In this document: one piece after another, positions 1 through 64,000 of the stretch | How the letters are laid out: the number at the start of each line of letters is the position of its first letter | Numbering within the stretch: position 1 is the first letter of the stretch | Source of the DNA: Proteinivorax tanatarense | Lineage (GTDB): Bacteria; Bacillota; Proteinivoracia; Proteinivoracales; Proteinivoracaceae | DNA: 64,000 nucleotides | Reading direction: 5' to 3' | Assembly (NCBI RefSeq): GCF_040267685.1 | Contig: NZ_CP158367.1 | Coordinates: 620,001 to 684,000, forward strand | The notes under the pieces: generated by a model | Told to the model about the DNA's origin: nothing | The model's database searches: none | The model's input: the letters and a program-made list of their open reading frames with translations, nothing else | Translations under genes and position numbers: made by a program

Positions 1-1
1 T

Positions 2-1828
2 AGCTATGTCGGTGAAAAGAGATTTGGAAATTGGTTGGAAAACTTAAATGACTGGGCAATTTCTAGAAATAGATATTGGGGAACTCCTTTAAACATTTGG
101 AAATGTAATTGTGGACACAAAGAGTCTATAGGCTCTAGAAAAGAACTTGTGGAAAAAGCTATCGAAGATATTGATGAAAGTATCGAACTGCATAGACCGT
201 TTGTTGATGATGTTCATATAAAGTGTGCTAAATGTGAAGAAACTATGACAAGGGTTACAGAAGTAATAGACTGCTGGTTCGACAGTGGGGCGATGCCTTT
301 TGCACAACACCACTATCCCTTTGAAAACAAGGAAAACTTCGATGAGTTATTCCCTGCTGATTTTATCTGTGAGGGTATAGATCAAACAAGAGGCTGGTTT
401 TATTCACTTCTGGCTATATCTACATTCGTCACAGGTAAGGCACCTTACAAGAAGGTGCTTGTAAATGACTTAATTTTAGATAAAGACGGTCAGAAGATGT
501 CAAAATCCAAAGGTAATACAGTTAACCCTTTTGATCTCTTTGATAAATACGGAGCAGATGTTCTAAGATGGTATTTGCTATATGTATCTCCAGCTTGGAC
601 GCCTACACGCTTTGATATCGAAGGTTTAAAAGAGGTACAAAGTAAATTTATTGGAACACTAAAAAATGTTTATACTTTCTTTACCCTATATGCCAATACC
701 GATAATGTTAACCCGAAAGATTTCTTTGTAGAGTATAAAGAGCGACCTGAGCTCGACAAATGGATAATTTCCAAATTCAACAGTTTAGTTCAGGAAGTAA
801 AAAGCGATATGGAAATAATGGAGCTAACTCGTGCTGTAAGAAAAATACAGGAGTTTGTCAATGAAGATCTATCAAATTGGTATATTAGAAGAGCCCGTCG
901 TCGTTTTTGGGCTTCGGAATTAACCCAGGATAAAAAGGCTGTATATAATACAACCTACGAGGTTTTAGTTGGCATATCCAAACTAGTAGCACCTTTTGTC
1001 CCATATATTTCCGAGGAAGTCTATAAAAACTTGACAGGCCAAACCTCTGTTCATCTAGAAAATTACCCACAGGTTGATTTAAACCTTATAGATAAACGTG
1101 TTGAGGAGCGAATGGATCTTGTGAGGGACTTAGTAGGACTAGGCAGATCTGCTAGAGTACAGTGCAAAATCAAGGTTCGTCAACCAATCCAGAAAATGAT
1201 TATTGATGGTGACCATCATGACTTGATAAGCGATTTAGTACCGCTAATGAAAGAAGAGCTAAACGTTAAAGAAGTTGAATTTACACAGGATGTAGATAAA
1301 TTTATGAATTATAGTCTTAAACCAAACTTTAAAGTGGCAGGTCCAAAGCTTGGGCCAAAGATAAAGCTACTAGGCCCAGCTTTAGCGAAAGTTAATGCCG
1401 CTGAAGTTATTCCAAAGCTTAGGTCTGGTGAAACTATTTCAATTGATTTAGGTGATGAAAGCATAGAGATAGATGAAGAACTAGTTATGATAAATATCTC
1501 AGCAAAAGAAGGCTTTACCGTTGAGATGGAAAATAACTTGTTTACTATCTTGGACACAACACTAACCCAAGAGTTGATTGACGAAGGATATGCCAGGGAG
1601 TTTATATCAAAAGTTCAGCAAATGAGAAAGAATAGTGGCTTTGAAGTGACTGACAACATAAATATATATTTTAACGCAGATGATGAAGTTACCTCAGCAA
1701 TTGAAAGGTTTGAAGAATATATCAAGTCAGAAACACTAGCTGTCTCATTAAACAAAGTTTGTGATGATAGCCTAGAAAAGCAAGATGTTAATGATCACTC
1801 TACAGGCATTAAAGTAGAGAAAGTTTAA
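2..1828 (+). CDS. ileS: Isoleucyl-tRNA synthetase, C-terminal part (5' end outside window)
   Basis: Charges tRNA-Ile with isoleucine in the cytoplasm. The reading frame is open from base 2, so the gene begins upstream of the window and only about the last 608 residues are present. Visible features are the zinc-type cysteines CNCG and CAKC, the block CWFDSGAMPFAQ, EGIDQTRGWFYS, the KMSKS loop (KMSKSKGN, near base 495), and the anticodon-binding domain with NWYIRRARRRFW. The GAMPFAQ/DQTRGWFY pattern matches the long, eukaryote-like IleRS2 class rather than the IleRS1 class of E. coli, and the C-terminus lacks the usual IleRS1 zinc finger. A terminator follows. Confidence 0.95.
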   Translation, partial: SYVGEKRFGNWLENLNDWAISRNRYWGTPLNIWKCNCGHKESIGSRKELVEKAIEDIDESIELHRPFVDDVHIKCAKCEETMTRVTEVIDCWFDSGAMPFAQHHYPFENKENFDELFPADFICEGIDQTRGWFYSLLAISTFVTGKAPYKKVLVNDLILDKDGQKMSKSKGNTVNPFDLFDKYGADVLRWYLLYVSPAWTPTRFDIEGLKEVQSKFIGTLKNVYTFFTLYANTDNVNPKDFFVEYKERPELDKWIISKFNSLVQEVKSDMEIMELTRAVRKIQEFVNEDLSNWYIRRARRRFWASELTQDKKAVYNTTYEVLVGISKLVAPFVPYISEEVYKNLTGQTSVHLENYPQVDLNLIDKRVEERMDLVRDLVGLGRSARVQCKIKVRQPIQKMIIDGDHHDLISDLVPLMKEELNVKEVEFTQDVDKFMNYSLKPNFKVAGPKLGPKIKLLGPALAKVNAAEVIPKLRSGETISIDLGDESIEIDEELVMINISAKEGFTVEMENNLFTILDTTLTQELIDEGYAREFISKVQQMRKNSGFEVTDNINIYFNADDEVTSAIERFEEYIKSETLAVSLNKVCDDSLEKQDVNDHSTGIKVEKV

Positions 1829-1860
1829 TTATAATAAGCAGTGGTAAAGTACGATAAAAA

Positions 1861-1912
1861 ATAGACGTGATACCTATCTATAAATGGAAAGGTACAACGT
1901 CTATTTTTTATG
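1861..1912 (+). terminator. Rho-independent terminator after ileS
   Basis: The inverted repeat TAGACGT ... ACGTCTA, with an inner TACCT/AGGTA pairing, is followed by a run of six Ts about 35 bases after the ileS stop codon. Confidence 0.75.
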
Positions 1913-2020
1913 CCAATAAATTTGTATCGATACAATATGAGTAATTTTAAAATTGTATTGAAACTATTTTAGTTAAATGTGACAATTAAACTATAATATA
2001 ACTTAAAAAGGGGGATATAT

Positions 2021-2887
2021 ATGAAAACTAAAGAGAAAACAACAAAAGGTTTTTTAAATGGTGTGATAATGGATGTAACCAATGAAAAGGAGGCTGAAAT
2101 AGCTGAAACTGCAGGTGCTTGTGCTGTTATGGCATTGGAAAGGGTACCTGCAGATATTAGAAAAGACGGGGGTGTTGCTAGAATGTCTGACCCCGCAATG
2201 ATAAAGTCAATACAGAAGACAGTTAATATTCCGGTAATGGCAAAAGTTCGTATAGGACACTTTGTAGAAGCACAGATTTTAGAGGCCATCGATGTAGATT
2301 TTATAGATGAAAGTGAAGTTTTAACTCCTGCTGATAACGTTCATCATATAGGAAAAGAGAAGTTTAACACTCCATTTGTATGTGGTGCTAAAAACCTTGG
2401 TGAAGCTTTAAGAAGAATTGCTGAAGGCGCTTCAATGATTAGAACTAAGGGTGAAGCAGGCACAGGTGATGTAGTAGAAGCAGTTACCCATATGAAACAA
2501 ATTAACGATGATATAAGAAGAGTATCATTCCTTGGTCAAAATGAGTTAGTGAACGCTGCTAAAGAGCTAGGAGCTCCTTTACACCTACTTGAATATGTTT
2601 TTAATCACAAAAAATTACCCGTAGTTAACTTTGCAGCAGGAGGGATTGCTACACCAGCAGATGCTGCACTAATGATGCAACTAGGGTGTGATGGTGTGTT
2701 TGTTGGCTCAGGGATATTTAAATCTAATAACCCAGTAAAAAGAGCTGAAGCAATTGTTAGAGCTGTAAAAAATTATGACAATCCTAAAAAGCTAGCTCAA
2801 ATATCCGAAGACCTAGGTGAAGCCATGAGTGGGATAGCTATTCAAAGTTTGGAAGAAGAAAGTAAGTTATCTAAAAGAGGATGGTAA
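2021..2887 (+). CDS. pdxS: Pyridoxal 5'-phosphate synthase subunit PdxS
   Basis: PdxS (Pdx1) is a TIM-barrel lyase that condenses ribose 5-phosphate, glyceraldehyde 3-phosphate and ammonia into PLP. The 288-aa length and sequence match the family along its whole length: catalytic lysine in MAKVRIGHF, second lysine in RTKGEAGTG, and the phosphate-binding end GGIATPADA ... VGSGIF. The RBS AAAGGGGG lies about 7 nt before the ATG. The glutaminase partner pdxT, which normally follows directly, is absent here: the gene is monocistronic and closed by a strong terminator. PLP is needed by the tyrosine phenol-lyase elsewhere in the window. Confidence 0.97.
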
Positions 2888-2895
2888 ATATGATT

Positions 2896-2940
2896 AATAA
2901 TAGCTACAGCTTTTAGCTGTAGCTATTATTTTTGGTTTTT
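2896..2940 (+). terminator. Terminator after pdxS
   Basis: A perfect 15-bp stem (AATAATAGCTACAGC with its complement) and a 5-nt loop are followed by T-rich sequence, just downstream of the pdxS stop. Confidence 0.9.
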
Positions 2941-3014
2941 TCAAGAAAAATTAAGTAAATTCAATCTAGTTACTGTAAATTAGGATAATTATAATAATTG
3001 ATTACTAATAAGAC

Positions 3015-3043
3015 TTGCAGGAGTTTGAATAATAAAGTATAAT
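3015..3043 (+). promoter_or_regulatory. Sigma-A promoter of the DUF2325 gene
   Basis: TTGCAG at 3015-3020, a 17-bp spacer and a perfect TATAAT at 3038-3043. The start site would fall near 3050, just ahead of the Fur-like palindrome. Confidence 0.75.
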
Positions 3044-3061
3044 AAATATAATAATACTAGG

Positions 3062-3076
3062 TGAGAATGATTATCA
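3062..3076. promoter_or_regulatory. Candidate Fur box
   Basis: TGAGAATGATTATCA matches the Bacillus-type 7-1-7 Fur consensus TGATAATNATTATCA at all but one position. It lies between the predicted transcription start and the RBS of the DUF2325 gene, where a repressor would block transcription. Confidence 0.55.
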
Positions 3077-3095
3077 AAGAGAGGAGGTAAATACA

Positions 3096-3386
3096 ATGTG
3101 TGTTTATATCGTTGGTGGTGATCGGGTGGAAAGTATTAATAAAAACCTAAAAAGCTTAGGTGCAACAAAGATTATGCATGTTGATGGCAGAAAGACTAGA
3201 TTTAAGAAAAATTCGCACATACCCACAAAGGCAGATTTAGTTGTAGTGCTTACAGATTTTATTAATCATAACAGTTCTTCTGCCTTTAAAAAAGAAGCTA
3301 AAGAACGTTCTATCCCCATAGTGTTTTCAAAAAGGTCTTGGGCTTGTTTGTCATGCAAAGTTCAACCGATATTAAGCAGCAATTAA
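3096..3386 (+). CDS. DUF2325 domain protein
   Basis: A 96-aa protein matching DUF2325: N-terminal VYIVGGDRVESI, then HVDGRKTRF, ADLVVVLTDFINHN and a C-terminal IPIVFSKRSWACLSCK. The WACLSC pair of cysteines near the C-terminus could bind metal or be redox active (inference). The biochemical function of the family is unknown to me. RBS GAGGAGGT is well placed for the ATG. It has its own sigma-A promoter and a Fur-box-like site, so iron-responsive expression is likely, and it is closed by a long terminator hairpin. Confidence 0.85.
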   Translation: MCVYIVGGDRVESINKNLKSLGATKIMHVDGRKTRFKKNSHIPTKADLVVVLTDFINHNSSSAFKKEAKERSIPIVFSKRSWACLSCKVQPILSSN

Positions 3387-3436
3387 TAATAAAAGAAACT
3401 TTCCTAAATTATAGGAGAGTTTCTTTTATTATTATA
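3384..3436. terminator. Terminator shared by the DUF2325 gene and the converging rib operon
   Basis: A long, nearly perfect inverted repeat (AATAATAAAAGAAACT ... AGTTTCTTTTATTATT) overlaps the stop codon and is flanked by A- and T-rich runs, so it could work in both directions. Confidence 0.8.
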
Positions 3437-3523
3437 AACTATTATAGCAACATGCTATCAGTTAGGGAAGCTTCATCAATAATTGTACTATCTTGATACT
3501 AGAGTTTGAGAATATAGGGTATA

Positions 3524-3988
3524 TTATTCAATTTCATCAAGGAGATTTGCCATTTCTATTACTGTAGTAGCAGCTTCAAATCCTTTGTTACCAACCTTTG
3601 TGCCGGCTCTTTCAATAGCCTGTTCAATAGTATCAGTTGTCAGTACACCAAAAATAATGGGGATATCTAGTTCTAAAGAAGTAGCTGCTACTCCCTTAGT
3701 AACCTCATTAGAAACATAATCAAAGTGTGGAGTAGCACCTCTTATTACAGCACCTAAGCAAATTACACCAGCGTATTTTTTAGATTTAGCCATCCTCTTT
3801 GCAACTAGCGGAATTTCAAAAGCACCCGGGGCCCATGCAACTTCAATATCTTCTTTTTTGACTCCATGCCTTTTTAACCCATCTAAAGCACCAGAAAGTA
3901 GCTTGCTTCCGATGAACTCGTTAAACCTTCCAACTACGATACCAAATTTCTGTCCTTTTGCAACTAAATTACCTTCATAAACTCTCAT
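3524..3988 (-). CDS. ribH: 6,7-dimethyl-8-ribityllumazine synthase
   Basis: Penultimate step of riboflavin synthesis: joins 5-amino-6-ribitylamino-uracil with dihydroxybutanone phosphate. The 154-aa length is typical. Visible are the substrate-binding GRFNEFI near the N-terminus, [10 protein letters not shown], and the catalytic-histidine block [14 protein letters not shown]. It is the last gene of the rib operon; its ATG overlaps the stop of ribBA by one base (TAATG), implying translational coupling. Confidence 0.97.
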
Positions 3989-5193
3989 TATTTTTCCTCC
4001 TTTAACATATGTCCCATTTTTTCTTTTTTTGTTTTAAGATAAAACTCGTTTCTTTCGTTGTGATTTGTTTGGATAGGTACTCTGTCAACGACTTCCATGC
4101 CATAGCCTGCTAAACCAGAAAGTTTCTTTGGGTTATTTGTCATAAGCTTTATTTTTTTAATACCTAAATCATGAAGAATTTGAGCGCCGATTCCATATTC
4201 TCTCATATCCTCTGGAAAACCTAGTTTAACATTTGCTTCTACTGTATCGAATCCTTGATCTTGCAGCTCATATGCTTTTATTTTATTTATTAGTCCAATA
4301 CCTCTACCTTCTTGGCGCATATAAAGCAAAACGCCTTTACCTTCTTCTTCAATTTTTTTTATAGCTGCTTGATACTGCTCGCCACAGTCACAGCGAAGGG
4401 AGCCAAAAGCATCACCAGTCAGACATTCTGAGTGAACTCTTACTAGCACTTCATCATTATCTTTAACATCACCTTTAACTAAAGCAACATGATGTTCGCC
4501 ATTTAACTTATTAATGTATCCATGCATTTGAAAGTCGCCATATTTAGTAGGCATTTCAGCGCACGCTTTTTGCTCAACTAGCAGTTCATGCTTTCTTCTA
4601 TATTCTATTAAAGAGGCAATAGTAATGATTTTTAATTTATGTTTTTTCACATAATCCATAAGTTGAGGAACTCGAGACATAGTTCCATCTTCATTCATGA
4701 TTTCACATATTACACCTGCAGGGCATAATCCAGCGAGTCTTGCCAAATCAGTAGCTGCTTCAGTGTGTCCTGCTCTTTTTAAAACACCACCCTCTTTAGC
4801 TATGAGAGGAAAGATGTGGCCAGGTTTAGTAAAGTCCTTTGGCTTTGAAGAAGGATTAACTAATTTAAGTATAGTATCTGCTCTTTCTTTAGCTGAGATT
4901 CCCGTTGTAACATCTGCCGAGTCAACTGAAACTGTAAAAGCGGTCTCCTTGGGATCTGTATTGTTGCTAACCATCGGGTAAATGTCTAATTCTTCTAATC
5001 TGTCCCTTATCATAGGTGTGCATATTAACCCACGTCCGTATTTAGCCATAAAATTTATAGCCTCTGTGGTAGCCTTTTCTGCTGCCATTAATAAATCCCC
5101 TTCATTTTCTCTATCCTCATCATCAACAACTACAATCATTTTTCCCTGCTTAATATCTTCTAATGCTTCTTCGATAGTATTAAATTTAATCAT
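3988..5193 (-). CDS. ribBA: Bifunctional DHBP synthase / GTP cyclohydrolase II
   Basis: A 401-aa fusion supplying both precursors of riboflavin. Residues 1-200 are 3,4-dihydroxy-2-butanone-4-phosphate synthase ([11 protein letters not shown] and [10 protein letters not shown] active-site blocks). Residues 205-400 are GTP cyclohydrolase II with the zinc cysteines in [18 protein letters not shown] and the QEGRGIGL motif. Third gene of ribD-ribE-ribBA-ribH, controlled by the FMN riboswitch upstream of ribD. Confidence 0.97.
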
Positions 5194-5213
5194 ACTGTTA
5201 CACCCCTTTCTAT

Positions 5214-5867
5214 TTAAGCAAATCCATTTTTTTGTAAAAAACTAATATCAATAGAATTTTTGTTTTGGTATTCCCGTTTGTTAGCACTAACTAACTTTTC
5301 TACATATTTTCCCACTAAATCGTATTCCAAATTTACTTCATCGCCAATTTTTTTCTCCAGTAAAGTAGTGCCTTCCTTGGTAAGTGGAATAATTGAAACC
5401 TTGAAACTATTATCAGTTACATCAGCAACTGTCAAACTAGCGCCATCAACGGCTATGGACCCTTTTGATATCACATACTTGAGACTAGTATTGATAGGAT
5501 CTATAGTAACCCAAGTAGCATTTTCATCTTTTTGAAAATTAACTATTGCACCTACATCATCGATATGACCAGAAACCATGTGGCCACCTAACCGATCTCC
5601 TAATTGTAAAGCCCGTTCCAAGTTAACTTTACTGCCGACACTTAACTTTCCTAAATTACTCTTAGCCATTGTTTCAGGCATAACATCAGCATCAAAATGA
5701 TTATTTGAAAAATTTATCACTGTTAAACAGACTCCGTTAGTACTAATACTATCCCCGACTTTTACATCGTCTAAAATTTTTTTTGCACTAATAGTGAGGC
5801 TACAAGACTTAGCGCTTTTTTTTATCTTTTCCACCTTTCCAACTTCCTCAATAAGACCGGTAAACAT
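5214..5867 (-). CDS. ribE: Riboflavin synthase, alpha chain
   Basis: Dismutates two lumazine molecules to riboflavin. Two tandem lumazine-binding domains are visible: [10 protein letters not shown] with VCLTV and DVMPET, then [12 protein letters not shown] with DGASLTV. I chose the ATG at 5867 because family members start MFTGLIEE, and AAAGGA sits 9 nt upstream; an upstream ATG at 5891 would overlap ribD and adds an atypical 8-residue extension. Four bases separate it from the ribD stop. 217 aa, normal for the family. Confidence 0.95.
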
Positions 5868-5871
5868 AATC

Positions 5872-6969
5872 TCACATCCTTTTTTTAACATAACCAGAAA
5901 TTAATATATCATCTTGAAATCTTTCGATGTCTATATCTGTTAAGTTAACTGCATTATTTATGCACTCAATTCCTTGTCCGGCTACAGGAGTTATGGCTTT
6001 TTTACCACCTATAATTTTTGGAGAGATAAAGCTCAAAACTTTGTCCACATTATTTGTGTTAAAGGCACTAAAGTTCAACTGCCCACCTCCTTCAATAAGT
6101 AAGCTATCAATTTTCATTTCTCCTAGCTTGCTTAAAAGATATGACAGGTCTACTTTTCCTGTTGTATTAGGAGTTACAATAATTTCGGCACCTTTTGCTT
6201 TTAAAGAAGAAATTTTTGAGCTGTCAGTATGTTCGGTGGTTGCAATTATAGTTTTTGCTTTAGAATCTATGTTTAAAACTTTAGCGCTGAGTGGTATTTG
6301 AGCTGTTGAGTCCACGACAATTCGATGAGGGTCTGCACCCCTACCATCAGGTAAACGGCTTGTTAAAAAAGGATCATCGTTTAACACTGTGCCTATACCA
6401 ACCATTATTGCTGCAACTTGATTTCTTAAATCATGGACATAAGCTCTAGATAATTTATTTGTAATCCATTTAGAATCACCAGAGACAGTTGCTATCTTAC
6501 CGTCTAGCGTCATAGCAGTTTTAACTATAACAAAGGGTTTCTTTTCAAGAATATATTTAATAAAAAATTCATTAAGTTTTTTTGCTTCATTTTCTAAGAC
6601 ACCAGTGATTACTTCAATCCCCTTTTTTTTGAGAATGGTAATACCTTTACCTGCAACTAACGGGTTAGGATCCTTCATAGCCACAACGACTTGCTTGATG
6701 CCACTTTCCACAATTGCTTCAGCACAGGGAGGAGTTTTCCCATAGTGGGAACAAGGCTCTAAAGTAACATACATAACAGCATCTTCCAAGTTTTCATGGC
6801 AATTTTTTAAAGCATTTATTTCTGCATGGGGACCACCATAGTACTCGTGGTAACCTTCTGCAATTATTCTATTACCTTTAACTATAACTGCGCCTACTAA
6901 AGGATTTGGAGATACTTGTCCTCGACCTTCTTTAGCTATATCTAATGCCCTTCTCATAAACTTATACAA
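5872..6969 (-). CDS. ribD: Bifunctional riboflavin deaminase/reductase RibD
   Basis: First riboflavin operon gene, carrying out the second and third steps of the pathway. Residues 1-140 are the cytidine-deaminase-like zinc domain (GGPHAEINAL and PCSHYGKTPPCAEAI). Residues 145-365 are the NADPH reductase (KTAMTLDGKIAT, DPHRIVVDS, LLIEGGGQL). 365 aa, full length. Preceded by a complete promoter, FMN aptamer and terminator. Confidence 0.97.
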   Translation of the reverse strand: MYKFMRRALDIAKEGRGQVSPNPLVGAVIVKGNRIIAEGYHEYYGGPHAEINALKNCHENLEDAVMYVTLEPCSHYGKTPPCAEAIVESGIKQVVVAMKDPNPLVAGKGITILKKKGIEVITGVLENEAKKLNEFFIKYILEKKPFVIVKTAMTLDGKIATVSGDSKWITNKLSRAYVHDLRNQVAAIMVGIGTVLNDDPFLTSRLPDGRGADPHRIVVDSTAQIPLSAKVLNIDSKAKTIIATTEHTDSSKISSLKAKGAEIIVTPNTTGKVDLSYLLSKLGEMKIDSLLIEGGGQLNFSAFNTNNVDKVLSFISPKIIGGKKAITPVAGQGIECINNAVNLTDIDIERFQDDILISGYVKKRM

Positions 6970-6991
6970 ACTATCACCTCCAAAAAAGTAT

Positions 6992-7026
6992 AAAAAAGGC
7001 TCTGAAGATATACTTCAGAGCCTTAA
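6992..7026 (-). terminator. Riboswitch-controlled terminator of the rib leader
   Basis: Reading on the minus strand, a 12-bp stem with GGCTCTGAAG arms and a 5-nt loop runs straight into six Ts, between the FMN aptamer and ribD. It is the expected expression platform (intrinsic termination on FMN binding). Confidence 0.9.
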
Positions 7027-7101
7027 AAGTTGATAAATGTATAATAGGTTAAGTATAACTTCTTACCTACTATAATTACCTATAGTTCACCTATTTATAG
7101 A

Positions 7102-7222
7102 TAAACTTCTTCTCCCATCCAGACTTTAACTGTCGGTCTTGGAATTTCACCAAATCAACCACATTTGTGGCTCGCGGACTATACCGCCGGTAGGGAATTT
7201 CACCCTGCCCTGAAGAAATTAT
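7102..7222 (-). ncRNA. FMN riboswitch (RFN element)
   Basis: The minus strand carries the conserved RFN blocks in order: TTCAGGGCAGGGTGAAATTC, CCTACCGGCGGT, AGTCCGCGAGCC, then GGTGAAATTCCAAGACCGAC, AGTTAAAGTCTGGATGGGAG. The aptamer senses FMN and shuts down the downstream riboflavin operon through the terminator at 6992-7026. Confidence 0.97.
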
Positions 7223-7235
7223 TTTTATTTACTTA

Positions 7236-7264
7236 AAAATATCACAATACAAGCTTACTGTCAA
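7236..7264 (-). promoter_or_regulatory. Sigma-A promoter of the rib operon
   Basis: On the minus strand a perfect TTGACA (7264-7259), 17-bp spacer and TATTTT (7241-7236) lie immediately upstream of the FMN aptamer. Confidence 0.8.
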
Positions 7265-7283
7265 TTATAAAAAGACACTTTAA

Positions 7284-9032
7284 TTACTTATAGCTAAAGA
7301 AGAGGTAAAATTCCATGGATTCAACTTCTATTGAATTACTTTCTTCCTCCCCAAAACCGTAGATATTTGTAAAAACAAATTTGATAGATATATTTTGATC
7401 GTCGTCGGTATAGGTCATTTTAGGTAAAGATAAGACTTCGGATCCTTGATGTTGTTTATAAATGTCTTTAGCTATGCTACCTATATCTTTAACGTAAATT
7501 GCTTCTTCATTTTTCAAAATATACAATTCGCTTTTTTCATCACTGGAACTTACTGTAAAGTCGCCAATTTTAAGCTCAGCGCTATTATGATTGTTTAGTG
7601 TAAAATGACCAAAGTGCTGATATTGCTTAATGTCTATTAATTCATCTTTTGAAAGGCGGATCCTAAAATATTCTCGCCTTTGTCTAAAGTGGTCATAGGG
7701 ACCTCTTTGTAGCTCAAAACCAAAGACCTCTTTGGTATCTTTTATGTTGAATCCGTCAGGCAAGTAGTCTAATTTTTTTAAGTCGTGGTTTCTATCAAAG
7801 TAAACAATAATACTGCTAAGCTTATACCTATCTTCTACTGATAGTTCATTTTGAGGCTGAATTTCTCCATTTCTAAGCATGTCATGTTCTGTTAGTAACC
7901 TTTCAAAACGAGTGTTTTGACTGGAAATGGAGGTGGAATAAGCGCTCCAAGGTCCAATGACTGATAAAATGGCTATTAAAGCTAAGGATATAGGGATTAC
8001 TATACTTCTTTTGTGTGAAGAAAAAATGTGGTAAAGCATAATCCCTAATAGCCACAGCCCTGCTACTAAAGCAAAATACCTTCTTTCAGTAAATCCATAT
8101 GCTGATATTCTAATATACATAGAAACTAGCATCATTACTAAAAGAGGAAGTGAAAGCTTGGGGAGGTAAATTTTAAACATGGTAGTCCATCTGCTTGTTT
8201 TTTTAAGGGGAGATATCACTAATAAAACTATAGTAGCTAACAATAGATACCAAAGGACTAAATTCGCAACAACACCCTGGGGAAGTTCTCTTGCTAAGAG
8301 TATGTTAACGAAATATATATATAAAATTAAGGTATAGGCAGCTATTAGCGGCGTTAAAATATACCTTAGAAGAACGCTAATAACTTTAGGGTAATCCTTA
8401 ACAGTTAATTTTTGGTGTTTTTTAGGTATATCTGCTAAAAAGAAAACCGGGGCAAATATTCCTACAACAATTAGCCAGATATCTAAATAAGCTTTAGATG
8501 AAATGTTGATGGAAAAAAGCAGGTTTATCGTCAATAATAAAGCTGAAACACCCATAAATAATATCATTGAATATAGATAGGTAATAAAAAAGCTTGTAAA
8601 TAATCGAATAACATATAGCTCATACTTAGGTAATTTAAAAAAGAATGGGATGAATGTAAAAGCAAGGGTAAAAGCAAGAAAAAGGGCTGCATATCTTGTA
8701 ACAGTTAACATAGTAATATCCTTCAATAAAAAAATTAGAAAAGGTAATAAAAGTAATAGAAGTAAGCTAGAAACAACGGTTTTTACTTTGGGTGTTTTTA
8801 ATTGTATCTTTTCACAAAGGACTTGTGCAGATAAGGAAATAGGAACCCCTAATCCAAAAGTCATACCTAACCTTATAAACAACTGCTGTTGTTCTATAGT
8901 AGGGAAATTTATTCTATTAGCCAAGATAAAAGCTAAAGTAGCCAATATCGAAAATAGTATTGAAATAGGAAAGCGGTTACAGGCAGATAATATTTTTTGA
9001 GAAAGTATATATATTCGGTTTTTAAAATACAA
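7284..9032 (-). CDS. DUF4153-type polytopic membrane protein
   Basis: 582-aa integral membrane protein with about 12 hydrophobic segments in the first 400 residues, then a roughly 180-residue soluble C-terminal region rich in charged and aromatic residues. Arrangement and sequence (GLGVPISLSAQ near residue 60; DYPKVISVLLRYILTPLIAAY in the middle) resemble the DUF4153 family, whose function is not established. TTG start chosen because AAAGGAGTG precedes it by about 7 nt. Stands alone between the rib operon and the divergent resB gene. Confidence 0.75.
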   Translation of the reverse strand: MYFKNRIYILSQKILSACNRFPISILFSILATLAFILANRINFPTIEQQQLFIRLGMTFGLGVPISLSAQVLCEKIQLKTPKVKTVVSSLLLLLLLPFLIFLLKDITMLTVTRYAALFLAFTLAFTFIPFFFKLPKYELYVIRLFTSFFITYLYSMILFMGVSALLLTINLLFSINISSKAYLDIWLIVVGIFAPVFFLADIPKKHQKLTVKDYPKVISVLLRYILTPLIAAYTLILYIYFVNILLARELPQGVVANLVLWYLLLATIVLLVISPLKKTSRWTTMFKIYLPKLSLPLLVMMLVSMYIRISAYGFTERRYFALVAGLWLLGIMLYHIFSSHKRSIVIPISLALIAILSVIGPWSAYSTSISSQNTRFERLLTEHDMLRNGEIQPQNELSVEDRYKLSSIIVYFDRNHDLKKLDYLPDGFNIKDTKEVFGFELQRGPYDHFRQRREYFRIRLSKDELIDIKQYQHFGHFTLNNHNSAELKIGDFTVSSSDEKSELYILKNEEAIYVKDIGSIAKDIYKQHQGSEVLSLPKMTYTDDDQNISIKFVFTNIYGFGEEESNSIEVESMEFYLFFSYK

Positions 9033-9166
9033 AGTAACTCACTCCTTTTAATCTAATAATATCATGAAATCACCTTTTAAAATAGGTCGTGGTAAGAATA
9101 CTATTTTTGTAATAGCAGTGATATTTTTCTAATAAACGGAGATATTAGAAAAGTGAGGTGATGAAT

Positions 9167-10399
9167 TTGAAACTGTTCAGACTGTTATACTCAATGAAAA
9201 CAGGAATTGTACTTTTAATTATTTTAGCTTCGGTATCTGTAATTGGCACTTTAATCCCACAAGAGAGGCCTATGGGATGGTACCAAGACAACTATAGTAA
9301 TAGGGTTTTTACCGCTATAGAGATGTTTAATTTAGATGATATGTACCACAGTAGATGGTTTTTTGGGTTATTTATTTTGTTATCCTTAAATCTTTTTTTA
9401 TGTAGCATAGTTAGACTTCCAAAGGTATATCAAAGGTTCAAAAAACCGTACATAGTAAATGGGAATAAGTTTAGAATTATTGATGTTGAGGTTAATACCT
9501 TAAAGAAAGTAGTTACAGATATGGGGTTCAAAAAAACAGTTGTTGAAGGACCTACATTACATACCAAAAAAGGATTTGCTGGATTTTTTGGTTCGTGGCT
9601 AACTCATCTAGGTATGCTGATTATTATAGTTGGGTATGTGGCTGGTATATATCTTGGGTTTAATTATCAACTAGTGGGAGTAGCAGGAGATACTGTTCCG
9701 GTTTCTGGTACAGATGTCGAGGTTTATATAGATGACTTTGTGGTTGATTATAGAGAGGATAATACAGTTGATCAATACTATTCCTATGTAACAGTTAGTG
9801 ATGGGTATGAAAACAAAAGTGGAGAGATCTCTGTTAACAATCCTTTGGCCCATGATAAGTATAACTTTTATCAGTTAGCAACTGGATGGATGTTGGACTT
9901 GGAATACACTTCCAGAGGGGAAACTACGACAAAAAGGTTGTATCAACGGGATGAAGCGTTGTTAGAAGACGGCCATTTAGCGGTTAGAGTGCTGGAATTT
10001 AGACCAGACGCCATAGACAACACTCCTCACCTAAAACATCCTATGCTACTTTATCAAATAGTCCAGCACGGTAGGGTTTTAGACATGAATGTAACGGAGT
10101 TTGATAAGCCAATCACATGGATGGGAAGGACAATTACCTTTACAAATCCGCAGCAATATACTGTGCTAGAGGTTTCTAATGACCCGACTTTAGGTTTTGT
10201 AAGCATAGGGGCGACTGCTTTGCTAGTAGGATTATTTTTAAGTTTTTATGTTAATCCATCATCAATACTTTGTGTACCACATCCTCAAGGGGGATATGAA
10301 GTAACAGTATACAGTGCAAAATTTGTAGAAGAAACAATAGAAAACTTAAAAAAAGAACTAGAGGGGGTTGAACAAAGTGATAGAAAGAACATTGTTTAA
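9167..10399 (+). CDS. resB: Cytochrome c biogenesis protein ResB (Ccs1)
   Basis: Membrane component of the system II haem-handling complex that, with ResC/CcsA, carries haem to the outer face and attaches it to apocytochromes c. Family hallmarks: N-terminal FRLLYSMKTGIVLLIILASV with GTLIPQ, further membrane spans near residues 65 and 140, a large extracytoplasmic loop, and a last span before the C-terminal tail. Start choice: TTG at 9167 has GAGGTG about 6 nt upstream; an ATG at 9161 is too close to that RBS but is possible. Overlaps resC. Confidence 0.92.
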   Translation: MKLFRLLYSMKTGIVLLIILASVSVIGTLIPQERPMGWYQDNYSNRVFTAIEMFNLDDMYHSRWFFGLFILLSLNLFLCSIVRLPKVYQRFKKPYIVNGNKFRIIDVEVNTLKKVVTDMGFKKTVVEGPTLHTKKGFAGFFGSWLTHLGMLIIIVGYVAGIYLGFNYQLVGVAGDTVPVSGTDVEVYIDDFVVDYREDNTVDQYYSYVTVSDGYENKSGEISVNNPLAHDKYNFYQLATGWMLDLEYTSRGETTTKRLYQRDEALLEDGHLAVRVLEFRPDAIDNTPHLKHPMLLYQIVQHGRVLDMNVTEFDKPITWMGRTITFTNPQQYTVLEVSNDPTLGFVSIGATALLVGLFLSFYVNPSSILCVPHPQGGYEVTVYSAKFVEETIENLKKELEGVEQSDRKNIV

Positions 10400-11186
10400 C
10401 ATAGCTTTTTTTGGTTACGCCTTAACCTTAGTTTTGTATATGACTTTTATGTTTAAACAAAACATAAGATTAGCAAGAATTGCTTACTTAACTTTGATAA
10501 TTTCATGGGCCTTTCATACAGCTTCTATTGCAATAAGATGGTATGTGGCAGGACATCCACCATTAACTAATCAGTTTGAATTTGCTTCAAGTTTTTCATG
10601 GGGTATAGCCCTTTGTTATATCTACGTTTATCACAAATACAGGTATCATGGTCTTGGAATATTTATTTCACCGGTTATATTTATGATTGCTGGATATGGC
10701 ATGAGTCTTTCTAGGGATATTTCACCTTTGATGCCAGCCCTACAAAGTAACTGGTTATTTTTTCATGTTTTTACAGCGGTCCTTAGCTATGGAGCTTTTG
10801 GGGTGGCATTTGGATTAGGAATTCTATATATTGTAATGAATAAACTTAAAAGTGGGAAAGATATAACTAAGCACTTACCTGAGCTAGAAAAAGTAGACCT
10901 GTTAATTTATAGAACTATAGCTTTTGGATTTTTATTTTTTACGTTGGTTATAGTTACAGGAGCAATTTGGGCTCAAGAAGCTTGGACTCGGTATTGGGCA
11001 TGGGATCCTAAAGAGACATGGTCACTTATTACTTGGAGTATCTATGCAATCTTTTTACATGCTAGATTAAAAAGAGGAGCTAAAGGACAGAAGCTAGCGA
11101 TGTTTGCTATCATTGGTTTTGCTAGCGTGCTGTTTACTTATATGGGTGTAAATATGCTTTTGCCTAGTATTCATAGCTATATGTAA
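10377..11186 (+). CDS. resC: Cytochrome c biogenesis protein ResC (CcsA)
   Basis: Haem-presenting partner of ResB. About eight membrane spans are visible, with the tryptophan-rich periplasmic signature WAWDPKETWSLITW near the C-terminus and flanking histidines (WAFHTAS, FFHVFTA, FLHARL) that ligate haem in this family. GTG at 10377 chosen over a TTG at 10368 because the G-rich RBS is then properly spaced; either way it overlaps the end of resB, implying coupled translation. Its nearest c-type client is nrfA, next in the operon. Confidence 0.93.
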   Translation: MIERTLFNIAFFGYALTLVLYMTFMFKQNIRLARIAYLTLIISWAFHTASIAIRWYVAGHPPLTNQFEFASSFSWGIALCYIYVYHKYRYHGLGIFISPVIFMIAGYGMSLSRDISPLMPALQSNWLFFHVFTAVLSYGAFGVAFGLGILYIVMNKLKSGKDITKHLPELEKVDLLIYRTIAFGFLFFTLVIVTGAIWAQEAWTRYWAWDPKETWSLITWSIYAIFLHARLKRGAKGQKLAMFAIIGFASVLFTYMGVNMLLPSIHSYM

Positions 11187-11213
11187 AAATAAACTAATTG
11201 AGGTGATTGGACG

Positions 11214-12470
11214 ATGAAGAGTTGGCAAAAGGCGGTAATTGGATTAGCAGTGGTTTTAGCTCTAGGAATAGCAGTTTATAGCTATATGGGTGAGCCGGAG
11301 GCAACCCCAGAACCTCCAGAGGATCATGATGGAGAGGAAGGTCCAGAGCAAGAAGATAAGATTTTGGATCCGGCTCATTGGGAAGATGAGTACCCTGAAA
11401 TTTATCAGTCTTATATGCGTAACACTCCTGACGATGATGATAATGTAAAGAGAGGATCTGATCAGCAGGTCGATTATATTGAAAGATATCCACAGATAGA
11501 AACTATTTACGAAGGGTTTGGTTTTGCAAAGGAATATTTTTCTACAGTAGGACATCTTTATTCCTTGACTAGTGTAAGAGAAATTGCTAGACCAAAACCA
11601 GGTGCTAATTGCTTGGCTTGTAAGACTGCAGACTATGAAGGGTTTCATGAAGAGTATGGAGATGATTTATTTGCAATGGAGTTTAATGAAATGGCAGAAA
11701 GAGCTCAGTGGAATATAACCTGCTATAGTTGTCATGGTAACAACCCAGGAGAAGCGTATATATCTGTTCCACAAGCAGAACCAGGATTTGCCCAGGTGGA
11801 CTTTGATATCCCTGATGGTACAGCTAGTTGTGCACAATGCCATGTGGAATATTACTTTGACGAAGATACTATGGCTGTTGTATTTCCTTGGGAGAATGGT
11901 TTAACAGTTGATGATATGGAAGAATATTTTGATGAAAGAGAATTTGCAGATTGGGAGCACCCTAGAACTGGAACTCCTCTTATTAAGATACAGCACCCTG
12001 AATTTGAGATGTATACCGGTAGTCCCCATGATCAGTTAGGCATGAGCTGTGCCGATTGTCATATGCCGACAGTGGAAAGTGAAGAGGGAGTAGAGTATGT
12101 ATCTCACTGGTGGAGCAGCCCGTTACACACTGCAGAAGAATCTTGCTTAGGTTGTCATGCTGACCATGATGCAGAAAGTATCAATGAGTGGGTAAGTGAA
12201 GGGCAAGCCGAAGTTGAAGAAAAACAGGTACAAGCTATGGATACACTAGTAGAGTTAATAGAAGAACTAGCTGCAAGAGTGGATAATGATGACCTGGATG
12301 ATGAAGTATTAGAAGAAGTAAGGAGCTTACACCGACAAGCGCAGATTAGATGGGACTTTGTATTTGCAGAAAATAGTACAGGGAGCCATTACTTCGACAG
12401 AGCACATGAGTATTTGGATGAATCTATAGAAATTGCTGAAGAAGCTCTGAGAATTTTGGAAGAAAACTAA
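11214..12470 (+). CDS. nrfA: Ammonia-forming cytochrome c nitrite reductase NrfA
   Basis: Pentahaem c-type enzyme reducing nitrite to ammonium outside the membrane. An N-terminal signal anchor (residues 7-26) is followed by an acidic linker. Haem motifs in order: CLACK (lysine-ligated catalytic haem), CYSCH, CAQCH, CADCH and CLGCH. CAQCHVEYYF carries the calcium-binding Glu-Tyr and active-site Tyr; KIQHPE carries the Ca-binding Lys/Gln and active-site His; the SVREIAR arginine precedes CLACK. 418 aa, at the short end of the family, and strongly acidic. The usual quinol oxidase subunit NrfH is not adjacent. Confidence 0.95.
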   Translation: MKSWQKAVIGLAVVLALGIAVYSYMGEPEATPEPPEDHDGEEGPEQEDKILDPAHWEDEYPEIYQSYMRNTPDDDDNVKRGSDQQVDYIERYPQIETIYEGFGFAKEYFSTVGHLYSLTSVREIARPKPGANCLACKTADYEGFHEEYGDDLFAMEFNEMAERAQWNITCYSCHGNNPGEAYISVPQAEPGFAQVDFDIPDGTASCAQCHVEYYFDEDTMAVVFPWENGLTVDDMEEYFDEREFADWEHPRTGTPLIKIQHPEFEMYTGSPHDQLGMSCADCHMPTVESEEGVEYVSHWWSSPLHTAEESCLGCHADHDAESINEWVSEGQAEVEEKQVQAMDTLVELIEELAARVDNDDLDDEVLEEVRSLHRQAQIRWDFVFAENSTGSHYFDRAHEYLDESIEIAEEALRILEEN

Positions 12471-12494
12471 ATACGATTCTATCCAATTAAGTTT

Positions 12495-12536
12495 AATGGA
12501 CTGCCTCGAGGAAATCTTGAGACAGTCCATTATTTT
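12495..12536. terminator. Terminator between nrfA and the converging GNAT fusion gene
   Basis: A 13-bp stem with one mismatch (AATGGACTG ... CAGTCCATT) between two convergent stop codons; the T-run is short, so efficiency is uncertain. Confidence 0.6.
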
Positions 12537-15500
12537 AAAATCTTACTTTTTTTAACTCCACTAGGCTATCTTCGCTTAAACGCTCATTGGTGAAAATATA
12601 GAAAACAGGTGGAAGAGTTAATTTATCACCATCAGCTAAGCTACTGCTGCTAACTAGACTAAAAATCATAACATCTTGATTTAAATGGATATTTAATTTA
12701 TTATCATTACTTATGTCTGAAACTATTTGTAGCTTGTAATCAAAATTTTTGTTGCCAAAAATAAGTGAGGAAAAACAGTTGTCATGTAAGTCAAAAGCAG
12801 CTCCTTTTTGATAGAGATTTTGACCTTGGATATTGTCGTATTGCATAAAGCAGTCGCTTAGGTTATTCATCTTTAAAAACCCTTGGGTAATTAAGTTTTT
12901 ATCAAAATAATGTCCTGTTTTTTGTTCAATAGAGTTTAATTGGCAAACGATAGGAAGACCTCCCATAGTGAGGTAATGCTGATTAATAACTAAACCTTTA
13001 AGCTCCTCATGAGCTTTAAGTTTCGTGCTAACTTTTATACCAGTCCAAAAATTACCCATATTGTCTGAAAGCTTTGTAGTACTAAGATTGGGAGCTTCTT
13101 CTTTTTCTAAGCAGCTGCTACGTAGTTTAGAAGTTATAAATGTAATTCCACCATACCAAGGATTGAACCAAGACTTTGGCTTAGCTTTAGGGTAGGAGCT
13201 ATCTAGGAAGTTTTGTCCTAAAAACTCTAAGCTATAAAGATAGGGACCGTACTCAGAAGAGATAGAAAAGCTTAGCTTACCATTTGATACCGTACTGTTG
13301 CTACTTACGGAGGTTTCAACTTTCCCATCATTTTTTGGTATTATCAGCCTTTCCCAGTTTGTAGTTCTGGCCTTTGTAGAGTTTTGGCATTGGACTATAT
13401 CTATGTCTTTTGCACTATTTAGAGAAATATCAATGTTATGTTTATGGCATTTTGAGCTTATGTCAATAGTTTTACTTGACTTATCAAAACCATTTTTCTT
13501 AGAGGTTACAGTAAACTCTCCTGACAAATAATTAGTTCTTTGTTCGACAAAAGTGACATCAAAGTTTTTTGGTACAAAAGGATTTCCCCCATTAACTTCA
13601 ACTTTCAAGGGAGCGGTTAATTGTTGTATAGGTTCATTTTTCCCTATGCTAAAATTTCTAAATTTGCTCCAGTTATCAAAGGTATTAACAGAGAGGAAAA
13701 TTGATTTAGTTTTTACAGAGCTTTGAGCTGGTATTTTGCCTAAGTTTTTTGAAAGACTTATAAACCAGTCAGTAAAATCGAGAGTAAAGTCTTTGGACCA
13801 GCTCACTCCGCAGTTGCCATCTTTTTCGTATCCGAAAAGCCAGTTTTCGCTAACTTTGGCACTTTTCCAATAGTCAAAGGATATTGCAGATGAGTCTTGT
13901 AAGTGTATAAATTTATTATCATATGGAATAATGCAAGCTGAAAAGTCAGTAAAAACTGGAGTTCTTAGCCAAACATCTTCCTTAGCTCTTTCTAAGCTAT
14001 TATTGGTTACCTCAAAGTAATTTTCTAAAAGACCGTTAGCGTGCAAATTGTTATATACAGCAACTTCCATATCGGAAAACTTTTTGGAGTTATAAGTAAG
14101 CTTAAGAGTCCCAACCCCGTCATTTTTTGAGAAATGCACCTCGCTTGGTCTGAGTCTAGTGAATTCATCGCAATAGGGCTTTCCTAGCTGTGGAGGCATA
14201 AAGGAGACTTCGTTATATTCTAACTCCTTCATATTTCTCCAGCCATCTAATTTTTCGATGTGAACATAATGGCTACCGTTGCATAATACCCAATTATCTT
14301 GGTCTTCACCATGAAATATAGAGCTATATCCTTTAAAGGCAAGCGATAAAGGAAGATGGAAGTTAATGGTTTTACCATTTTTTCTTTTAACTATTGCTTC
14401 TATTTGTGAGTTATAAAACCCAAACTTAGTTAAAATGTATGGAACTTTTATGGACTTTCTTTCTTTAGGCTTTAAAAAAAAGCTAAAGTCTTTGTTTGGA
14501 AATGTTATAAAATCTTTTTTATCCAAGCTAAAGGTAAGCTCTACTTCTTCCTCAAACTTATTTTCTAGGTCTATATAAAAGCAGTGCTTTTGTTCAAGGT
14601 GGCACTGATCACCTGGGAGTTTAGCTCTCATTTTTATAGGAAACTGAGGAGCAATCCCAACTCCCAGTTTAGCTTTTTTTCCGTTAATGGTAAAATTAGC
14701 AGCAACTAGGGGGTGTGTTTTCCAAATACTTTGCTCTTCTTGGATGGGGTTTACTTTAAAATTTGACTTAATAGTATGTTCACTGTTAACAGAAACATTG
14801 GTGCTAAGTCCAAATTCTACATTTTTATCATTTTCACCGTGAATAGAAATTTCCAATGGTTTATCGGTTTTGTTTACAATATGGTATGAAACTTCATATT
14901 TAGCTCCAAAAACCAAATTTAAATTTTCTACTGTTGTTGTAATTTTATACTCTGGTGTATCTATGAGCCTTATACACCTACCACGTCCGTCAAACTCAAC
15001 GTTCAAATAGGTTTCGCTGTTTTTCCAGCTATATCGATAATACTCAAAATTATTTTCTTTGCGGCCATCGGGGATGATATCAGCTTTGCGACAGTTGTCA
15101 TCATACCAGTCCAAAGTAGTGAAATACTTTTTTAAAGCTTCTGTATTCATTAGCGCTGGAACGAAGTTCATAAGATGAGTAGTATCATTTCGGTCTTCCC
15201 AAAAGAAACCAGCTTTTTTGTATAAAGGCACAGCCTTTGTATTTCCAGGCCATGTAAACAAATCTAAACGTGGCTGATTTAGCTCAACCACCCTTTCAAT
15301 TACTTTTAACAAAAGCTTTTTGCCGATTTTTTTACCATGTTGATCTGTGCGAACATTTAAAAGAGGTATATACATAGTGTTATCATCATAAGCATAATTA
15401 CTTAAAGAACAATAACCAACTACTTTGTCACCTTCTACTGCCAAATAAACATTAATGTTTTCAGAATTGGCTTCATTTTTTTCCACCTGCTCCGGGGTAA

Positions 15501-15603
15501 GAACTACATCTGAACCTCCCCAACCTTCATGACTATGATTCCACATTTCTGCTACGCCTGCTGCGTAGCTTTTATTATACTCAACTATTTTTACGTTACT
15601 CAT
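12535..15603 (-). CDS. GNAT acetyltransferase domain fused to a large beta-rich protein
   Basis: 1022 aa. Residues 1-150 form a GNAT domain: VEGDKVVGYCSLS, then the acetyl-CoA loop region VRTDQHGKKIGKKLL and AVPLYKKAGFFWEDR. The remaining 870 residues alternate short hydrophobic and polar strands, typical of stacked beta-sandwich modules; I recognise no catalytic motif there. A membrane span and a signal peptide are absent, so it should be cytoplasmic. RBS AGGAGG lies 5 nt before the ATG. A leader ORF and hairpins precede it. Substrate unknown; the family assignment beyond GNAT is open. Confidence 0.7.
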   Translation of the reverse strand: MSNVKIVEYNKSYAAGVAEMWNHSHEGWGGSDVVLTPEQVEKNEANSENINVYLAVEGDKVVGYCSLSNYAYDDNTMYIPLLNVRTDQHGKKIGKKLLLKVIERVVELNQPRLDLFTWPGNTKAVPLYKKAGFFWEDRNDTTHLMNFVPALMNTEALKKYFTTLDWYDDNCRKADIIPDGRKENNFEYYRYSWKNSETYLNVEFDGRGRCIRLIDTPEYKITTTVENLNLVFGAKYEVSYHIVNKTDKPLEISIHGENDKNVEFGLSTNVSVNSEHTIKSNFKVNPIQEEQSIWKTHPLVAANFTINGKKAKLGVGIAPQFPIKMRAKLPGDQCHLEQKHCFYIDLENKFEEEVELTFSLDKKDFITFPNKDFSFFLKPKERKSIKVPYILTKFGFYNSQIEAIVKRKNGKTINFHLPLSLAFKGYSSIFHGEDQDNWVLCNGSHYVHIEKLDGWRNMKELEYNEVSFMPPQLGKPYCDEFTRLRPSEVHFSKNDGVGTLKLTYNSKKFSDMEVAVYNNLHANGLLENYFEVTNNSLERAKEDVWLRTPVFTDFSACIIPYDNKFIHLQDSSAISFDYWKSAKVSENWLFGYEKDGNCGVSWSKDFTLDFTDWFISLSKNLGKIPAQSSVKTKSIFLSVNTFDNWSKFRNFSIGKNEPIQQLTAPLKVEVNGGNPFVPKNFDVTFVEQRTNYLSGEFTVTSKKNGFDKSSKTIDISSKCHKHNIDISLNSAKDIDIVQCQNSTKARTTNWERLIIPKNDGKVETSVSSNSTVSNGKLSFSISSEYGPYLYSLEFLGQNFLDSSYPKAKPKSWFNPWYGGITFITSKLRSSCLEKEEAPNLSTTKLSDNMGNFWTGIKVSTKLKAHEELKGLVINQHYLTMGGLPIVCQLNSIEQKTGHYFDKNLITQGFLKMNNLSDCFMQYDNIQGQNLYQKGAAFDLHDNCFSSLIFGNKNFDYKLQIVSDISNDNKLNIHLNQDVMIFSLVSSSSLADGDKLTLPPVFYIFTNERLSEDSLVELKKVRF

Positions 15604-15622
15604 GGTAACCTCCTAACGTTAT

Positions 15623-15728
15623 TGCCTGCATGGTTTTAGGCATAAAAAAACCATAGGTAACTTAAACCCATGGCTGAATTCTAAAACGACACTAATTATT
15701 TGTAAATAGCTTCCAGACCATGCAGGCA
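15623..15728 (-). promoter_or_regulatory. Leader hairpin system upstream of the GNAT fusion (candidate attenuator)
   Basis: A 12-bp perfect inverted repeat (TGCCTGCATGGT at 15623-15634 and its complement at 15717-15728) encloses a terminator-like hairpin at 15651-15673, which on the minus strand ends in seven Ts (15650-15644). The upstream arm lies inside a 27-codon leader ORF, the downstream arm just ahead of the RBS of the 1022-aa gene, so ribosome position could decide between structures (inference). Confidence 0.5.
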
Positions 15729-15779
15729 GGGTTTATAATCCATCTTTACTTTTTTAGATAATATAGTAAGCTTAAACAT
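15696..15779 (-). CDS. 27-aa leader peptide ORF
   Basis: A short ORF with an excellent RBS (AAAGGAGG, 9 nt before the ATG). The peptide begins MFKLTILSKK and ends YKPCLHGLEAIYK. Its P-C-L-H-G codons coincide with one arm of the 12-bp inverted repeat. It is followed by a terminator-like hairpin and then by the GNAT fusion gene, the arrangement of a leader peptide. Alternatively it could be a free small protein; the single cysteine and basic N-terminal half give no family. Confidence 0.5.
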   Translation of the reverse strand: MFKLTILSKKVKMDYKPCLHGLEAIYK

Positions 15780-15863
15780 AAATCCCTACCTCCTTTCTGA
15801 TTTTTCTTATTTTTTTATTATAGCTTGCAAAGAAACAATAGTCAAACAATTTAATAAAAATGA

Positions 15864-17439
15864 TAGTGTCAAGTTACTGTAGGAAAAAAATATATGAAAA
15901 TCCCTATGTTTTAATAGAACCTATTAACACAGTATTTTAAGCATAATAATCCAAGCCTAAAATGCAACTGATTTTAAGCACTGTCTTTGCCAGTTTTTCC
16001 GGCCGATATTTAATGCAGGAACATTGTCCATAGTCTCTTGCATTGGCTTTCTCATTCGTTTTTTTATGACCCTTTTATCTATCTTTAAGTCCTTCTTTTT
16101 TTGTCTTTCACGGCTTTTATTATCCTTCATAAACTGATAAACATTTCCCCCATTAGCACGATATACCCTTAGTCTAGCCATTTCATCTGCCCCAGTTATG
16201 CTCCAACCTAAGGGCCTAGAACTTAGCCTTGCAGATAGTATATGGCTTATATGACCTTCTGCACTACAGCCTATGTAGTCTTTATCAAAGCTTTTTAAAA
16301 TACCTTCCCAATTATTCAAAATGTACTTTTTACATTCCCTAACTGCTGCTCTTTTAGTGTCTAAATCAGTTTCATAAATTATTGTATCTAATAGAACTTC
16401 CACTGCTTCTTTATCTTTTCTGTGTATATGTTTCCATAAAAGCTTTCTGGCTTCATTCATATGGGCCGTTGCCTTTTTAACATATTTAGATAAGTGGAAG
16501 TAATCAAGAACATACTCACTGCCTTTTATCCAGTCTAATCCTTCTTTGATCCATTTTGCTCCGTCACCGGATAAAAAGATCTTTTCCACTTTATCCATGT
16601 CATAAGCGCTATCTATATAGTTTGCTACTTCTAACCATAAGTCTTCATTACTGCTATAATTACCAGTAAAGTACCTAAGACCTTGTAGTTCATACCTCCC
16701 TTTAGATACCAGCTCTTTACCTTCATGAACATATATTAATTTCATAATTTTATTTGTCCCATCTTGGATTGATACATGGTCTTCATCCGCTTCTATGTAT
16801 ATTATTCTAGGAGTTTCTTTAGGAGGAACTTGGACAGCTTCATTTTCAACTGGCCCTATTTCTCTTATTGCATTCATAACAGTTTGATCACTGATATCTA
16901 CATTATCTAATAGTTGGTTAGCAGACTTTTGATATGACAAGTCTAAGGACTGCTCAACTAGCTTTGCTTTTGTCGATAAGTCTATCCTTGCATGAGGTTC
17001 TAGTCCTACAAAAGCATCTGATAGGTAGCCATATTCACCTGTTTTTTTATTTTTATAGTATGTTCTTTGATAATTAACTTCTCCAAAAAAAGTTATTAAG
17101 GTTTTAGGATCATTCCTACGCTGGATATAATGGCTTTCTTTCCTGCTTTTCGAATCTCTAATTACATCATCTGTAATTTCTAAGGCTTCCTTTATCAACG
17201 TTACTCCTACATCATCTAAGGTTTTTTTAACTTCTAAAATTAAGTCAGATACATCAGCGTTATTATCTAACATTTTTTCTACACTTTGCGTGTATTCATG
17301 GGTGATTTTTTTCATGACTTCCTGTATAATTTTATTCATAAGAATAGCTCCTTTCTTGTTAGGTGTGGGTTTTCTCGATTCTATCTTAACATAAGGAGCT
17401 ATTCTTTTTTATATTTTTTCCTACAAATATTTTACACTA
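15864..17439. mobile_element. ISLre2-type insertion sequence, apparently complete
   Basis: About 1.58 kb bounded by imperfect inverted repeats: 15864-15893 and 17411-17439 both read TAGTGT ... TGTAGGAAAAA inward. One intact transposase ORF fills it. I could not find a convincing target-site duplication. Confidence 0.8.
15957..17339 (-). CDS. ISLre2 family transposase
   Basis: 460 aa, the usual length of the ISLre2 (UPF0236) group. Typical blocks include FFGEVNYQRTYYKNKKTGEY, DQTVMNAIREIG, YIEADEDHVSIQDG (candidate catalytic acids), FLSGDGAKWIKEGLDWI, YVLDYFHLSKYVKKA and the C-terminal SRPLGWSITGADEMARLR. ATG at 17339 has GAAAGGAG upstream. No frameshift or stop interrupts it, so the element may still be active. 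Confidence 0.93.
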   Translation of the reverse strand: MNKIIQEVMKKITHEYTQSVEKMLDNNADVSDLILEVKKTLDDVGVTLIKEALEITDDVIRDSKSRKESHYIQRRNDPKTLITFFGEVNYQRTYYKNKKTGEYGYLSDAFVGLEPHARIDLSTKAKLVEQSLDLSYQKSANQLLDNVDISDQTVMNAIREIGPVENEAVQVPPKETPRIIYIEADEDHVSIQDGTNKIMKLIYVHEGKELVSKGRYELQGLRYFTGNYSSNEDLWLEVANYIDSAYDMDKVEKIFLSGDGAKWIKEGLDWIKGSEYVLDYFHLSKYVKKATAHMNEARKLLWKHIHRKDKEAVEVLLDTIIYETDLDTKRAAVRECKKYILNNWEGILKSFDKDYIGCSAEGHISHILSARLSSRPLGWSITGADEMARLRVYRANGGNVYQFMKDNKSRERQKKKDLKIDKRVIKKRMRKPMQETMDNVPALNIGRKNWQRQCLKSVAF

Positions 17440-17469
17440 AGATAAAAATTAATATATTATTTAAAACTC

Positions 17470-17497
17470 TTGTATGGCTAAACTTATCTTGTATAAT
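17470..17497 (+). promoter_or_regulatory. Sigma-A promoter of the esterase-carbonic anhydrase pair
   Basis: TTGTAT (17470-17475), a 16-bp spacer and a perfect TATAAT (17492-17497), starting about 30 bp outside the IS end. Confidence 0.7.
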
Positions 17498-17524
17498 ATA
17501 AATAGGATGGTAAAGGAGGAAGAA

Positions 17525-18265
17525 ATGGTGGAAAAAAATCAAATTCAAAATGGATTTAAATATATAAACGGCAATTCTAAGGCAGTATTGGTTATTCACG
17601 GTTTTACTGGATCACCCACAGAAGTTCATCCTTTAGGAGAATTTTTGTCAAATCAAGGTTTCGATGTATATGGACCTTGTCTCCCAGGACATGGAACTTG
17701 CATACAAGATATGATTAAAACTACAGACGAAGATTGGATTAAATCAATAGAGAAAACTTTAACCGAAATAATAAACAAATATTCCCAGTGTTATGTTGTT
17801 GGGTTTTCTATGGGTGGGGCAATTGCATTACACCTTACCAGAAAATATCAAGAAAACATAAACGCTGTTGTTAGCATATCAGCACCTATTTATATTCCAA
17901 AAGCTACCTATTTGGCAACAGTAATCAAACACTTTAAAAAATCAATACCTAAGCCTCCAAAACCAGATTATGGTGTGCCGATCTTTAGTTATGAGGAGAC
18001 TCCAGTGGAATCTTTGCCTTACATTGTAAAGGTAATTAAAAGGGTAAAAAAAGATGTAGGTAAAATTAGTATTCCTATACTAGTAGCTCAGGGTATGAAA
18101 GACAGCACAGTATATCCTAAGAGTGCGGGCTATATATATGGAAATGTAGCTAGTAAGGATAAGTTAATAAGGTACTATGCTAATGCCACCCATATGTTGC
18201 CGGTGGAAAAACAATATAGAGAGCAGTTATTTAAAGAAGTAAGTAACTTTTTAAATAAATATTAA
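17525..18265 (+). CDS. Alpha/beta hydrolase, carboxylesterase type
   Basis: 246 aa. Oxyanion-hole block VIHGFTGSPTE near the N-terminus, cap-flanking LPGHG, nucleophile elbow GFSMGG (Ser), and C-terminal QGMKDSTVYP (Asp) with ATHMLP (His). This is the layout of short monoacylglycerol-lipase-like carboxylesterases (Est30-like). ATG at 17525 chosen: AAAGGAGG lies 5 nt upstream, whereas an in-frame ATG 51 nt earlier lies inside the promoter. The beta-carbonic anhydrase follows after 14 nt. Confidence 0.85.
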   Translation: MVEKNQIQNGFKYINGNSKAVLVIHGFTGSPTEVHPLGEFLSNQGFDVYGPCLPGHGTCIQDMIKTTDEDWIKSIEKTLTEIINKYSQCYVVGFSMGGAIALHLTRKYQENINAVVSISAPIYIPKATYLATVIKHFKKSIPKPPKPDYGVPIFSYEETPVESLPYIVKVIKRVKKDVGKISIPILVAQGMKDSTVYPKSAGYIYGNVASKDKLIRYYANATHMLPVEKQYREQLFKEVSNFLNKY

Positions 18266-18279
18266 AGTGGGGGAAAAAA

Positions 18280-18807
18280 TTGAAGTTTGATGAGCTTTTA
18301 GAAAATAATAAAAAATACCTACAAGATAATGGGGAAATATGTAAAAGTAAAATACCTAAATATCCTCGAAAAAGAATGGCTATTTTAACATGCATGGATA
18401 CAAGGTTAACTTTTCAACTAGAGAAAAGTTTAGGTTTAAAAAGAGGGGATTCAATAATTTTAAAAACAGCTGGAAATAATATGAGAGGGCAAGAGGTTAG
18501 AAGCCTAATAGCTGCAATTTATACCTTAAAAGTTGATAAAATTATGGTCATAGGACATCCAGATTGTGGCATGGCTAATTTGGATGTAGAGAATATCAGA
18601 GATAGAATGATTTCAAGGGGAGTTAAAAAAGAAGATATAGATAAATTAGGCGATCTAGAGTACTGGTTCGAAACATTTTGTGATACCAAGGATAATGTAC
18701 TAGATAATGTAAAGATGTTAAAAGAACACCCTTTAATTCCAAATGATGTAAAAATAGGTGGATTTTATTTTAATCAAGACACATCTGAACTATTCAAACT
18801 TTGCTAG
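18280..18807 (+). CDS. Beta-class carbonic anhydrase
   Basis: Interconverts CO2 and bicarbonate. Zinc site: Cys and the Asp-Arg dyad in TCMDTRL, then His-x2-Cys in GHPDCGM; AGNNMRGQ and VRSLIAAIYTL match the family. 175 aa, the compact form common in Firmicutes. TTG start preceded by GTGGGGG. Probably cotranscribed with the esterase and followed by a perfect terminator. Confidence 0.92.
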   Translation: MKFDELLENNKKYLQDNGEICKSKIPKYPRKRMAILTCMDTRLTFQLEKSLGLKRGDSIILKTAGNNMRGQEVRSLIAAIYTLKVDKIMVIGHPDCGMANLDVENIRDRMISRGVKKEDIDKLGDLEYWFETFCDTKDNVLDNVKMLKEHPLIPNDVKIGGFYFNQDTSELFKLC

Positions 18808-18814
18808 TTTCTAT

Positions 18815-18860
18815 AAAATAAATGCTACCTTTCGCCTAAACGAAAGGTAGCATTTATTTT
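18815..18860. terminator. Terminator after the carbonic anhydrase gene
   Basis: A perfect 20-bp stem (AAAATAAATGCTACCTTTCG and complement) with a 6-nt loop; A and T runs on both sides make it potentially bidirectional. Confidence 0.9.
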
Positions 18861-19044
18861 ATTCAAGAGAACTGATTGTGAGAAGGGGAGGCAAATAGTA
18901 AGTGAGTGCTACTTTAAAGTTTCAAAAATAGTTTTTTGCAATTAAAACTATTAAATGATATATTTAAAATAATAGTTCGCAGTTTTATGAATAATAGTAA
19001 TAGTTAATTAACAAAAACTGATGGTAAATTTCAGGAGGGGTATT

Positions 19045-19596
19045 ATGTCAAGAGAAGACCATTTAAAACTTGTAAAAAAACATGTGCAAAATAAAAACCT
19101 TATTAAGCATATGATTGCTACTGAAAAAGTTTTAGAAGAGTTAGCTCATTATTTTAACGAAGATAGAGAGAAATGGGCAGCAGCTGGGTTGTTACATGAT
19201 ATCGATTATGATAGTACAGCCGAAAATCCCCATATGCATGGCCTCATAGGAGCTGATATACTTGAAAAAGAAGGATTTGATGATCAGGTAGTTTACGCAG
19301 TAAAAGCACATAACCCAGCACATAAATTACAAAGAAATAGTAATTTAGATAAAGCTTTATATTGTACTGACCCCATAACTGGCCTAATAGTTGCGTCAGC
19401 CTTAATTCATCCTGAAAAAAAACTTAATTCTATAGATGATGAATTTGTTCTTAAACGTTTTAAAGAAAAACAGTTTGCTAAAGGGGCGAATAGACATCAG
19501 ATTTCTGCATGTTCTGAACTAGGACTTTCTTTAGAAAGGTTTATAAGTCTTGCTTTAAATGCAATGCAAAAAAATCACAAGGAATTAGGGCTATAA
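19045..19596 (+). CDS. HD-domain protein (predicted metal-dependent phosphohydrolase)
   Basis: 183 aa. Histidine in IKHMIATEKVLEELA, the HD pair in GLLHDIDYD, then HMHGLIGADIL and VKAHN supply the metal ligands of an HDIG-type domain. Substrate unknown; relatives are often annotated only as HD superfamily hydrolases. ATG at 19045 chosen because AGGAGGGG lies 4 nt upstream. Monocistronic, with a strong terminator after it. Confidence 0.85.
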   Translation: MSREDHLKLVKKHVQNKNLIKHMIATEKVLEELAHYFNEDREKWAAAGLLHDIDYDSTAENPHMHGLIGADILEKEGFDDQVVYAVKAHNPAHKLQRNSNLDKALYCTDPITGLIVASALIHPEKKLNSIDDEFVLKRFKEKQFAKGANRHQISACSELGLSLERFISLALNAMQKNHKELGL

Positions 19597-19636
19597 AAAA
19601 ATACTTCTAGGTCAATTAACCTAGAAGTATTTTTGT
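19597..19636. terminator. Terminator shared by HD gene and the convergent M1-like gene
   Basis: A roughly 16-bp stem (AAAATACTTCTAGGT and complement), loop CAATTA, with flanking A and T runs; it overlaps the stop codon of the minus-strand gene. Confidence 0.85.
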
Positions 19637-20871
19637 GTTTTAATTTTTTCTTTTAAATGGCTTATTCTGTGGCTGTACCATGCTGTTTGTGGGTAGAGCT
19701 GATCTTGAATGTCACTCCAATTTAAACTACGTTGATTTATAACATCTCTAAAAAATTGTTCTGGTGTTAGTTCTAACTTTTCAATTAAAGCTTGAAAGGT
19801 TTTATTGCCCGTAGTTAACTTTTGTTCTGAATTTAATTTATTGTAATCATATAATGGGCTAGGTAAACTAGAATCATTATTAATATCCTTTCCATACCGC
19901 TTTTTAAAACTATGCATTGAAGCACACAGACATAAGGAATCTATAAGCCAATCTTGATTTGGAGGGACTTCAATTGTTTTAAACCAAAGTTTTGATAGTT
20001 TGGGGGCTAAGCTATCAAATAATAACTGTTCTCTTTCAGTTGGTGTTTTGCCTTTTTCTTTTACTTTCTCCAACAGCCATGTGGGTAAAACTGTATTTAT
20101 TCCGTCGCTAAACGGATGAAAATTTCCGGAGGTAATAATAATATTTAAACTTTTGTCCAACGGACGGGGTAAAAAATCATCCCAGTGCTCTAAAATACAT
20201 TTTGCAATTAAATTGATTTTTCGCGCTTGATTTAAATAGTTTCTAGGGTATAATATGGTAATATTATAGTTTCTATAGCTATCTCTAGTTTTAAGTAAGT
20301 TATCACCTACCATGGACAATCCGTAGCAGCTGTTATTTTTGAATTTAACCAACTGCTTATTCCCCTTTACCCCTTGCTTTATAAGGTTACCGCCGCTGAT
20401 TAACTTTAGACCTTTATCAGCAGTTAAGCAAACTAGACTGGGGTGGTTATTATTAGAAGGTTTTTGTGGAAAAATAAAGTTACTTGCATTAATAAAGAAA
20501 CTACCCTTTTTTATAGAAACCCAGTAATTAGGGGAACAATAATATTTGTATGTAAGCTTTACTTTATTTACAAGATTTGGATTTACAGGCAACTTTGTGG
20601 TTATAACTTTTACATCGTCATATAAAAACGTATTTTTTTCCTTAAACTTTAGCGGGTAGCCTAGATAAGCTACTTCAGTTACTGAACATTTTTTATTCAA
20701 CAATATGGAAATAGTTTTGCTTTCATTGGATAAAATAACATTGGATTTAAATTTTACTATACTATCCTTTACATCCGTATAAACTTCAGATTCTAAGCAA
20801 GAAACCTCATAAGGAAATTTGCTTTTAAACATATTAAAAAAGAACTGTTGTAATCGAACATTGTTAAACAT
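19621..20871 (-). CDS. M1 aminopeptidase-like protein lacking zinc ligands (probable pseudoenzyme)
   Basis: 416 aa. The second half has the spacing and flanking residues of the gluzincin core: SLNIIIT, then LFDSLAPKLSKLWF where M1 enzymes have HEL(A)HQWF, then QDWLIDSLCLCAS where they have WLNEGFA. The HExxH motif reads DSLAP and the downstream zinc Glu is also missing; the exopeptidase GAMEN block is absent too. The N-terminal half is strand-rich, like the M1 beta-domain. No signal peptide. RBS GGAGGAGG before ATG. Structure-based inference; a binding or regulatory role is more likely than peptidase activity. Confidence 0.5.
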   Translation of the reverse strand: MFNNVRLQQFFFNMFKSKFPYEVSCLESEVYTDVKDSIVKFKSNVILSNESKTISILLNKKCSVTEVAYLGYPLKFKEKNTFLYDDVKVITTKLPVNPNLVNKVKLTYKYYCSPNYWVSIKKGSFFINASNFIFPQKPSNNNHPSLVCLTADKGLKLISGGNLIKQGVKGNKQLVKFKNNSCYGLSMVGDNLLKTRDSYRNYNITILYPRNYLNQARKINLIAKCILEHWDDFLPRPLDKSLNIIITSGNFHPFSDGINTVLPTWLLEKVKEKGKTPTEREQLLFDSLAPKLSKLWFKTIEVPPNQDWLIDSLCLCASMHSFKKRYGKDINNDSSLPSPLYDYNKLNSEQKLTTGNKTFQALIEKLELTPEQFFRDVINQRSLNWSDIQDQLYPQTAWYSHRISHLKEKIKTQKYF

Positions 20872-20973
20872 AGAACCTCCTCCCCTTGGAATCTAACTAT
20901 TTGAACTATTCTATATTATTATGGAAAAACCTTTATAAAATATACATTTTAAAAGAAAAAAAGGAGTGAAAAA

Positions 20974-23079
20974 ATGATAAAAGAAAAAATCTTAAGCTAT
21001 ATGTTAGAGGAAGCTTATAAACCTTTAACCTTTGATGAGTTAATTAAAAAATTTCAGCTTGAACAACAAGATGTCAATTCCTTCAAAAATATTTTAGATG
21101 AAATGGAGAAGCAGGGTGAAATAATACAAACAAGGACTAAGCGTTATGGAGTTCCCGAACGAATGAATCTTGTGGTTGGAAGGCTACAGGGGCATTCTAA
21201 AGGGTTTGGCTTTATTTTGTCTACAGATCCAGAAAAAGAAGATGTTTTTGTAAGCCCAGAAGATATGAATGGTGCACTGCATAATGATAAAGTAGTAGCT
21301 AGACTGCATAAAGGGGGAGCTCGTCGTAGAGAAGGGGAGATAATAAGAATACTAGAAAGAGCCAACACTACTGTGGTTGGTACTTTTGAAAAAAGTAATA
21401 ATTTCGGTTTTGTAACCCCTGACGATAAAAGAATTAATTTAGATATATTCGTTCCTAAATCTGAATTTAACAAAGCACAAAATGAAGAAGTTGTCGTGGT
21501 TGAGGTCACCAGATGGCCAGATAAAAGACGAAATCCTGAAGGAAGAATCATTCAAAAACTAGGCAATAAACACAACCCTGGCACCGACATTTTAACTATA
21601 ATGGCCAAATATAAACTTGATCCACAGTTTCCCAAAGATGTTGTAAAGGAAGTAGACACGGTGCCTGAAGTCCTCGAAAATCATGATTTGCAAAACAGAA
21701 AAGATTTTAGAGAATGGCCAATAATAACCATAGATGGAGATGATGCCAAGGACTTAGATGATGGGGTATGTGTTAAAGAACTGGAAAATGGAAACTTTGA
21801 ATTGAGTGTGCATATAGCAGACGTTTCTCACTATGTAAAGCAGGGAACAGCATTGGACAAGGAAGCTTATGAAAGATCTACCAGTGTTTATCTAGTAGAC
21901 AGGGTTATTCCGATGCTTCCAGAAAAACTTTCTAATGGTCTGTGTAGCTTAAATCCTAAACAAGATAGGTTGACCATGTCGATAGTGATGGAAATTGATA
22001 AAAATGGGAAAGTAGTTAACCATGATATAGTTCAAGGTGTTATAAATTCAAAAGAGAGAATGACCTATACTGATGTTAAGAAAATCTTAGTTGATAATGA
22101 TGAGGAATTGATTTCACGGTATAAAGGGCTAGTTTCTCAATTTAAAAGCATGGAAAAGTTAGCATTAATTCTAAACAAAAGACGTCAAAGAAGAGGAGCC
22201 ATAGATTTCGAATTTCCTGAGGCTAAAGTTCAGTTAGACAGTGATGGATTTCCTATAGCTATAGTTCCTCGCCAACGCACCATAGCGGAGAGGTTAATAG
22301 AAGAGTTTATGCTTGTAGCTAATGAAACGGTGGCAGAACACTTAGCACAGCTTGAAATTCCTGCTATATACCGTATACATGAGCAACCTACTTCAGAGAA
22401 AATAACAGCTCTAAATGAGTTTATTCATAACTTTGGCTATCACCTCAAAGGATCTGCTGAAAAAATTCATCCCAAAATATTAGCAGAGTTATTAGATAAA
22501 ATTAAAGGAGAAGCAGAACAGAGAATTATAAGCACTGTAACCTTAAGATCAATGAAACAAGCAAAATATCATCCAGAGAATAAAGGACATTTTGGGTTGG
22601 CAGCTAAGTTCTATACCCACTTTACCTCTCCTATTAGAAGATATCCTGACTTAATGGTTCATAGAATACTTAAATGGATAATAACAGGAAAAATGAACGG
22701 AAAAAGAATAAAATATCTAGAAAAAACAATGCCCGACGTAGGGCTGCATACCTCTACTCAAGAACGAAAAGCAGAAGAAGCAGAAAGAGAAACTGTAGAC
22801 TTAAAGAAAGTGCAATACATGGAGGGACATATTGGGGATGAGTTTGAGGGAATAATAAGTGGTGTAACTAACTTTGGTATGTTTGTAGAGCTTCCCAATA
22901 CTGTAGAGGGATTAATTCATATCAGCAATATGACCGACGACTATTACCATTATCACGAAAAAACTTACTCACTCCTTGGGGAGAAGAGTAATAAAAAATA
23001 CAGACTAGGTGACAAAGTAACAGTTAAAGTAGCACAAATCGACAAAAATGAAAAAATTATTGATTTTCTTTTGGTTTAA
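20974..23079 (+). CDS. rnr: Ribonuclease R
   Basis: Processive 3'-5' exoribonuclease acting on structured RNA and, with SmpB-tmRNA, on non-stop mRNAs. 701 aa: N-terminal winged helix (1-60), cold-shock domains (65-200), the RNB catalytic domain (about 240-570) with the acidic cluster DGDDAKDLDDGV and YTHFTSPIRRYPDLMVHR, and a C-terminal S1 domain (GVTNFGMFVEL). It lacks the long basic tail of E. coli RNase R. RBS AAGGAG. Together with smpB and ssrA it forms the conserved rnr-smpB-ssrA cluster. Confidence 0.97.
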   Translation: MIKEKILSYMLEEAYKPLTFDELIKKFQLEQQDVNSFKNILDEMEKQGEIIQTRTKRYGVPERMNLVVGRLQGHSKGFGFILSTDPEKEDVFVSPEDMNGALHNDKVVARLHKGGARRREGEIIRILERANTTVVGTFEKSNNFGFVTPDDKRINLDIFVPKSEFNKAQNEEVVVVEVTRWPDKRRNPEGRIIQKLGNKHNPGTDILTIMAKYKLDPQFPKDVVKEVDTVPEVLENHDLQNRKDFREWPIITIDGDDAKDLDDGVCVKELENGNFELSVHIADVSHYVKQGTALDKEAYERSTSVYLVDRVIPMLPEKLSNGLCSLNPKQDRLTMSIVMEIDKNGKVVNHDIVQGVINSKERMTYTDVKKILVDNDEELISRYKGLVSQFKSMEKLALILNKRRQRRGAIDFEFPEAKVQLDSDGFPIAIVPRQRTIAERLIEEFMLVANETVAEHLAQLEIPAIYRIHEQPTSEKITALNEFIHNFGYHLKGSAEKIHPKILAELLDKIKGEAEQRIISTVTLRSMKQAKYHPENKGHFGLAAKFYTHFTSPIRRYPDLMVHRILKWIITGKMNGKRIKYLEKTMPDVGLHTSTQERKAEEAERETVDLKKVQYMEGHIGDEFEGIISGVTNFGMFVELPNTVEGLIHISNMTDDYYHYHEKTYSLLGEKSNKKYRLGDKVTVKVAQIDKNEKIIDFLLV

Positions 23080-23082
23080 CAC

Positions 23083-23111
23083 TTGCAAAGGGAAAAAACC
23101 TGTGATACTAT
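23083..23111 (+). promoter_or_regulatory. Promoter ahead of smpB
   Basis: TTGCAA (23083-23088), 17-bp spacer, TACTAT (23106-23111). A GC-rich hairpin (GGACACACGG ... CCGTGTGTC) lies in the leader before the smpB RBS. Confidence 0.65.
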
Positions 23112-23215
23112 AAAAGTACCCCAAAGTTATACCCATTAACCCTTTACCCGGACACACGGTTACCCGCCGTGTGTCTACCCCTTTATGGGGAATTTTAATC
23201 TGGAGGGGAATAATA

Positions 23216-23668
23216 ATGAAATCAATAGCTGTTAATAAAAAAGCGAGACATGAATATTTTATAGAAGAAACCTATGAAGCAGGCATAGAGCTGAAAGGCA
23301 CAGAGGTAAAGTCAATCCGTGCTGGCAAGGTTAACCTTAAAGATTCTTTTGCAAGAGTTGAAAATAATGAGGTTTTTGTTTATGGAATGCACATTAGTCC
23401 ATATGAACAAGGAAATAGATTTAACCATGAGCCTACTAGACAACGAAAATTGTTATTGCACAAAGAGGAAATCAAAAAACTGATTGGAGCAACTCAACAA
23501 AAGGGTTTATCGTTGATTCCTACAAAATTATACTTTGTGAGAGGACTTGTAAAAATGAAGATAGCGCTAGCTAAAGGGAAAAAACTTCACGATAAACGAC
23601 AGGATTTGGCTAAAAAGGATGCTCAGCGTCAGATTGAAAAGGCTTTTAGAGAACGGCAAAAGGCTTAA
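23216..23668 (+). CDS. smpB: SsrA-binding protein SmpB
   Basis: Delivers tmRNA to stalled ribosomes. 150 aa, family-typical: [39 protein letters not shown], the C-terminal [24 protein letters not shown] helix. The ATG at 23216 follows GGAGGGG; an upstream in-frame start would add 15 residues spanning the leader hairpin. Directly followed by ssrA. Confidence 0.97.
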
Positions 23669-23671
23669 ACA

Positions 23672-23700
23672 TAGACGCTGCTTATAAAATATGTTATAAT
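23672..23700 (+). promoter_or_regulatory. Promoter of ssrA
   Basis: TAGACG (23672-23677), 17-bp spacer, perfect TATAAT (23695-23700); transcription would start just ahead of the mature 5' end of tmRNA. Confidence 0.7.
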
Positions 23701-23718
23701 AAAAGTTACACAAATCCC

Positions 23719-24076
23719 GGGGGCGTACTGGTTTCGACGGGAGTAGTTGCCAATGGGGTAGCGAGCCGAGGGCCAGGGCCTCGTAAAAAACTGGAACCTT
23801 TAAATTAAACGCTAACGATAATAATTTAGCATTTGCTGCGTAAATAACGCAGCCATCTCTTTTAGATCTTGTCTGTGGATCTAATATGAGGTGTCAAACT
23901 TAGCAGACTACCCACTAAGGTTCGCTTCGCCCTTAGCGGGAAAAACTAGAAGCTAGTCTCTACGGAATTCTGTCTTTGGAAGTCCATAGAGACGAACACC
24001 AAAGCAAAGACTTTGCTCGGAGAGACCACGCTGGTAGTACTTCCGGACGGGGGTTCAACTCCCCCCGCCTCCACCA
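23719..24076 (+). ncRNA. ssrA: tmRNA (SsrA RNA)
   Basis: About 358 nt. The 5' GGGGGCG pairs with CGCCTCC before the encoded ACCA 3' end, forming the tRNA-like acceptor stem; the T arm GGGGGTTCAACTCCCCC is present. The resume ORF at 23811-23843 encodes ANDNNLAFAA followed by TAA, a clear proteolysis tag. It acts with SmpB to rescue stalled ribosomes. Confidence 0.97.
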
Positions 24077-24099
24077 AAATAACCAATATGACAATACAT

Positions 24100-24135
24100 A
24101 ACTCCTAAGCTGAAAACAGCTTAGGAGTTTTTTGC
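24100..24135 (+). terminator. Terminator of ssrA
   Basis: 13-bp perfect stem AACTCCTAAGCTG with complement, GAAAA-type loop and six Ts. Confidence 0.92.
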
Positions 24136-24242
24136 GTCTACGACCAAGAGACACAAGGGACTGGAATACTTGTAACACGTTCCCCAGTGGGACAAAGTTC
24201 CTGTCCCCTGTCTCATTGGGAGTTTAAAGAAGAATTTCATAT

Positions 24243-24282
24243 AAAAAGGCTGGGACATTATGAGCTGTCCCCAGCCTTTGCT
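24243..24282. terminator. Hairpin at the 3' end of the small membrane protein gene
   Basis: AAAGGCTGGGACA paired with TGTCCCCAGCCTTT, followed on the plus strand by a T-run and on the minus strand by T-rich sequence; most likely terminates the minus-strand gene at 24298-24513. Confidence 0.6.
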
Positions 24283-24297
24283 GTTTTTTATTTAGTA

Positions 24298-24513
24298 TTA
24301 TAATATATTAAATAGAAATAGAATGGATACACCTATGATTAGAATTGAGCTAATTATTCCTATTAATCCGCCTATTTTGCGCATTTTGTTATTAACTTCT
24401 GATTCCTTTTTGCCAAAGGCCCATGATCCAAAAGTAGTATCACTAGGATTTTGAAATAACCAAAGAAAATACATAAAAAAAGGAACAATAAAAATAATAT
24501 ATATAATCTCCAT
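24298..24513 (-). CDS. Small two-span membrane protein of unknown function
   Basis: 71 aa. Hydrophobic residues 2-19 and 48-68 form two membrane spans around a polar loop containing WAFGKKESEVNNKMRK. I recognise no family. Start chosen at 24513: AAAGGAGG precedes this ATG by 6 nt, whereas a longer frame has no RBS. It lies between ssrA and its degenerate copy and has its own downstream hairpin. Confidence 0.6.
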   Translation of the reverse strand: MEIIYIIFIVPFFMYFLWLFQNPSDTTFGSWAFGKKESEVNNKMRKIGGLIGIISSILIIGVSILFLFNIL

Positions 24514-24906
24514 AAAAGGCCTCCTTTCTTGTAATTTTAACAAAAATTGAAAGAAGAGTCTGTGAAGTTTTAATACTCGATGTGTTGCAAATAATCTAAA
24601 AACCAACTAAAAGGCTGTCTCCAAAGAAAAAAATCCTTTTGAGACAGCCCATTTTTTAAAAACTTTTATGTGTCATACCAATGACTATGAGTGCTCATAA
24701 TCCAAGTAATTTCATATCTTATAGGGGTATTAGTGACTAGATTCCATGTAAAATAGAACACATACGACCCGTGCCATATCAGTACCTGTACACTACTGCT
24801 CTGACATCGACAAAACAAAACATAGGGTCTACCATTGAAATATGAGATAGGCTCTTAATATATTACGTATGAATTTATGATGAAAGGGGTCTGATTCTTT
24901 AAATAT
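24514..24906. other. Gene-free stretch with a hairpin and sequence remnants
   Basis: Holds a strong inverted repeat at about 24609-24651 (GGCTGTCTC ... GAGACAGCC) flanked by A/T runs. At 24824-24862 the sequence ACATAGGGTCTACCAT also occurs, slightly diverged, at 28613-28652. No supported gene was seen. Confidence 0.5.
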
Positions 24907-24911
24907 TTAAG

Positions 24912-25110
24912 TTGCACCTCTTTAAATTATAATATAAACTGATACAATGATAATAAAAAATGAGGGTGCGGCTAGCGGGGTTAGTTGCGAGAAATGAGTT
25001 AACTCCGACCTGAAATGCAGCTCTGTATTTGTTGTCAGTAACTTTGAGCGGTGTAAATGCCATAATGACTTGTACATACGGAACGGTACGCTCCGCCTAT
25101 CCTAATAATA
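24912..25110 (+). pseudogene. Shortened, diverged ssrA-like sequence with promoter-like elements
   Basis: From about 24960 the sequence follows ssrA with internal deletions: 5' block GCGGGGTTAGTTGC (ssrA ACGGGAGTAGTTGC), 3' block AACTTTGAGCGG (ssrA GACTTTGCTCGG), then ACGGAAC ... CTCCGCCT in place of the T-arm/acceptor region. No tag ORF remains and the ACCA end is lost, yet hairpins (GGGGTTAGTT ... AGTTAACTCC; AAATGCA ... TGTATTT) and an upstream TTGCAC-N17-TAAACT are present. It may be dead or a tmRNA-derived small RNA. Confidence 0.5.
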
Positions 25111-25136
25111 AATTCAATATGAAAATACATAAATCC

Positions 25137-25170
25137 TAAGCTGAAAACAGCTTAGGATTTTTTTACGACT
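25137..25170 (+). terminator. Terminator of the ssrA-like sequence
   Basis: ATCCTAAGCTG with complement and GAAAA-type loop followed by T7, almost identical to the ssrA terminator, including flanking bases (CAATATGA-AATACATAA). Confidence 0.8.
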
Positions 25171-25301
25171 AAGGGAATAAAAATACTGAAATATTTGTTA
25201 CTCGACCAGTGGGGAAATGTCCCTGTTACTTGTTCTAAAGTCAGATCAATATACTATCTATTTTATCAATAGTGTATTGTAGTTTATATTGATAAATACT
25301 T

Positions 25302-25330
25302 TTGCAACCTTAGATTACAGTAGATATAAT
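25302..25330 (+). promoter_or_regulatory. Sigma-A promoter of the ABC importer operon
   Basis: TTGCAA (25302-25307), 17-bp spacer, perfect TATAAT (25325-25330), about 70 bp before the binding-protein ATG. Confidence 0.75.
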
Positions 25331-25400
25331 TTAACTGTTGTGGAATAAAAATCAAGCAACTGCTTCATAAAAAAGATATGATAAAGGATGTGTTTTAGAC

Positions 25401-26513
25401 ATGAAAAAAAGTATTTTTTTATTAATAGTGTTTGTGATTTTTTCTACATTTTTAGCAGGATGTGACTCTGAAACTTCTAATGCTGATATACCAACTTTAA
25501 AAGTAGGGTATATTTTTACAAATCATCAAACCCCTTTGATGGTGGCAGCTAGTAAAGGTGAGGATTTAAAAGAAGAAGGTGTTTACTTAAAAGAAGTTAC
25601 GAGCAGAGAAAGATATGTGTTAATGGAGGAAGACAATCCTCTTGCAAACATAGAGTTGATTGTAACAAGCAATGGTTCGGAGGCTATGACCATGATGAGT
25701 CAAGGGCATATCGATATAGGTTTAGCTTCTGGTGCAGCTTTTTTATCATCTTTAGACCAAGGGGCTAATATAAAGATGCTTTGTCCTGTACATACTGAAG
25801 GGATTGGTCTGGTAATGGATAAAGATGCTAAAGAAGAGGATTGGGATGATTTTGAGAAGCTAGCAATGAAAAGCGAAGAGCCAATAAAAGTTGGTTTCCA
25901 CTCACCAACAAGTGCCCCCCTAATTCTTTTTGAATCGGCATTAACTGAGGTGGGGTTAAGTTATACAAAAGACCCAGATGAATTAAATGCGGACATTTTG
26001 TTAGTTGACCTTAGAGGGACAAGCAATTTTCTATCTGCCTTAACTAGCGGTCAAGTTGATGCGTGGGTAGGCCCATCACCGTGGCCAGAGCTTGCAGTTA
26101 CAGAGGGGGTAGGTAAAATTATCCTAGATATGAGAGAAATGTCTCCCTATGGGCAATGGTTTGAGTTTCCTTGCTGTGTGGCAGGGGCTACTGAAAAATC
26201 TTTAGATGAGAATAAAAAAGAGGTAGAAGCATTTTTACAAGTTTTGACAGCAGGGGCTAACTATGCAAATGAACATAGCCAAGAAGCAGCAGAAATAACT
26301 TCTGAATTTACCGGTGTTAGTGTAGAAGCGGCAAAAATGTCTTCAATAAAATATACAACAGAACCGACTGATCAGTGGATTAATAATTTTGAGATTATAT
26401 ACAACACACTTCAAAATACTGGAAGTTTTGATAACGATTTTGCTCATAAATCTTTTGAGGATATATTTGATATAATTTTTGACATTGATCCTATAGCAAA
26501 TGTTTTAGAATAA
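25401..26513 (+). CDS. ABC substrate-binding lipoprotein, nitrate/sulfonate/thiamine-precursor type
   Basis: 370 aa. Lipobox FLAGC after a hydrophobic signal peptide (residues 4-20) anchors it outside the membrane. The body is NMT1/SsuA-like: LKVGYIFTNHQTPLMVAA, then GHIDIGLASGAAFLSSLDQGANIKML, and GQVDAWVGPSPWPELAV. The ligand cannot be deduced; sulfonate, nitrate or pyrimidine compounds are candidates. First gene of a three-gene operon with permease and ATPase. Confidence 0.85.
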   Translation: MKKSIFLLIVFVIFSTFLAGCDSETSNADIPTLKVGYIFTNHQTPLMVAASKGEDLKEEGVYLKEVTSRERYVLMEEDNPLANIELIVTSNGSEAMTMMSQGHIDIGLASGAAFLSSLDQGANIKMLCPVHTEGIGLVMDKDAKEEDWDDFEKLAMKSEEPIKVGFHSPTSAPLILFESALTEVGLSYTKDPDELNADILLVDLRGTSNFLSALTSGQVDAWVGPSPWPELAVTEGVGKIILDMREMSPYGQWFEFPCCVAGATEKSLDENKKEVEAFLQVLTAGANYANEHSQEAAEITSEFTGVSVEAAKMSSIKYTTEPTDQWINNFEIIYNTLQNTGSFDNDFAHKSFEDIFDIIFDIDPIANVLE

Positions 26514-26552
26514 TTAGAGTGCATCAATAGAGTTTAACAGGGAGGCATTGTT

Positions 26553-27389
26553 GTGAATAATAAAGGCCTAAAATTAATAAATCCATTTATACTTCCTTTT
26601 TTGTTTATTCTTTGTTGGCAGTTTTTTGCTATAAAAATAGCTAATCCAATTGTTTTACCTTCAGTTGATAGTGTTTTAAACCTAATTATTAAACCGACTG
26701 ATAATCTTTTAAGTATAGGTTCTTTACTTAGAAACACTTGGGTAAGCTTAGTTAGAGTAGGGATGGGATACTCTTTAGCTGTGTTGATAGGAATTCCTTT
26801 AGGGATGCTAATTGGTTACTCCAAATTTGCAGAAAGTTTTCTTAAACCATTTTTAAGTTTATTCAGACCTATTGCTCCATTAGCATGGGTTCCGCTTGTT
26901 TTAGCTTGGTTTGGTGTTACAAGTGTAGCTAATGTACTTAATATACAAGAAGGACAGCTTTATACACTATTAGATAATGTAAAAATATCCATGTTGTTTA
27001 TAATATTTATTGGGGGATTTTTCCCGATATTAACCAATACTATATACGGTGTAAAAAGCGTTCGAAATACCTTGATTGATTCAGCTATAACTCTAGGGGC
27101 AACTAAAAAAGATATATTTTTTAAAATTCTGTTTCCAGCAGCCATGCCTTCCATACTTACTGGACTAAGAGTAGGGCTTGGCGTTGCCTGGATGTGCTTA
27201 GTTTCTGCAGAAATGTTACCTGGAAGCATTGCAGGTGTAGGATACCTTATTACCCATGCATATACTTTGGCTCGTACAGATATAGTAATAGCTGGCATGA
27301 TTTCTATTAGTTTGGTTGGTGGTTTTTTTGAGGTAATGTTTAATGTAATAGAAACTAAGTTCTTTAGCTGGCAGAAGCTAGATAAGTAG
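26553..27389 (+). CDS. ABC transporter permease, SsuC/TauC type
   Basis: 278 aa, six membrane spans with the BPD_transp_1 fold; the EAA-like loop DSAITLGATKKDIFFKILFP contacts the ATPase. GTG start with GGGAGG upstream. Compared with usual SsuC-type permeases it carries an extra stretch of about 13 residues (NVLNIQEGQLYTL) between FGVTSVA and KISMLFIIFIGG. Confidence 0.88.
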   Translation: MNNKGLKLINPFILPFLFILCWQFFAIKIANPIVLPSVDSVLNLIIKPTDNLLSIGSLLRNTWVSLVRVGMGYSLAVLIGIPLGMLIGYSKFAESFLKPFLSLFRPIAPLAWVPLVLAWFGVTSVANVLNIQEGQLYTLLDNVKISMLFIIFIGGFFPILTNTIYGVKSVRNTLIDSAITLGATKKDIFFKILFPAAMPSILTGLRVGLGVAWMCLVSAEMLPGSIAGVGYLITHAYTLARTDIVIAGMISISLVGGFFEVMFNVIETKFFSWQKLDK

Positions 27390-27398
27390 GTGATAACA

Positions 27399-28172
27399 AT
27401 GAAAACAGTTATAGGTATAAATAATTTAAGCAAAGTTTTTAGCACCAAAAAAAAGAAAAATGTGCACGCATTAAAGAATATAAATCTAAATGTTAAAGAA
27501 CACGAATTTGTATGTATATTGGGACCTAGTGGCTCAGGGAAGTCTACTCTTTTAAGACTAATGGAAGGACTTATAAAGCCAACTAGTGGTAAAATAACGG
27601 TTATGGATAAAGAAATTAGAGAAAGTATTTTAGATACAGGGATGGTTTTTCAGGATTATTCGTTATTACCTTGGAAAAATGTAATTGACAATGTTTCATT
27701 TGGGCTAGAGTTGCGAAAGATGTCTAGAAAAGAGAGATATAAAATTTCAATAAAAATATTAGATAAATTTGGGCTAGGAGAATTTACTACTAGTTACCCA
27801 CATGAGTTATCGGGAGGAATGAAGCAAAGGGTAGCTATTGCTAGGTCAATAGCCACATCGCCCAAAATACTTTATATGGATGAGCCGTTTGGGGCTCTAG
27901 ATGCCTATACAAGGTTTCATATGCAAAAGGACTTAATTGATTTTTGGATTAAAGAAAAAAGGACGGTAGTTTTTGTAACTCATAGTGTAGAAGAAGCAAT
28001 CTTTTTAGGAACTCGAGTTATCTTGATGAGCCCACGACCAGGAGAGATTGTGGGAGATTATAAGATTGACTTGCCATACCCTAGGAATCGGTGGAGTGAG
28101 AATTTCAAAAACTTATTTCAACAAATAATGTCCCATTTAGATGAAGTTAGTGAGCAATACAAGGTCTTATAA
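27399..28172 (+). CDS. ABC transporter ATPase, SsuB/TauB type
   Basis: 257 aa. Walker A GPSGSGKST, Q-loop MVFQDYSLLPW, signature LSGGMKQRVAIARS, Walker B ILYMDEPFGALD and the switch histidine in FVTHSVEEA. The PWKNV after the Q-loop is typical of nitrate/sulfonate/taurine importers. ATG at 27399 chosen with AGGTG upstream. Energises the permease just upstream. Confidence 0.93.
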   Translation: MKTVIGINNLSKVFSTKKKKNVHALKNINLNVKEHEFVCILGPSGSGKSTLLRLMEGLIKPTSGKITVMDKEIRESILDTGMVFQDYSLLPWKNVIDNVSFGLELRKMSRKERYKISIKILDKFGLGEFTTSYPHELSGGMKQRVAIARSIATSPKILYMDEPFGALDAYTRFHMQKDLIDFWIKEKRTVVFVTHSVEEAIFLGTRVILMSPRPGEIVGDYKIDLPYPRNRWSENFKNLFQQIMSHLDEVSEQYKVL

Positions 28173-28186
28173 CCCCACTCTATTTT

Positions 28187-28419
28187 TTAGAGTGGAGGTT
28201 GCCCATAAATTTCTTTATGCTTATAATTTGAGAAGATTATCTTATAACTCCCAAACTCTATTGATGCCATTGACATTGACGATTCTATTAATTTATCATT
28301 TTTGTTTATAATAATAACGAAATCATTTTCATAAGAAGTATTAAAAATCAACCTAAATCGTTTTATTTTGTTCAAGTGTGCTTGCAGTAATTCTTTAGTT
28401 ACTAAATAGCTAAATCCAT
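28187..28419 (-). pseudogene. Remnant of a small gene with good RBS but shifted frame
   Basis: On the minus strand AAAGGAGG precedes an ATG at 28419, but that frame stops after five codons (MDLAI). Shifting by one base gives an open frame to 28187 ending KEIYGQPPL. The upstream region (28420-28500) is a diverged inverted copy of 33425-33512. I do not recognise the product; a decayed gene is the simplest reading. Confidence 0.35.
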
Positions 28420-28487
28420 AGTTAATAGCCTCCTTTCCTGTGTATATTACTAGGGATTGGAGGCTATTAAACGATTTTATTTTACAA

Positions 28488-28510
28488 AAAGAGAAGAATG
28501 GTATTAAAAA
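28488..28510 (-). promoter_or_regulatory. Partial copy of the shared SigO-region promoter-like motif
   Basis: The minus strand reads TTTTTAATAC-N5-TTCTCTTT, matching the copies upstream of the genes at 33065 and 33359 (TTTTTAATAC-N5-CTCTCTTT). The GGTTGA box is not conserved here. Confidence 0.4.
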
Positions 28511-28613
28511 ATTAAAATTATTTTTTTTTAAGCTGTCCAAAGATCTTTAGAAAAAATAGATTTCAAATTATTCTAAGAGAAGAATTCAATAATTATGATA
28601 AAAAAATAATTGA

Positions 28614-28662
28614 AAACATAGGGGTCTACCATGGAAATATGTAATAGACCCTATATTTTGTT
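28614..28662 (+). terminator. Hairpin with T-run
   Basis: ATAGGGGTCTA pairs with TAGACCCTAT, followed by ATTTTGTTTT. The gene it once terminated is not evident; it sits just ahead of the RsoA-like fragment. Confidence 0.5.
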
Positions 28663-28671
28663 TTACCAAGG

Positions 28672-28790
28672 GACGTCAAGACTTAGAGCAAGAAATAAAG
28701 CTAAATGTAGTTGAAGCTATTAAAACTGGAAAGATTAAGCCGATAGGATTTTGGAGTTTAAAGAAGAATTTGATAATAGAAAAAACACCT
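28672..28790 (+). pseudogene. Fragment of an RsoA-like gene
   Basis: Translates to RQDLEQEIKLNVVEAIKTGK and IKPIGFW, closely matching the second half of the gene at 30852-31088 (RQDLEQEIKLKAVEAVKTGK). The 5' half is missing, and one G is lost in the run after GGATTTT, shifting the frame. A 24-base scrap of the same region occurs at 24217-24240. Confidence 0.75.
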
Positions 28791-28817
28791 AAAAAACTAG
28801 GTGTTTTTTCTATTATC
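28772..28817. terminator. Terminator after the RsoA-like fragment / membrane protein gene
   Basis: A perfect 20-bp stem (GATAATAGAAAAAACACCTA and complement) with a 6-nt AAAAAC loop. Long A and T runs allow termination in both directions. Confidence 0.85.
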
Positions 28818-28840
28818 AATAATGTGCATAGCACCAAACG

Positions 28841-29179
28841 TTAAGGTATGTTTTTTGTAATGTTTTTTTTATATGCTATGAGTTTAGCTTTACGTATGAT
28901 TAGATAGATAATGGCTGTAAACGCAAATACAAAAAAAGTAAGAAAGATACCGGTCGGTCTAAAACACAAAATTAAACTAGCATAAATTATTGCCATTAAT
29001 GATACCAAAATAAAAGTGTATAATTGCAATCTATATAAATCTTCTTCTTTCCCAGGGTATATCTCTGCGTACATAAAAAGAGAAGATACTTTGTTTTTAT
29101 TTACAAAGGAATAAATTATGTTTATAATTGCTGCTAGAACTACCATTATCCATCCAATGTACAATACTGAATCTGTCAT
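28841..29179 (-). CDS. Small membrane protein of unknown function
   Basis: 112 aa with three predicted membrane spans (residues 7-27, 52-72, 80-100) and a basic C-terminal tail (RKAKLIAYKKN). No recognised family. ATG at 29179 follows AAGAGGTG by 6 nt. Faces a strong terminator at its 3' end. Confidence 0.6.
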   Translation of the reverse strand: MTDSVLYIGWIMVVLAAIINIIYSFVNKNKVSSLFMYAEIYPGKEEDLYRLQLYTFILVSLMAIIYASLILCFRPTGIFLTFFVFAFTAIIYLIIRKAKLIAYKKNITKNIP

Positions 29180-29299
29180 GGACAACACCTCTTAAAGATT
29201 GAATTTTCTATATAATAGCAAAAAACTAAAGAGGGAGTCAACCCCCTCTTTAGTTTTTTATGATGTCTATCTAATCCAAGCTCCTGTGGTAGTCAAAAT

Positions 29300-29990
29300 A
29301 CCTTTAACTAGGTAGCTATCCTCATAAACATAGTGTACAGATGAGCCATCGCTTTTGTAGTAAGCTCATAAAGGCTATCAATTAAAGAAGTGTCTTGGTT
29401 TTTAATTGTATCTAGGTATTGTGGCAAGTAGCTTTTAATTTTTTCTAACTTTAATGACATGCTCCTTTTTATAGAAACTTTTTGATATATCATAACTAGT
29501 TACAAAATCTGTGTTATAATATTATACTAATTATACTGGTAGACTCTATAACCTTAAGCTGTTTACCTATTACCTATGTAATATGTTGGGACAGAGTATT
29601 TATTTCCCTTGTAAGTAATCATAGATTCTTTAGATACGTTGTATGCCTTTAGGCGGGTGGTATAACCATCTCTTACTTGATTACTTGGAAGTGGATGTAA
29701 ATACTCTTTTTCTTTTTTAAGGCGATCAACCGGCTTTTCATTTATAGCTTGAGATCTTTCATTATAAGATCGTTAGTTACTTCTTCTACAATTGATTTAA
29801 GTTCATCAGCATCTTCAAACTCATAATTATATACATCTAGTCTATTGGTTAGCTTAGCAAGTGCCTCTACTTTTCCTTTAGTTTGTGGTCTATAAGGTCT
29901 GTATGTTACAAGAAAAAATCCATAGCTTTTGCTGAACTGTTTAAACACTTTGTTAATTGCAGCTTGTTAAAACCAGTTTCTTTTCTGCGT
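29300..29990 (-). pseudogene. IS21-family relic (istA C-terminus and istB N-terminus)
   Basis: On the minus strand, 29948-29742 encodes an IstA integrase fragment (FFLVTYRPYRPQTKGKVEAL). After a frame change it continues EYLHPLPSNQVRDGYTTRLK and MITYKGNKYSVP to a stop near 29567. At about 29493-29340 an IstB-like N-terminus (SLKLEKIKSYLPQYLDTIKN) follows. All parts are truncated or shifted, so the element is dead. No ends were identified. Confidence 0.7.
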
Positions 29991-30162
29991 TTGTGATTAA
30001 AGTAAATGATATATTAACAAGTTGAAACACATGATTATATGACGAAATAAGAAGTTATTTAAAGGACACTTTATCTAAGCTACCCTTCATTTACCTCTAT
30101 CCTAATTTGTATAATTTTCCATTTATTAATACTACAATAAAATGTAATAGATAATCTTTATT

Positions 30163-30191
30163 GGTTGATTTCCCGTTAGGCCTCTCTCTTT
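30163..30191 (+). promoter_or_regulatory. Two-box promoter-like motif upstream of the SigO-like gene
   Basis: GGTTGA, 15 bases, CTCTCTTT, 33 bp before the sigma gene ATG. The same two boxes with the same spacing occur upstream of the gene at 33065 (minus strand). This resembles an alternative sigma factor promoter and implies autoregulation (inference). Confidence 0.5.
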
Positions 30192-30223
30192 AATAGGTAA
30201 TAATAAATTTAGGGGGGAATTTT

Positions 30224-30829
30224 ATGGCTATTAAAGAAAGACGGGTAGATGAATATGTGAAAGAAAACAAAGAATTCTTTTCGCAACCAATTGTCAAGAA
30301 GTTTTTTGAGAGTGATCCAGAGCACTCAAAGCTTTTACATGAAGCTTTAAAAGCAGAAGCGTTCGACACTACGTGTAAAGAAAGCATTGAGCTTAATAAG
30401 CGTTTTACTAGATTTTTCTTAAAGTATAGACTTGTAAGTTACATAGCCACACTTTCGCATCGTTATAGTCAATACTTTGATAAAGAAAAAAGAAAGTTTA
30501 AAAAGCGCTATCAGTTAAGTTTAAACAAGCCTGCCGGAGATAATGAAAAAGATTTGCATGTAATAGACCTAATAGAGAGCGAGAATCTCGACATGCTAGA
30601 TAAAGTGTTAGATAAGACTGACTGTTTAACAGAATTAATAGCAGATGAAGTATTATTTAATGCTATTTATAAGCTAACACAAAAACAAAGAAAAGTATTA
30701 TATTTGGTTATAATAGAAAACATGAAAGTAAAAGAAGTAGCTGAACATTTCAACGATAGCCCGTAAAATCTATCTAAGACCAAAAAGTCTGCGCTTTCTA
30801 AATTAAAAAAAGAAATGGGGAGAGGGTAG
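30224..30829 (+). pseudogene. SigO (YvrI)-like sigma factor with an in-frame stop
   Basis: 180 codons to TAA at 30764-30766; reading on in the same frame adds 20 sensible residues (NLSKTKKSALSKLKKEMGRG) to TAG at 30829, completing the second helix of sigma region 4. In the intact form the TAA was probably CAA or another sense codon. The N-terminal part (FTRFFLKYRLVSYIATLSHR) and the C-terminal helix-turn-helix (LTQKQRKVLYLVIIENMKVK) resemble YvrI/SigO, which needs the co-factor RsoA. RBS AGGGGGG. A truncated protein would lack DNA contact helices. Confidence 0.7.
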
Positions 30830-30851
30830 CGATATGTTAGAAGGAGTATTT

Positions 30852-31088
30852 ATGGAAGCTATAGACAATATGGAGCCTAAGATAAAAAAGAGCTTAAACA
30901 ATACTACGCACCAAGAACGCCAAGATTTAGAGCAAGAAATAAAACTAAAGGCAGTTGAAGCTGTCAAGACTGGGAAGATTAAGCCGATAGGATTTTGGGA
31001 GTTTAAAGAAAAGTTTGATAGTAATAAGAATAAATATGAGATAGGGGTGAAAATATCCCCTATCTCATATATTTTTAAAAGGATATAG
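30852..31088 (+). CDS. RsoA-like (HTH_16) sigma co-factor
   Basis: 78 aa, matching the size of RsoA (YvrHa), which supplies region-2 function to SigO. MEPKIKKSLNNTTHQERQDL is typical of small HTH_16 proteins. ATG at 30852 chosen: AAGGAG lies 5 nt upstream; an ATG at 30834 lacks an RBS. The last 18 codons run through a terminator hairpin (31034-31070), so the original stop codon may have been lost. Directly follows the broken sigma gene. Confidence 0.6.
   Translation: MEAIDNMEPKIKKSLNNTTHQERQDLEQEIKLKAVEAVKTGKIKPIGFWEFKEKFDSNKNKYEIGVKISPISYIFKRI
31034..31076 (+). terminator. Terminator at the end of the sigma/RsoA-like pair
   Basis: A 14-bp perfect stem (ATATGAGATAGGGG and complement) with an AT-rich loop, followed by ATTTTT. 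Confidence 0.85.
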
Positions 31089-31144
31089 TTTAACTTAGTA
31101 GAACATTGTATATTAACAATAATTAAATTAGAAAGGAAGATAAA

Positions 31145-31621
31145 ATGAGTAAAAACAGGTTAGTCAAAGCTCTTATTCTTTTTATGGCTATAGGAGGTAT
31201 TATAGCAGTGCGCAATGTGCATGCTGACACTTTTGGAGAGTTAATAGATTTTGAATCTATTGATGAAATAAAAAATATTAGAATTAATATTTTTACTAGT
31301 GGGGAAGAGGATGGCAAGTCAAATATTCTTGACACTGAATATAGAGAACACAATAAAGAAGTATTGAAGGATATAGTAAAAAACAATTTAGACCTAAGCA
31401 TAGACTCTAGAGTGTTATATCCTCCATACCATGAAGGCGAAGAAGTATATTCATTATATATAAATTTTTTAAGAGAAGATGGGGAAAGAATCAGTAAAAT
31501 TATATATATAACTGAACAAAAAATACAGGTTTTTAGCCAAAGACGTCTAGGGTATTATTTAGTAGATGATAATGAACTATTTTATGAGCTTCAAAAAGGT
31601 GATTTAAGATGGGCAAGGTAA
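31145..31621 (+). CDS. Secreted protein of unknown function
   Basis: 158 aa. Basic N-terminus and hydrophobic core (residues 7-22) ending NVHA suggest a cleaved signal peptide. The mature part is acidic and rich in Glu/Asp, with SLYINFLREDGERISKIIYI and VFSQRRLGYYLVDDNEL; no family is recognised. RBS GAAAGGAAG. Monocistronic, followed by a strong terminator. Confidence 0.6.
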   Translation: MSKNRLVKALILFMAIGGIIAVRNVHADTFGELIDFESIDEIKNIRINIFTSGEEDGKSNILDTEYREHNKEVLKDIVKNNLDLSIDSRVLYPPYHEGEEVYSLYINFLREDGERISKIIYITEQKIQVFSQRRLGYYLVDDNELFYELQKGDLRWAR

Positions 31622-31626
31622 TATAT

Positions 31627-31671
31627 ACCACAGAAAGGCGACTCTATTACTGAGTCGTCTTTCTGTGGTTA
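31627..31671. terminator. Terminator after the secreted protein gene
   Basis: ACCACAGAAAGGCGACTC pairs with GAGTCGTCTTTCTGTGGT with one mismatch. Flanking T-runs are short. Confidence 0.75.
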
Positions 31672-31744
31672 TCTATAGTTACATAGTAATCCAATTCTGC
31701 CCATCTCCGATTGCTACGGGTCTAACATGCGGTGTTTGTCAAGA

Positions 31745-32671
31745 TAGTTGTCATATTAAACTAGATTTCAACCACGTTTTATTTTGTCTTGGTTAGCTCT
31801 TCATCTTTAATGGGATTTAAAGCAACATATTCAGGTAGTGACCGATCTCTCGTGTCCTTAGACCACCTTTCAGGGTGTGCATTTCTTGCTTGTTCATATG
31901 TTTGTGTTCGTTTGTTAATTATAATGGTGTCAAGGCCATTGTGCCTTTGATATGGAGTGACATACTTTAAGCCGCTGTGCAAATGATCATGGTTATACCA
32001 ATGTACAAAACGCTTTACCCACTCTCGCGCCTCCTCTAGGGTTTTAAAGCCGTTAAAAGGGTGCTGAGGACGATATTTCATGGTCCTAAATAATGACTCG
32101 GAATAAGGATTGTCATTGCTTACTCGTGGCCTGGAAAAAGAGCTTTGAATGCCTAGTTTTTCTAGTGTTACTTGAAATGTTGCTGCTTTCATTGGGCTAC
32201 CGTTGTCAGAATGTAGTACTAATGGCCGCCCTGCAATCTGTTGCGATAGCATTGACCATCTTCTGACTTGCTTTGATTCGCTTTTAAGCACTGTTCTTTC
32301 CAGAGCCTTATATCTTCAAGATACAACCCTTTTCGTCTACATTAGTCAGCTAATTCGGTTTCATTTAAAGCTGACGCTTCTAGCACCATATGAAACTTCT
32401 CTTCAGAAGTCCATTTTTCTTTGTGGTTGTGGACTTTTAGGTCTTTATCACTATTATTTATCCATGTATAGATAGTAGATTTAGGAACATCAAAATCCCG
32501 TGCTATTTTTGATATTGATTCATTTGACTGTTCTATTTTTTCGATAACAGAGTTAAAGTCTTTTGAATAGGGCCTATGTTTGCCGTTCGTTCTAATTTTA
32601 GACATATATTTCTCTCCTTAGATTTATTGTCGTAATTCCATTATTACATTTAATTCTATATACGACAACTA
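31745..32671 (-). mobile_element. Degenerate IS3-family insertion
   Basis: Bounded by related ends reading TAGTTGTCGTATATAG and TAGTTGTCATATTAAA inward. On the minus strand, orfA (32605-32342) encodes a HTH_Tnp_1 protein that stops at TAA where relatives read on, and translation continues as RRKGLYLEDIRLWKEQCLKA. An internal deletion then joins this to the C-terminal half of the DDE transposase (32291-31779: VLHSDNGSPMKA, YSESLFRTMKYRP, FVHWYNHDHLHSGL). The first catalytic Asp is gone, so it cannot transpose itself. It truncates the 33065 gene. Confidence 0.8.
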
Positions 32672-33065
32672 GCCTAACATATAGGGCATGATATATAAGC
32701 GAATATCCGTCTAGTGTTCTCACATATTCTTTTAATTGAATGTGCGTATAAGCACCAGAAAGCAGAGGGAGGCACCTTTCATCTATTTCTTTCACTGCCA
32801 TATCTATCTCACTTGATGCTACCATTTGACCAAGTGTCCTTAGAGCTTCTATTCCAGCACCTGCAATGCCAGCTCCTATAGCAATTTTATAATTTTTAGT
32901 TTTTCCCCAGTACGCAACCAAGGCAAAAAATCCTCCTTCTACCAAATCAGAAAACCCTGGTTTTAGATAATTGTAACCGAAACTTTCCAAATCCCTAGCT
33001 AAATGTTCCAAATGTTCCTTTGTATAAACTCTTGTTCTAGTACTATGTCCTGCCATACTTGACAT
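32672..33065 (-). pseudogene. Hypothetical gene truncated by the IS3 relic
   Basis: About 131 own codons before the IS junction. The product starts MSSMAGHSTRTRVYTKEHLE and contains a small hydrophobic, glycine-rich segment (KIAIGAGIAGAGIEAL). A stretch beyond the IS (31679-31739) encodes QTPHVRPVAIGDGQNWITM, which could be the lost end of this gene or of a neighbour. ATG at 33065 has AAAGGAGAG upstream and a GGTTGA-N15-CTCTCTTT motif about 50-75 bp before it. No family recognised. Confidence 0.5.
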
Positions 33066-33113
33066 AATAAATCTCTCCTTTGTATTTTTTTATTTGATGC
33101 GCATCTATATAGG

Positions 33114-33142
33114 AAAGAGAGATTGAGTATTAAAAATCAACC
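33114..33142 (-). promoter_or_regulatory. Two-box promoter-like motif upstream of the truncated gene
   Basis: Minus strand: GGTTGA (33142-33137), 15 bases including TTTTTAATAC, CTCTCTTT (33121-33114). Identical boxes and spacing to the site upstream of the SigO-like gene. Confidence 0.55.
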
Positions 33143-33160
33143 TAATAAATAATTTTTTTA

Positions 33161-33199
33161 AAAAAAGACAAGGTTTTTAAAACTACCTTGTCTTTTTTA
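33161..33199 (-). terminator. Terminator after yvrJ
   Basis: AAAAAGACAAGG and its complement around an A/T loop, running into T7 on the minus strand. Confidence 0.85.
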
Positions 33200-33209
33200 C
33201 TGCTATAAT

Positions 33210-33359
33210 TTACTGTTTACTATTTTTTTGTAGACTAACTATAGCTTCTGTTAAAGCATCTAACTTCTTCTCAAACCTCATTAATAGATATAGCGTAATC
33301 ATAATAGGAAATCCAAAATTTCCTATTATATTTACCATATTGTTAGTGTCTAACTCCAT
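33210..33359 (-). CDS. yvrJ: YvrJ family protein
   Basis: 49 aa, short enough to be missed by most gene callers. Sequence IIGNFGFPIMITLYLLMRFE then KKLDALTEAIVSLQK is the standard YvrJ pattern: one membrane span followed by an amphipathic helix. The ATG follows GGAGGG. In Bacillus, yvrJ belongs to the SigO/RsoA neighbourhood, as here. Function unknown. Upstream is a variant of the shared promoter-like motif. Confidence 0.85.
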   Translation of the reverse strand: MELDTNNMVNIIGNFGFPIMITLYLLMRFEKKLDALTEAIVSLQKNSKQ

Positions 33360-33383
33360 GTAAATCCCTCCTTTTTAAAATAT

Positions 33384-33412
33384 AAAGAGAGGATTCGTAT
33401 TAAAAAGTTAAC
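33384..33412 (-). promoter_or_regulatory. Variant two-box promoter-like motif upstream of yvrJ
   Basis: Minus strand: GTTAAC, TTTTTAATAC, 5 bases, CTCTCTTT. Shares the second box and TTTTTAATAC with the 33114-33142 site, but the first box is diverged by substitution and a one-base shift. Confidence 0.45.
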
Positions 33413-33423
33413 ATTTTCATTAT

Positions 33424-33910
33424 TTCTTTTTGTAAAAATAAAATCGTTTAATAACCTTCTAGACCTAGTAATATATATACAGGGGAGGGAGCAATTAACT
33501 ATAGTTAGTCTTTATCATATAGTTCATTTAGTCAAAACCTTAGAACAGCAACTTTTTGCGTTTAATCGTATAGCTTGCTCCCGATTTTTAAGACTTTAAT
33601 AACAAACAAAAAGTTTCCAAGGTATGTGTAAAGGCATAGGGGTTAGGGATTGTTGATAAAAAAAGGACTTTCCAAGCGACTGTCGAAATATTCATGTAAC
33701 ACTAAAGTTAATCGTGATCCTATGTCAAGGAAATCAATAACGTATAAGTTTTTTTCACGAAAATCTCTTTTTTGAAACTTGTTAAACATTATGTCAATGA
33801 TATCCTATCCATTTATTGTATTAATTAAGTTTAAAGGTAGATGTGATTGTGCAAATATGATAAATTTTTAGTAATGAAAGCTAGACTATGGGGATAAAGG
33901 GGGTATCTTT
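33424..33910. other. Gene-free region containing a diverged inverted copy of 28420-28500
   Basis: 33425-33512 aligns with the reverse complement of 28420-28500 (shared CTTTTTGTAAAA, TAAAATCGTTTAATA, CTAGTAATATA, ATTAACTAT), including an RBS-like GGGGAGGG, but the following codon is ATA instead of ATG. The rest, to 33890, shows no ORF or structure I can support. Confidence 0.55.
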
Positions 33911-34381
33911 ATGCACTTAATAGATATTATTTTTTTACTCATTGGGATTGGTATTTTTGTACAAATATGCTTAACTTTAACTAAACAGAAGAAGTATGCT
34001 AAAGGGACTGATACTATTATTCCTGGAGTTATGCCTTACTATATATCGATGTTTTTCTCAATTGCTGCTTTAGTTGCTATACTGTATTTAGTTCTTTTTC
34101 AGCATATGCACTGGACAATGGGTTTATGGTTTGTTGCGTTAATCCTACTAACAATACAGCCTAATAAAATTAACTTTGAAGGCATTTTTGCTAAAGGAAG
34201 ATTTTATCTTTGGAAAGAAATAGATAGAATAGTTATTTCCAAAAACTCTACAGTATTAAAAGTTAATCTAGTAAAAAAAAGATTTCCAAGTAAAGTAAGT
34301 GTATCAGTTAAACCTGAAAAAATTAAAGAAATAGTTTCACATTTAGAAAATAAGCCAGTAAAAATAGAAAAGTTAGATTAA
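33911..34381 (+). CDS. Membrane protein with C-terminal DUF5673-like domain
   Basis: 156 aa. Three hydrophobic segments (residues 4-20, 42-64, 70-85) are followed by a roughly 65-residue soluble domain starting INFEGIFAKGRFYLWKEIDR, a pattern seen in DUF5673 / PH-like small membrane proteins (W-E-I motif). Function unknown. RBS AAAGGGGG before ATG. Monocistronic, closed by a terminator shared with the converging ferredoxin gene. Confidence 0.65.
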   Translation: MHLIDIIFLLIGIGIFVQICLTLTKQKKYAKGTDTIIPGVMPYYISMFFSIAALVAILYLVLFQHMHWTMGLWFVALILLTIQPNKINFEGIFAKGRFYLWKEIDRIVISKNSTVLKVNLVKKRFPSKVSVSVKPEKIKEIVSHLENKPVKIEKLD

Positions 34382-34416
34382 AAGCGTTAATGGTGGTGAC
34401 TAGGCTCATATTGATT

Positions 34417-34474
34417 AAAAATAATAAATCCAGTAGAGGTTAGGTTATATAACTCTACTGGATTTATTATTTTA
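34417..34474. terminator. Bidirectional terminator
   Basis: AAATAATAAATCCAGTAGAG and its perfect complement around a 14-nt loop, between two convergent genes. Confidence 0.88.
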
Positions 34475-34484
34475 GGTGCTGTAC

Positions 34485-35192
34485 TTAGATATCAAGGATT
34501 TTACCGTCTGTTGAAATTGTTACAACCTGCCAAGGAATGAGTTTTCCGCTATTTTTAAGTGCTGTTTTAACGGCATTCTCAATTCCGCCGCAGCAAGGAA
34601 CTACCATTCTTGCTACGGTTAAAGATTTGATATTATTAGATTTAAGGATAGCAGTAATTTTTTCACTGTAATCTCCTTCATCAAGTTTTGGACAGCCGAT
34701 TAGTGTTATTTTATTTTTCATCAATTTATTATGAAAATTGCCATACGCAAATGCTGTGCAGTCGGCAGCAATTAAAAGGTTAGCATCCTCAAAGTAAGGA
34801 GCGTTTGGTGGAACAAGCTTGATTTGGACTGGCCACTGATTTAGCTGGTTTTTTACGGGTGAAGAATTTTCTTCTTTAGTTTCACTGGTTGTTTCCCGGT
34901 TTAGAGCCTTAGAATGAGTGCCTGGGCATCCACATGCTAGGTTTTTTGGTTGTTTGTTATCAGTGCTTTTCTTTGGAGCATCTTTAGTAAAAGTTGGTGC
35001 TTCCCTTTCCTCAAAACTTATAGCATTGGTTGGGCAGACCGGTAAGCAGTTTCCTAGCCCATCACAATAATCATCACGAAGCAGTTTGGCTTTTCCGTCT
35101 ACCATGCCGATTGCCCCTTCTTGACAGGCTGAGACACATTGCTTGCAGCCTATACATTTATCTTCATCTATTTTTATTGTTTGTCTTGTCAT
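34485..35192 (-). CDS. 4Fe-4S dicluster ferredoxin with extra cysteine-rich C-terminal domain
   Basis: 235 aa. Residues 1-60 hold two 4Fe-4S motifs (CIGCKQCVSAC and CDGLGNCLPVCP). A linker with ACGCPG follows, then a C-terminal domain with AADCTAFAYGNFH, LIGCPKLDE and VVPCCGG. This layout is common in clostridial ferredoxin-like proteins encoded beside Crp/Fnr regulators and often near the hybrid cluster protein; no hcp gene lies in this window. ATG at 35192 chosen because GGGAGGA is 7 nt upstream. Divergent from the Crp/Fnr gene. Confidence 0.85.
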   Translation of the reverse strand: MTRQTIKIDEDKCIGCKQCVSACQEGAIGMVDGKAKLLRDDYCDGLGNCLPVCPTNAISFEEREAPTFTKDAPKKSTDNKQPKNLACGCPGTHSKALNRETTSETKEENSSPVKNQLNQWPVQIKLVPPNAPYFEDANLLIAADCTAFAYGNFHNKLMKNKITLIGCPKLDEGDYSEKITAILKSNNIKSLTVARMVVPCCGGIENAVKTALKNSGKLIPWQVVTISTDGKILDI

Positions 35193-35253
35193 TTTAAAAT
35201 CCTCCCTTGTTTGATATGTTAGTAATAGTATATTATAATAAAAACAATCTTGC

Positions 35254-35269
35254 TGTTGTATTTGCAACA
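35254..35269. promoter_or_regulatory. Candidate Crp/Fnr-type operator
   Basis: The palindrome TGTTGTATTTGCAACA (TGTTG-N6-CAACA) lies between the divergent ferredoxin and Crp/Fnr genes, just upstream of the regulator RBS. It has the half-site style of Fnr-like proteins and could mediate control of both genes. Confidence 0.45.
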
Positions 35270-35282
35270 AAAGGGGGAAGTG

Positions 35283-35954
35283 ATGGAAAAATATATTAAA
35301 TTACTAGAAAAAAATGATTTGTTCAAAGGATTTAATTCAAAAGATTTGGAAGATATTTTAGGTTACCTATCTGCTAAAGTTGTAATCTATAAAAAAAATG
35401 ATGTTATATTGCTTCAAGGTGATCCTGTTAGTTTTGTTGGGATAGTTATATCAGGTGCTATTCAAGTTATAAAAGAAGATATTGGAGGTAATATATCTAT
35501 CTTAGCTCATTTTGGCAGTAATGATATTTTTGCAGAAACATTTGCTTGTGCTTATATTAAGGAAAGTCCTGTAACGGTAGAAGCCAAAGAGGACTGCGAA
35601 ATAATGTTTATTAATTTTAAAAAACTTATCAAAGATTGTCATAAAAGTTGTACTTTCCATTCAAGGTTGGTAGAAAACATGCTTTCTCTGATTGCAAGAA
35701 AAAATATCTTATTGAACCAAAAAAATGAGATATTATCAAAACGAACAACAAGAGAGAAACTGTTAACTTACTTTAGTGGACAAATAAAAAAATCCCATTC
35801 AAGAAGGTTTTCAATTCCGTATAGTAGAGAGGGGCTTGCAAATTACCTTTGTGTAGATAGAAGTGCATTGTCTCGTGAACTATCTAAAATGCGGGATGAA
35901 GGATTAATCAAATTCAAAAAGAATGAATTTGAAGTTCTTTTCAGCAATTCTTGA
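35283..35954 (+). CDS. Crp/Fnr family transcriptional regulator
   Basis: 223 aa. N-terminal cyclic-nucleotide-binding-like barrel (residues 10-125: YKKNDVILLQGDPVSFVGIV, FAETFACA), dimerisation helix, then a Crp-type HTH (residues 150-220: REGLANYLCVDRSALSRELS). No N-terminal Fnr cysteine cluster is seen; Cys residues occur mid-barrel (AETFACAY, KEDCEI, IKDCHKSC). The effector is unknown; the divergent ferredoxin is the likely target. ATG at 35283 follows AAGGGGG. Confidence 0.9.
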   Translation: MEKYIKLLEKNDLFKGFNSKDLEDILGYLSAKVVIYKKNDVILLQGDPVSFVGIVISGAIQVIKEDIGGNISILAHFGSNDIFAETFACAYIKESPVTVEAKEDCEIMFINFKKLIKDCHKSCTFHSRLVENMLSLIARKNILLNQKNEILSKRTTREKLLTYFSGQIKKSHSRRFSIPYSREGLANYLCVDRSALSRELSKMRDEGLIKFKKNEFEVLFSNS

Positions 35955-36290
35955 ACATCTACATGTTTTTACCATTAAAGGAAACAAGTATAGAAGTGAG
36001 AGTCAACAGCTAGCAAAGCTCTATTGTTTTAGCTACATTCAGCGCAGAGAAAGGAATAAAAAAGAAACAGAATAATAACTAGTTGTCCCCGAAAGGGGAT
36101 TTTTTGCATTTAGGGTTAAGAAACCTGAAAAGTAGTATTGATTTGATATAGCGCTATTCACATTTTTTGACAAAAATATCCCCCATGGAGGCTTGTGCAA
36201 AAAAAAACTTACTATATACTAATAGAGGAGAAAAAATCAAAAGGTTGACACAACAGGGTTAAAGAGATTTTTCGAAGGTTGGTGTTTTTT
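35955..36290 (+). other. Intergenic region with a short terminator
   Basis: Contains the terminator TCCCC-GAAA-GGGGATTTTTT at 36086-36105. Downstream, towards the transporter operon, TTGACA occurs at 36163-36168 and 36244-36249 without a convincing -10 box; an AT-rich TATATACTAATAG at about 36211 could serve. No gene was seen. Confidence 0.5.
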
Positions 36291-37229
36291 TTGGCAGAAT
36301 ACATACTTAAAAGATGCCTACATCTGATTTTTGTACTTTTTGGGGTATCTTTACTGACATTCAGTTTGAGTCATTTAATACCAGGGGATCCAGCTGAAAT
36401 AATTCTTAAGGATATGGGAGTGGAAGCCACCGAAAAGGAAGTTGAATCTTTAAGAGAAGAACTGGGGCTCAATGAACGCTTTTTAGTTCAATATAAAAAC
36501 TGGCTGAAAAATGCTTTAAAGGGCGACTTAGGGCAATCTTTCAGAACAGGCGGTGATGTGGCAGAAGAAATACGAGTAAGGCTTCCTGCTACAATTATTC
36601 TAACATTGGGTGCTACATTTATAATGATTGTGATATCATTGCCATTGGGAATTTTATCTGCAATTTATAAAAATACATGGATTGATCATCTTAGTCGTGG
36701 TATTGCGTTAATAGGTGCTTCTATGCCTTCATTTTGGTTGGCACTAATTTTGATGTATATTTTGGCAGTAAGGCACCCTATTTTCCCAGTGATGGGTAGG
36801 GGAAGCTTAAGTCACTTATTTTTGCCTGCTTTTACACTTGGCGCAGGAATGGCTACAACATTTGCTAGGTTAATAAGGGCGAGTATGTTAGAAGTTTTAG
36901 GAGAAGATTATATTTTGGCAGCTAGGTCAAGGGGCCTTAAAGAAAACATTGTAATTGTAAATAACGCTTTAAAAAGTGCCTTACTCCCAGTAATAACTAG
37001 TTTCGGCATGAGCTTTGGGCATTTATTAGGTGGGACTGTAATTATAGAAAATATCTTTGCTTGGCCAGGTGTAGGAAATTTTTTGGTTGAGTCTATATAT
37101 GGAAGAGACTATCCAGTGATACAGGGGTATGTACTATGGATGTCTATAATATTTGTTTTTGTGAATCTGATTGTAGATATATCCTATAAGTTTTTGGATC
37201 CAAGAGTTTCTTTAGGGAGGAAGAGTTAG
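36291..37229 (+). CDS. ABC transporter permease, dipeptide/nickel type (DppB/NikB)
   Basis: About 312 aa, six membrane spans. N-terminal YILKRCLHLIFVLFGVSLLT and LIPGDPAE are hallmarks of DppB/OppB/NikB permeases; the ATPase-contact loop is LARSRGLKENIVIV-like (AARSRGLKE). TTG at 36291 is the most plausible start, with AAGGTTGG upstream; a TTG at 36279 is possible. First gene of a tightly packed operon: two permeases, two ATPases, binding protein, methyltransferase. Confidence 0.92.
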   Translation: MAEYILKRCLHLIFVLFGVSLLTFSLSHLIPGDPAEIILKDMGVEATEKEVESLREELGLNERFLVQYKNWLKNALKGDLGQSFRTGGDVAEEIRVRLPATIILTLGATFIMIVISLPLGILSAIYKNTWIDHLSRGIALIGASMPSFWLALILMYILAVRHPIFPVMGRGSLSHLFLPAFTLGAGMATTFARLIRASMLEVLGEDYILAARSRGLKENIVIVNNALKSALLPVITSFGMSFGHLLGGTVIIENIFAWPGVGNFLVESIYGRDYPVIQGYVLWMSIIFVFVNLIVDISYKFLDPRVSLGRKS

Positions 37230-38075
37230 ATGGCTCATGATATAGAACTAGCTGAAAAGAAGAAAATGATAGTCAAAGATAAGCTAGCAATATTGGGAGC
37301 TATAATCTTAGCCTTTGTCGCTATAACTGCCATTATTGGACCATGGATCGTGAACACAGATCCCTATGAAACTGACTTAGGGATAAGGCTGAATCCACCT
37401 GACCCAGATTATTTAATGGGCACAGACCATTTGGGACGGTGTATTTTTACCCGGGTATTGTTTGGAGCAAGAGTCTCTATTTCAATATCAATAGCTGTGT
37501 TAGCAGTTTCGCTATCAGTTGGAGTTTTTATAGGAGTTTTAGCAGGTTATGCAGGTGGGTTTGTAGATACTATAATTATGCGCATTATAGATATTCTCCT
37601 GGCTTTTCCAGGACTAATTTTAGCTATGGCAATAGCAGGGATACTGGGTCCCAGTCTTATAAATACAATGATTGCAGTTGTGGTAGTGAGCTGGGTGGGC
37701 TATGCAAGGATTACAAGGGCAATGGTTTTATCGGCGAAAGAAAAAGATTATGTAAAAATGGCTAGGATATGTGGGACACCTCATTTTTTAATAATAGTTA
37801 GACATATTATACCAAACATCATATCCCCTATAATTGTCCTGGCTACGTTAGATGTAGGATCAACCATTCTTAGAATTGCAGGATTGTCTTTTTTAGGTTT
37901 GGGAGCTCAACCACCTACAGCAGAATGGGGAGCAATGATTAACGATGGTAGAGCTTTTATGCAAACAGCTCCATGGGTGATGTTTTTCCCAGGACTTGCT
38001 ATTTTATCGGTGGTTGTAGGTTTTAACTTGCTTGGAGATGGTTTGCGTGATTTATACGATCCTAAGGATATATAG
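37230..38075 (+). CDS. ABC transporter permease, dipeptide/nickel type (DppC/NikC)
   Basis: 281 aa with six spans. GPWIVNTDPYETDLGIRLNP and MGTDHLGRCIFTRVLFGARV are the conserved N-terminal block of OppC/DppC/NikC proteins, and ARICGTPHFLIIVRHIIPN the ATPase-contact loop. ATG abuts the stop of the preceding gene. Forms the membrane channel with the upstream permease. Confidence 0.94.
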   Translation: MAHDIELAEKKKMIVKDKLAILGAIILAFVAITAIIGPWIVNTDPYETDLGIRLNPPDPDYLMGTDHLGRCIFTRVLFGARVSISISIAVLAVSLSVGVFIGVLAGYAGGFVDTIIMRIIDILLAFPGLILAMAIAGILGPSLINTMIAVVVVSWVGYARITRAMVLSAKEKDYVKMARICGTPHFLIIVRHIIPNIISPIIVLATLDVGSTILRIAGLSFLGLGAQPPTAEWGAMINDGRAFMQTAPWVMFFPGLAILSVVVGFNLLGDGLRDLYDPKDI

Positions 38076-38103
38076 GCAAGCTAACTAAAAAGGAGAAAGA
38101 TAT

Positions 38104-39105
38104 ATGGAAACTTTATTAGACATAAAAAACTTATCAATAGCCTTTGGTAACGACCTAAATCAACAGGTGAGAGTGGTTAGTGATGCCAATATTCAGCTTA
38201 GATATGGAGAAATTTTAGGGATAGTAGGGGAAAGCGGTTGCGGCAAAACCACACTTGCTAGGTGCATATTGGGGTTATTACCTCCTAGTGGAAAAGTAGT
38301 TGGTGGGGAAATTGATTTTTGCGGAAAAGATTTGCTAAAGCTTGACAAAGATTCAAAAAGGGAAATTAGAGGTAAAGAGGTGGGAATGATTTTTCAAGAT
38401 TCCATGGCAGCCTTAAATCCTGTAAGAAAAATTGGTGTTCAATTTACAGAGACTCTTACCGCACGGATGGGTATAAATAAAGTGCAGGCGAAAGCAATGG
38501 CCATAGAACTACTGACAAAAGTAAAATTAAGTAATCCTACGGAAATTATGGGCAGGTATTCATTTCAACTAAGTGGTGGTATGAGGCAAAGAGTGATGAT
38601 TGCTATGGCATTGGCTTTAAAACCTAGACTTTTGATAGCTGACGAACCAACTACTGCTTTAGATGTAACAGTACAGGCGCAGATTTTAAAGGAAATGTAT
38701 AGCTTAAAGGAACAATTTGGAACAAGTATCATATTGGTTTCACATAATTTAGGAGTTGTATATCAGGTTGTAGATACAATTGCAGTGATGTATGCAGGAA
38801 CAGTTGTAGAATATGGGGCAAGTAGTGAAATTTTTAATAAACCAAATCATCCATATACAAAAGCGTTAATAGGTTCTGTACCTTCCCTAAAAGAGAGTCA
38901 GGAAGAACTTATATCTATAGCAGGAACACCTCCGATGTTACATAGTTTACCAGATGGTTGTGTTTTCCACCCCAGGTGTAGATTTGCCAGCTCTATTTGT
39001 AGGCTTAAAAAACCAAATAACATACAAACAGTTACAGGGGTGCAGGTGGCATGCCATAAAGTAAAACAATCAGCTGCCAAAGAAGGGGAGGGTAATATTG
39101 CCTAG
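38104..39105 (+). CDS. ABC transporter ATPase (DppD/OppD type)
   Basis: 333 aa. Walker A GESGCGKTT, signature LSGGMRQRVMIAMAL, Walker B LLIADEPTTALDVTVQ, and the C-terminal oligopeptide/dipeptide region with cysteines (DGCVFHPRCRFASSICR) that can bind a 4Fe-4S cluster in this family. RBS AAAGGAG. Works with the following ATPase; overlaps its start. Confidence 0.95.
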   Translation: METLLDIKNLSIAFGNDLNQQVRVVSDANIQLRYGEILGIVGESGCGKTTLARCILGLLPPSGKVVGGEIDFCGKDLLKLDKDSKREIRGKEVGMIFQDSMAALNPVRKIGVQFTETLTARMGINKVQAKAMAIELLTKVKLSNPTEIMGRYSFQLSGGMRQRVMIAMALALKPRLLIADEPTTALDVTVQAQILKEMYSLKEQFGTSIILVSHNLGVVYQVVDTIAVMYAGTVVEYGASSEIFNKPNHPYTKALIGSVPSLKESQEELISIAGTPPMLHSLPDGCVFHPRCRFASSICRLKKPNNIQTVTGVQVACHKVKQSAAKEGEGNIA

Positions 39106-40138
39106 CTTTCAATGTAATTGTGAAATTGCAAATAATGAAATATTATTAGAAACAGTTAATTTACAAAAAAAGTTTATAATTAAAGATGCCTTTTTTTGGG
39201 GTAAAAATAAAACCTTAATGGCAGTTGATGACGTTTCAATTATTATAAAAAATGGTCAAACTTTAGGGCTAGTAGGTGAAAGTGGGTGTGGCAAGAGCAC
39301 TTTAGGTAAAATGATTTTAAGGGCTGAGCAACCTACAGAAGGAAAAATAATATTTAATGGCCAGGAAATTACTTATTTAAAAGGGGAAAAATTAAGAAAC
39401 ATCAGGAGAAATATACAAGGTATATTTCAAGATGCAGATGCTTCGTTAAACCCTAGAATGAAGATAGAGCGAATTATACAAGAACCTTTGTTAAATTTTA
39501 GAGTTGGTAGCAAAGCACAGCAAAGAAAAAATATTATTGAACTACTTCAGACAGTGGGATTGCCTGAATTTGTTTTAAATAGATATCCTCATCAACTTAG
39601 CGGGGGACAAAAACAAAGAGTCGCTATTGCTAGGGCACTTACGTTAAAGCCCAAACTGATTTTGTGTGATGAAGTTACTGCTAGCTTAGATGTGTCAATT
39701 CAGGCTCAGGTGCTTAATCTGTTGAAAAAATTTAAAGATGATTTTGGTTTATCATATCTATTTATTTCTCATGATATAGCAGCAGTGAAATATATCAGTG
39801 ATGAAATAGCTGTAATGTATCTAGGTAAGATTGTTGAAGTTATTAAAAGTGAGAACTTAGTTAAAAAAGCTCAACATCCATATACACAAGCATTACTAAA
39901 AGCTATCCCTATAGCAGAGGGTGATAAAGCTTTGTTAAAAAGGCAGCAACTTATGGGAGAACCCCCAAATCCTATGGGCATTGGTAGAGGTTGTAGGTTT
40001 AGAACTCGATGCCATTGTGCCGAAAAAATTTGTGATAGTGAAGAACCAAAGTTAAAAAAAATAAGCAGTGACCATCAAGTTGCTTGCCATTTTGTGAAAA
40101 TGCAAGGGTCATCTGATGACCATAAAAATAATAAATAG
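39098..40138 (+). CDS. ABC transporter ATPase (DppF/OppF type)
   Basis: 346 aa. Walker A GESGCGKST, signature LSGGQKQRVAIARAL, Walker B LILCDEVTASLDVS, C-terminal GCRFRTRCHCAEKIC cysteine block. TTG start with GGGGAGGG upstream, overlapping the end of the preceding ATPase gene by 8 nt. Paired with it as the heterodimeric motor. Confidence 0.94.
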   Translation: MPSFQCNCEIANNEILLETVNLQKKFIIKDAFFWGKNKTLMAVDDVSIIIKNGQTLGLVGESGCGKSTLGKMILRAEQPTEGKIIFNGQEITYLKGEKLRNIRRNIQGIFQDADASLNPRMKIERIIQEPLLNFRVGSKAQQRKNIIELLQTVGLPEFVLNRYPHQLSGGQKQRVAIARALTLKPKLILCDEVTASLDVSIQAQVLNLLKKFKDDFGLSYLFISHDIAAVKYISDEIAVMYLGKIVEVIKSENLVKKAQHPYTQALLKAIPIAEGDKALLKRQQLMGEPPNPMGIGRGCRFRTRCHCAEKICDSEEPKLKKISSDHQVACHFVKMQGSSDDHKNNK

Positions 40139-40154
40139 AAAAGGGGATACAAAA

Positions 40155-41705
40155 ATGAAGAAGATAAAAGTCAAAAAATGGTTTGCCGTTACAACTGTAA
40201 TAATGCTTATGGCAGGAATCTTTCTAACAGGCTGTGGTGGAGAAGAAAATACAACACAGCAAAAGGAACAAAAACTGGTTATAGGTGTTGGTCGTGATTT
40301 TTACCAAGGCTCAGCTGACCCTACTTATTTGCATGGTAGTACCAATGTATGGGAGTCTTTAACTTATTTAGATGACCAACTAGAGCCAGTAGGACAGTTG
40401 GCGGAATCTTGGGATGTTTCAGATGATGGGAAAACATGGATATTTAACCTGCGTCAGGGAGTAGTTTTTCACGATGGAACAGATTTTAATGCTGAAGTTG
40501 CCGTTTATAATCTTGAAAGATTAATAAATCATCCTAGAAAAGGAAATACAGCATTGACATATGGGGATATCAGCAATATAGAAGCTATATCAGATTATCA
40601 GCTAGAAATAACCCATAACACGCCTGTGCCAGAATTCCCTAGAAGACTGGCTTATCATGAAAGCCCAATGTTTAGCTTAAACTCGTTTGATGAAAATGAC
40701 GATATAATTGAGCCAATAGCTACAGGACCATTTATTTTTAAAGAGTATGTTACCGATGAGTCTATAACTTTAGAGAAGAACCTAAACTACTGGGGGGAGC
40801 AACCGACATTAGAAAAAGTTGTTTTTAAATTTATTGCTGATCCTAATACAAGGGTAGCAGCTTTGCAAAGTGGAGAAGTAGATGCATTATCCGATGTGGG
40901 AGCAGTTATGCCAGAGCAGGCATCAATTATAGAAAACAGTGATGATTTGAAATTAAAGTCTAAATTGGTAGGAACCACACACTACTTATTTTTCAATAAA
41001 AATAACATTTTCCAAGATGATAACTTGATACAATCTGTAAGCTATTCTTTGGATCGTGAGTTATTAGTAGAAACAGTGCTAGAAGGGTATGGAGTTCCGG
41101 CTGAGAGTGTTATAACCCCGGTAGCTGTCAACTGGTTAAACAAAGATGTGGCGCCTGTTTATGATATAGAGAAAGCAAAGGATTTAGCAGCAGAATCATT
41201 AGGAGATGAACAAGTAGATGTTAATATACTTCTCAACTCAGGGATATCCAGCAGATGGCCTTATAGAACCATTGCTGAGCTTTTGCAAGATGATTTAAGC
41301 GAATTAAACATGAATGTAAACATTGAAATGGTAGATGGAGGAGAATGGGGTAATAGACTAGAGGAAGGTGATTATGATATAACTATAGGTCCTTTTACAC
41401 TGATGACTGGTGAGCCTAATGTGTTTTTTAGTACCCATATGTATTCTGAAGGAAACCTAAATAAAAGTAGGAGCTATGGTTATAATAGCGTCCATGCTGA
41501 TAAACTAATAACAAAAGCTGCTGTAGAAACAGACTATGATATAAGGTACGATATGTACTTAGAGTTGCAGGAGATAGCTTCTCAAGAGGGACCATTAGTG
41601 CCAATATACCATGATGTAACTTTATATGCAGTTAACGAAAAAGTTCATAATTTTGAGCTAGATGTTAATTTTAAACCAAACCTGAAGGCAGTTGAAATAA
41701 AATGA
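40155..41705 (+). CDS. ABC substrate-binding lipoprotein, nickel/peptide family (SBP_bac_5)
   Basis: 516 aa. Signal peptide with lipobox FLTGCGG. The body matches SBP_bac_5: GQLAESWDVSDDGKTWIFNL, FHDGTDFNAEVAVYNLER, RVAALQSGEVDAL, then SYSLDRELLVETVLEGYG. Overall pattern and length resemble NikA-like proteins, so nickel or a metal chelate is a reasonable ligand, but dipeptides cannot be excluded. ATG at 40155 chosen for the AAAAGGGG RBS. Confidence 0.9.
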   Translation: MKKIKVKKWFAVTTVIMLMAGIFLTGCGGEENTTQQKEQKLVIGVGRDFYQGSADPTYLHGSTNVWESLTYLDDQLEPVGQLAESWDVSDDGKTWIFNLRQGVVFHDGTDFNAEVAVYNLERLINHPRKGNTALTYGDISNIEAISDYQLEITHNTPVPEFPRRLAYHESPMFSLNSFDENDDIIEPIATGPFIFKEYVTDESITLEKNLNYWGEQPTLEKVVFKFIADPNTRVAALQSGEVDALSDVGAVMPEQASIIENSDDLKLKSKLVGTTHYLFFNKNNIFQDDNLIQSVSYSLDRELLVETVLEGYGVPAESVITPVAVNWLNKDVAPVYDIEKAKDLAAESLGDEQVDVNILLNSGISSRWPYRTIAELLQDDLSELNMNVNIEMVDGGEWGNRLEEGDYDITIGPFTLMTGEPNVFFSTHMYSEGNLNKSRSYGYNSVHADKLITKAAVETDYDIRYDMYLELQEIASQEGPLVPIYHDVTLYAVNEKVHNFELDVNFKPNLKAVEIK

Positions 41706-42565
41706 TAGAAAATGAGATACTATATGCCAACGAAGCTTGGGCAAAAGCGCTGAAGTCTGCCCCATATTTTAAGATGAGAATACGTACAGAACAAGAAATT
41801 AAAGAATATTGGGACAAAATTGCCGACAAGTTTGACAGTAATATGTTGGGGTTAGAAGAAGATAGGGTCAACAGGGTTATGGAGCAATTAATTAAGAATA
41901 AGTACATTACTGGGGCATCAAATATTCTCGACTTAGGTAGCGGGACTGGCGCCTATACAATCCCAATGGCAGAGAGAGCAAATAATGTTACTGCTTTGGA
42001 TAGTTCAAAAGAGATGTGTAATATATTAAGTGATAAGGCTAAAAACAAAAACTTAACAAACATTCAAATAAAATCAGAATCATGGGAAAATGTGGATTTA
42101 AAAAAAGAAAATCTTAATAAAAGATTTGACTTGGTTTTTTCTTCACTAAACCCCGGAGTCAAGAATATGGAAACTTTAAAAAAGATGAATGAGGCCTCAA
42201 CAAAACATTGTTGTTTAATTTCAACTTCTGGTGCTGTAGAAGACAGTACTAGAACTGTAGTTGGCGAATTATTATTGGGGGAAAACTTAAAAAGTGAACG
42301 GGCCAATGATGTGATTTATCCCTTTTATATACTTTATAACTTAGGCTATTCACCTAAAATGGAGTATATTGATATAACGTTTGTTAAAGAAAAAGAGCCC
42401 AAAGAAGCTATTACATCAATATGCGATTCGTTTTGGCTTTACACCGATATAACAGCACAGGTAAAAAGCACTATCAGTGATTATGTCTATGAAAACTTGA
42501 TAGATGGCAGATTTAAATCAAAAACTAAAATGAAATTAGGGATGGTTTATTGGACTGTAGGGTAA
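41702..42565 (+). CDS. SAM-dependent methyltransferase in the transporter operon
   Basis: 287 aa. Class I Rossmann fold: motif I ILDLGSGTGAYTIPMAERA, then VTALDSSKEMC (acidic loop), FDLVFSSL. An extra N-terminal helix (EAWAKALKSAPYFKMRIRTE) and a long C-terminal region distinguish it from minimal methyltransferases. Its ATG overlaps the stop of the binding-protein gene by 4 nt (ATGA), so it is translationally coupled. It may modify a chelator or other ligand imported by the transporter (inference). Confidence 0.85.
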   Translation: MIENEILYANEAWAKALKSAPYFKMRIRTEQEIKEYWDKIADKFDSNMLGLEEDRVNRVMEQLIKNKYITGASNILDLGSGTGAYTIPMAERANNVTALDSSKEMCNILSDKAKNKNLTNIQIKSESWENVDLKKENLNKRFDLVFSSLNPGVKNMETLKKMNEASTKHCCLISTSGAVEDSTRTVVGELLLGENLKSERANDVIYPFYILYNLGYSPKMEYIDITFVKEKEPKEAITSICDSFWLYTDITAQVKSTISDYVYENLIDGRFKSKTKMKLGMVYWTVG

Positions 42566-42583
42566 TAGTCGTACTAAAAGTAA

Positions 42584-42625
42584 ACAGCAAAACTCTGGCG
42601 ATAAGTATCGTCAGAGTTTTGCTGT
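42584..42625 (+). terminator. Terminator of the transporter operon
   Basis: ACAGCAAAACTCTG with its complement and an inner CGAT/ATCG pairing; the descending side ends in TTTTGCTG rather than a long T-run. Confidence 0.65.
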
Positions 42626-42822
42626 GAACATGAAAGCAAATATAAAGGAAGCTAATTAGCAGTTATCTACTAATTAGAGCTTGAACTAAATAAAATCGTG
42701 ATATATAATCTATAAAGGTGTTATATAATGTGCTATTTCATGATAAACCGTTTAAATTTAAGAAGTGTTGTAAGAAAGTTAGGAAAGTAAAATAACATAG
42801 CAACGAGAGGAAGAGGACAACT

Positions 42823-43119
42823 GTGTGCCAAGACAACAAAAGTATTCCACATAAACACAAACACCAAAATACTAAAGCAGTAATAAATAGACTATCTAGA
42901 GCTTCAGGGCACCTTGACTCTGTTAAGCGTATGGTTGAGGATGGTCAAGATTGCAGTTATGTGTTGATTCAGTTATCAGCAGTTATTTCAGCGCTAAATA
43001 ATACAGGAAAAGTAATTTTAAAAGATCACTTAGAACACTGCATTGTTCATGCCGTAGAAACAGGTGATCAAGAAACACTTGACCAGCTATATAATGCAAT
43101 TGACCAATTCATTAAGTAA
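42823..43119 (+). CDS. csoR: CsoR/RcnR-family metal-sensing repressor
   Basis: 98 aa, all-helical DUF156 family. The Cu(I)-type ligand set is present: Cys in DCSYVL, His and Cys in LKDHLEHC (H-x3-C). RLSRASGHLDSVKRMVEDG is the conserved first helix. An unusual N-terminal tail HKHKHQ could bind metal too. GTG start. Nickel or persulfide sensors share this fold, but the Cys-His-Cys set favours copper. No copper exporter gene is adjacent in this window. Confidence 0.85.
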   Translation: MCQDNKSIPHKHKHQNTKAVINRLSRASGHLDSVKRMVEDGQDCSYVLIQLSAVISALNNTGKVILKDHLEHCIVHAVETGDQETLDQLYNAIDQFIK

Positions 43120-43188
43120 TATGCTTTAACTTTCTATTTTCCCCTGAAAAATAGCAAGCTAAAGTTAAATAATAATATAGAATATTTT

Positions 43189-43221
43189 ATAACCACCCTA
43201 GAAATGGGTGGTTATTTTTGC
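43189..43221 (+). terminator. Terminator after csoR
   Basis: ATAACCACCC pairs perfectly with GGGTGGTTAT (7-nt loop) followed by five Ts. Confidence 0.88.
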
Positions 43222-43340
43222 GTGGAATCATATTTCATTGGCTTTACTACTAAACTGACTGTAAAGGAATCATTTGGAGGTGGAACACAATAATATTCGA
43301 CAAAAGCTCGGTTGTTTGATAATCAGTGAGAAAGAAAGCT

Positions 43341-43961
43341 TTACTTTATCTCTTTTAGGTAATTATAGATACTATATCTTGAAACGTTAAGTTTTTCAGA
43401 AATTACGGGGATGCTTTTTTGAACAGAAAAAACACCTTTTTGGTCTAGGTATTTTACTACTTGAATTCTATCTTTTTTACTCATTAAAGCCACTGGTTTA
43501 CCAATCTTTTTTACTGCCTCATCAAAAGCTTCCTCTAGCATCTGATCACTTATGGATTGCTCTTCGATGACCTCATGGATGTTATCTCCCACATTCAGAA
43601 AATCTTCTAAATTTAATTTTAAATAGGATAAATTAGTGTAATCGTAGTTGATTCCAATAGCAAAATGATAATTTTCATTTTTTACGTGAAAGGTAGAACT
43701 TTTTAAATGTCTGTTGTCTTTGGTGGTAGCGGCACAATTTACTAAATCTGTACCATTAAAAAACTCACTTACATCTTTTTGACCTAAAACTTTAAAAGGA
43801 TCTCCTACTTTTCTATTTGTAACATGACTATTTTTTATGTAAACGATGGACTGTTCAAAATTTTCCATATCATGGACTACTACTTCACAGTTTTTTCCCA
43901 TCATTTGAGTTAGACCATCTGCCAATCTTTTTAAAAAGTTTAAGCACTCCTGTTCATCCAT
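43341..43961 (-). CDS. YheO-like PAS/HTH transcriptional regulator
   Basis: 206 aa. The N-terminal YheO-type PAS-like domain (residues 1-115: LADGLTQMMGKNCEVVVHD, FAIGINYDYT) is followed by a C-terminal DauR-like helix-turn-helix (VSRYSIYNYLKEIK). ATG at 43961 preceded by AAGGAGG. Divergent from the tyrosine phenol-lyase gene, so it likely controls that gene in response to an amino acid or catabolite (inference from position). Confidence 0.82.
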   Translation of the reverse strand: MDEQECLNFLKRLADGLTQMMGKNCEVVVHDMENFEQSIVYIKNSHVTNRKVGDPFKVLGQKDVSEFFNGTDLVNCAATTKDNRHLKSSTFHVKNENYHFAIGINYDYTNLSYLKLNLEDFLNVGDNIHEVIEEQSISDQMLEEAFDEAVKKIGKPVALMSKKDRIQVVKYLDQKGVFSVQKSIPVISEKLNVSRYSIYNYLKEIK

Positions 43962-44060
43962 ACTGCAATTGGCCTCCTTATCTTTTATTCTTATATAATA
44001 ACACAATATTTTTATATAATACAGTCTATTAAACAATTTATATAAAACTTAAACAAACTG

Positions 44061-45513
<1,453 letters not shown>

Positions 45514-45541
45514 AAAAGGCAAAAAAGACAAATAACTTATT

Positions 45542-45576
45542 AAAAAATCCTAAGCTAAAAAGCTTGGGATTTTTTA
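45542..45576 (+). terminator. Terminator after tpl
   Basis: AAAAAATCCTAAGCT paired with AGCTTGGGATTTTTT around AAAA. Confidence 0.88.
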
Positions 45577-45841
45577 ATTTGTCATAGTAAGTAATAAGGA
45601 ATTTTGACAGTCCCTAAAGTTGCTGTAGCGGTACAAAAAAACATGGCGTAGAAATAACTTTAAAACCTAAGCTTAGCTTTTAAAGTATATTAATTATAGT
45701 TAAAACTAGCGGTTTCATAAAGCAAGGATGAATCTTATTAATGTTATTTAAGGAACTACTTCCAATTGATAACAATTCCCCACTTATGTCTATAAAAGAT
45801 AAATAATTGATACAAATTACCAACCGCTTGACCTAAATTTC

Positions 45842-45918
45842 GAAATATAAATATATTTCTAAAAAACATTTTAGCCCTGCCATGCATTAAAGTGCACAAA
45901 ATAGTTGCAAATTTGCAA
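45842..45918. promoter_or_regulatory. Two palindromes upstream of the glpF sigma-54 promoter
   Basis: GAAATATA-AA-TATATTTC at 45842-45859 is about 100 bp upstream of the expected start, where enhancer-binding proteins bind. TTGCAAATTTGCAA at 45905-45918 is a perfect 14-bp palindrome ending 12 bp before the -24 box. Roles are inferred from position. Confidence 0.4.
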
Positions 45919-45930
45919 GCTATGAAAAAG

Positions 45931-45947
45931 TTGGCATACTTATTGCA
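45931..45947 (+). promoter_or_regulatory. Sigma-54 (RpoN) promoter of glpFK
   Basis: TTGGCATACTTATTGCA: GG at 45933-45934 and GC at 45945-45946 are exactly the -24/-12 spacing of sigma-54 promoters (TGGCAC-N5-TTGCA), with matching flanks AAAG and CT. No sigma-A promoter of comparable quality is seen in the leader. Confidence 0.7.
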
Positions 45948-46096
45948 CTAATGTTTAGTAGCAAAGTTTACGCTTAACAAATATAAATATACTTTATAGG
46001 TCATAAAAGTGTTGTAAATTTGGACCACTCAAGGAGGTGAATGTAAGATTTTTTTATAAGAATAAAGGAAAAAAATATAAAAGGGGGAATATTTTA

Positions 46097-46930
46097 ATGA
46101 AAGATAACTTAAAAGGAGAACTAATTTCAGAGTTTATAGGTACTTTTATCTTACTATTTTTTGGTGCTGGTTCTGTAGCTACCTTGGTGCTTTTAGGACA
46201 ATCATATAACTTATGGGATATAGCTTTGATATGGGGCCTTGCTGTAACTATGGCTATTTATATCACAGGAGCAGTTTCAGGCACACACATTAATCCAGCT
46301 GTAACCATTGCTCAGGCAATTTTTAGGGGGTTTCCGTGGAAAAAGGTTATTCCTTATATTATAGCTCAAGTAGCTGGGGCATTTGCAGGTGCAGCTGCAG
46401 TTTTCGGGTTGTATAGTAAATCTTTTTTAGAGTTTGAAACTGCTTCAAATATGGTAAGAGGAAGTGCAGAGAGTATATCAACAGCTGGTATCTTCTCAAC
46501 TTACCCACAACCATATTTATCCAATTTTCACGCATTGTTTGTAGAAATTTTAATTACTGCCATGCTTCTAATGGTTATTTTTGCAGTGACTGATGATAAA
46601 AATTCAAATGCACCTAAAGGAAGGTATGCACCATTTGCAGCAGTGTTAATTGGACTAACAATAGCAATAATTGGAGGAGCGTTTGGAGACTTAACAGGTT
46701 TTGCTATGAATCCTGCAAGAGATTTTGGCCCTAAGCTGTTTAAATTTATTGCAGGTTGGGGAGAAGTGGCATTACCAGGTCCGAACGGTTATTTTTGGGT
46801 TCCTATTGTAGGACCGATAATTGGTGGAATTTTAGGTGGATTTTTATATGAAAATGCTGTTGGTAAATTTATAAAGGGGAGCGAAAAGCAAGAAGAAAGT
46901 GTTGTAGAATCTGAAACTAAAGCAATGTAG
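46097..46930 (+). CDS. glpF: Glycerol facilitator (aquaporin family)
   Basis: 277 aa, six membrane spans plus two half-helices with the NPA motifs in HINPAVT and FAMNPARD. The Asp after the second NPAR is typical of glycerol facilitators over water channels. ATG at 46097 chosen: AAGGGGG lies about 8 nt upstream; an in-frame GTG at 46037 touches its RBS. Cotranscribed with glpK, 37 nt downstream, and preceded by a sigma-54 promoter. Confidence 0.93.
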   Translation: MKDNLKGELISEFIGTFILLFFGAGSVATLVLLGQSYNLWDIALIWGLAVTMAIYITGAVSGTHINPAVTIAQAIFRGFPWKKVIPYIIAQVAGAFAGAAAVFGLYSKSFLEFETASNMVRGSAESISTAGIFSTYPQPYLSNFHALFVEILITAMLLMVIFAVTDDKNSNAPKGRYAPFAAVLIGLTIAIIGGAFGDLTGFAMNPARDFGPKLFKFIAGWGEVALPGPNGYFWVPIVGPIIGGILGGFLYENAVGKFIKGSEKQEESVVESETKAM

Positions 46931-46964
46931 AAAAATAATTTAAAGAAATAAAATAGGAGGGTAA

Positions 46965-48470
<1,506 letters not shown>

Positions 48471-48477
48471 ATAAATC

Positions 48478-48514
48478 AAAAAAATGAGACAAAGTAATTT
48501 TGTCTCATTTTTTT
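48478..48514 (+). terminator. Terminator of glpFK
   Basis: AAAAAATGAGACAAA with perfect complement, GTAAT loop, seven Ts. Confidence 0.92.
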
Positions 48515-49332
48515 AACGTAATTAGCAATAGCAAGAGATATTTAGATTTTTATCTGTCGTGTAACAAAAGTACTATAGTATAAATTTCACATAATTTATA
48601 TAGAACCTGAAAAAACTATTATTACTTTGTAACCTTTATAGCCTAAGGGGAACTTCGAAATATGGGATTTTGTTTTTATCTATTATCTTTAGGTAGTTAG
48701 TTGGTATATATTCGTATATTTTTAGGATAATTTATAAAGTCTAAATAAAACTCTCTAATCTTTTATAGAACAAATTTGTAAAGTATTTAAAACAATTCTA
48801 AAAATATAAACAGGTAAGTTATAAAAAAAGAAGTATATAAACCAAATAAATGCCAAAGGCTTGACATCGAAACTGATGTTGAGCTTTTATTTTTTCTTCT
48901 TTGTTTCCCAAGTGCTAAAAAATAATCAAAAAGTTGATACTTTTTAAATGCAGATACGTCATTATATATGGGAGGTTAAAGGATAAGTGACTATAATAGA
49001 GAAGTAAACAATAAGGATGCACTTATTATTAAGAGGAATTTATGTTGTTCTCAAGCTTTGCTGGGTTGGATTTTTTTATGCAGAACAATTAGAAGTAAAT
49101 CCAAGGTTTTCGTCTTAGGCCCGGGATGCTATTGTTTTTGAATTTTATATCAGGGCGTTATGAAGTTTTGAATGGTCTATAGAGAATTAATTTCAAGGGA
49201 GCATCATATTGTAATTGTTATCAGCTAACGGTGGTGTTTTGAAATTACATACAAGCATATTTATTAAAGGGTATTAGCTTCGAAGCACGAAAAATACTAT
49301 TATACTATTTTAGTAATCCGGAGGGTGGTAAA
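48515..49332 (+). other. 818-bp gene-free region with an orphan terminator
   Basis: At 48851-48897 a 14-bp hairpin (AAAGGCTTGACATC ... GATGTTGAGCTTTT, with G-T pairs) is followed by ATTTTTTC, a good terminator with no gene ahead of it, so a small untranslated RNA between about 48600 and 48850 is possible. The rest has frequent stops on both strands; 49000-49190 may be a decayed gene, which I cannot identify. Confidence 0.45.
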
Positions 49333-50892
49333 ATGGATATGGAAAAAAGGATAGACTTAATTTTTGCAAAGTGGCAACAGGGGCTTTGCCCTGGCGGGCA
49401 GGTTGTTGTAAGAAAAGATGGGCAAACAATTTATAATAAAAACTATGGCTATGCAAGTCTTGAGCATAGTATACCCATTACCAGGCAAACATCTTTCCAT
49501 GTAGCATCGGTTTCAAAGCAAATAACAGTTATGTGCGTGCTTTTGTTGGAAGAGGATGGAAAATTATCCATAGATGACGATGTTAGGGAGTATGTATCTG
49601 AGTATATTGGGTTTGATGAACCAGTAACACTTAGGCAAATGATAAACAATGTAAGTGGTATAAGAGATCAGTGGGAGCTTTTAGGCCTAAGTGGTGTAAG
49701 GATAGTTGACACAATAACTCAAAAAGATGCTTTAACTTTAATTAGGAAGCAAAAGAAACTTAACTTTGAGCCTGAGACAAACTGGTTGTACAGCAATTCT
49801 AATTTTACTTTGTTAGCAGAAGTTGTAGAGAGGGTGTCTGGAAAAACTCTTAATGAATTTGCAACGGAGAGGATATTTAAACCGTTAGGTATGGGGAACA
49901 CCTTTTTTAAGGATAATTACTGGGAACTGATTTCAAATAAAGCTAACTCCTACTATGATACAGGTGCAGATGGATTTGTTTGCAGTGTTCTTAACTATGG
50001 AACATATGGTGCTACAGCTTTAAACACTACAGCGGATGATTTTGCTTTATGGATGGATAATTTTAAAAAATCAACAATTTGTACTGACAGCACGATCAAA
50101 ACTATGCTAACGCCAGCAAAACTAAAAAATGGCAAAGAAAGTAACTATGCTGGTGGGCTATTTGTGGGAGAGCACAAGGGGCATAAGTATATCGAGCATG
50201 GGGGAGCAGATGCTGCATACCGTAGTGCTATAGTTCGTTTTACAGAGGAAGATGTAGATATAATCGTGTTTTCAAATACACAGAATATAATGATGAAAGA
50301 TGCTGCTTTTTCGATAGCCAATGTAATCTTTGGAAGTGGCGAAAAACCAAAAAGAAAACAAGGCAATTATTATAAAGAAATTGAAGTAACTGATCCAGAT
50401 GGTTTTTATTTTCCCACAGAATGTGAACCTATTATGGCACTGAAAATAATTACAAAAAACGGAAAGTTACATTTGGAAAATCCTTATGGGTTATCACCTC
50501 TAATTCCAATAGCAGGAAACCAATTTAAAGTTGAGCACCTTAATTCAGAACTATATTTTGGTAAAAATAGTTTCTTAAAAACGAAAGAAAAGACTATACC
50601 ACTTACACAGCTAAAACCATTTACACCTTTGGATAGTGTTCAATATGAAGGAAAATACCAAAGTGATGAGTTGGACACATTTTACAATATAGTAGAGAAA
50701 GACAAGATTTTATACATTTCCCATCCAAGAAATGGTCAGCAAAAATTATATCAGGTTGAGGATAATAAATTTGTGATAAGTTCAACCTTTACATTTATTG
50801 TAGAGTTTATAAAGAACGAAGGTAAAATAACTGGCTTAAGATTTAGCGGAAATAGAGCTAAAAAAATCGACTTTGTTAGACATGAAATTTAA
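49333..50892 (+). CDS. Serine hydrolase of the beta-lactamase / penicillin-binding (class C) family
   Basis: 519 aa without signal peptide. Catalytic SxxK in ASVSKQIT (residues about 57-60), the YxN motif in YSNSNFTLL, and HGGADAAY replacing KTG. Residues 1-345 form the serine-hydrolase domain. The C-terminal 170 residues form a separate beta-rich domain, as in esterase/D-aminopeptidase relatives. Substrate unknown. RBS GGAGGGTGG before the ATG. Confidence 0.87.
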   Translation: MDMEKRIDLIFAKWQQGLCPGGQVVVRKDGQTIYNKNYGYASLEHSIPITRQTSFHVASVSKQITVMCVLLLEEDGKLSIDDDVREYVSEYIGFDEPVTLRQMINNVSGIRDQWELLGLSGVRIVDTITQKDALTLIRKQKKLNFEPETNWLYSNSNFTLLAEVVERVSGKTLNEFATERIFKPLGMGNTFFKDNYWELISNKANSYYDTGADGFVCSVLNYGTYGATALNTTADDFALWMDNFKKSTICTDSTIKTMLTPAKLKNGKESNYAGGLFVGEHKGHKYIEHGGADAAYRSAIVRFTEEDVDIIVFSNTQNIMMKDAAFSIANVIFGSGEKPKRKQGNYYKEIEVTDPDGFYFPTECEPIMALKIITKNGKLHLENPYGLSPLIPIAGNQFKVEHLNSELYFGKNSFLKTKEKTIPLTQLKPFTPLDSVQYEGKYQSDELDTFYNIVEKDKILYISHPRNGQQKLYQVEDNKFVISSTFTFIVEFIKNEGKITGLRFSGNRAKKIDFVRHEI

Positions 50893-50906
50893 AGTAAATG
50901 CTTATA

Positions 50907-50960
50907 TTAGTCCATTAACTCTTAGAAAAACAAAACTTTCCTGAGAGTTAATGGACTTTT
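50907..50960 (+). terminator. Terminator after the serine hydrolase gene
   Basis: AGTCCATTAACTCT pairs with AGAGTTAATGGACT, followed by six Ts. Confidence 0.85.
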
Positions 50961-50988
50961 TTATGATATAAGTGTATCTTAGTAATAA

Positions 50989-51274
50989 ATGGGAAAGGAG
51001 TTTGCTTATAACGGGGAACAAATAGTTCCCTCTCAATGGATCACAGACGCAATAACTGCACTTTTATCCACCTTCTAGATATGGTTTCGACTATGGTTAT
51101 CAGTTTTGGATTGATGATTATTAGGGGTATAAAATTGCTATTGGGTTTGGTTCATTAGGACAAGGCCTTTTTATAGTTCCAGAAAAGAATTTAGTATTGG
51201 CTAACAACAGTGTTAATACAGAAGCCGAAATATACGAATTAGCTAAAGATATAATTGACACTGCGCTTGATTAA
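50989..51274 (+). pseudogene. Decayed C-terminal fragment of a beta-lactamase-like serine hydrolase
   Basis: Frame 1 reads GKEFAYNGEQIVPSQWITDA to a stop. After a one-base shift the frame continues RYGFDYGYQFWIDDY, stop, GYKIAIGFGSLGQGLFIVPE to the stop at 51272. These are the end segments of a class-C beta-lactamase fold. The N-terminal catalytic part is missing; the copy is not close in sequence to the neighbouring intact gene. Confidence 0.75.
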
Positions 51275-51302
51275 AGTATCGTGGGGAAAGGGTTGTTTTT
51301 AT

Positions 51303-51340
51303 ATAGCGAGAGTCTAATATGTTCTGACTCTCGCTATCTT
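51303..51340 (+). terminator. Hairpin after the decayed hydrolase
   Basis: ATAGCGAGAGTC pairs perfectly with GACTCTCGCTAT; followed by CTTTCT. Confidence 0.65.
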
Positions 51341-51444
51341 TCTAATAAATTTATCTAAAATATTAAGGTGAAAGAGCATAGTTTTCTTTACATAAATAGT
51401 AAATTCTAAATAACATTGATTCAACTACTTAAGGGAGGCTTAAT

Positions 51445-52962
51445 ATGAAAAGAGTATTGGTCGGAGGAATGTATCATGAATCTAACTCATTTAATCCAAT
51501 TATTACTAAAGAAAAGGACTTTAAAGTGATATATGGCAAAGAGATATTTGAAAGTATTAAGGAAAATGATGCTATCTCAGGTATAATAACTACTTTACAA
51601 GAGGCTGAATGCGAGGTTGTTCCTACAGTTTATGCCAGAGCAGTTCCTAACGGTGAAGTTGACTATGATTTTTATATTAGGATAAAAGATGAAATAATAG
51701 AAAAAGCAAAAAAAGCTGATGCTGAGAAACCGTTGGATGGCATTACTCTTGCTCTTCATGGTTCAATGAGGGTTAAAGAGCTAGGGGAAGCTGAAGGAGA
51801 TATTCTAAAAGAGCTTAGCAGTTTGTTTCCCAATATCCCAATTTATAGTGCCCTTGATATGCATGCAACAATAACAAGTAAAATGCATAACAACTGCAAT
51901 GGTTTTGTAGGGTATAAGTGCGCACCTCACACTGATTGTACCGAAACAGGTATTCAGGCAGCTAAAATGACAATTAAGTCGATAAATAATCAATCTACGG
52001 TAAAGTCATGTTGGGTAAAGATACCGCTAATAATTGCGGGGGAACAGTCTGCTACTGCTGATGAACCTATGGCAGAACTTATAGAAGGGCTAAAAAGAAT
52101 GGAAAAAAAAGCAGGGATACTATCAGCATCTTACTTTATGGGGTTTCCTTGGGCGGACAATAAAGATAATTCCGCTGCTGCTTATGTTGTTGCTGAAAAT
52201 GATGAAAAACTTGCTCAACAAACGGCAGTTCAGCTTGCAGAAAAAATGTGGGAAAAAAGGTATGAGTTTAAGTTCCATACCGAAACATATTCCCAACAAA
52301 AAGCCTTAAATAAGGCTTTTGAGGCTGTGTGTCAAGGAGAAACACCAGTGTATATTTCTGATTCTGGAGATAATCCTACAGCTGGTGCATCTTCCGATTG
52401 CACAGAATTTCTAAAGATTATTCTAGCCGACAAAAGACTGGATAGTTTAGAACGTCCCATAATATATGGAGGATTTTATGATCCAGAAGCCGTAAAGCAG
52501 TGTAAAGGAAAAGTTGGAGAAATAATTGATATTACATTTGGAGCAAAATTTGATGCTACAACCTCCACGCCTATAAATGCAACAGGAACTGTAAAATCGT
52601 ATATCAGTGGTTGGGGTGGGATAACCTTTCCCCAAAGTGATATAGTGCTGTTTAACACTGGAGGAGTAGATGTTATTTTAGCTGAACAACATATAGGGTA
52701 TACGGACCCAAAACTTTATATAGATTTAGGGCTTAATCCTAAAGAGGCTCAGATAATAGTTTGTAAATTGGGGTATCTCACACCTCAGCATGAAGCACTA
52801 GCTAAAAGAAGTATTTTGGCTTTGACTAAAGGAAACACCAACGAAGAACTTAAATCTATAGAGTTTAAAAAAATAGAAAGGCCAATTTTTCCTTTAGATG
52901 AAAAGTTTAATTATAAAGCGGTTGACAATGTGATAAAAAGAGAGAAAGGAAAGAATCAATAA
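51445..52962 (+). CDS. M81 family metallopeptidase (MlrC-like)
   Basis: 505 aa, full length for the MlrC/M81 family (DUF1485 plus MlrC C-terminal domain). Metal-binding style blocks: MYHESNSFNP near the N-terminus, LALHGSM, ALDMHATITSKM, and GYKCAPHTDCTETG. The C-terminal half includes YISDSGDNPTAGASSDCTEF. Relatives degrade cyclic or modified peptides, but the substrate here is unknown. RBS AAGGGAGG. Confidence 0.88.
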   Translation: MKRVLVGGMYHESNSFNPIITKEKDFKVIYGKEIFESIKENDAISGIITTLQEAECEVVPTVYARAVPNGEVDYDFYIRIKDEIIEKAKKADAEKPLDGITLALHGSMRVKELGEAEGDILKELSSLFPNIPIYSALDMHATITSKMHNNCNGFVGYKCAPHTDCTETGIQAAKMTIKSINNQSTVKSCWVKIPLIIAGEQSATADEPMAELIEGLKRMEKKAGILSASYFMGFPWADNKDNSAAAYVVAENDEKLAQQTAVQLAEKMWEKRYEFKFHTETYSQQKALNKAFEAVCQGETPVYISDSGDNPTAGASSDCTEFLKIILADKRLDSLERPIIYGGFYDPEAVKQCKGKVGEIIDITFGAKFDATTSTPINATGTVKSYISGWGGITFPQSDIVLFNTGGVDVILAEQHIGYTDPKLYIDLGLNPKEAQIIVCKLGYLTPQHEALAKRSILALTKGNTNEELKSIEFKKIERPIFPLDEKFNYKAVDNVIKREKGKNQ

Positions 52963-53133
52963 CTTAATATCAGCTGTCGAGTTTGGCAGCTTTTGTCTAT
53001 AAATGAGTTTATAAAAAACTACTATAAATATGGGACATTAGTTTTAATAATAAAAAAAATAAAAATAAAACAAAGGGATTCAGAATATTATGGAGAAAAC
53101 ACCAAATAAATAACTTCTGGGGGGGAGTTAGTT

Positions 53134-54186
53134 ATGGATTTGTGGGATGTAGTTGTTCAAAATGATTTTAATAATTTTTCAAAAAAGGATATTGATGATA
53201 TAATAGAATTATTAGAAAATAATATGTCGAAAGATTTAGATGAAAGGGCATATTTGTATAAAAACATGCATATGCTAGTTAGGAATGGGCAAATTAGAAA
53301 TTTATTAAACAAGAGAATTTTGGCAGGGCGTTGTTCCGTGAAATGGTTACAAATTAAAAGAAAGACTACCATAAACGATTTAGTTACAAAACTTGAAAGT
53401 AAAGATCTTTTATTCAATAAAAGACTTAAAACTAAAAACTTAGAAATAAAGTCACCAATCATATTTTCCACCATAAAATTAGGGGATTTAAGATACTTGA
53501 TAAGAACTATTGTTCCAACCGGTGTAAAATCAATAAATAAAGGGGACGAAATAGAGGAAATAACTGCAGTTGATAATATTGTTTCGATAATAGATTTAAG
53601 TAAAGATGTTTTAGAAGTTAGATCCAATTTTAAAAATGCAAGAGTACTGCATAATTTCTTTTCTCATTTATTAGAGTTAGATTTCGAAGAAATAGATATA
53701 TTGAAAAACTTTGGTGGTAAAATGGGAGCTTTTAAGGACTCTTTAGATGGGGGAAAGTTTTTTGATGTAAACTCAAAACCTATTTTAAACTTAGAAATTA
53801 CTAAAGAAATAAGTAATTTACTTGTAAATACCTTAAAAGCTTTGGATAATTATTTTATTACAAAAGATATGGAAACTCTTATAAGTGAAATGCAATCAAC
53901 GCAAATTGATGAAAAAGAAATTGGAGATGTTTGTTTTACTCAGTTATTATTGGCTGGATTATGCAAGATGAATATAGGTACAGATGTTGAGTTGGGCAAA
54001 GATTTATGCCATCAATCGCTGTATAACTTGATTAAAGAGCATATCGAAGATGAAACTGGTTATATATCGTTTACATTTGGGGGGGAGCAGCATACTATAC
54101 AAGTAGGTAGAACAACAAATAGTATTAGTTTTAGGACTATGGCAACGGAAGAGTTAATTGAGTATTTTGCATCAAAGGTGTTGTGA
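53134..54186 (+). CDS. Hypothetical protein, first gene of an unrecognised two-gene operon
   Basis: 350 aa, acidic, no signal peptide or membrane span. The N-terminal 70 residues are helical and charged (DDIIELLENNMSKDLDERAY), the centre is strand-rich (IIFSTIKLGDLRYLIRTIVP), and the C-terminus (ISFTFGGEQHTIQVGRTTNS) is again strand-like. No family or catalytic motif is recognised. RBS GGGGGGAG. The second gene starts 26 nt after the stop, so both are probably cotranscribed. Confidence 0.7.
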   Translation: MDLWDVVVQNDFNNFSKKDIDDIIELLENNMSKDLDERAYLYKNMHMLVRNGQIRNLLNKRILAGRCSVKWLQIKRKTTINDLVTKLESKDLLFNKRLKTKNLEIKSPIIFSTIKLGDLRYLIRTIVPTGVKSINKGDEIEEITAVDNIVSIIDLSKDVLEVRSNFKNARVLHNFFSHLLELDFEEIDILKNFGGKMGAFKDSLDGGKFFDVNSKPILNLEITKEISNLLVNTLKALDNYFITKDMETLISEMQSTQIDEKEIGDVCFTQLLLAGLCKMNIGTDVELGKDLCHQSLYNLIKEHIEDETGYISFTFGGEQHTIQVGRTTNSISFRTMATEELIEYFASKVL

Positions 54187-54212
54187 GGTATTTTGTAGGA
54201 AGGGGGATTGTT

Positions 54213-54626
54213 ATGAATGAGCATTTAAGCAGATATAAAGTGGAAAAATATGTTGAGCAATTGGCATCCCAGCCGATAGTAAAAAGTTTTAATCCATCTG
54301 CTGTTTGTAAAAAAACTAACCTACCATTAAAGGTAGTTCTCTCATATTTAAATTCGTTGGTAGACCAAAATAAATTGGTGTTAAGATATGAAATTAGATG
54401 CTTGTCTGGTAATTCAGTAGTTAAAAAAACTGATAACTATATGGAGTATTTAGGAAAAGAGCTATACTGTTATTATTGTGATGACTATATTTCGGTGACA
54501 ACTGGAAACATATTTCCGATATATCATTTTAATCCAGAGTATCGAAAAGTGGTAAATGAGAATTTAACATCTTCATTAAAAAAAAAGCGAAAGTTGCACA
54601 TTAGCGAGCTTACAGGATGTTATTGA
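54213..54626 (+). CDS. Winged-helix / zinc-ribbon-like hypothetical protein, upstream frame
   Basis: 137 aa in this frame. Residues 1-60 look like a winged helix (YVEQLASQPIVKSFNPSAVC, LKVVLSYLNSLVDQNKLVLR). They are followed by a cysteine-containing strand segment (RC, then YCYYCDD), a possible incomplete zinc ribbon. The frame ends soon after an A9 tract (54578-54586), and the downstream frame opens exactly there. ATG at 54213 with AAGGGGG upstream. Confidence 0.6.
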   Translation: MNEHLSRYKVEKYVEQLASQPIVKSFNPSAVCKKTNLPLKVVLSYLNSLVDQNKLVLRYEIRCLSGNSVVKKTDNYMEYLGKELYCYYCDDYISVTTGNIFPIYHFNPEYRKVVNENLTSSLKKKRKLHISELTGCY

Positions 54627-54933
54627 TGATTTAACACTTGATGAATCAGAGACTAAAGAACATGCTATAATAGAAATTATTAGAAAGAATCAAGAAACTA
54701 AAGATAGTTTTAATCAAGAGGTGCTGGATTTATTAAAAACAGTTATAGATGAAAGAGATGACAAAGTTAAGGAACTGGCAGACAAAGTAAATAATTTAGA
54801 AAAAAAACAGGGTATTTCTAAACTACAATTAATAGCAATTATAATACAGATGCTTAATAACGCAAAGGGTTTAGCACCTGGGATAAAAAATTTTATTGAA
54901 CCAATTATTGAACATCTGAGAAATCTAAATTGA
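54580..54933 (+). CDS. Coiled-coil C-terminal part in the shifted frame
   Basis: Open from the A9 tract to TGA at 54933 with no start codon at its beginning. Encodes VIDDLTLDESETKEHAIIEI, a heptad-like coiled coil (VIDERDDKVKELADKVNNLE) and an amphipathic hydrophobic end (LQLIAIIIQMLNNAK). Losing one A from the tract joins it to the upstream frame as a protein of about 239 aa. It may be produced by slippage, or be the result of a frameshift mutation or sequencing error. Confidence 0.5.
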   Translation, partial: KKSESCTLASLQDVIDDLTLDESETKEHAIIEIIRKNQETKDSFNQEVLDLLKTVIDERDDKVKELADKVNNLEKKQGISKLQLIAIIIQMLNNAKGLAPGIKNFIEPIIEHLRNLN

Positions 54934-55356
54934 TAAATAAGACTTTTTTTATGCCCGTTTATAAAATAGCAATATCAGTTGAATACAGTCAATGAAAAAC
55001 GCAGAAAAATGCGTTCTTCTTTTTTTGAGTAGTCCTTGCTGGAGTGGAACGACCAACACTTATGCCGGCAGGGGCAAGTTTTTTTCAGCTTAAGAGTTAA
55101 AATTTAGCTTATTTGACAGAAGTGCGAAAATATTGTAATTAATTAAGTATGATTGTGCAGATAATAACAGTTATTAAAGCAAAAAATATATAGTTGTGGT
55201 ACCTAAATTAAAGCAATCCTGAATGGGTTGTTTTTTATTATCTTTTACTATTATTATATGGGGACGGCCGTTAATCATAGGTTAAATGCTAGTAGTATTG
55301 CTATATAATTTTTAAACAGTACTCAATAATTTTTTGTAAAATAGTAATAAATACAG
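54934..55356 (+). other. Gene-free region with three terminator-like hairpins
   Basis: 54994-55027: GAAAAACGCA ... TGCGTTCTTC then T7, closing the two-gene operon. 55054-55088: CTTATGCC ... GGGCAAG followed by T7. 55211-55238: CAATCC ... GGGTTG followed by T6. The last two have no recognised gene in front, so a short RNA between them is possible. Nothing else was seen. Confidence 0.5.
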
Positions 55357-55385
55357 TTGACAAAATTAACAGGTGTATATATACT
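55357..55385 (+). promoter_or_regulatory. Sigma-A promoter of the GntR-ABC operon
   Basis: Perfect TTGACA (55357-55362), 17-bp spacer, TATACT (55380-55385). The -10 box lies inside the left arm of the operator palindrome. Confidence 0.85.
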
Positions 55386-55421
55386 GTGTATATAAAATAT
55401 GTACAGTATATATACACCTGT
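55369..55421. promoter_or_regulatory. Long inverted-repeat operator for the GntR repressor
   Basis: Two perfect 19-bp arms (ACAGGTGTATATATACTGT and its complement) separated by 15 bp. The left arm covers the -10 region and the right arm precedes the GntR start, a classic autorepression layout for YtrA-type regulators. Confidence 0.75.
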
Positions 55422-55463
55422 TGCTGAGTGCATTACTGTATAAAGATAAAAGAGGGGATTGTA

Positions 55464-55829
55464 TTGGATATTATTATTAGCAATACAAGTTCACAGCCGA
55501 TATATTTACAAATCGCAGATCAAATTAAACGGCAAATTTTAAAGGGGGAAATAGAACATGGGTTTTATTTGCCATCGATAAGAATGTTAGCAAAGGAATT
55601 ACAGGTTTCGGTAATTACTACAAAAAACGGATATCAGGTTCTGGAAAAAGAGGGATTAATAAAATCGGTAAAAGGAAGAGGTTTTTACGTTTCTGCACAA
55701 AAAGAAGATTTATTACAAGATATAAAGATAAAGTCTGTTGAAAAAAAGTTAGAAGATGTGGTGGAAGAAGCAAAAGAGCTTAATATACCACTAGAAGAGG
55801 TTGTAGAAATGTTAAAACTGCTCTACTAA
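55464..55829 (+). CDS. GntR-family repressor, YtrA subfamily
   Basis: 121 aa. The N-terminal winged helix (PIYLQIADQIKRQILKGEIE, LPSIRMLAKELQVSVITTKN) is followed only by a short helical tail, the YtrA-subfamily layout that regulates adjacent ABC genes. TTG start preceded by AGAGGGG. The adjacent perfect palindrome at the promoter is its likely binding site. In Bacillus such systems respond to cell-wall-active antibiotics; the inducer here is unknown. Confidence 0.9.
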   Translation: MDIIISNTSSQPIYLQIADQIKRQILKGEIEHGFYLPSIRMLAKELQVSVITTKNGYQVLEKEGLIKSVKGRGFYVSAQKEDLLQDIKIKSVEKKLEDVVEEAKELNIPLEEVVEMLKLLY

Positions 55830-55856
55830 ATTGAATATAAAGAGGTGAAGAATAAA

Positions 55857-56711
55857 ATGAGTAAAGTGTTGGAAGTAAATAATGTATCAAAAGATTATAG
55901 AGATTTTAGATTAAATGATATAAGTTTTTCCCTTGAAAAAGGATATATTATGGGTCTTATTGGTCCAAATGGGTCCGGTAAAACTACAACTATTAAATTG
56001 ATTATGAACTTGCTTTCTAAGGATAGTGGGGAAATTAAAGTTTTCAACAAAGACCATGTTTATGATGAAGTAGGGGTTAAAGAAAAAATTGGCTTTGTTT
56101 ATGATGGAGATATCTATCCATCGGGGATGAAGTTAGGAAAATTAGCTAAATTAATTGCTCCTTTTTATAGAAGTTGGGATGACGAAATTTTTCATGGGTA
56201 CATAAAGAAATTTAACTTAAATTTGGATAAAAAGTTAGAGGAGTTATCGAAAGGAATGAAAATAAAGTTTTCTATAGCTATGGCGCTTGCTCATAAGCCG
56301 GAACTAATTATAATGGATGAACCAACCTCAGGGCTGGATCCGGTATTTCGTCGAGAGTTTTTGGATTTAATCCAGGATATCATTGAAAAAAGACAAGCTT
56401 CGGTACTTTTTTCTACCCATATTACCTCTGACTTGGAAAAGGTAGCTGATTATATCACATTTATTAACGACGGCGAAATAGTATTCACTGACACTTTATG
56501 TGATCTTGTGGAAAATTATCGCTTAGTTAAAGGTAAAAAAGGAGACTTAACCAATCATAAAGATATTTTAATAGGGATGAGGACAAATAAGTTTGGAATA
56601 GAGGGGCTTGCGGAAACAAATGACTGTCAAGCTTTGATAGAAAACGAGGATATACTTTTTGAAAAGCCAAACTTAGAAGATATAATGTACTATGTTTCAA
56701 GAAGGGACTGA
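55857..56711 (+). CDS. ABC transporter ATPase (YtrB-like)
   Basis: 284 aa. Walker A GPNGSGKTT, degenerate signature LSKGMKIKFSIAMAL, Walker B LIIMDEPTSGLDP, switch STHITSDLEK. LSKGMK replaces LSGGQ, as in many export ATPases of the YtrB/BcrA group. ATG at 55857 with GAGGTG upstream. Follows the GntR gene and drives the two membrane proteins that follow. Confidence 0.9.
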   Translation: MSKVLEVNNVSKDYRDFRLNDISFSLEKGYIMGLIGPNGSGKTTTIKLIMNLLSKDSGEIKVFNKDHVYDEVGVKEKIGFVYDGDIYPSGMKLGKLAKLIAPFYRSWDDEIFHGYIKKFNLNLDKKLEELSKGMKIKFSIAMALAHKPELIIMDEPTSGLDPVFRREFLDLIQDIIEKRQASVLFSTHITSDLEKVADYITFINDGEIVFTDTLCDLVENYRLVKGKKGDLTNHKDILIGMRTNKFGIEGLAETNDCQALIENEDILFEKPNLEDIMYYVSRRD

Positions 56712-56725
56712 GAGGAGAGTTTAAA

Positions 56726-57418
56726 ATGCTAGATCTTTTTAAGCTTTACAATATTAGCTTTTATAAAGATATGAAAGATATAATATTAGCCTATGGTTTG
56801 CTTTATGGACTTAACATAATGGGGGCTGTGTTGTTATATTTAGACTTGCAGCAAGTTAGTGCAATTTCAGAGTTGTGGTTTAAGACTTTTTTTACTTTTT
56901 TGACTTTGCATTTGTTTTGTATGACCTTAGCTCCTTCAAACATTTTAGATTTTGATATAACCAAAAGCAAAACAAATAAGGCAGCATCAGGAGTTTTGGA
57001 AAATATTTTACCTGTTGGACGAAAGAATTTTTTGATTAATAGAATATTAGCAACTTTTTGCTCTGCGATTGTTATGGGGGTGCTGCTAGTTTTACCTTTT
57101 ATATTTGTATCAGCTTTACTTAAAGTAAATGGAATGGGAGTTAGTGTTGAATTTTTAAAAGGATTATTTAGCATGCTTATGTTAATAATTTTTGGAGCAC
57201 TAATATTTTGCATGCTAACTGTCTTATATCATAAAAAAAGAGGGATGATGGGTTTAGGGTATTCAATATATAGTATTTCTACATTTTTGCTGATACGAGA
57301 AGAACTCTTATTAAGTCATGGTATGTGGTTATTAGGACCTTTATTTATGTTATTGATAACATTGGTATTATATAAATATGCAGCTAAAAAAGTTTATCAA
57401 ATAGACATCTGTCAGTAA
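56726..57418 (+). CDS. ABC-2-type membrane protein of the YtrB-like exporter
   Basis: 230 aa with about six hydrophobic segments (starting near residues 20, 47, 105, 140, 165 and 195) and short polar loops. The cytoplasmic loop KSKTNKAASGVLENILPVGR, with the VLENILPVGRK block, is typical of permeases whose ATPase is encoded next door. RBS GAGAGGAG. Exact family not resolved. Confidence 0.7.
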   Translation: MLDLFKLYNISFYKDMKDIILAYGLLYGLNIMGAVLLYLDLQQVSAISELWFKTFFTFLTLHLFCMTLAPSNILDFDITKSKTNKAASGVLENILPVGRKNFLINRILATFCSAIVMGVLLVLPFIFVSALLKVNGMGVSVEFLKGLFSMLMLIIFGALIFCMLTVLYHKKRGMMGLGYSIYSISTFLLIREELLLSHGMWLLGPLFMLLITLVLYKYAAKKVYQIDICQ

Positions 57419-57431
57419 GGAGGTGAGTAAG

Positions 57432-58052
57432 TTGATTAGCCGTTCAAAGCTATATTTCGAGCATATATACTCCATATATATGCCTGCGTGGCTAGGTTTG
57501 TTGGGAACAGTGGGGTTGATTTTAGGGATAAGTTCCATTGAGCCAGTCCTTTTTGTGCCATATATAGTTTTTATTACTCTTATGAACATAAAAGAGAGTG
57601 AGCTTATATTTTATCTTAGCAAAGACTTGATTAGAGTTTTACCTGTAAACAAAAAAGAAGTTTCCACAACAATTATTAAAACCTTTCTATTTTCGATGTT
57701 TTTGGGTGGAGTTGTTAACATTTTTAATTTTCTTATTGCTCTACATAAAGGAGTTATTGAAGATCCAACTGTTATTATGTCATTTATATGTATAGGTTTG
57801 CCGCTAATTATTTGTGGAACATTTATTGTTTTACCTAATGCAATATTTAAGGCAAAGAATATATGGAAAAACATTTTTAGTTATGCTATAAGTTTTACAG
57901 GATTAGTTTTAGGCACACTTTTAGAGTTGTTTTTACCCTTAGTTGTTATACTTGCTTTGTCTGTTATATGCTATATGTTGGCAGCTTTAACGGTGATAAA
58001 AGCTTATAAAAAAATAATTTTACATCTACAAAACGAAAATTTTAAAATCTAG
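57432..58052 (+). CDS. Membrane protein of the YtrB-like exporter
   Basis: 206 aa. Polytopic, about six spans, with a cytoplasmic loop ELIFYLSKDLIRVLPVNKKEVST resembling the L-P-V-x-K motif of the previous gene, so the two are probably related permease halves. TTG at 57432 chosen because GGAGG is 7 nt upstream; a GTG at 57423 overlaps the RBS. Same operon. Confidence 0.65.
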   Translation: MISRSKLYFEHIYSIYMPAWLGLLGTVGLILGISSIEPVLFVPYIVFITLMNIKESELIFYLSKDLIRVLPVNKKEVSTTIIKTFLFSMFLGGVVNIFNFLIALHKGVIEDPTVIMSFICIGLPLIICGTFIVLPNAIFKAKNIWKNIFSYAISFTGLVLGTLLELFLPLVVILALSVICYMLAALTVIKAYKKIILHLQNENFKI

Positions 58053-58062
58053 GAGGAAAAAT

Positions 58063-58893
58063 ATGAAAAATATACTAAAGACGATTTGGAATGTACTTAA
58101 ATATATGCTTATACACGTAGGTTTGCAGATTATATACTTTATCCCTGTTTCGTTTATAGTAGGGATAAGATTAGGGATACAGGGTGTTGAAAACTTTGAA
58201 GATCAATATGCGGAAGCTATAGCAAAACATATTCCTATTTCTTTGATTTTTGCCGGTGTAGGCGCCTTACTTATTTATAGATGGATGCTTAATAGAAAAG
58301 GTATTAGTTTCTCTAAGGCATGCAGGTTTAACAAACTTTCATTAGATAAGATTGTGGTTTCTTTGATGGCAGGAATGTCATGTTTATATGTATCGGCCGC
58401 TATCATTTCGTTTTTTTCAGAAAGTAAAGTAGATTCACATGTGGAAAATATGGCTTCTTTGGAACAGGGGGGAATGCTGCTATTTTTTATAACTGTAGGG
58501 ATTATGGCGCCTATAATAGAAGAAGTTATATTTAGAGGGTTAATATTTGATGAGTTAAGGGGAAAAGTAGGCATGTTTGCAGTAATTATCATACAAGCAT
58601 TTTTGTTTGGGCTTTATCATCTTAATATTGTTCAAGGAACTTATGCTTTTGTATTAGGGATATTTTTGGGGCTGTCATTACTTTGGACCGGTTCGATATG
58701 GGCACCTATATTGATTCATGCAGGGAATAACATTCTTTCTGTAGGTGTAACTATACTTCCTTTCGGTCATTATTTTGAACATGGTGCAGTGATGTTATTT
58801 GCGCTATTCATTGTTTTCCCATTTTCTGTATGGTATTTATATAAAAATAGGGTAGGCACTGTAAAGTTTGAAGAGGAAAGCTTGAGAGGATAA
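58063..58893 (+). CDS. CPBP-family intramembrane metalloprotease
   Basis: 276 aa, seven or eight membrane spans. CPBP (Abi/CaaX-like) motifs: EEVIFRGLIFDEL (EExxxR), FGLYHLN, and HAGNNILS, which provide the glutamate and histidine ligands. Such proteases accompany bacteriocin or peptide ABC systems and may handle or confer immunity to a peptide (inference). RBS AGGAGG. Last gene of the GntR-led operon. Confidence 0.88.
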   Translation: MKNILKTIWNVLKYMLIHVGLQIIYFIPVSFIVGIRLGIQGVENFEDQYAEAIAKHIPISLIFAGVGALLIYRWMLNRKGISFSKACRFNKLSLDKIVVSLMAGMSCLYVSAAIISFFSESKVDSHVENMASLEQGGMLLFFITVGIMAPIIEEVIFRGLIFDELRGKVGMFAVIIIQAFLFGLYHLNIVQGTYAFVLGIFLGLSLLWTGSIWAPILIHAGNNILSVGVTILPFGHYFEHGAVMLFALFIVFPFSVWYLYKNRVGTVKFEEESLRG

Positions 58894-59011
58894 AAAAGCT
58901 AGACTGTTAAAATAGTGGCAATAATTAAGAGTGTCGAAGGGTTAATGTGCAACTTAGAATTAAAGAGTTTCATATAAATTTTAAAAAACATACTAGAAAT
59001 GAGGTGTTTGC

Positions 59012-59926
59012 ATGAAATTGCAATTAAATGATGTATATAAGTCTTTTGGAGATACAGAAGTTCTTCATGGTATATCTTTTAATGTTGAAAGCGGAAAAGC
59101 TTTGGGGTTTTTAGGAAGAAATGGTGCAGGAAAAACCACTACCATTAGAATCCTCATGAATTTATTTAAAGCTAACAGAGGTGAAATATTATTAGATGGA
59201 AAAAAGTTTATAGCTAATGAACATCAAATAGGATATTTGCCGGAGGAGCGAGGTCTGTACCCCAAAAAGAAAGTTTTGGATCAGGTGATGTATTTTGGGC
59301 AACTTAGGGGATTGAGTAAAAAACAAGCTAAAGAGAATTCTATGGCTTGGTTAAAGAGGCTTGGCGTGGAAATGTATAGCAACAAAAAGCTTGAAACTCT
59401 TTCTAAAGGAAACCAACAAAAAGTGCAATTGGCTCAAACCTTTGTTTGCAATCCAGATATAGTAATTTTAGATGAACCCTTTAGTGGGTTAGATCCAGTA
59501 AACTCTCAGGTGCTTAAGGAGATAATAAGAGAACAAATAGAGCAGAAGAAACTTGTGATTTTTTCTAGTCATCAGATGAATTATATTGAAGAGTTTTGTG
59601 AAAATATTGCTTTGATTAACGAAGGAGAAATTGTGCTTAAGGGTGATTTAAAGAAGATTAAACGGGACTATGGTATGAATAGGCTAACTGTTAGTGTAAT
59701 AGGGCAATCTTCTTTGGAGTTAGAAAAGATATTTAATGAGGAAATTAGCGGGATAGCTAAAGTTGTAGATAATAAAGGAAAGTACCTTATTATTGAGCTA
59801 GAAACTGGTAAGGCGAAACAGGATTTACTTAATAAAATGTTCCAGTTAGGATTAGATATTGAAAGGTTTTCAATATATGAGCCGACACTAGAAGATATAT
59901 TTGTTAAAAAGGTAGGTGAAAATTAA
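59012..59926 (+). CDS. ABC transporter ATPase (NatA/YhaQ-like)
   Basis: 304 aa. Walker A GRNGAGKTT, signature LSKGNQQKVQLAQTF, Walker B IVILDEPFSGLDPVN, switch SSHQMNYIEEFC, and a C-terminal domain of about 80 residues (EPTLEDIFVKKVGEN) typical of YhaQ/NatA. RBS GAGGTG. Its stop overlaps the start of the permease gene, so the two are coupled. Confidence 0.92.
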   Translation: MKLQLNDVYKSFGDTEVLHGISFNVESGKALGFLGRNGAGKTTTIRILMNLFKANRGEILLDGKKFIANEHQIGYLPEERGLYPKKKVLDQVMYFGQLRGLSKKQAKENSMAWLKRLGVEMYSNKKLETLSKGNQQKVQLAQTFVCNPDIVILDEPFSGLDPVNSQVLKEIIREQIEQKKLVIFSSHQMNYIEEFCENIALINEGEIVLKGDLKKIKRDYGMNRLTVSVIGQSSLELEKIFNEEISGIAKVVDNKGKYLIIELETGKAKQDLLNKMFQLGLDIERFSIYEPTLEDIFVKKVGEN

Positions 59927-61158
59927 TGAAAAACTTTTTTACTGTAGTAAATTTTGAGCTTATGAATTTTGTTAAAAACAAGGCTTTTATATTATCTACT
60001 GCTATTATTTGTTTATTATTAACTATTGGATTATCAATGCCTACTATAATTGATGCTTTTCCTAGCTTTGATTCATCTACTGATAAAGAAACCCCATCGG
60101 TGCAAAGAGACTATGGCTATGTAAATAAAGATGGAGTTGTAAGCAATATAGATGATTTGAAGAATAACTTCAGTGCGGGTAGTCTTGTCGAGTTTGAAAG
60201 CAAAGAAGAACTAGAAAAAGCTGTTATTGCAAATGAAGTGGAATCTGGCTATGTTATATATTCACCCACCAGCTATTTGCATATTGTTGAAAACAATGAG
60301 TTGTGGAATGAAGATATTATGGCTTTTGAAAGAGCGTTATCTGAATCATATAGAATTAAGGGATTTGAAGAGAAAGGGATAGATTACGAACAAGTTCAGC
60401 AACTAGTGTCTGTTAATTTATTTTCAGATACAAAAATTCTAGGGACTGATAGTGCTGCAAATTATATGTATACCTATATTTTGACTTTTGCTTTATATTT
60501 TATAATTATAATATATGGTCAATTTGTAGCTACTTCTATAGCTAGCGAAAAGAGTAATAGGGCGATGGAAGTTTTGGTAACTAGTACCGACAGTAGAAAT
60601 TTAATTTTTGGCAAAGTTATTGGAGGGGCACTAGCTGGAGCAATTCAGTTTAGCCTTGTTGTCGCCACGGCTCTTTCAGTTTATGAACTTAATGCTGGTG
60701 CTTGGGAGAATAGATTGGATTTTATTTTTAAAATACCTTATGATGTATTATTATTGTTTTCGGTGTTTGGCATATTAGGGTACTTATTTTACTTATTTAT
60801 TTTTGGCGCTTTGGGTGCTCTGGTTTCTAGGACAGAGGATGTTAACACCAGCTCTACGCCTATAACTATAATTTTTGTAGCGGTATTTTTTATATCTGTA
60901 ATGGGGATGCAAGATACTGAGGGGATTTTGATAAAGGTAGCTTCTTTTATTCCTTTTAGTTCGTTTATGGCTATGTTTGTAAGAGTATCTATGGGGTCAG
61001 TATCCAATTTAGAAGTTATAATTTCTCTTTCTATATTGCTGATTAGTACAGTAATCGTGGGACTTTTAGCCTCAAAGATTTATCGTTTAGGCACACTCAT
61101 GTATGGCAACCCAATTAAGTTGACTCGAGCACTAAAATTACTGGCTAAAAAGCAGTAA
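59926..61158 (+). CDS. ABC-2 permease (NatB/YhaP-like)
   Basis: 410 aa. One N-terminal span (residues 18-38), a large extracellular domain (40-165) and five or six spans after residue 170. ASEKSNRAMEVLVTSTDSRNLIFGKVIGG is the conserved cytoplasmic loop of ABC-2 NatB/YhaP permeases. Partner of the preceding ATPase; Na+ or drug/peptide export is plausible but not shown. Confidence 0.9.
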   Translation: MKNFFTVVNFELMNFVKNKAFILSTAIICLLLTIGLSMPTIIDAFPSFDSSTDKETPSVQRDYGYVNKDGVVSNIDDLKNNFSAGSLVEFESKEELEKAVIANEVESGYVIYSPTSYLHIVENNELWNEDIMAFERALSESYRIKGFEEKGIDYEQVQQLVSVNLFSDTKILGTDSAANYMYTYILTFALYFIIIIYGQFVATSIASEKSNRAMEVLVTSTDSRNLIFGKVIGGALAGAIQFSLVVATALSVYELNAGAWENRLDFIFKIPYDVLLLFSVFGILGYLFYLFIFGALGALVSRTEDVNTSSTPITIIFVAVFFISVMGMQDTEGILIKVASFIPFSSFMAMFVRVSMGSVSNLEVIISLSILLISTVIVGLLASKIYRLGTLMYGNPIKLTRALKLLAKKQ

Positions 61159-61173
61159 AATAAAGTATTAATT

Positions 61174-61225
61174 TAAACAAGCTAAAGGCATTAGTCAGCA
61201 AGACTGATGCTTTTAGCTTGTTTTG
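61174..61225 (+). terminator. Terminator after the NatAB-like pair
   Basis: AAACAAGCTAAA and GCATTAGTC pair with GACTGATGC and TTTAGCTTGTTTT. Confidence 0.8.
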
Positions 61226-61304
61226 TGTAATAACAGTTTTATACTTACAGGATGTAATAAAGATGATACAATTAATAAAGAGAGAGTTTTAGGAGGTGTA
61301 ATAG

Positions 61305-62177
61305 ATTAAGATTATAATGTGTTTGTTGATGTTGACTATACTTTCTGGATGTTTCAACGGTAGTACCGATTATATAGTTGAAGAATGTGAGGGAGAACTA
61401 AAACAGGATAATGAGCTTACTGGTAAAAAAGAGGAACATAGCAAGCCTAATCATATAGATTACCCAACTCTTAAAGAAGAGATAGTTAATAAATATGCTG
61501 ATGTTGAGCCAAAACATTGGGGGGAAAACATTGATGGCGTTATAACAGAAATTAATGCTGATAAAAAAGTAATTGCGTTGACTTTTGATGCTTGTGATGG
61601 AGAGCCAAATGGCTATGATAGCGAGTTAATTAATTTTTTGAAAAAGGAGAAAATACCGGCTACCTTATTTGTAAGTGGGGAGTGGATAAAAAAAAATCAA
61701 GATACATTTTTACAGTTAGCTGAAAATCCCCTATTTGAAATAGCGAACCATGGCTATAAGCATAGGCCACTGTCTGTTAGCGGTAAGTCTATTTATAACA
61801 TCTCAGGAACGGAGAGTGTGGAAGAAGTTTTTGAAGAAATCTATAACAACCAAATGTTAATAAAAGAACTGACAGGTGATACACCTAATTATTTTAGATC
61901 TGGCACTGCTTATTATGATGATGTTGCAATCAAAATTCTTAATGATCTAGACTTAAAACCAGTAAACTACAATATTCTAGGAGATGCTGGAGGCACTTTT
62001 ACTAAGGAGCAAATTTTTTATTCATTAAAGAATGCTTCAAAAGGTTCAATAATATTATTTCATATGAACCAGCCTAACTCGCCTATCGCCGAAGGAGTGA
62101 AAGAAGGGGTTTTGTACTTAAAAGAACAAGGATTCCAGTTTATAAAGCTTAGTGATTATCATAAATATCTACAGTAA
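61305..62177 (+). CDS. Polysaccharide deacetylase, lipoprotein
   Basis: 290 aa. The signal peptide ends in lipobox LSGC. NodB homology: IALTFDACDG (motif 1, with AC for the usual DG), NHGYKHRP (zinc histidines), YFRSGTAYYD and a late ILFHMNQ. Likely deacetylates cell-wall sugar. Start: the first ATG (61317) lies 20 nt after GGAGG, but an ATT at 61305 has 8-nt spacing and gives a proper MKIIMCLLMLTILSGC signal; an in-frame stop precedes it. ATT start inferred. Confidence 0.85.
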   Translation: MKIIMCLLMLTILSGCFNGSTDYIVEECEGELKQDNELTGKKEEHSKPNHIDYPTLKEEIVNKYADVEPKHWGENIDGVITEINADKKVIALTFDACDGEPNGYDSELINFLKKEKIPATLFVSGEWIKKNQDTFLQLAENPLFEIANHGYKHRPLSVSGKSIYNISGTESVEEVFEEIYNNQMLIKELTGDTPNYFRSGTAYYDDVAIKILNDLDLKPVNYNILGDAGGTFTKEQIFYSLKNASKGSIILFHMNQPNSPIAEGVKEGVLYLKEQGFQFIKLSDYHKYLQ

Positions 62178-62181
62178 GCTA

Positions 62182-62955
62182 CTAAAAGTTGTTATTTTTT
62201 CTTTTTTGAATTTTAGTTTTGAGTTCTTCGATGATATTTTTAAACTTTTTTGATTTAAGTGTAGGGTAGTTTGCTAACCATGTTCTTTGTCTACTATTTA
62301 TTCTATCTACTAGCTTTGCTTGTAATGAACGCAGTTTTTTGTTTCTTTTTTGCAATTTTTTTATAGCCAGCTTTTTGACTTTTTCATTTTTTACTAGGGC
62401 TATATTTTCTTTAAGTTCCTTTGTTGTAGATTGGAACTCTGCCAATATCTTTTTAAAGTGCACCATGTTGTTAATAGTTATAACGGCATCCAGCACCAAA
62501 ATAAAAGTTATTGCTATAAGTATGAAGTTTGTTAAACCTGCAGAAATGAAACTCCACAGATTTTCCACCAGAGGGTGAGCGAAATTCAGAAAAAAAATCG
62601 TCAATATTCCCCAGTATAAAGAAAATTTTAAGCATACATAACCCCATAGATTAAATTTATCTTCTGAATAATCCCACCAGCGAGTGTCAAATAGGTATTC
62701 CAACAAAAATCCTGTTATCAGCTCCATAATGGACGCAATGATAAAGCCGCCTATAAATAAGGTGAAAATATTTTCCTTTAATGGAGATAGAAGCATAACT
62801 ATAAAAACAGCAGAGCTGCCATAAATAGGACATACAGGACCGTGTAAAAAACCTCTGTTTACGAATCGTTTTTGTTTTTTGAAATGATAAATAACTTCTA
62901 AGGTCCAACCTATAAACGAATAGACAATAAAATAAAAAAATATTTCTTGTAAAAT
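62182..62955 (-). CDS. PF06541-type membrane protein (putative ABC transporter permease)
   Basis: 257 aa. Family signature blocks: YFIVYSFIGWTLEVIYHF, RFVNRGFLHGPVCPIYG, and TRWWDYSEDKFNLWGYVCLK. These are followed by hydrophobic spans and a basic C-terminal region with coiled-coil character (residues 175-257). The first ATG (62796) would cut off the conserved N-terminus; the frame is open upstream, and GGGAGGG with 6-nt spacing points to an ATT start at 62955 (inference). Function not established despite the database name. Confidence 0.75.
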   Translation of the reverse strand: MLQEIFFYFIVYSFIGWTLEVIYHFKKQKRFVNRGFLHGPVCPIYGSSAVFIVMLLSPLKENIFTLFIGGFIIASIMELITGFLLEYLFDTRWWDYSEDKFNLWGYVCLKFSLYWGILTIFFLNFAHPLVENLWSFISAGLTNFILIAITFILVLDAVITINNMVHFKKILAEFQSTTKELKENIALVKNEKVKKLAIKKLQKRNKKLRSLQAKLVDRINSRQRTWLANYPTLKSKKFKNIIEELKTKIQKRKNNNF

Positions 62956-63369
62956 TTTTATCCCTCCCAGAAAAAATTGGTTATTGCGGAAATTATAAGT
63001 TTTAACTAAGCTCTTGTTCTAGCCATGAAGAATAGAATAACTTATTACTTGTGTTACTTATATACTATTCTGCACTAAATTAAGTTATGTGGCAATTAAC
63101 TTTACTATCAAAAAGTGAAACTTTTTAAACTGTTTTACGTCTATATATGTAAATGGAGTAAAAAGTTATGGAATCTCCAGGGGATTTTAATAAATGAACC
63201 AACTTAACTAATGCAAAACGCCCAGATTGTCAACTAATATTCACCTTCGGTGCAAAATGAACTAGGTATTTGGGAGAAAACCTTTGAAATTATACATAAA
63301 AACGCTGTTAGTTCAGGTGTTGTACAGCTTTGCAGTCACCTATGATCAAAGTTATAGGGAGGGAAAATT
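62956..63369. other. Gene-free region
   Basis: Nothing supported: AT-rich, stops on both strands. GGGAGGG near 63357 is the RBS of the following gene. Confidence 0.5.
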
Positions 63370-64000
63370 TTGAGAGATTTTCAAAATGTCCTTATTGAGA
63401 ATAACACGACTAGAACCATTTTAATTTTTTTGCTATTGGTAGCTACCTTTGGACTGGTATATTTAACAAGTAAATTCTATGTAGTTGATGTCTCTGTAGC
63501 TGTTGAACCAGAAGGGACAGGTGAGGTGCATGGAACTGGTATATATGAAAAAGGGGAAACAGTTAATTTGAAGGTAATCCCTAAAGATGGTTATGGCCTA
63601 TATAAATGGACAGAAGAGAATCAAATAGAGCTTAAGGAAGAATTTGTAGATGTAAAGCTAAAAGATTATGAGCGACCGACAATGTACTCTTTGACATCTA
63701 ATAAAAATAGAGATTTAACTGCACATTTTTCTCCTTTGGTAGATTTGGAGGATAAAGGGCTTTCTAATGACTTAAAAAGAAGTTTTAACAATCAACGTAA
63801 TATTAATGGTTGGTACTGTACAGAAAACTTAACTTTAGCACATTTGGAGCACTTAGAACATATACAATTGAGTAGACATATAAGAATAGAAGATGAAGAT
63901 TTTTTTACAAAGGTACCTAATGCTAAAAGTCTAACTTTAGAAGGTACCAATCTTGATTTGAGTATTTTAAAAAGGTATCCTAACATAAAAAGTTTAACTA
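63370..64000 (+). CDS. Surface protein with InlB-type repeat and LRR-like region (3' end outside window)
   Basis: Partial; the first 210 residues are present. TTG start with GGGAGGG about 6 nt upstream; no ATG is usable. A single membrane anchor (residues 17-37) is followed by a divergent InlB B-repeat module (VAVEPEGTGEVHGTGIYEKG, then YGLYKW), a spacer, and from about residue 140 leucine-spaced repeats (LTLAHLEHLEHIQLS, AKSLTLEGTNLDLSIL) like leucine-rich repeats. Probably cell-surface adhesion or binding (inference). Confidence 0.7.
   Translation, partial: MRDFQNVLIENNTTRTILIFLLLVATFGLVYLTSKFYVVDVSVAVEPEGTGEVHGTGIYEKGETVNLKVIPKDGYGLYKWTEENQIELKEEFVDVKLKDYERPTMYSLTSNKNRDLTAHFSPLVDLEDKGLSNDLKRSFNNQRNINGWYCTENLTLAHLEHLEHIQLSRHIRIEDEDFFTKVPNAKSLTLEGTNLDLSILKRYPNIKSLT

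Follow-up and report, generated by a model that had tools for sequence, protein, structure and literature searches.

In Bacillus subtilis, glpF-glpK and glpD are controlled by the antiterminator GlpP. Sigma-54 regulons have been reconstructed in 57 Clostridiales, with 39 activator groups as the result (Nie et al. 2019, PMC6615313); glycerol and glpK are absent from the main text of that study, whose closest group is DhaQ with dhaKLM. A sigma-54 regulon survey from 2025 mentions dihydroxyacetone kinase in Clostridia and does not mention glycerol. In Clostridium beijerinckii, a species that may or may not carry the operon described below, dhaKLM is predicted to be sigma-54-controlled and a sigL mutant still grew on glycerol. 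The DhaR protein of E. coli regulates a related three-carbon pathway and is of the activator type; it has no GAFTGA element and depends on sigma-70 (PMC3162934). For sigma-54 control of glp genes, no description of the system presented here was found in the open-licence literature.

The window, i.e., the whole 64,000-nucleotide stretch of DNA that was analysed, contains glpF followed by glpK (Table 1). An earlier note on this DNA had placed a sigma-54 promoter with exact -24/-12 spacing before the two genes, and this was confirmed. The 17-mer TTGGCATACTTATTGCA, located 150 bp 5′ of the glpF ATG, fits the consensus TGGCAYNNNNNTTGCW exactly and has the correct GG-N10-GC spacing. Exact matches to TGGCAYNNNNNTTGCW number 15 in the whole 3.09-Mb genome vs. 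0 for the reversed control, and inspection of all 15 neighbourhoods placed 13 of the boxes directly 5′ of a same-strand gene; the enrichment and this placement indicate that the sigma-54 consensus is meaningful in this genome. Several of the exact boxes adjoin an activator gene. The two intragenic ones are found at C1:2147121 and at window positions 51738-51753 (TGGCATTACTCTTGCT, within the open reading frame 51445-52962), the latter probably being a chance match. rpoN, whose presence the note had left to be verified, is encoded in the genome (PF04552, E 1.6e-57), and at the sequence level the sigma-54 reading of the glpF-glpK promoter is supported. Further upstream, the gene at 44137-45513 resembles tryptophanase or tyrosine phenol-lyase and adjoins a divergent regulator-like gene (43341-44036, minus strand), both names coming from sequence reading only.

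Table 1. Features of the glpF-glpK region; positions are those of the window.
Feature	Position	Strand	Remarks
Distal, weaker predicted activator-binding dyad, TTGATAACAATTCCCCA	45766..45782	+	Rank 15 of 287,659 positions
Proximal, strong predicted activator-binding dyad, TTGATACAAATTACCAA (TTGATA-CAAAT-TACCAA)	45807..45823	+	Joint rank 1 of 287,659
Perfect 8+2+8 palindrome, GAAATATAAATATATTTC	45842..45859	.	1 of 3 such in the 64-kb window; AT-rich
Sigma-54 -24/-12 promoter, TTGGCATACTTATTGCA	45931..45947	+	Exact consensus match; predicted start site ~45958, in agreement with the earlier note
5′ leader predicted for glpF mRNA (139 nt); no terminator hairpin	45958..46096	+	Fold z-score +1.44
glpF, glycerol facilitator, 277 aa, MIP family	46097..46930	+	Pfam PF00230, E 3.4e-59
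glpK, glycerol kinase, 500 aa, FGGY kinase	46968..48470	+	Pfam FGGY_N and FGGY_C

Seventeen activator-domain matches were obtained in the genome, 13 of them strong, and by pattern 12 of these 13 contain GAFTGA or a near variant. Enhancer-binding proteins, the presence of which was likewise to be verified, are thus available (about 13 sigma-54 activators), and the operon context and the sites in common suggest a cognate one. Its gene (G000:C1:2015976-2017373), referred to as EBP below, is the last gene of a second glycerol operon, which occupies C1:2,015,976-2,021,376 on the minus strand in the order glpP (E 7e-66), glpA (DAO plus BFD domains), a glpB-like oxidoreductase gene, DUF1667 and EBP. 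The predicted product comprises PAS, Sigma54_activat (PF00158, E 2e-75, GAFTGA present) and HTH_50 (E 1.3e-10) domains, that is, the AAA+ module with GAFTGA and the C-terminal HTH of a bacterial enhancer-binding protein, and by its GAFTGA element it differs from E. coli DhaR (PMC3162934). A recognition helix, THKTVAxKARKY, is conserved in most glp activators and differs from the helices of the remaining activators in this genome. The glpP gene has a sigma-54 box of its own, TTGGCATAATAATTGCG, 27 bp 5′ of its ATG, and upstream of this box the dyads TTGGTAAATAATATCAA and TTGATACTATTTACCAA.

Pairs of 17-bp dyads of the form TTGRTA-N5-TAYCAA, 32 or 41 bp apart, are present at both the glpF and the glpP promoters, the proximal and distal dyads of glpF being separated by 41 bp. 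The pattern TTGATANNNNTTACCAAC has three exact matches genome-wide, one at glpF and two at the glpP promoter. As it was derived from these two promoters, the test was made with foreign sites. For this, a matrix was built from the dyads of 33 promoters of other genomes or genera only, picked by a consensus that was first seen in this genome, and was scored on 287,659 positions of this genome (stretches totalling ~288 kb, window included). The proximal glpF dyad tied for first place with a glpP dyad. When dyad pairs at 31-33 or 41-43 bp were ranked, glpP came first with 37.6 bits and glpF second with 31.0, the next pair reaching 16.4; such spacings amount to roughly three or four turns of the helix, which also holds for most of the other promoters. 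A dyad with at least 9/12 agreement was found in 18/18 promoters examined vs. a mean of 3.6 and a maximum of 11 after shuffling. An earlier test for a shared half-site (16/18) was weak against shuffles (3.5%), and the foreign-site ranking was used instead. Counting against the assignment are the weakness of the distal glpF dyad and the distance of the glpF dyads from the -24 box, 107 bp vs. 28-62 bp at other promoters.

The AT-rich 8+2+8 palindrome that the earlier note had taken as a possible enhancer site does exist and is perfect, but the genome's second sigma-54 glycerol promoter, that of glpP, lacks it. Given the ranking of the dyads by the foreign matrix and their occurrence at both promoters, the palindrome is probably not the enhancer, and the dyad pair 45766-45823 most likely is. 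It is accordingly improbable that a real sigma-54 promoter at glpF is served by another activator or by the palindrome while the EBP acts on glpP only: the genome does hold about 12 other activators and the palindrome lies nearer to the promoter than the dyads, yet the recognition helices of those activators are different, the glpF and glpP dyads share the top rank, the glpF pair has integral-turn spacing, and glpP does without the palindrome. We consider it more improbable still that a sigma-A promoter accounts for most glpFK transcription, with the sigma-54 box inactive or secondary. One candidate, TTGACC-18-TATATT at 45828-45857, agrees with the sigma-A consensus at 10/12 positions, but such matches are no more frequent here than in shuffled sequences (2 vs. 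3.7), whereas the sigma-54 box is exact, belongs to a rare class of sites and is accompanied by conserved enhancer dyads. That box and dyads are both non-functional chance matches, as the intragenic position of the other exact box of the window might suggest, is hardly credible against the 15 vs. 0 enrichment, the top rank of the dyads under the foreign-site matrix and the recurrence of the arrangement in relatives. The element upstream of glpF is thus, with high confidence, read as a sigma-54 promoter for glpF-glpK that would be driven through the paired dyads by the activator of the glp operon, the EBP being its likely activator.

Folding and a terminator search revealed no terminator hairpin in the glpF leader, and GlpP control of glpF itself was rejected on this ground. 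A known RNA element near glpF was also rejected, as no Rfam match reached the gathering score. Within the leader, at 46031-46046, a start codon with an immediate stop (ATG-TAA) comes after a strong Shine-Dalgarno-like sequence, AAGGAGGTGA; this ATG is separate from the start of glpF itself. The glpA leader, in contrast, contains a strong terminator hairpin (z-score -3.6), which is kept in most relatives, including the sister species. The genome thus has the combination expected for GlpP antitermination, a glpP gene and a terminator in the leader of a glp gene (glpA), and lacks the B. subtilis-type hairpin in the glpF leader. The opposition that the earlier note had drawn between sigma-54 control and the sigma-A/GlpP control of glycerol uptake therefore applies to glpF, with its sigma-54 box and hairpin-free leader, but does not extend to a replacement of GlpP, because glpP is present, has a sigma-54 box and is accompanied by a leader terminator at glpA. 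Compared with B. subtilis, glpP and a terminator hairpin before the glycerol-3-phosphate dehydrogenase gene (here glpA) are shared, while the sigma-54 promoter of glpF, the lack of a terminator in its leader and the apparent status of glpP as a sigma-54 target are different. With a hairpin at glpA and none at glpF, the likely order is that sigma-54 activates glpP and glpFK and that GlpP then acts at glpA, where it would relieve termination ahead of glpA and the gene for the EBP. At L057:10474-10812 (minus strand), a TGAGAAT-AGAG motif precedes the strong glpA terminator hairpin; the motif recurs in family relatives, and the region is a candidate GlpP target RNA.

The glpK product is 79-86% identical to the glpK proteins of family relatives. 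In the sister species, the same locus has the order glpP-glpK-glpA-glpB-DUF1667 with no activator after it; no sigma-54 box was found before its glpP, and a search of that genome for glpF gave no match. In the genome of the window, glpK lies outside the glpP operon and is placed with glpF, yet there too it is accompanied by box and dyads, which suggests that the regulation has accompanied the genes, by relocation or by separate gain. No remnant of glpK was found between glpP and glpA in this genome. The sister species was not accepted as straightforward evidence of promoter decay, since its glpP leader is ~80 bp shorter and aligns poorly; the claim is limited to the absence of a sigma-54 box there.

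In another member of the family (G004), a sigma-54 box is followed by glpK-glpP-glpA-glpB-DUF1667-EBP, and G003 and G002 are similar. When an alignment of the activator was searched against 398 genomes of the phylum, most of the next-best matches were located in glpP-(glpF)-glpK-glpA-glpB-DUF1667-EBP operons with a sigma-54 box at glpP, and some outside glp operons (e.g., G184, G358). Such operons often continue with a second sigma-54 box and dhaKLM, which suggests that the use of glycerol and that of dihydroxyacetone are controlled jointly. A second box before dhaK, after the glp activator, was noted at L188, L202, L192, L197, L195, L203 and L204, all from other families, and both of the relatives' activators that were scanned (L188, L186) have an added PTS-HPr domain. 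The system resembles the Clostridiales regulons, DhaQ-dhaKLM in particular (PMC6615313): catabolic genes are preceded by a -24/-12 promoter and upstream activator sites and have an activator dedicated to them. Some relatives of the activator contain an HPr domain and, like DhaQ, precede dhaKLM and its sigma-54 box. The present system differs in that none of the 39 groups has a glp target and that the present activator lacks HPr and ends a glp operon.

To obtain loci unselected for the activator, 79 named glpP loci were fetched via glpP. Both box and activator were present in 17, the activator alone in 2, the box alone in 1 and neither in 59, giving a Fisher p of 4e-14 for co-occurrence with kinship ignored. 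Alkaliphilus, Geosporobacter, Anaerovirgula, Thermotalea, Anaerosolibacter and Thermoanaerobacter are among the positives. Counting against the reading, one family (f24: G032, G075; L145, L200) has activator and glp operon with a box before dhaK only and none before glpP. At L241:9952 a sigma-54 box precedes a glpP that has neither the activator nor further glp genes nearby. As judged from gene order and motifs, the sigma-54/activator glp circuit recurs across several families. RpoN control of glycerol uptake, which had been called unusual, is so relative to B. subtilis; among anaerobic relatives the arrangement is recurrent in many.

The sequence shows promoter elements, an rpoN gene, an activator gene within a glp operon, paired dyads common to two promoters, and conservation, and from these a mechanism can be proposed. 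The EBP, with its PAS, AAA+ and HTH_50 domains, would bind the paired dyads and loop to RNA polymerase-sigma-54 at the -24/-12 element, and its ATP hydrolysis would open the promoter, turning glpFK on upon sensing of glycerol or a glycerol product. The EBP would also activate glpP. Glycerol-3-phosphate made by GlpK may then load GlpP, which would keep transcription from terminating in the glpA leader and so raise GlpA, GlpB and the EBP itself. Binding, activation, signal, antitermination target and feedback are predicted steps. As a general circuit of many anaerobic Firmicutes-type bacteria, two tiers (EBP acting on glpP and glpFK; GlpP with glycerol-3-phosphate acting on glpA-glpB-DUF1667-EBP) forming a nested positive feedback switch can be suggested tentatively, the odds being slightly against it in our view.

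To the promoter observed earlier, the analysis adds a predicted activator, a likelier enhancer and a wider circuit, that is, a regulon with a defined activator, a predicted binding site and a promoter. It apparently represents a recurrent glp regulon that is new among the sigma-54 regulons described in anaerobic Firmicutes-type bacteria, Thermoanaerobacter included, and it suggests that a single pathway can have sigma-54 control stacked with GlpP antitermination.
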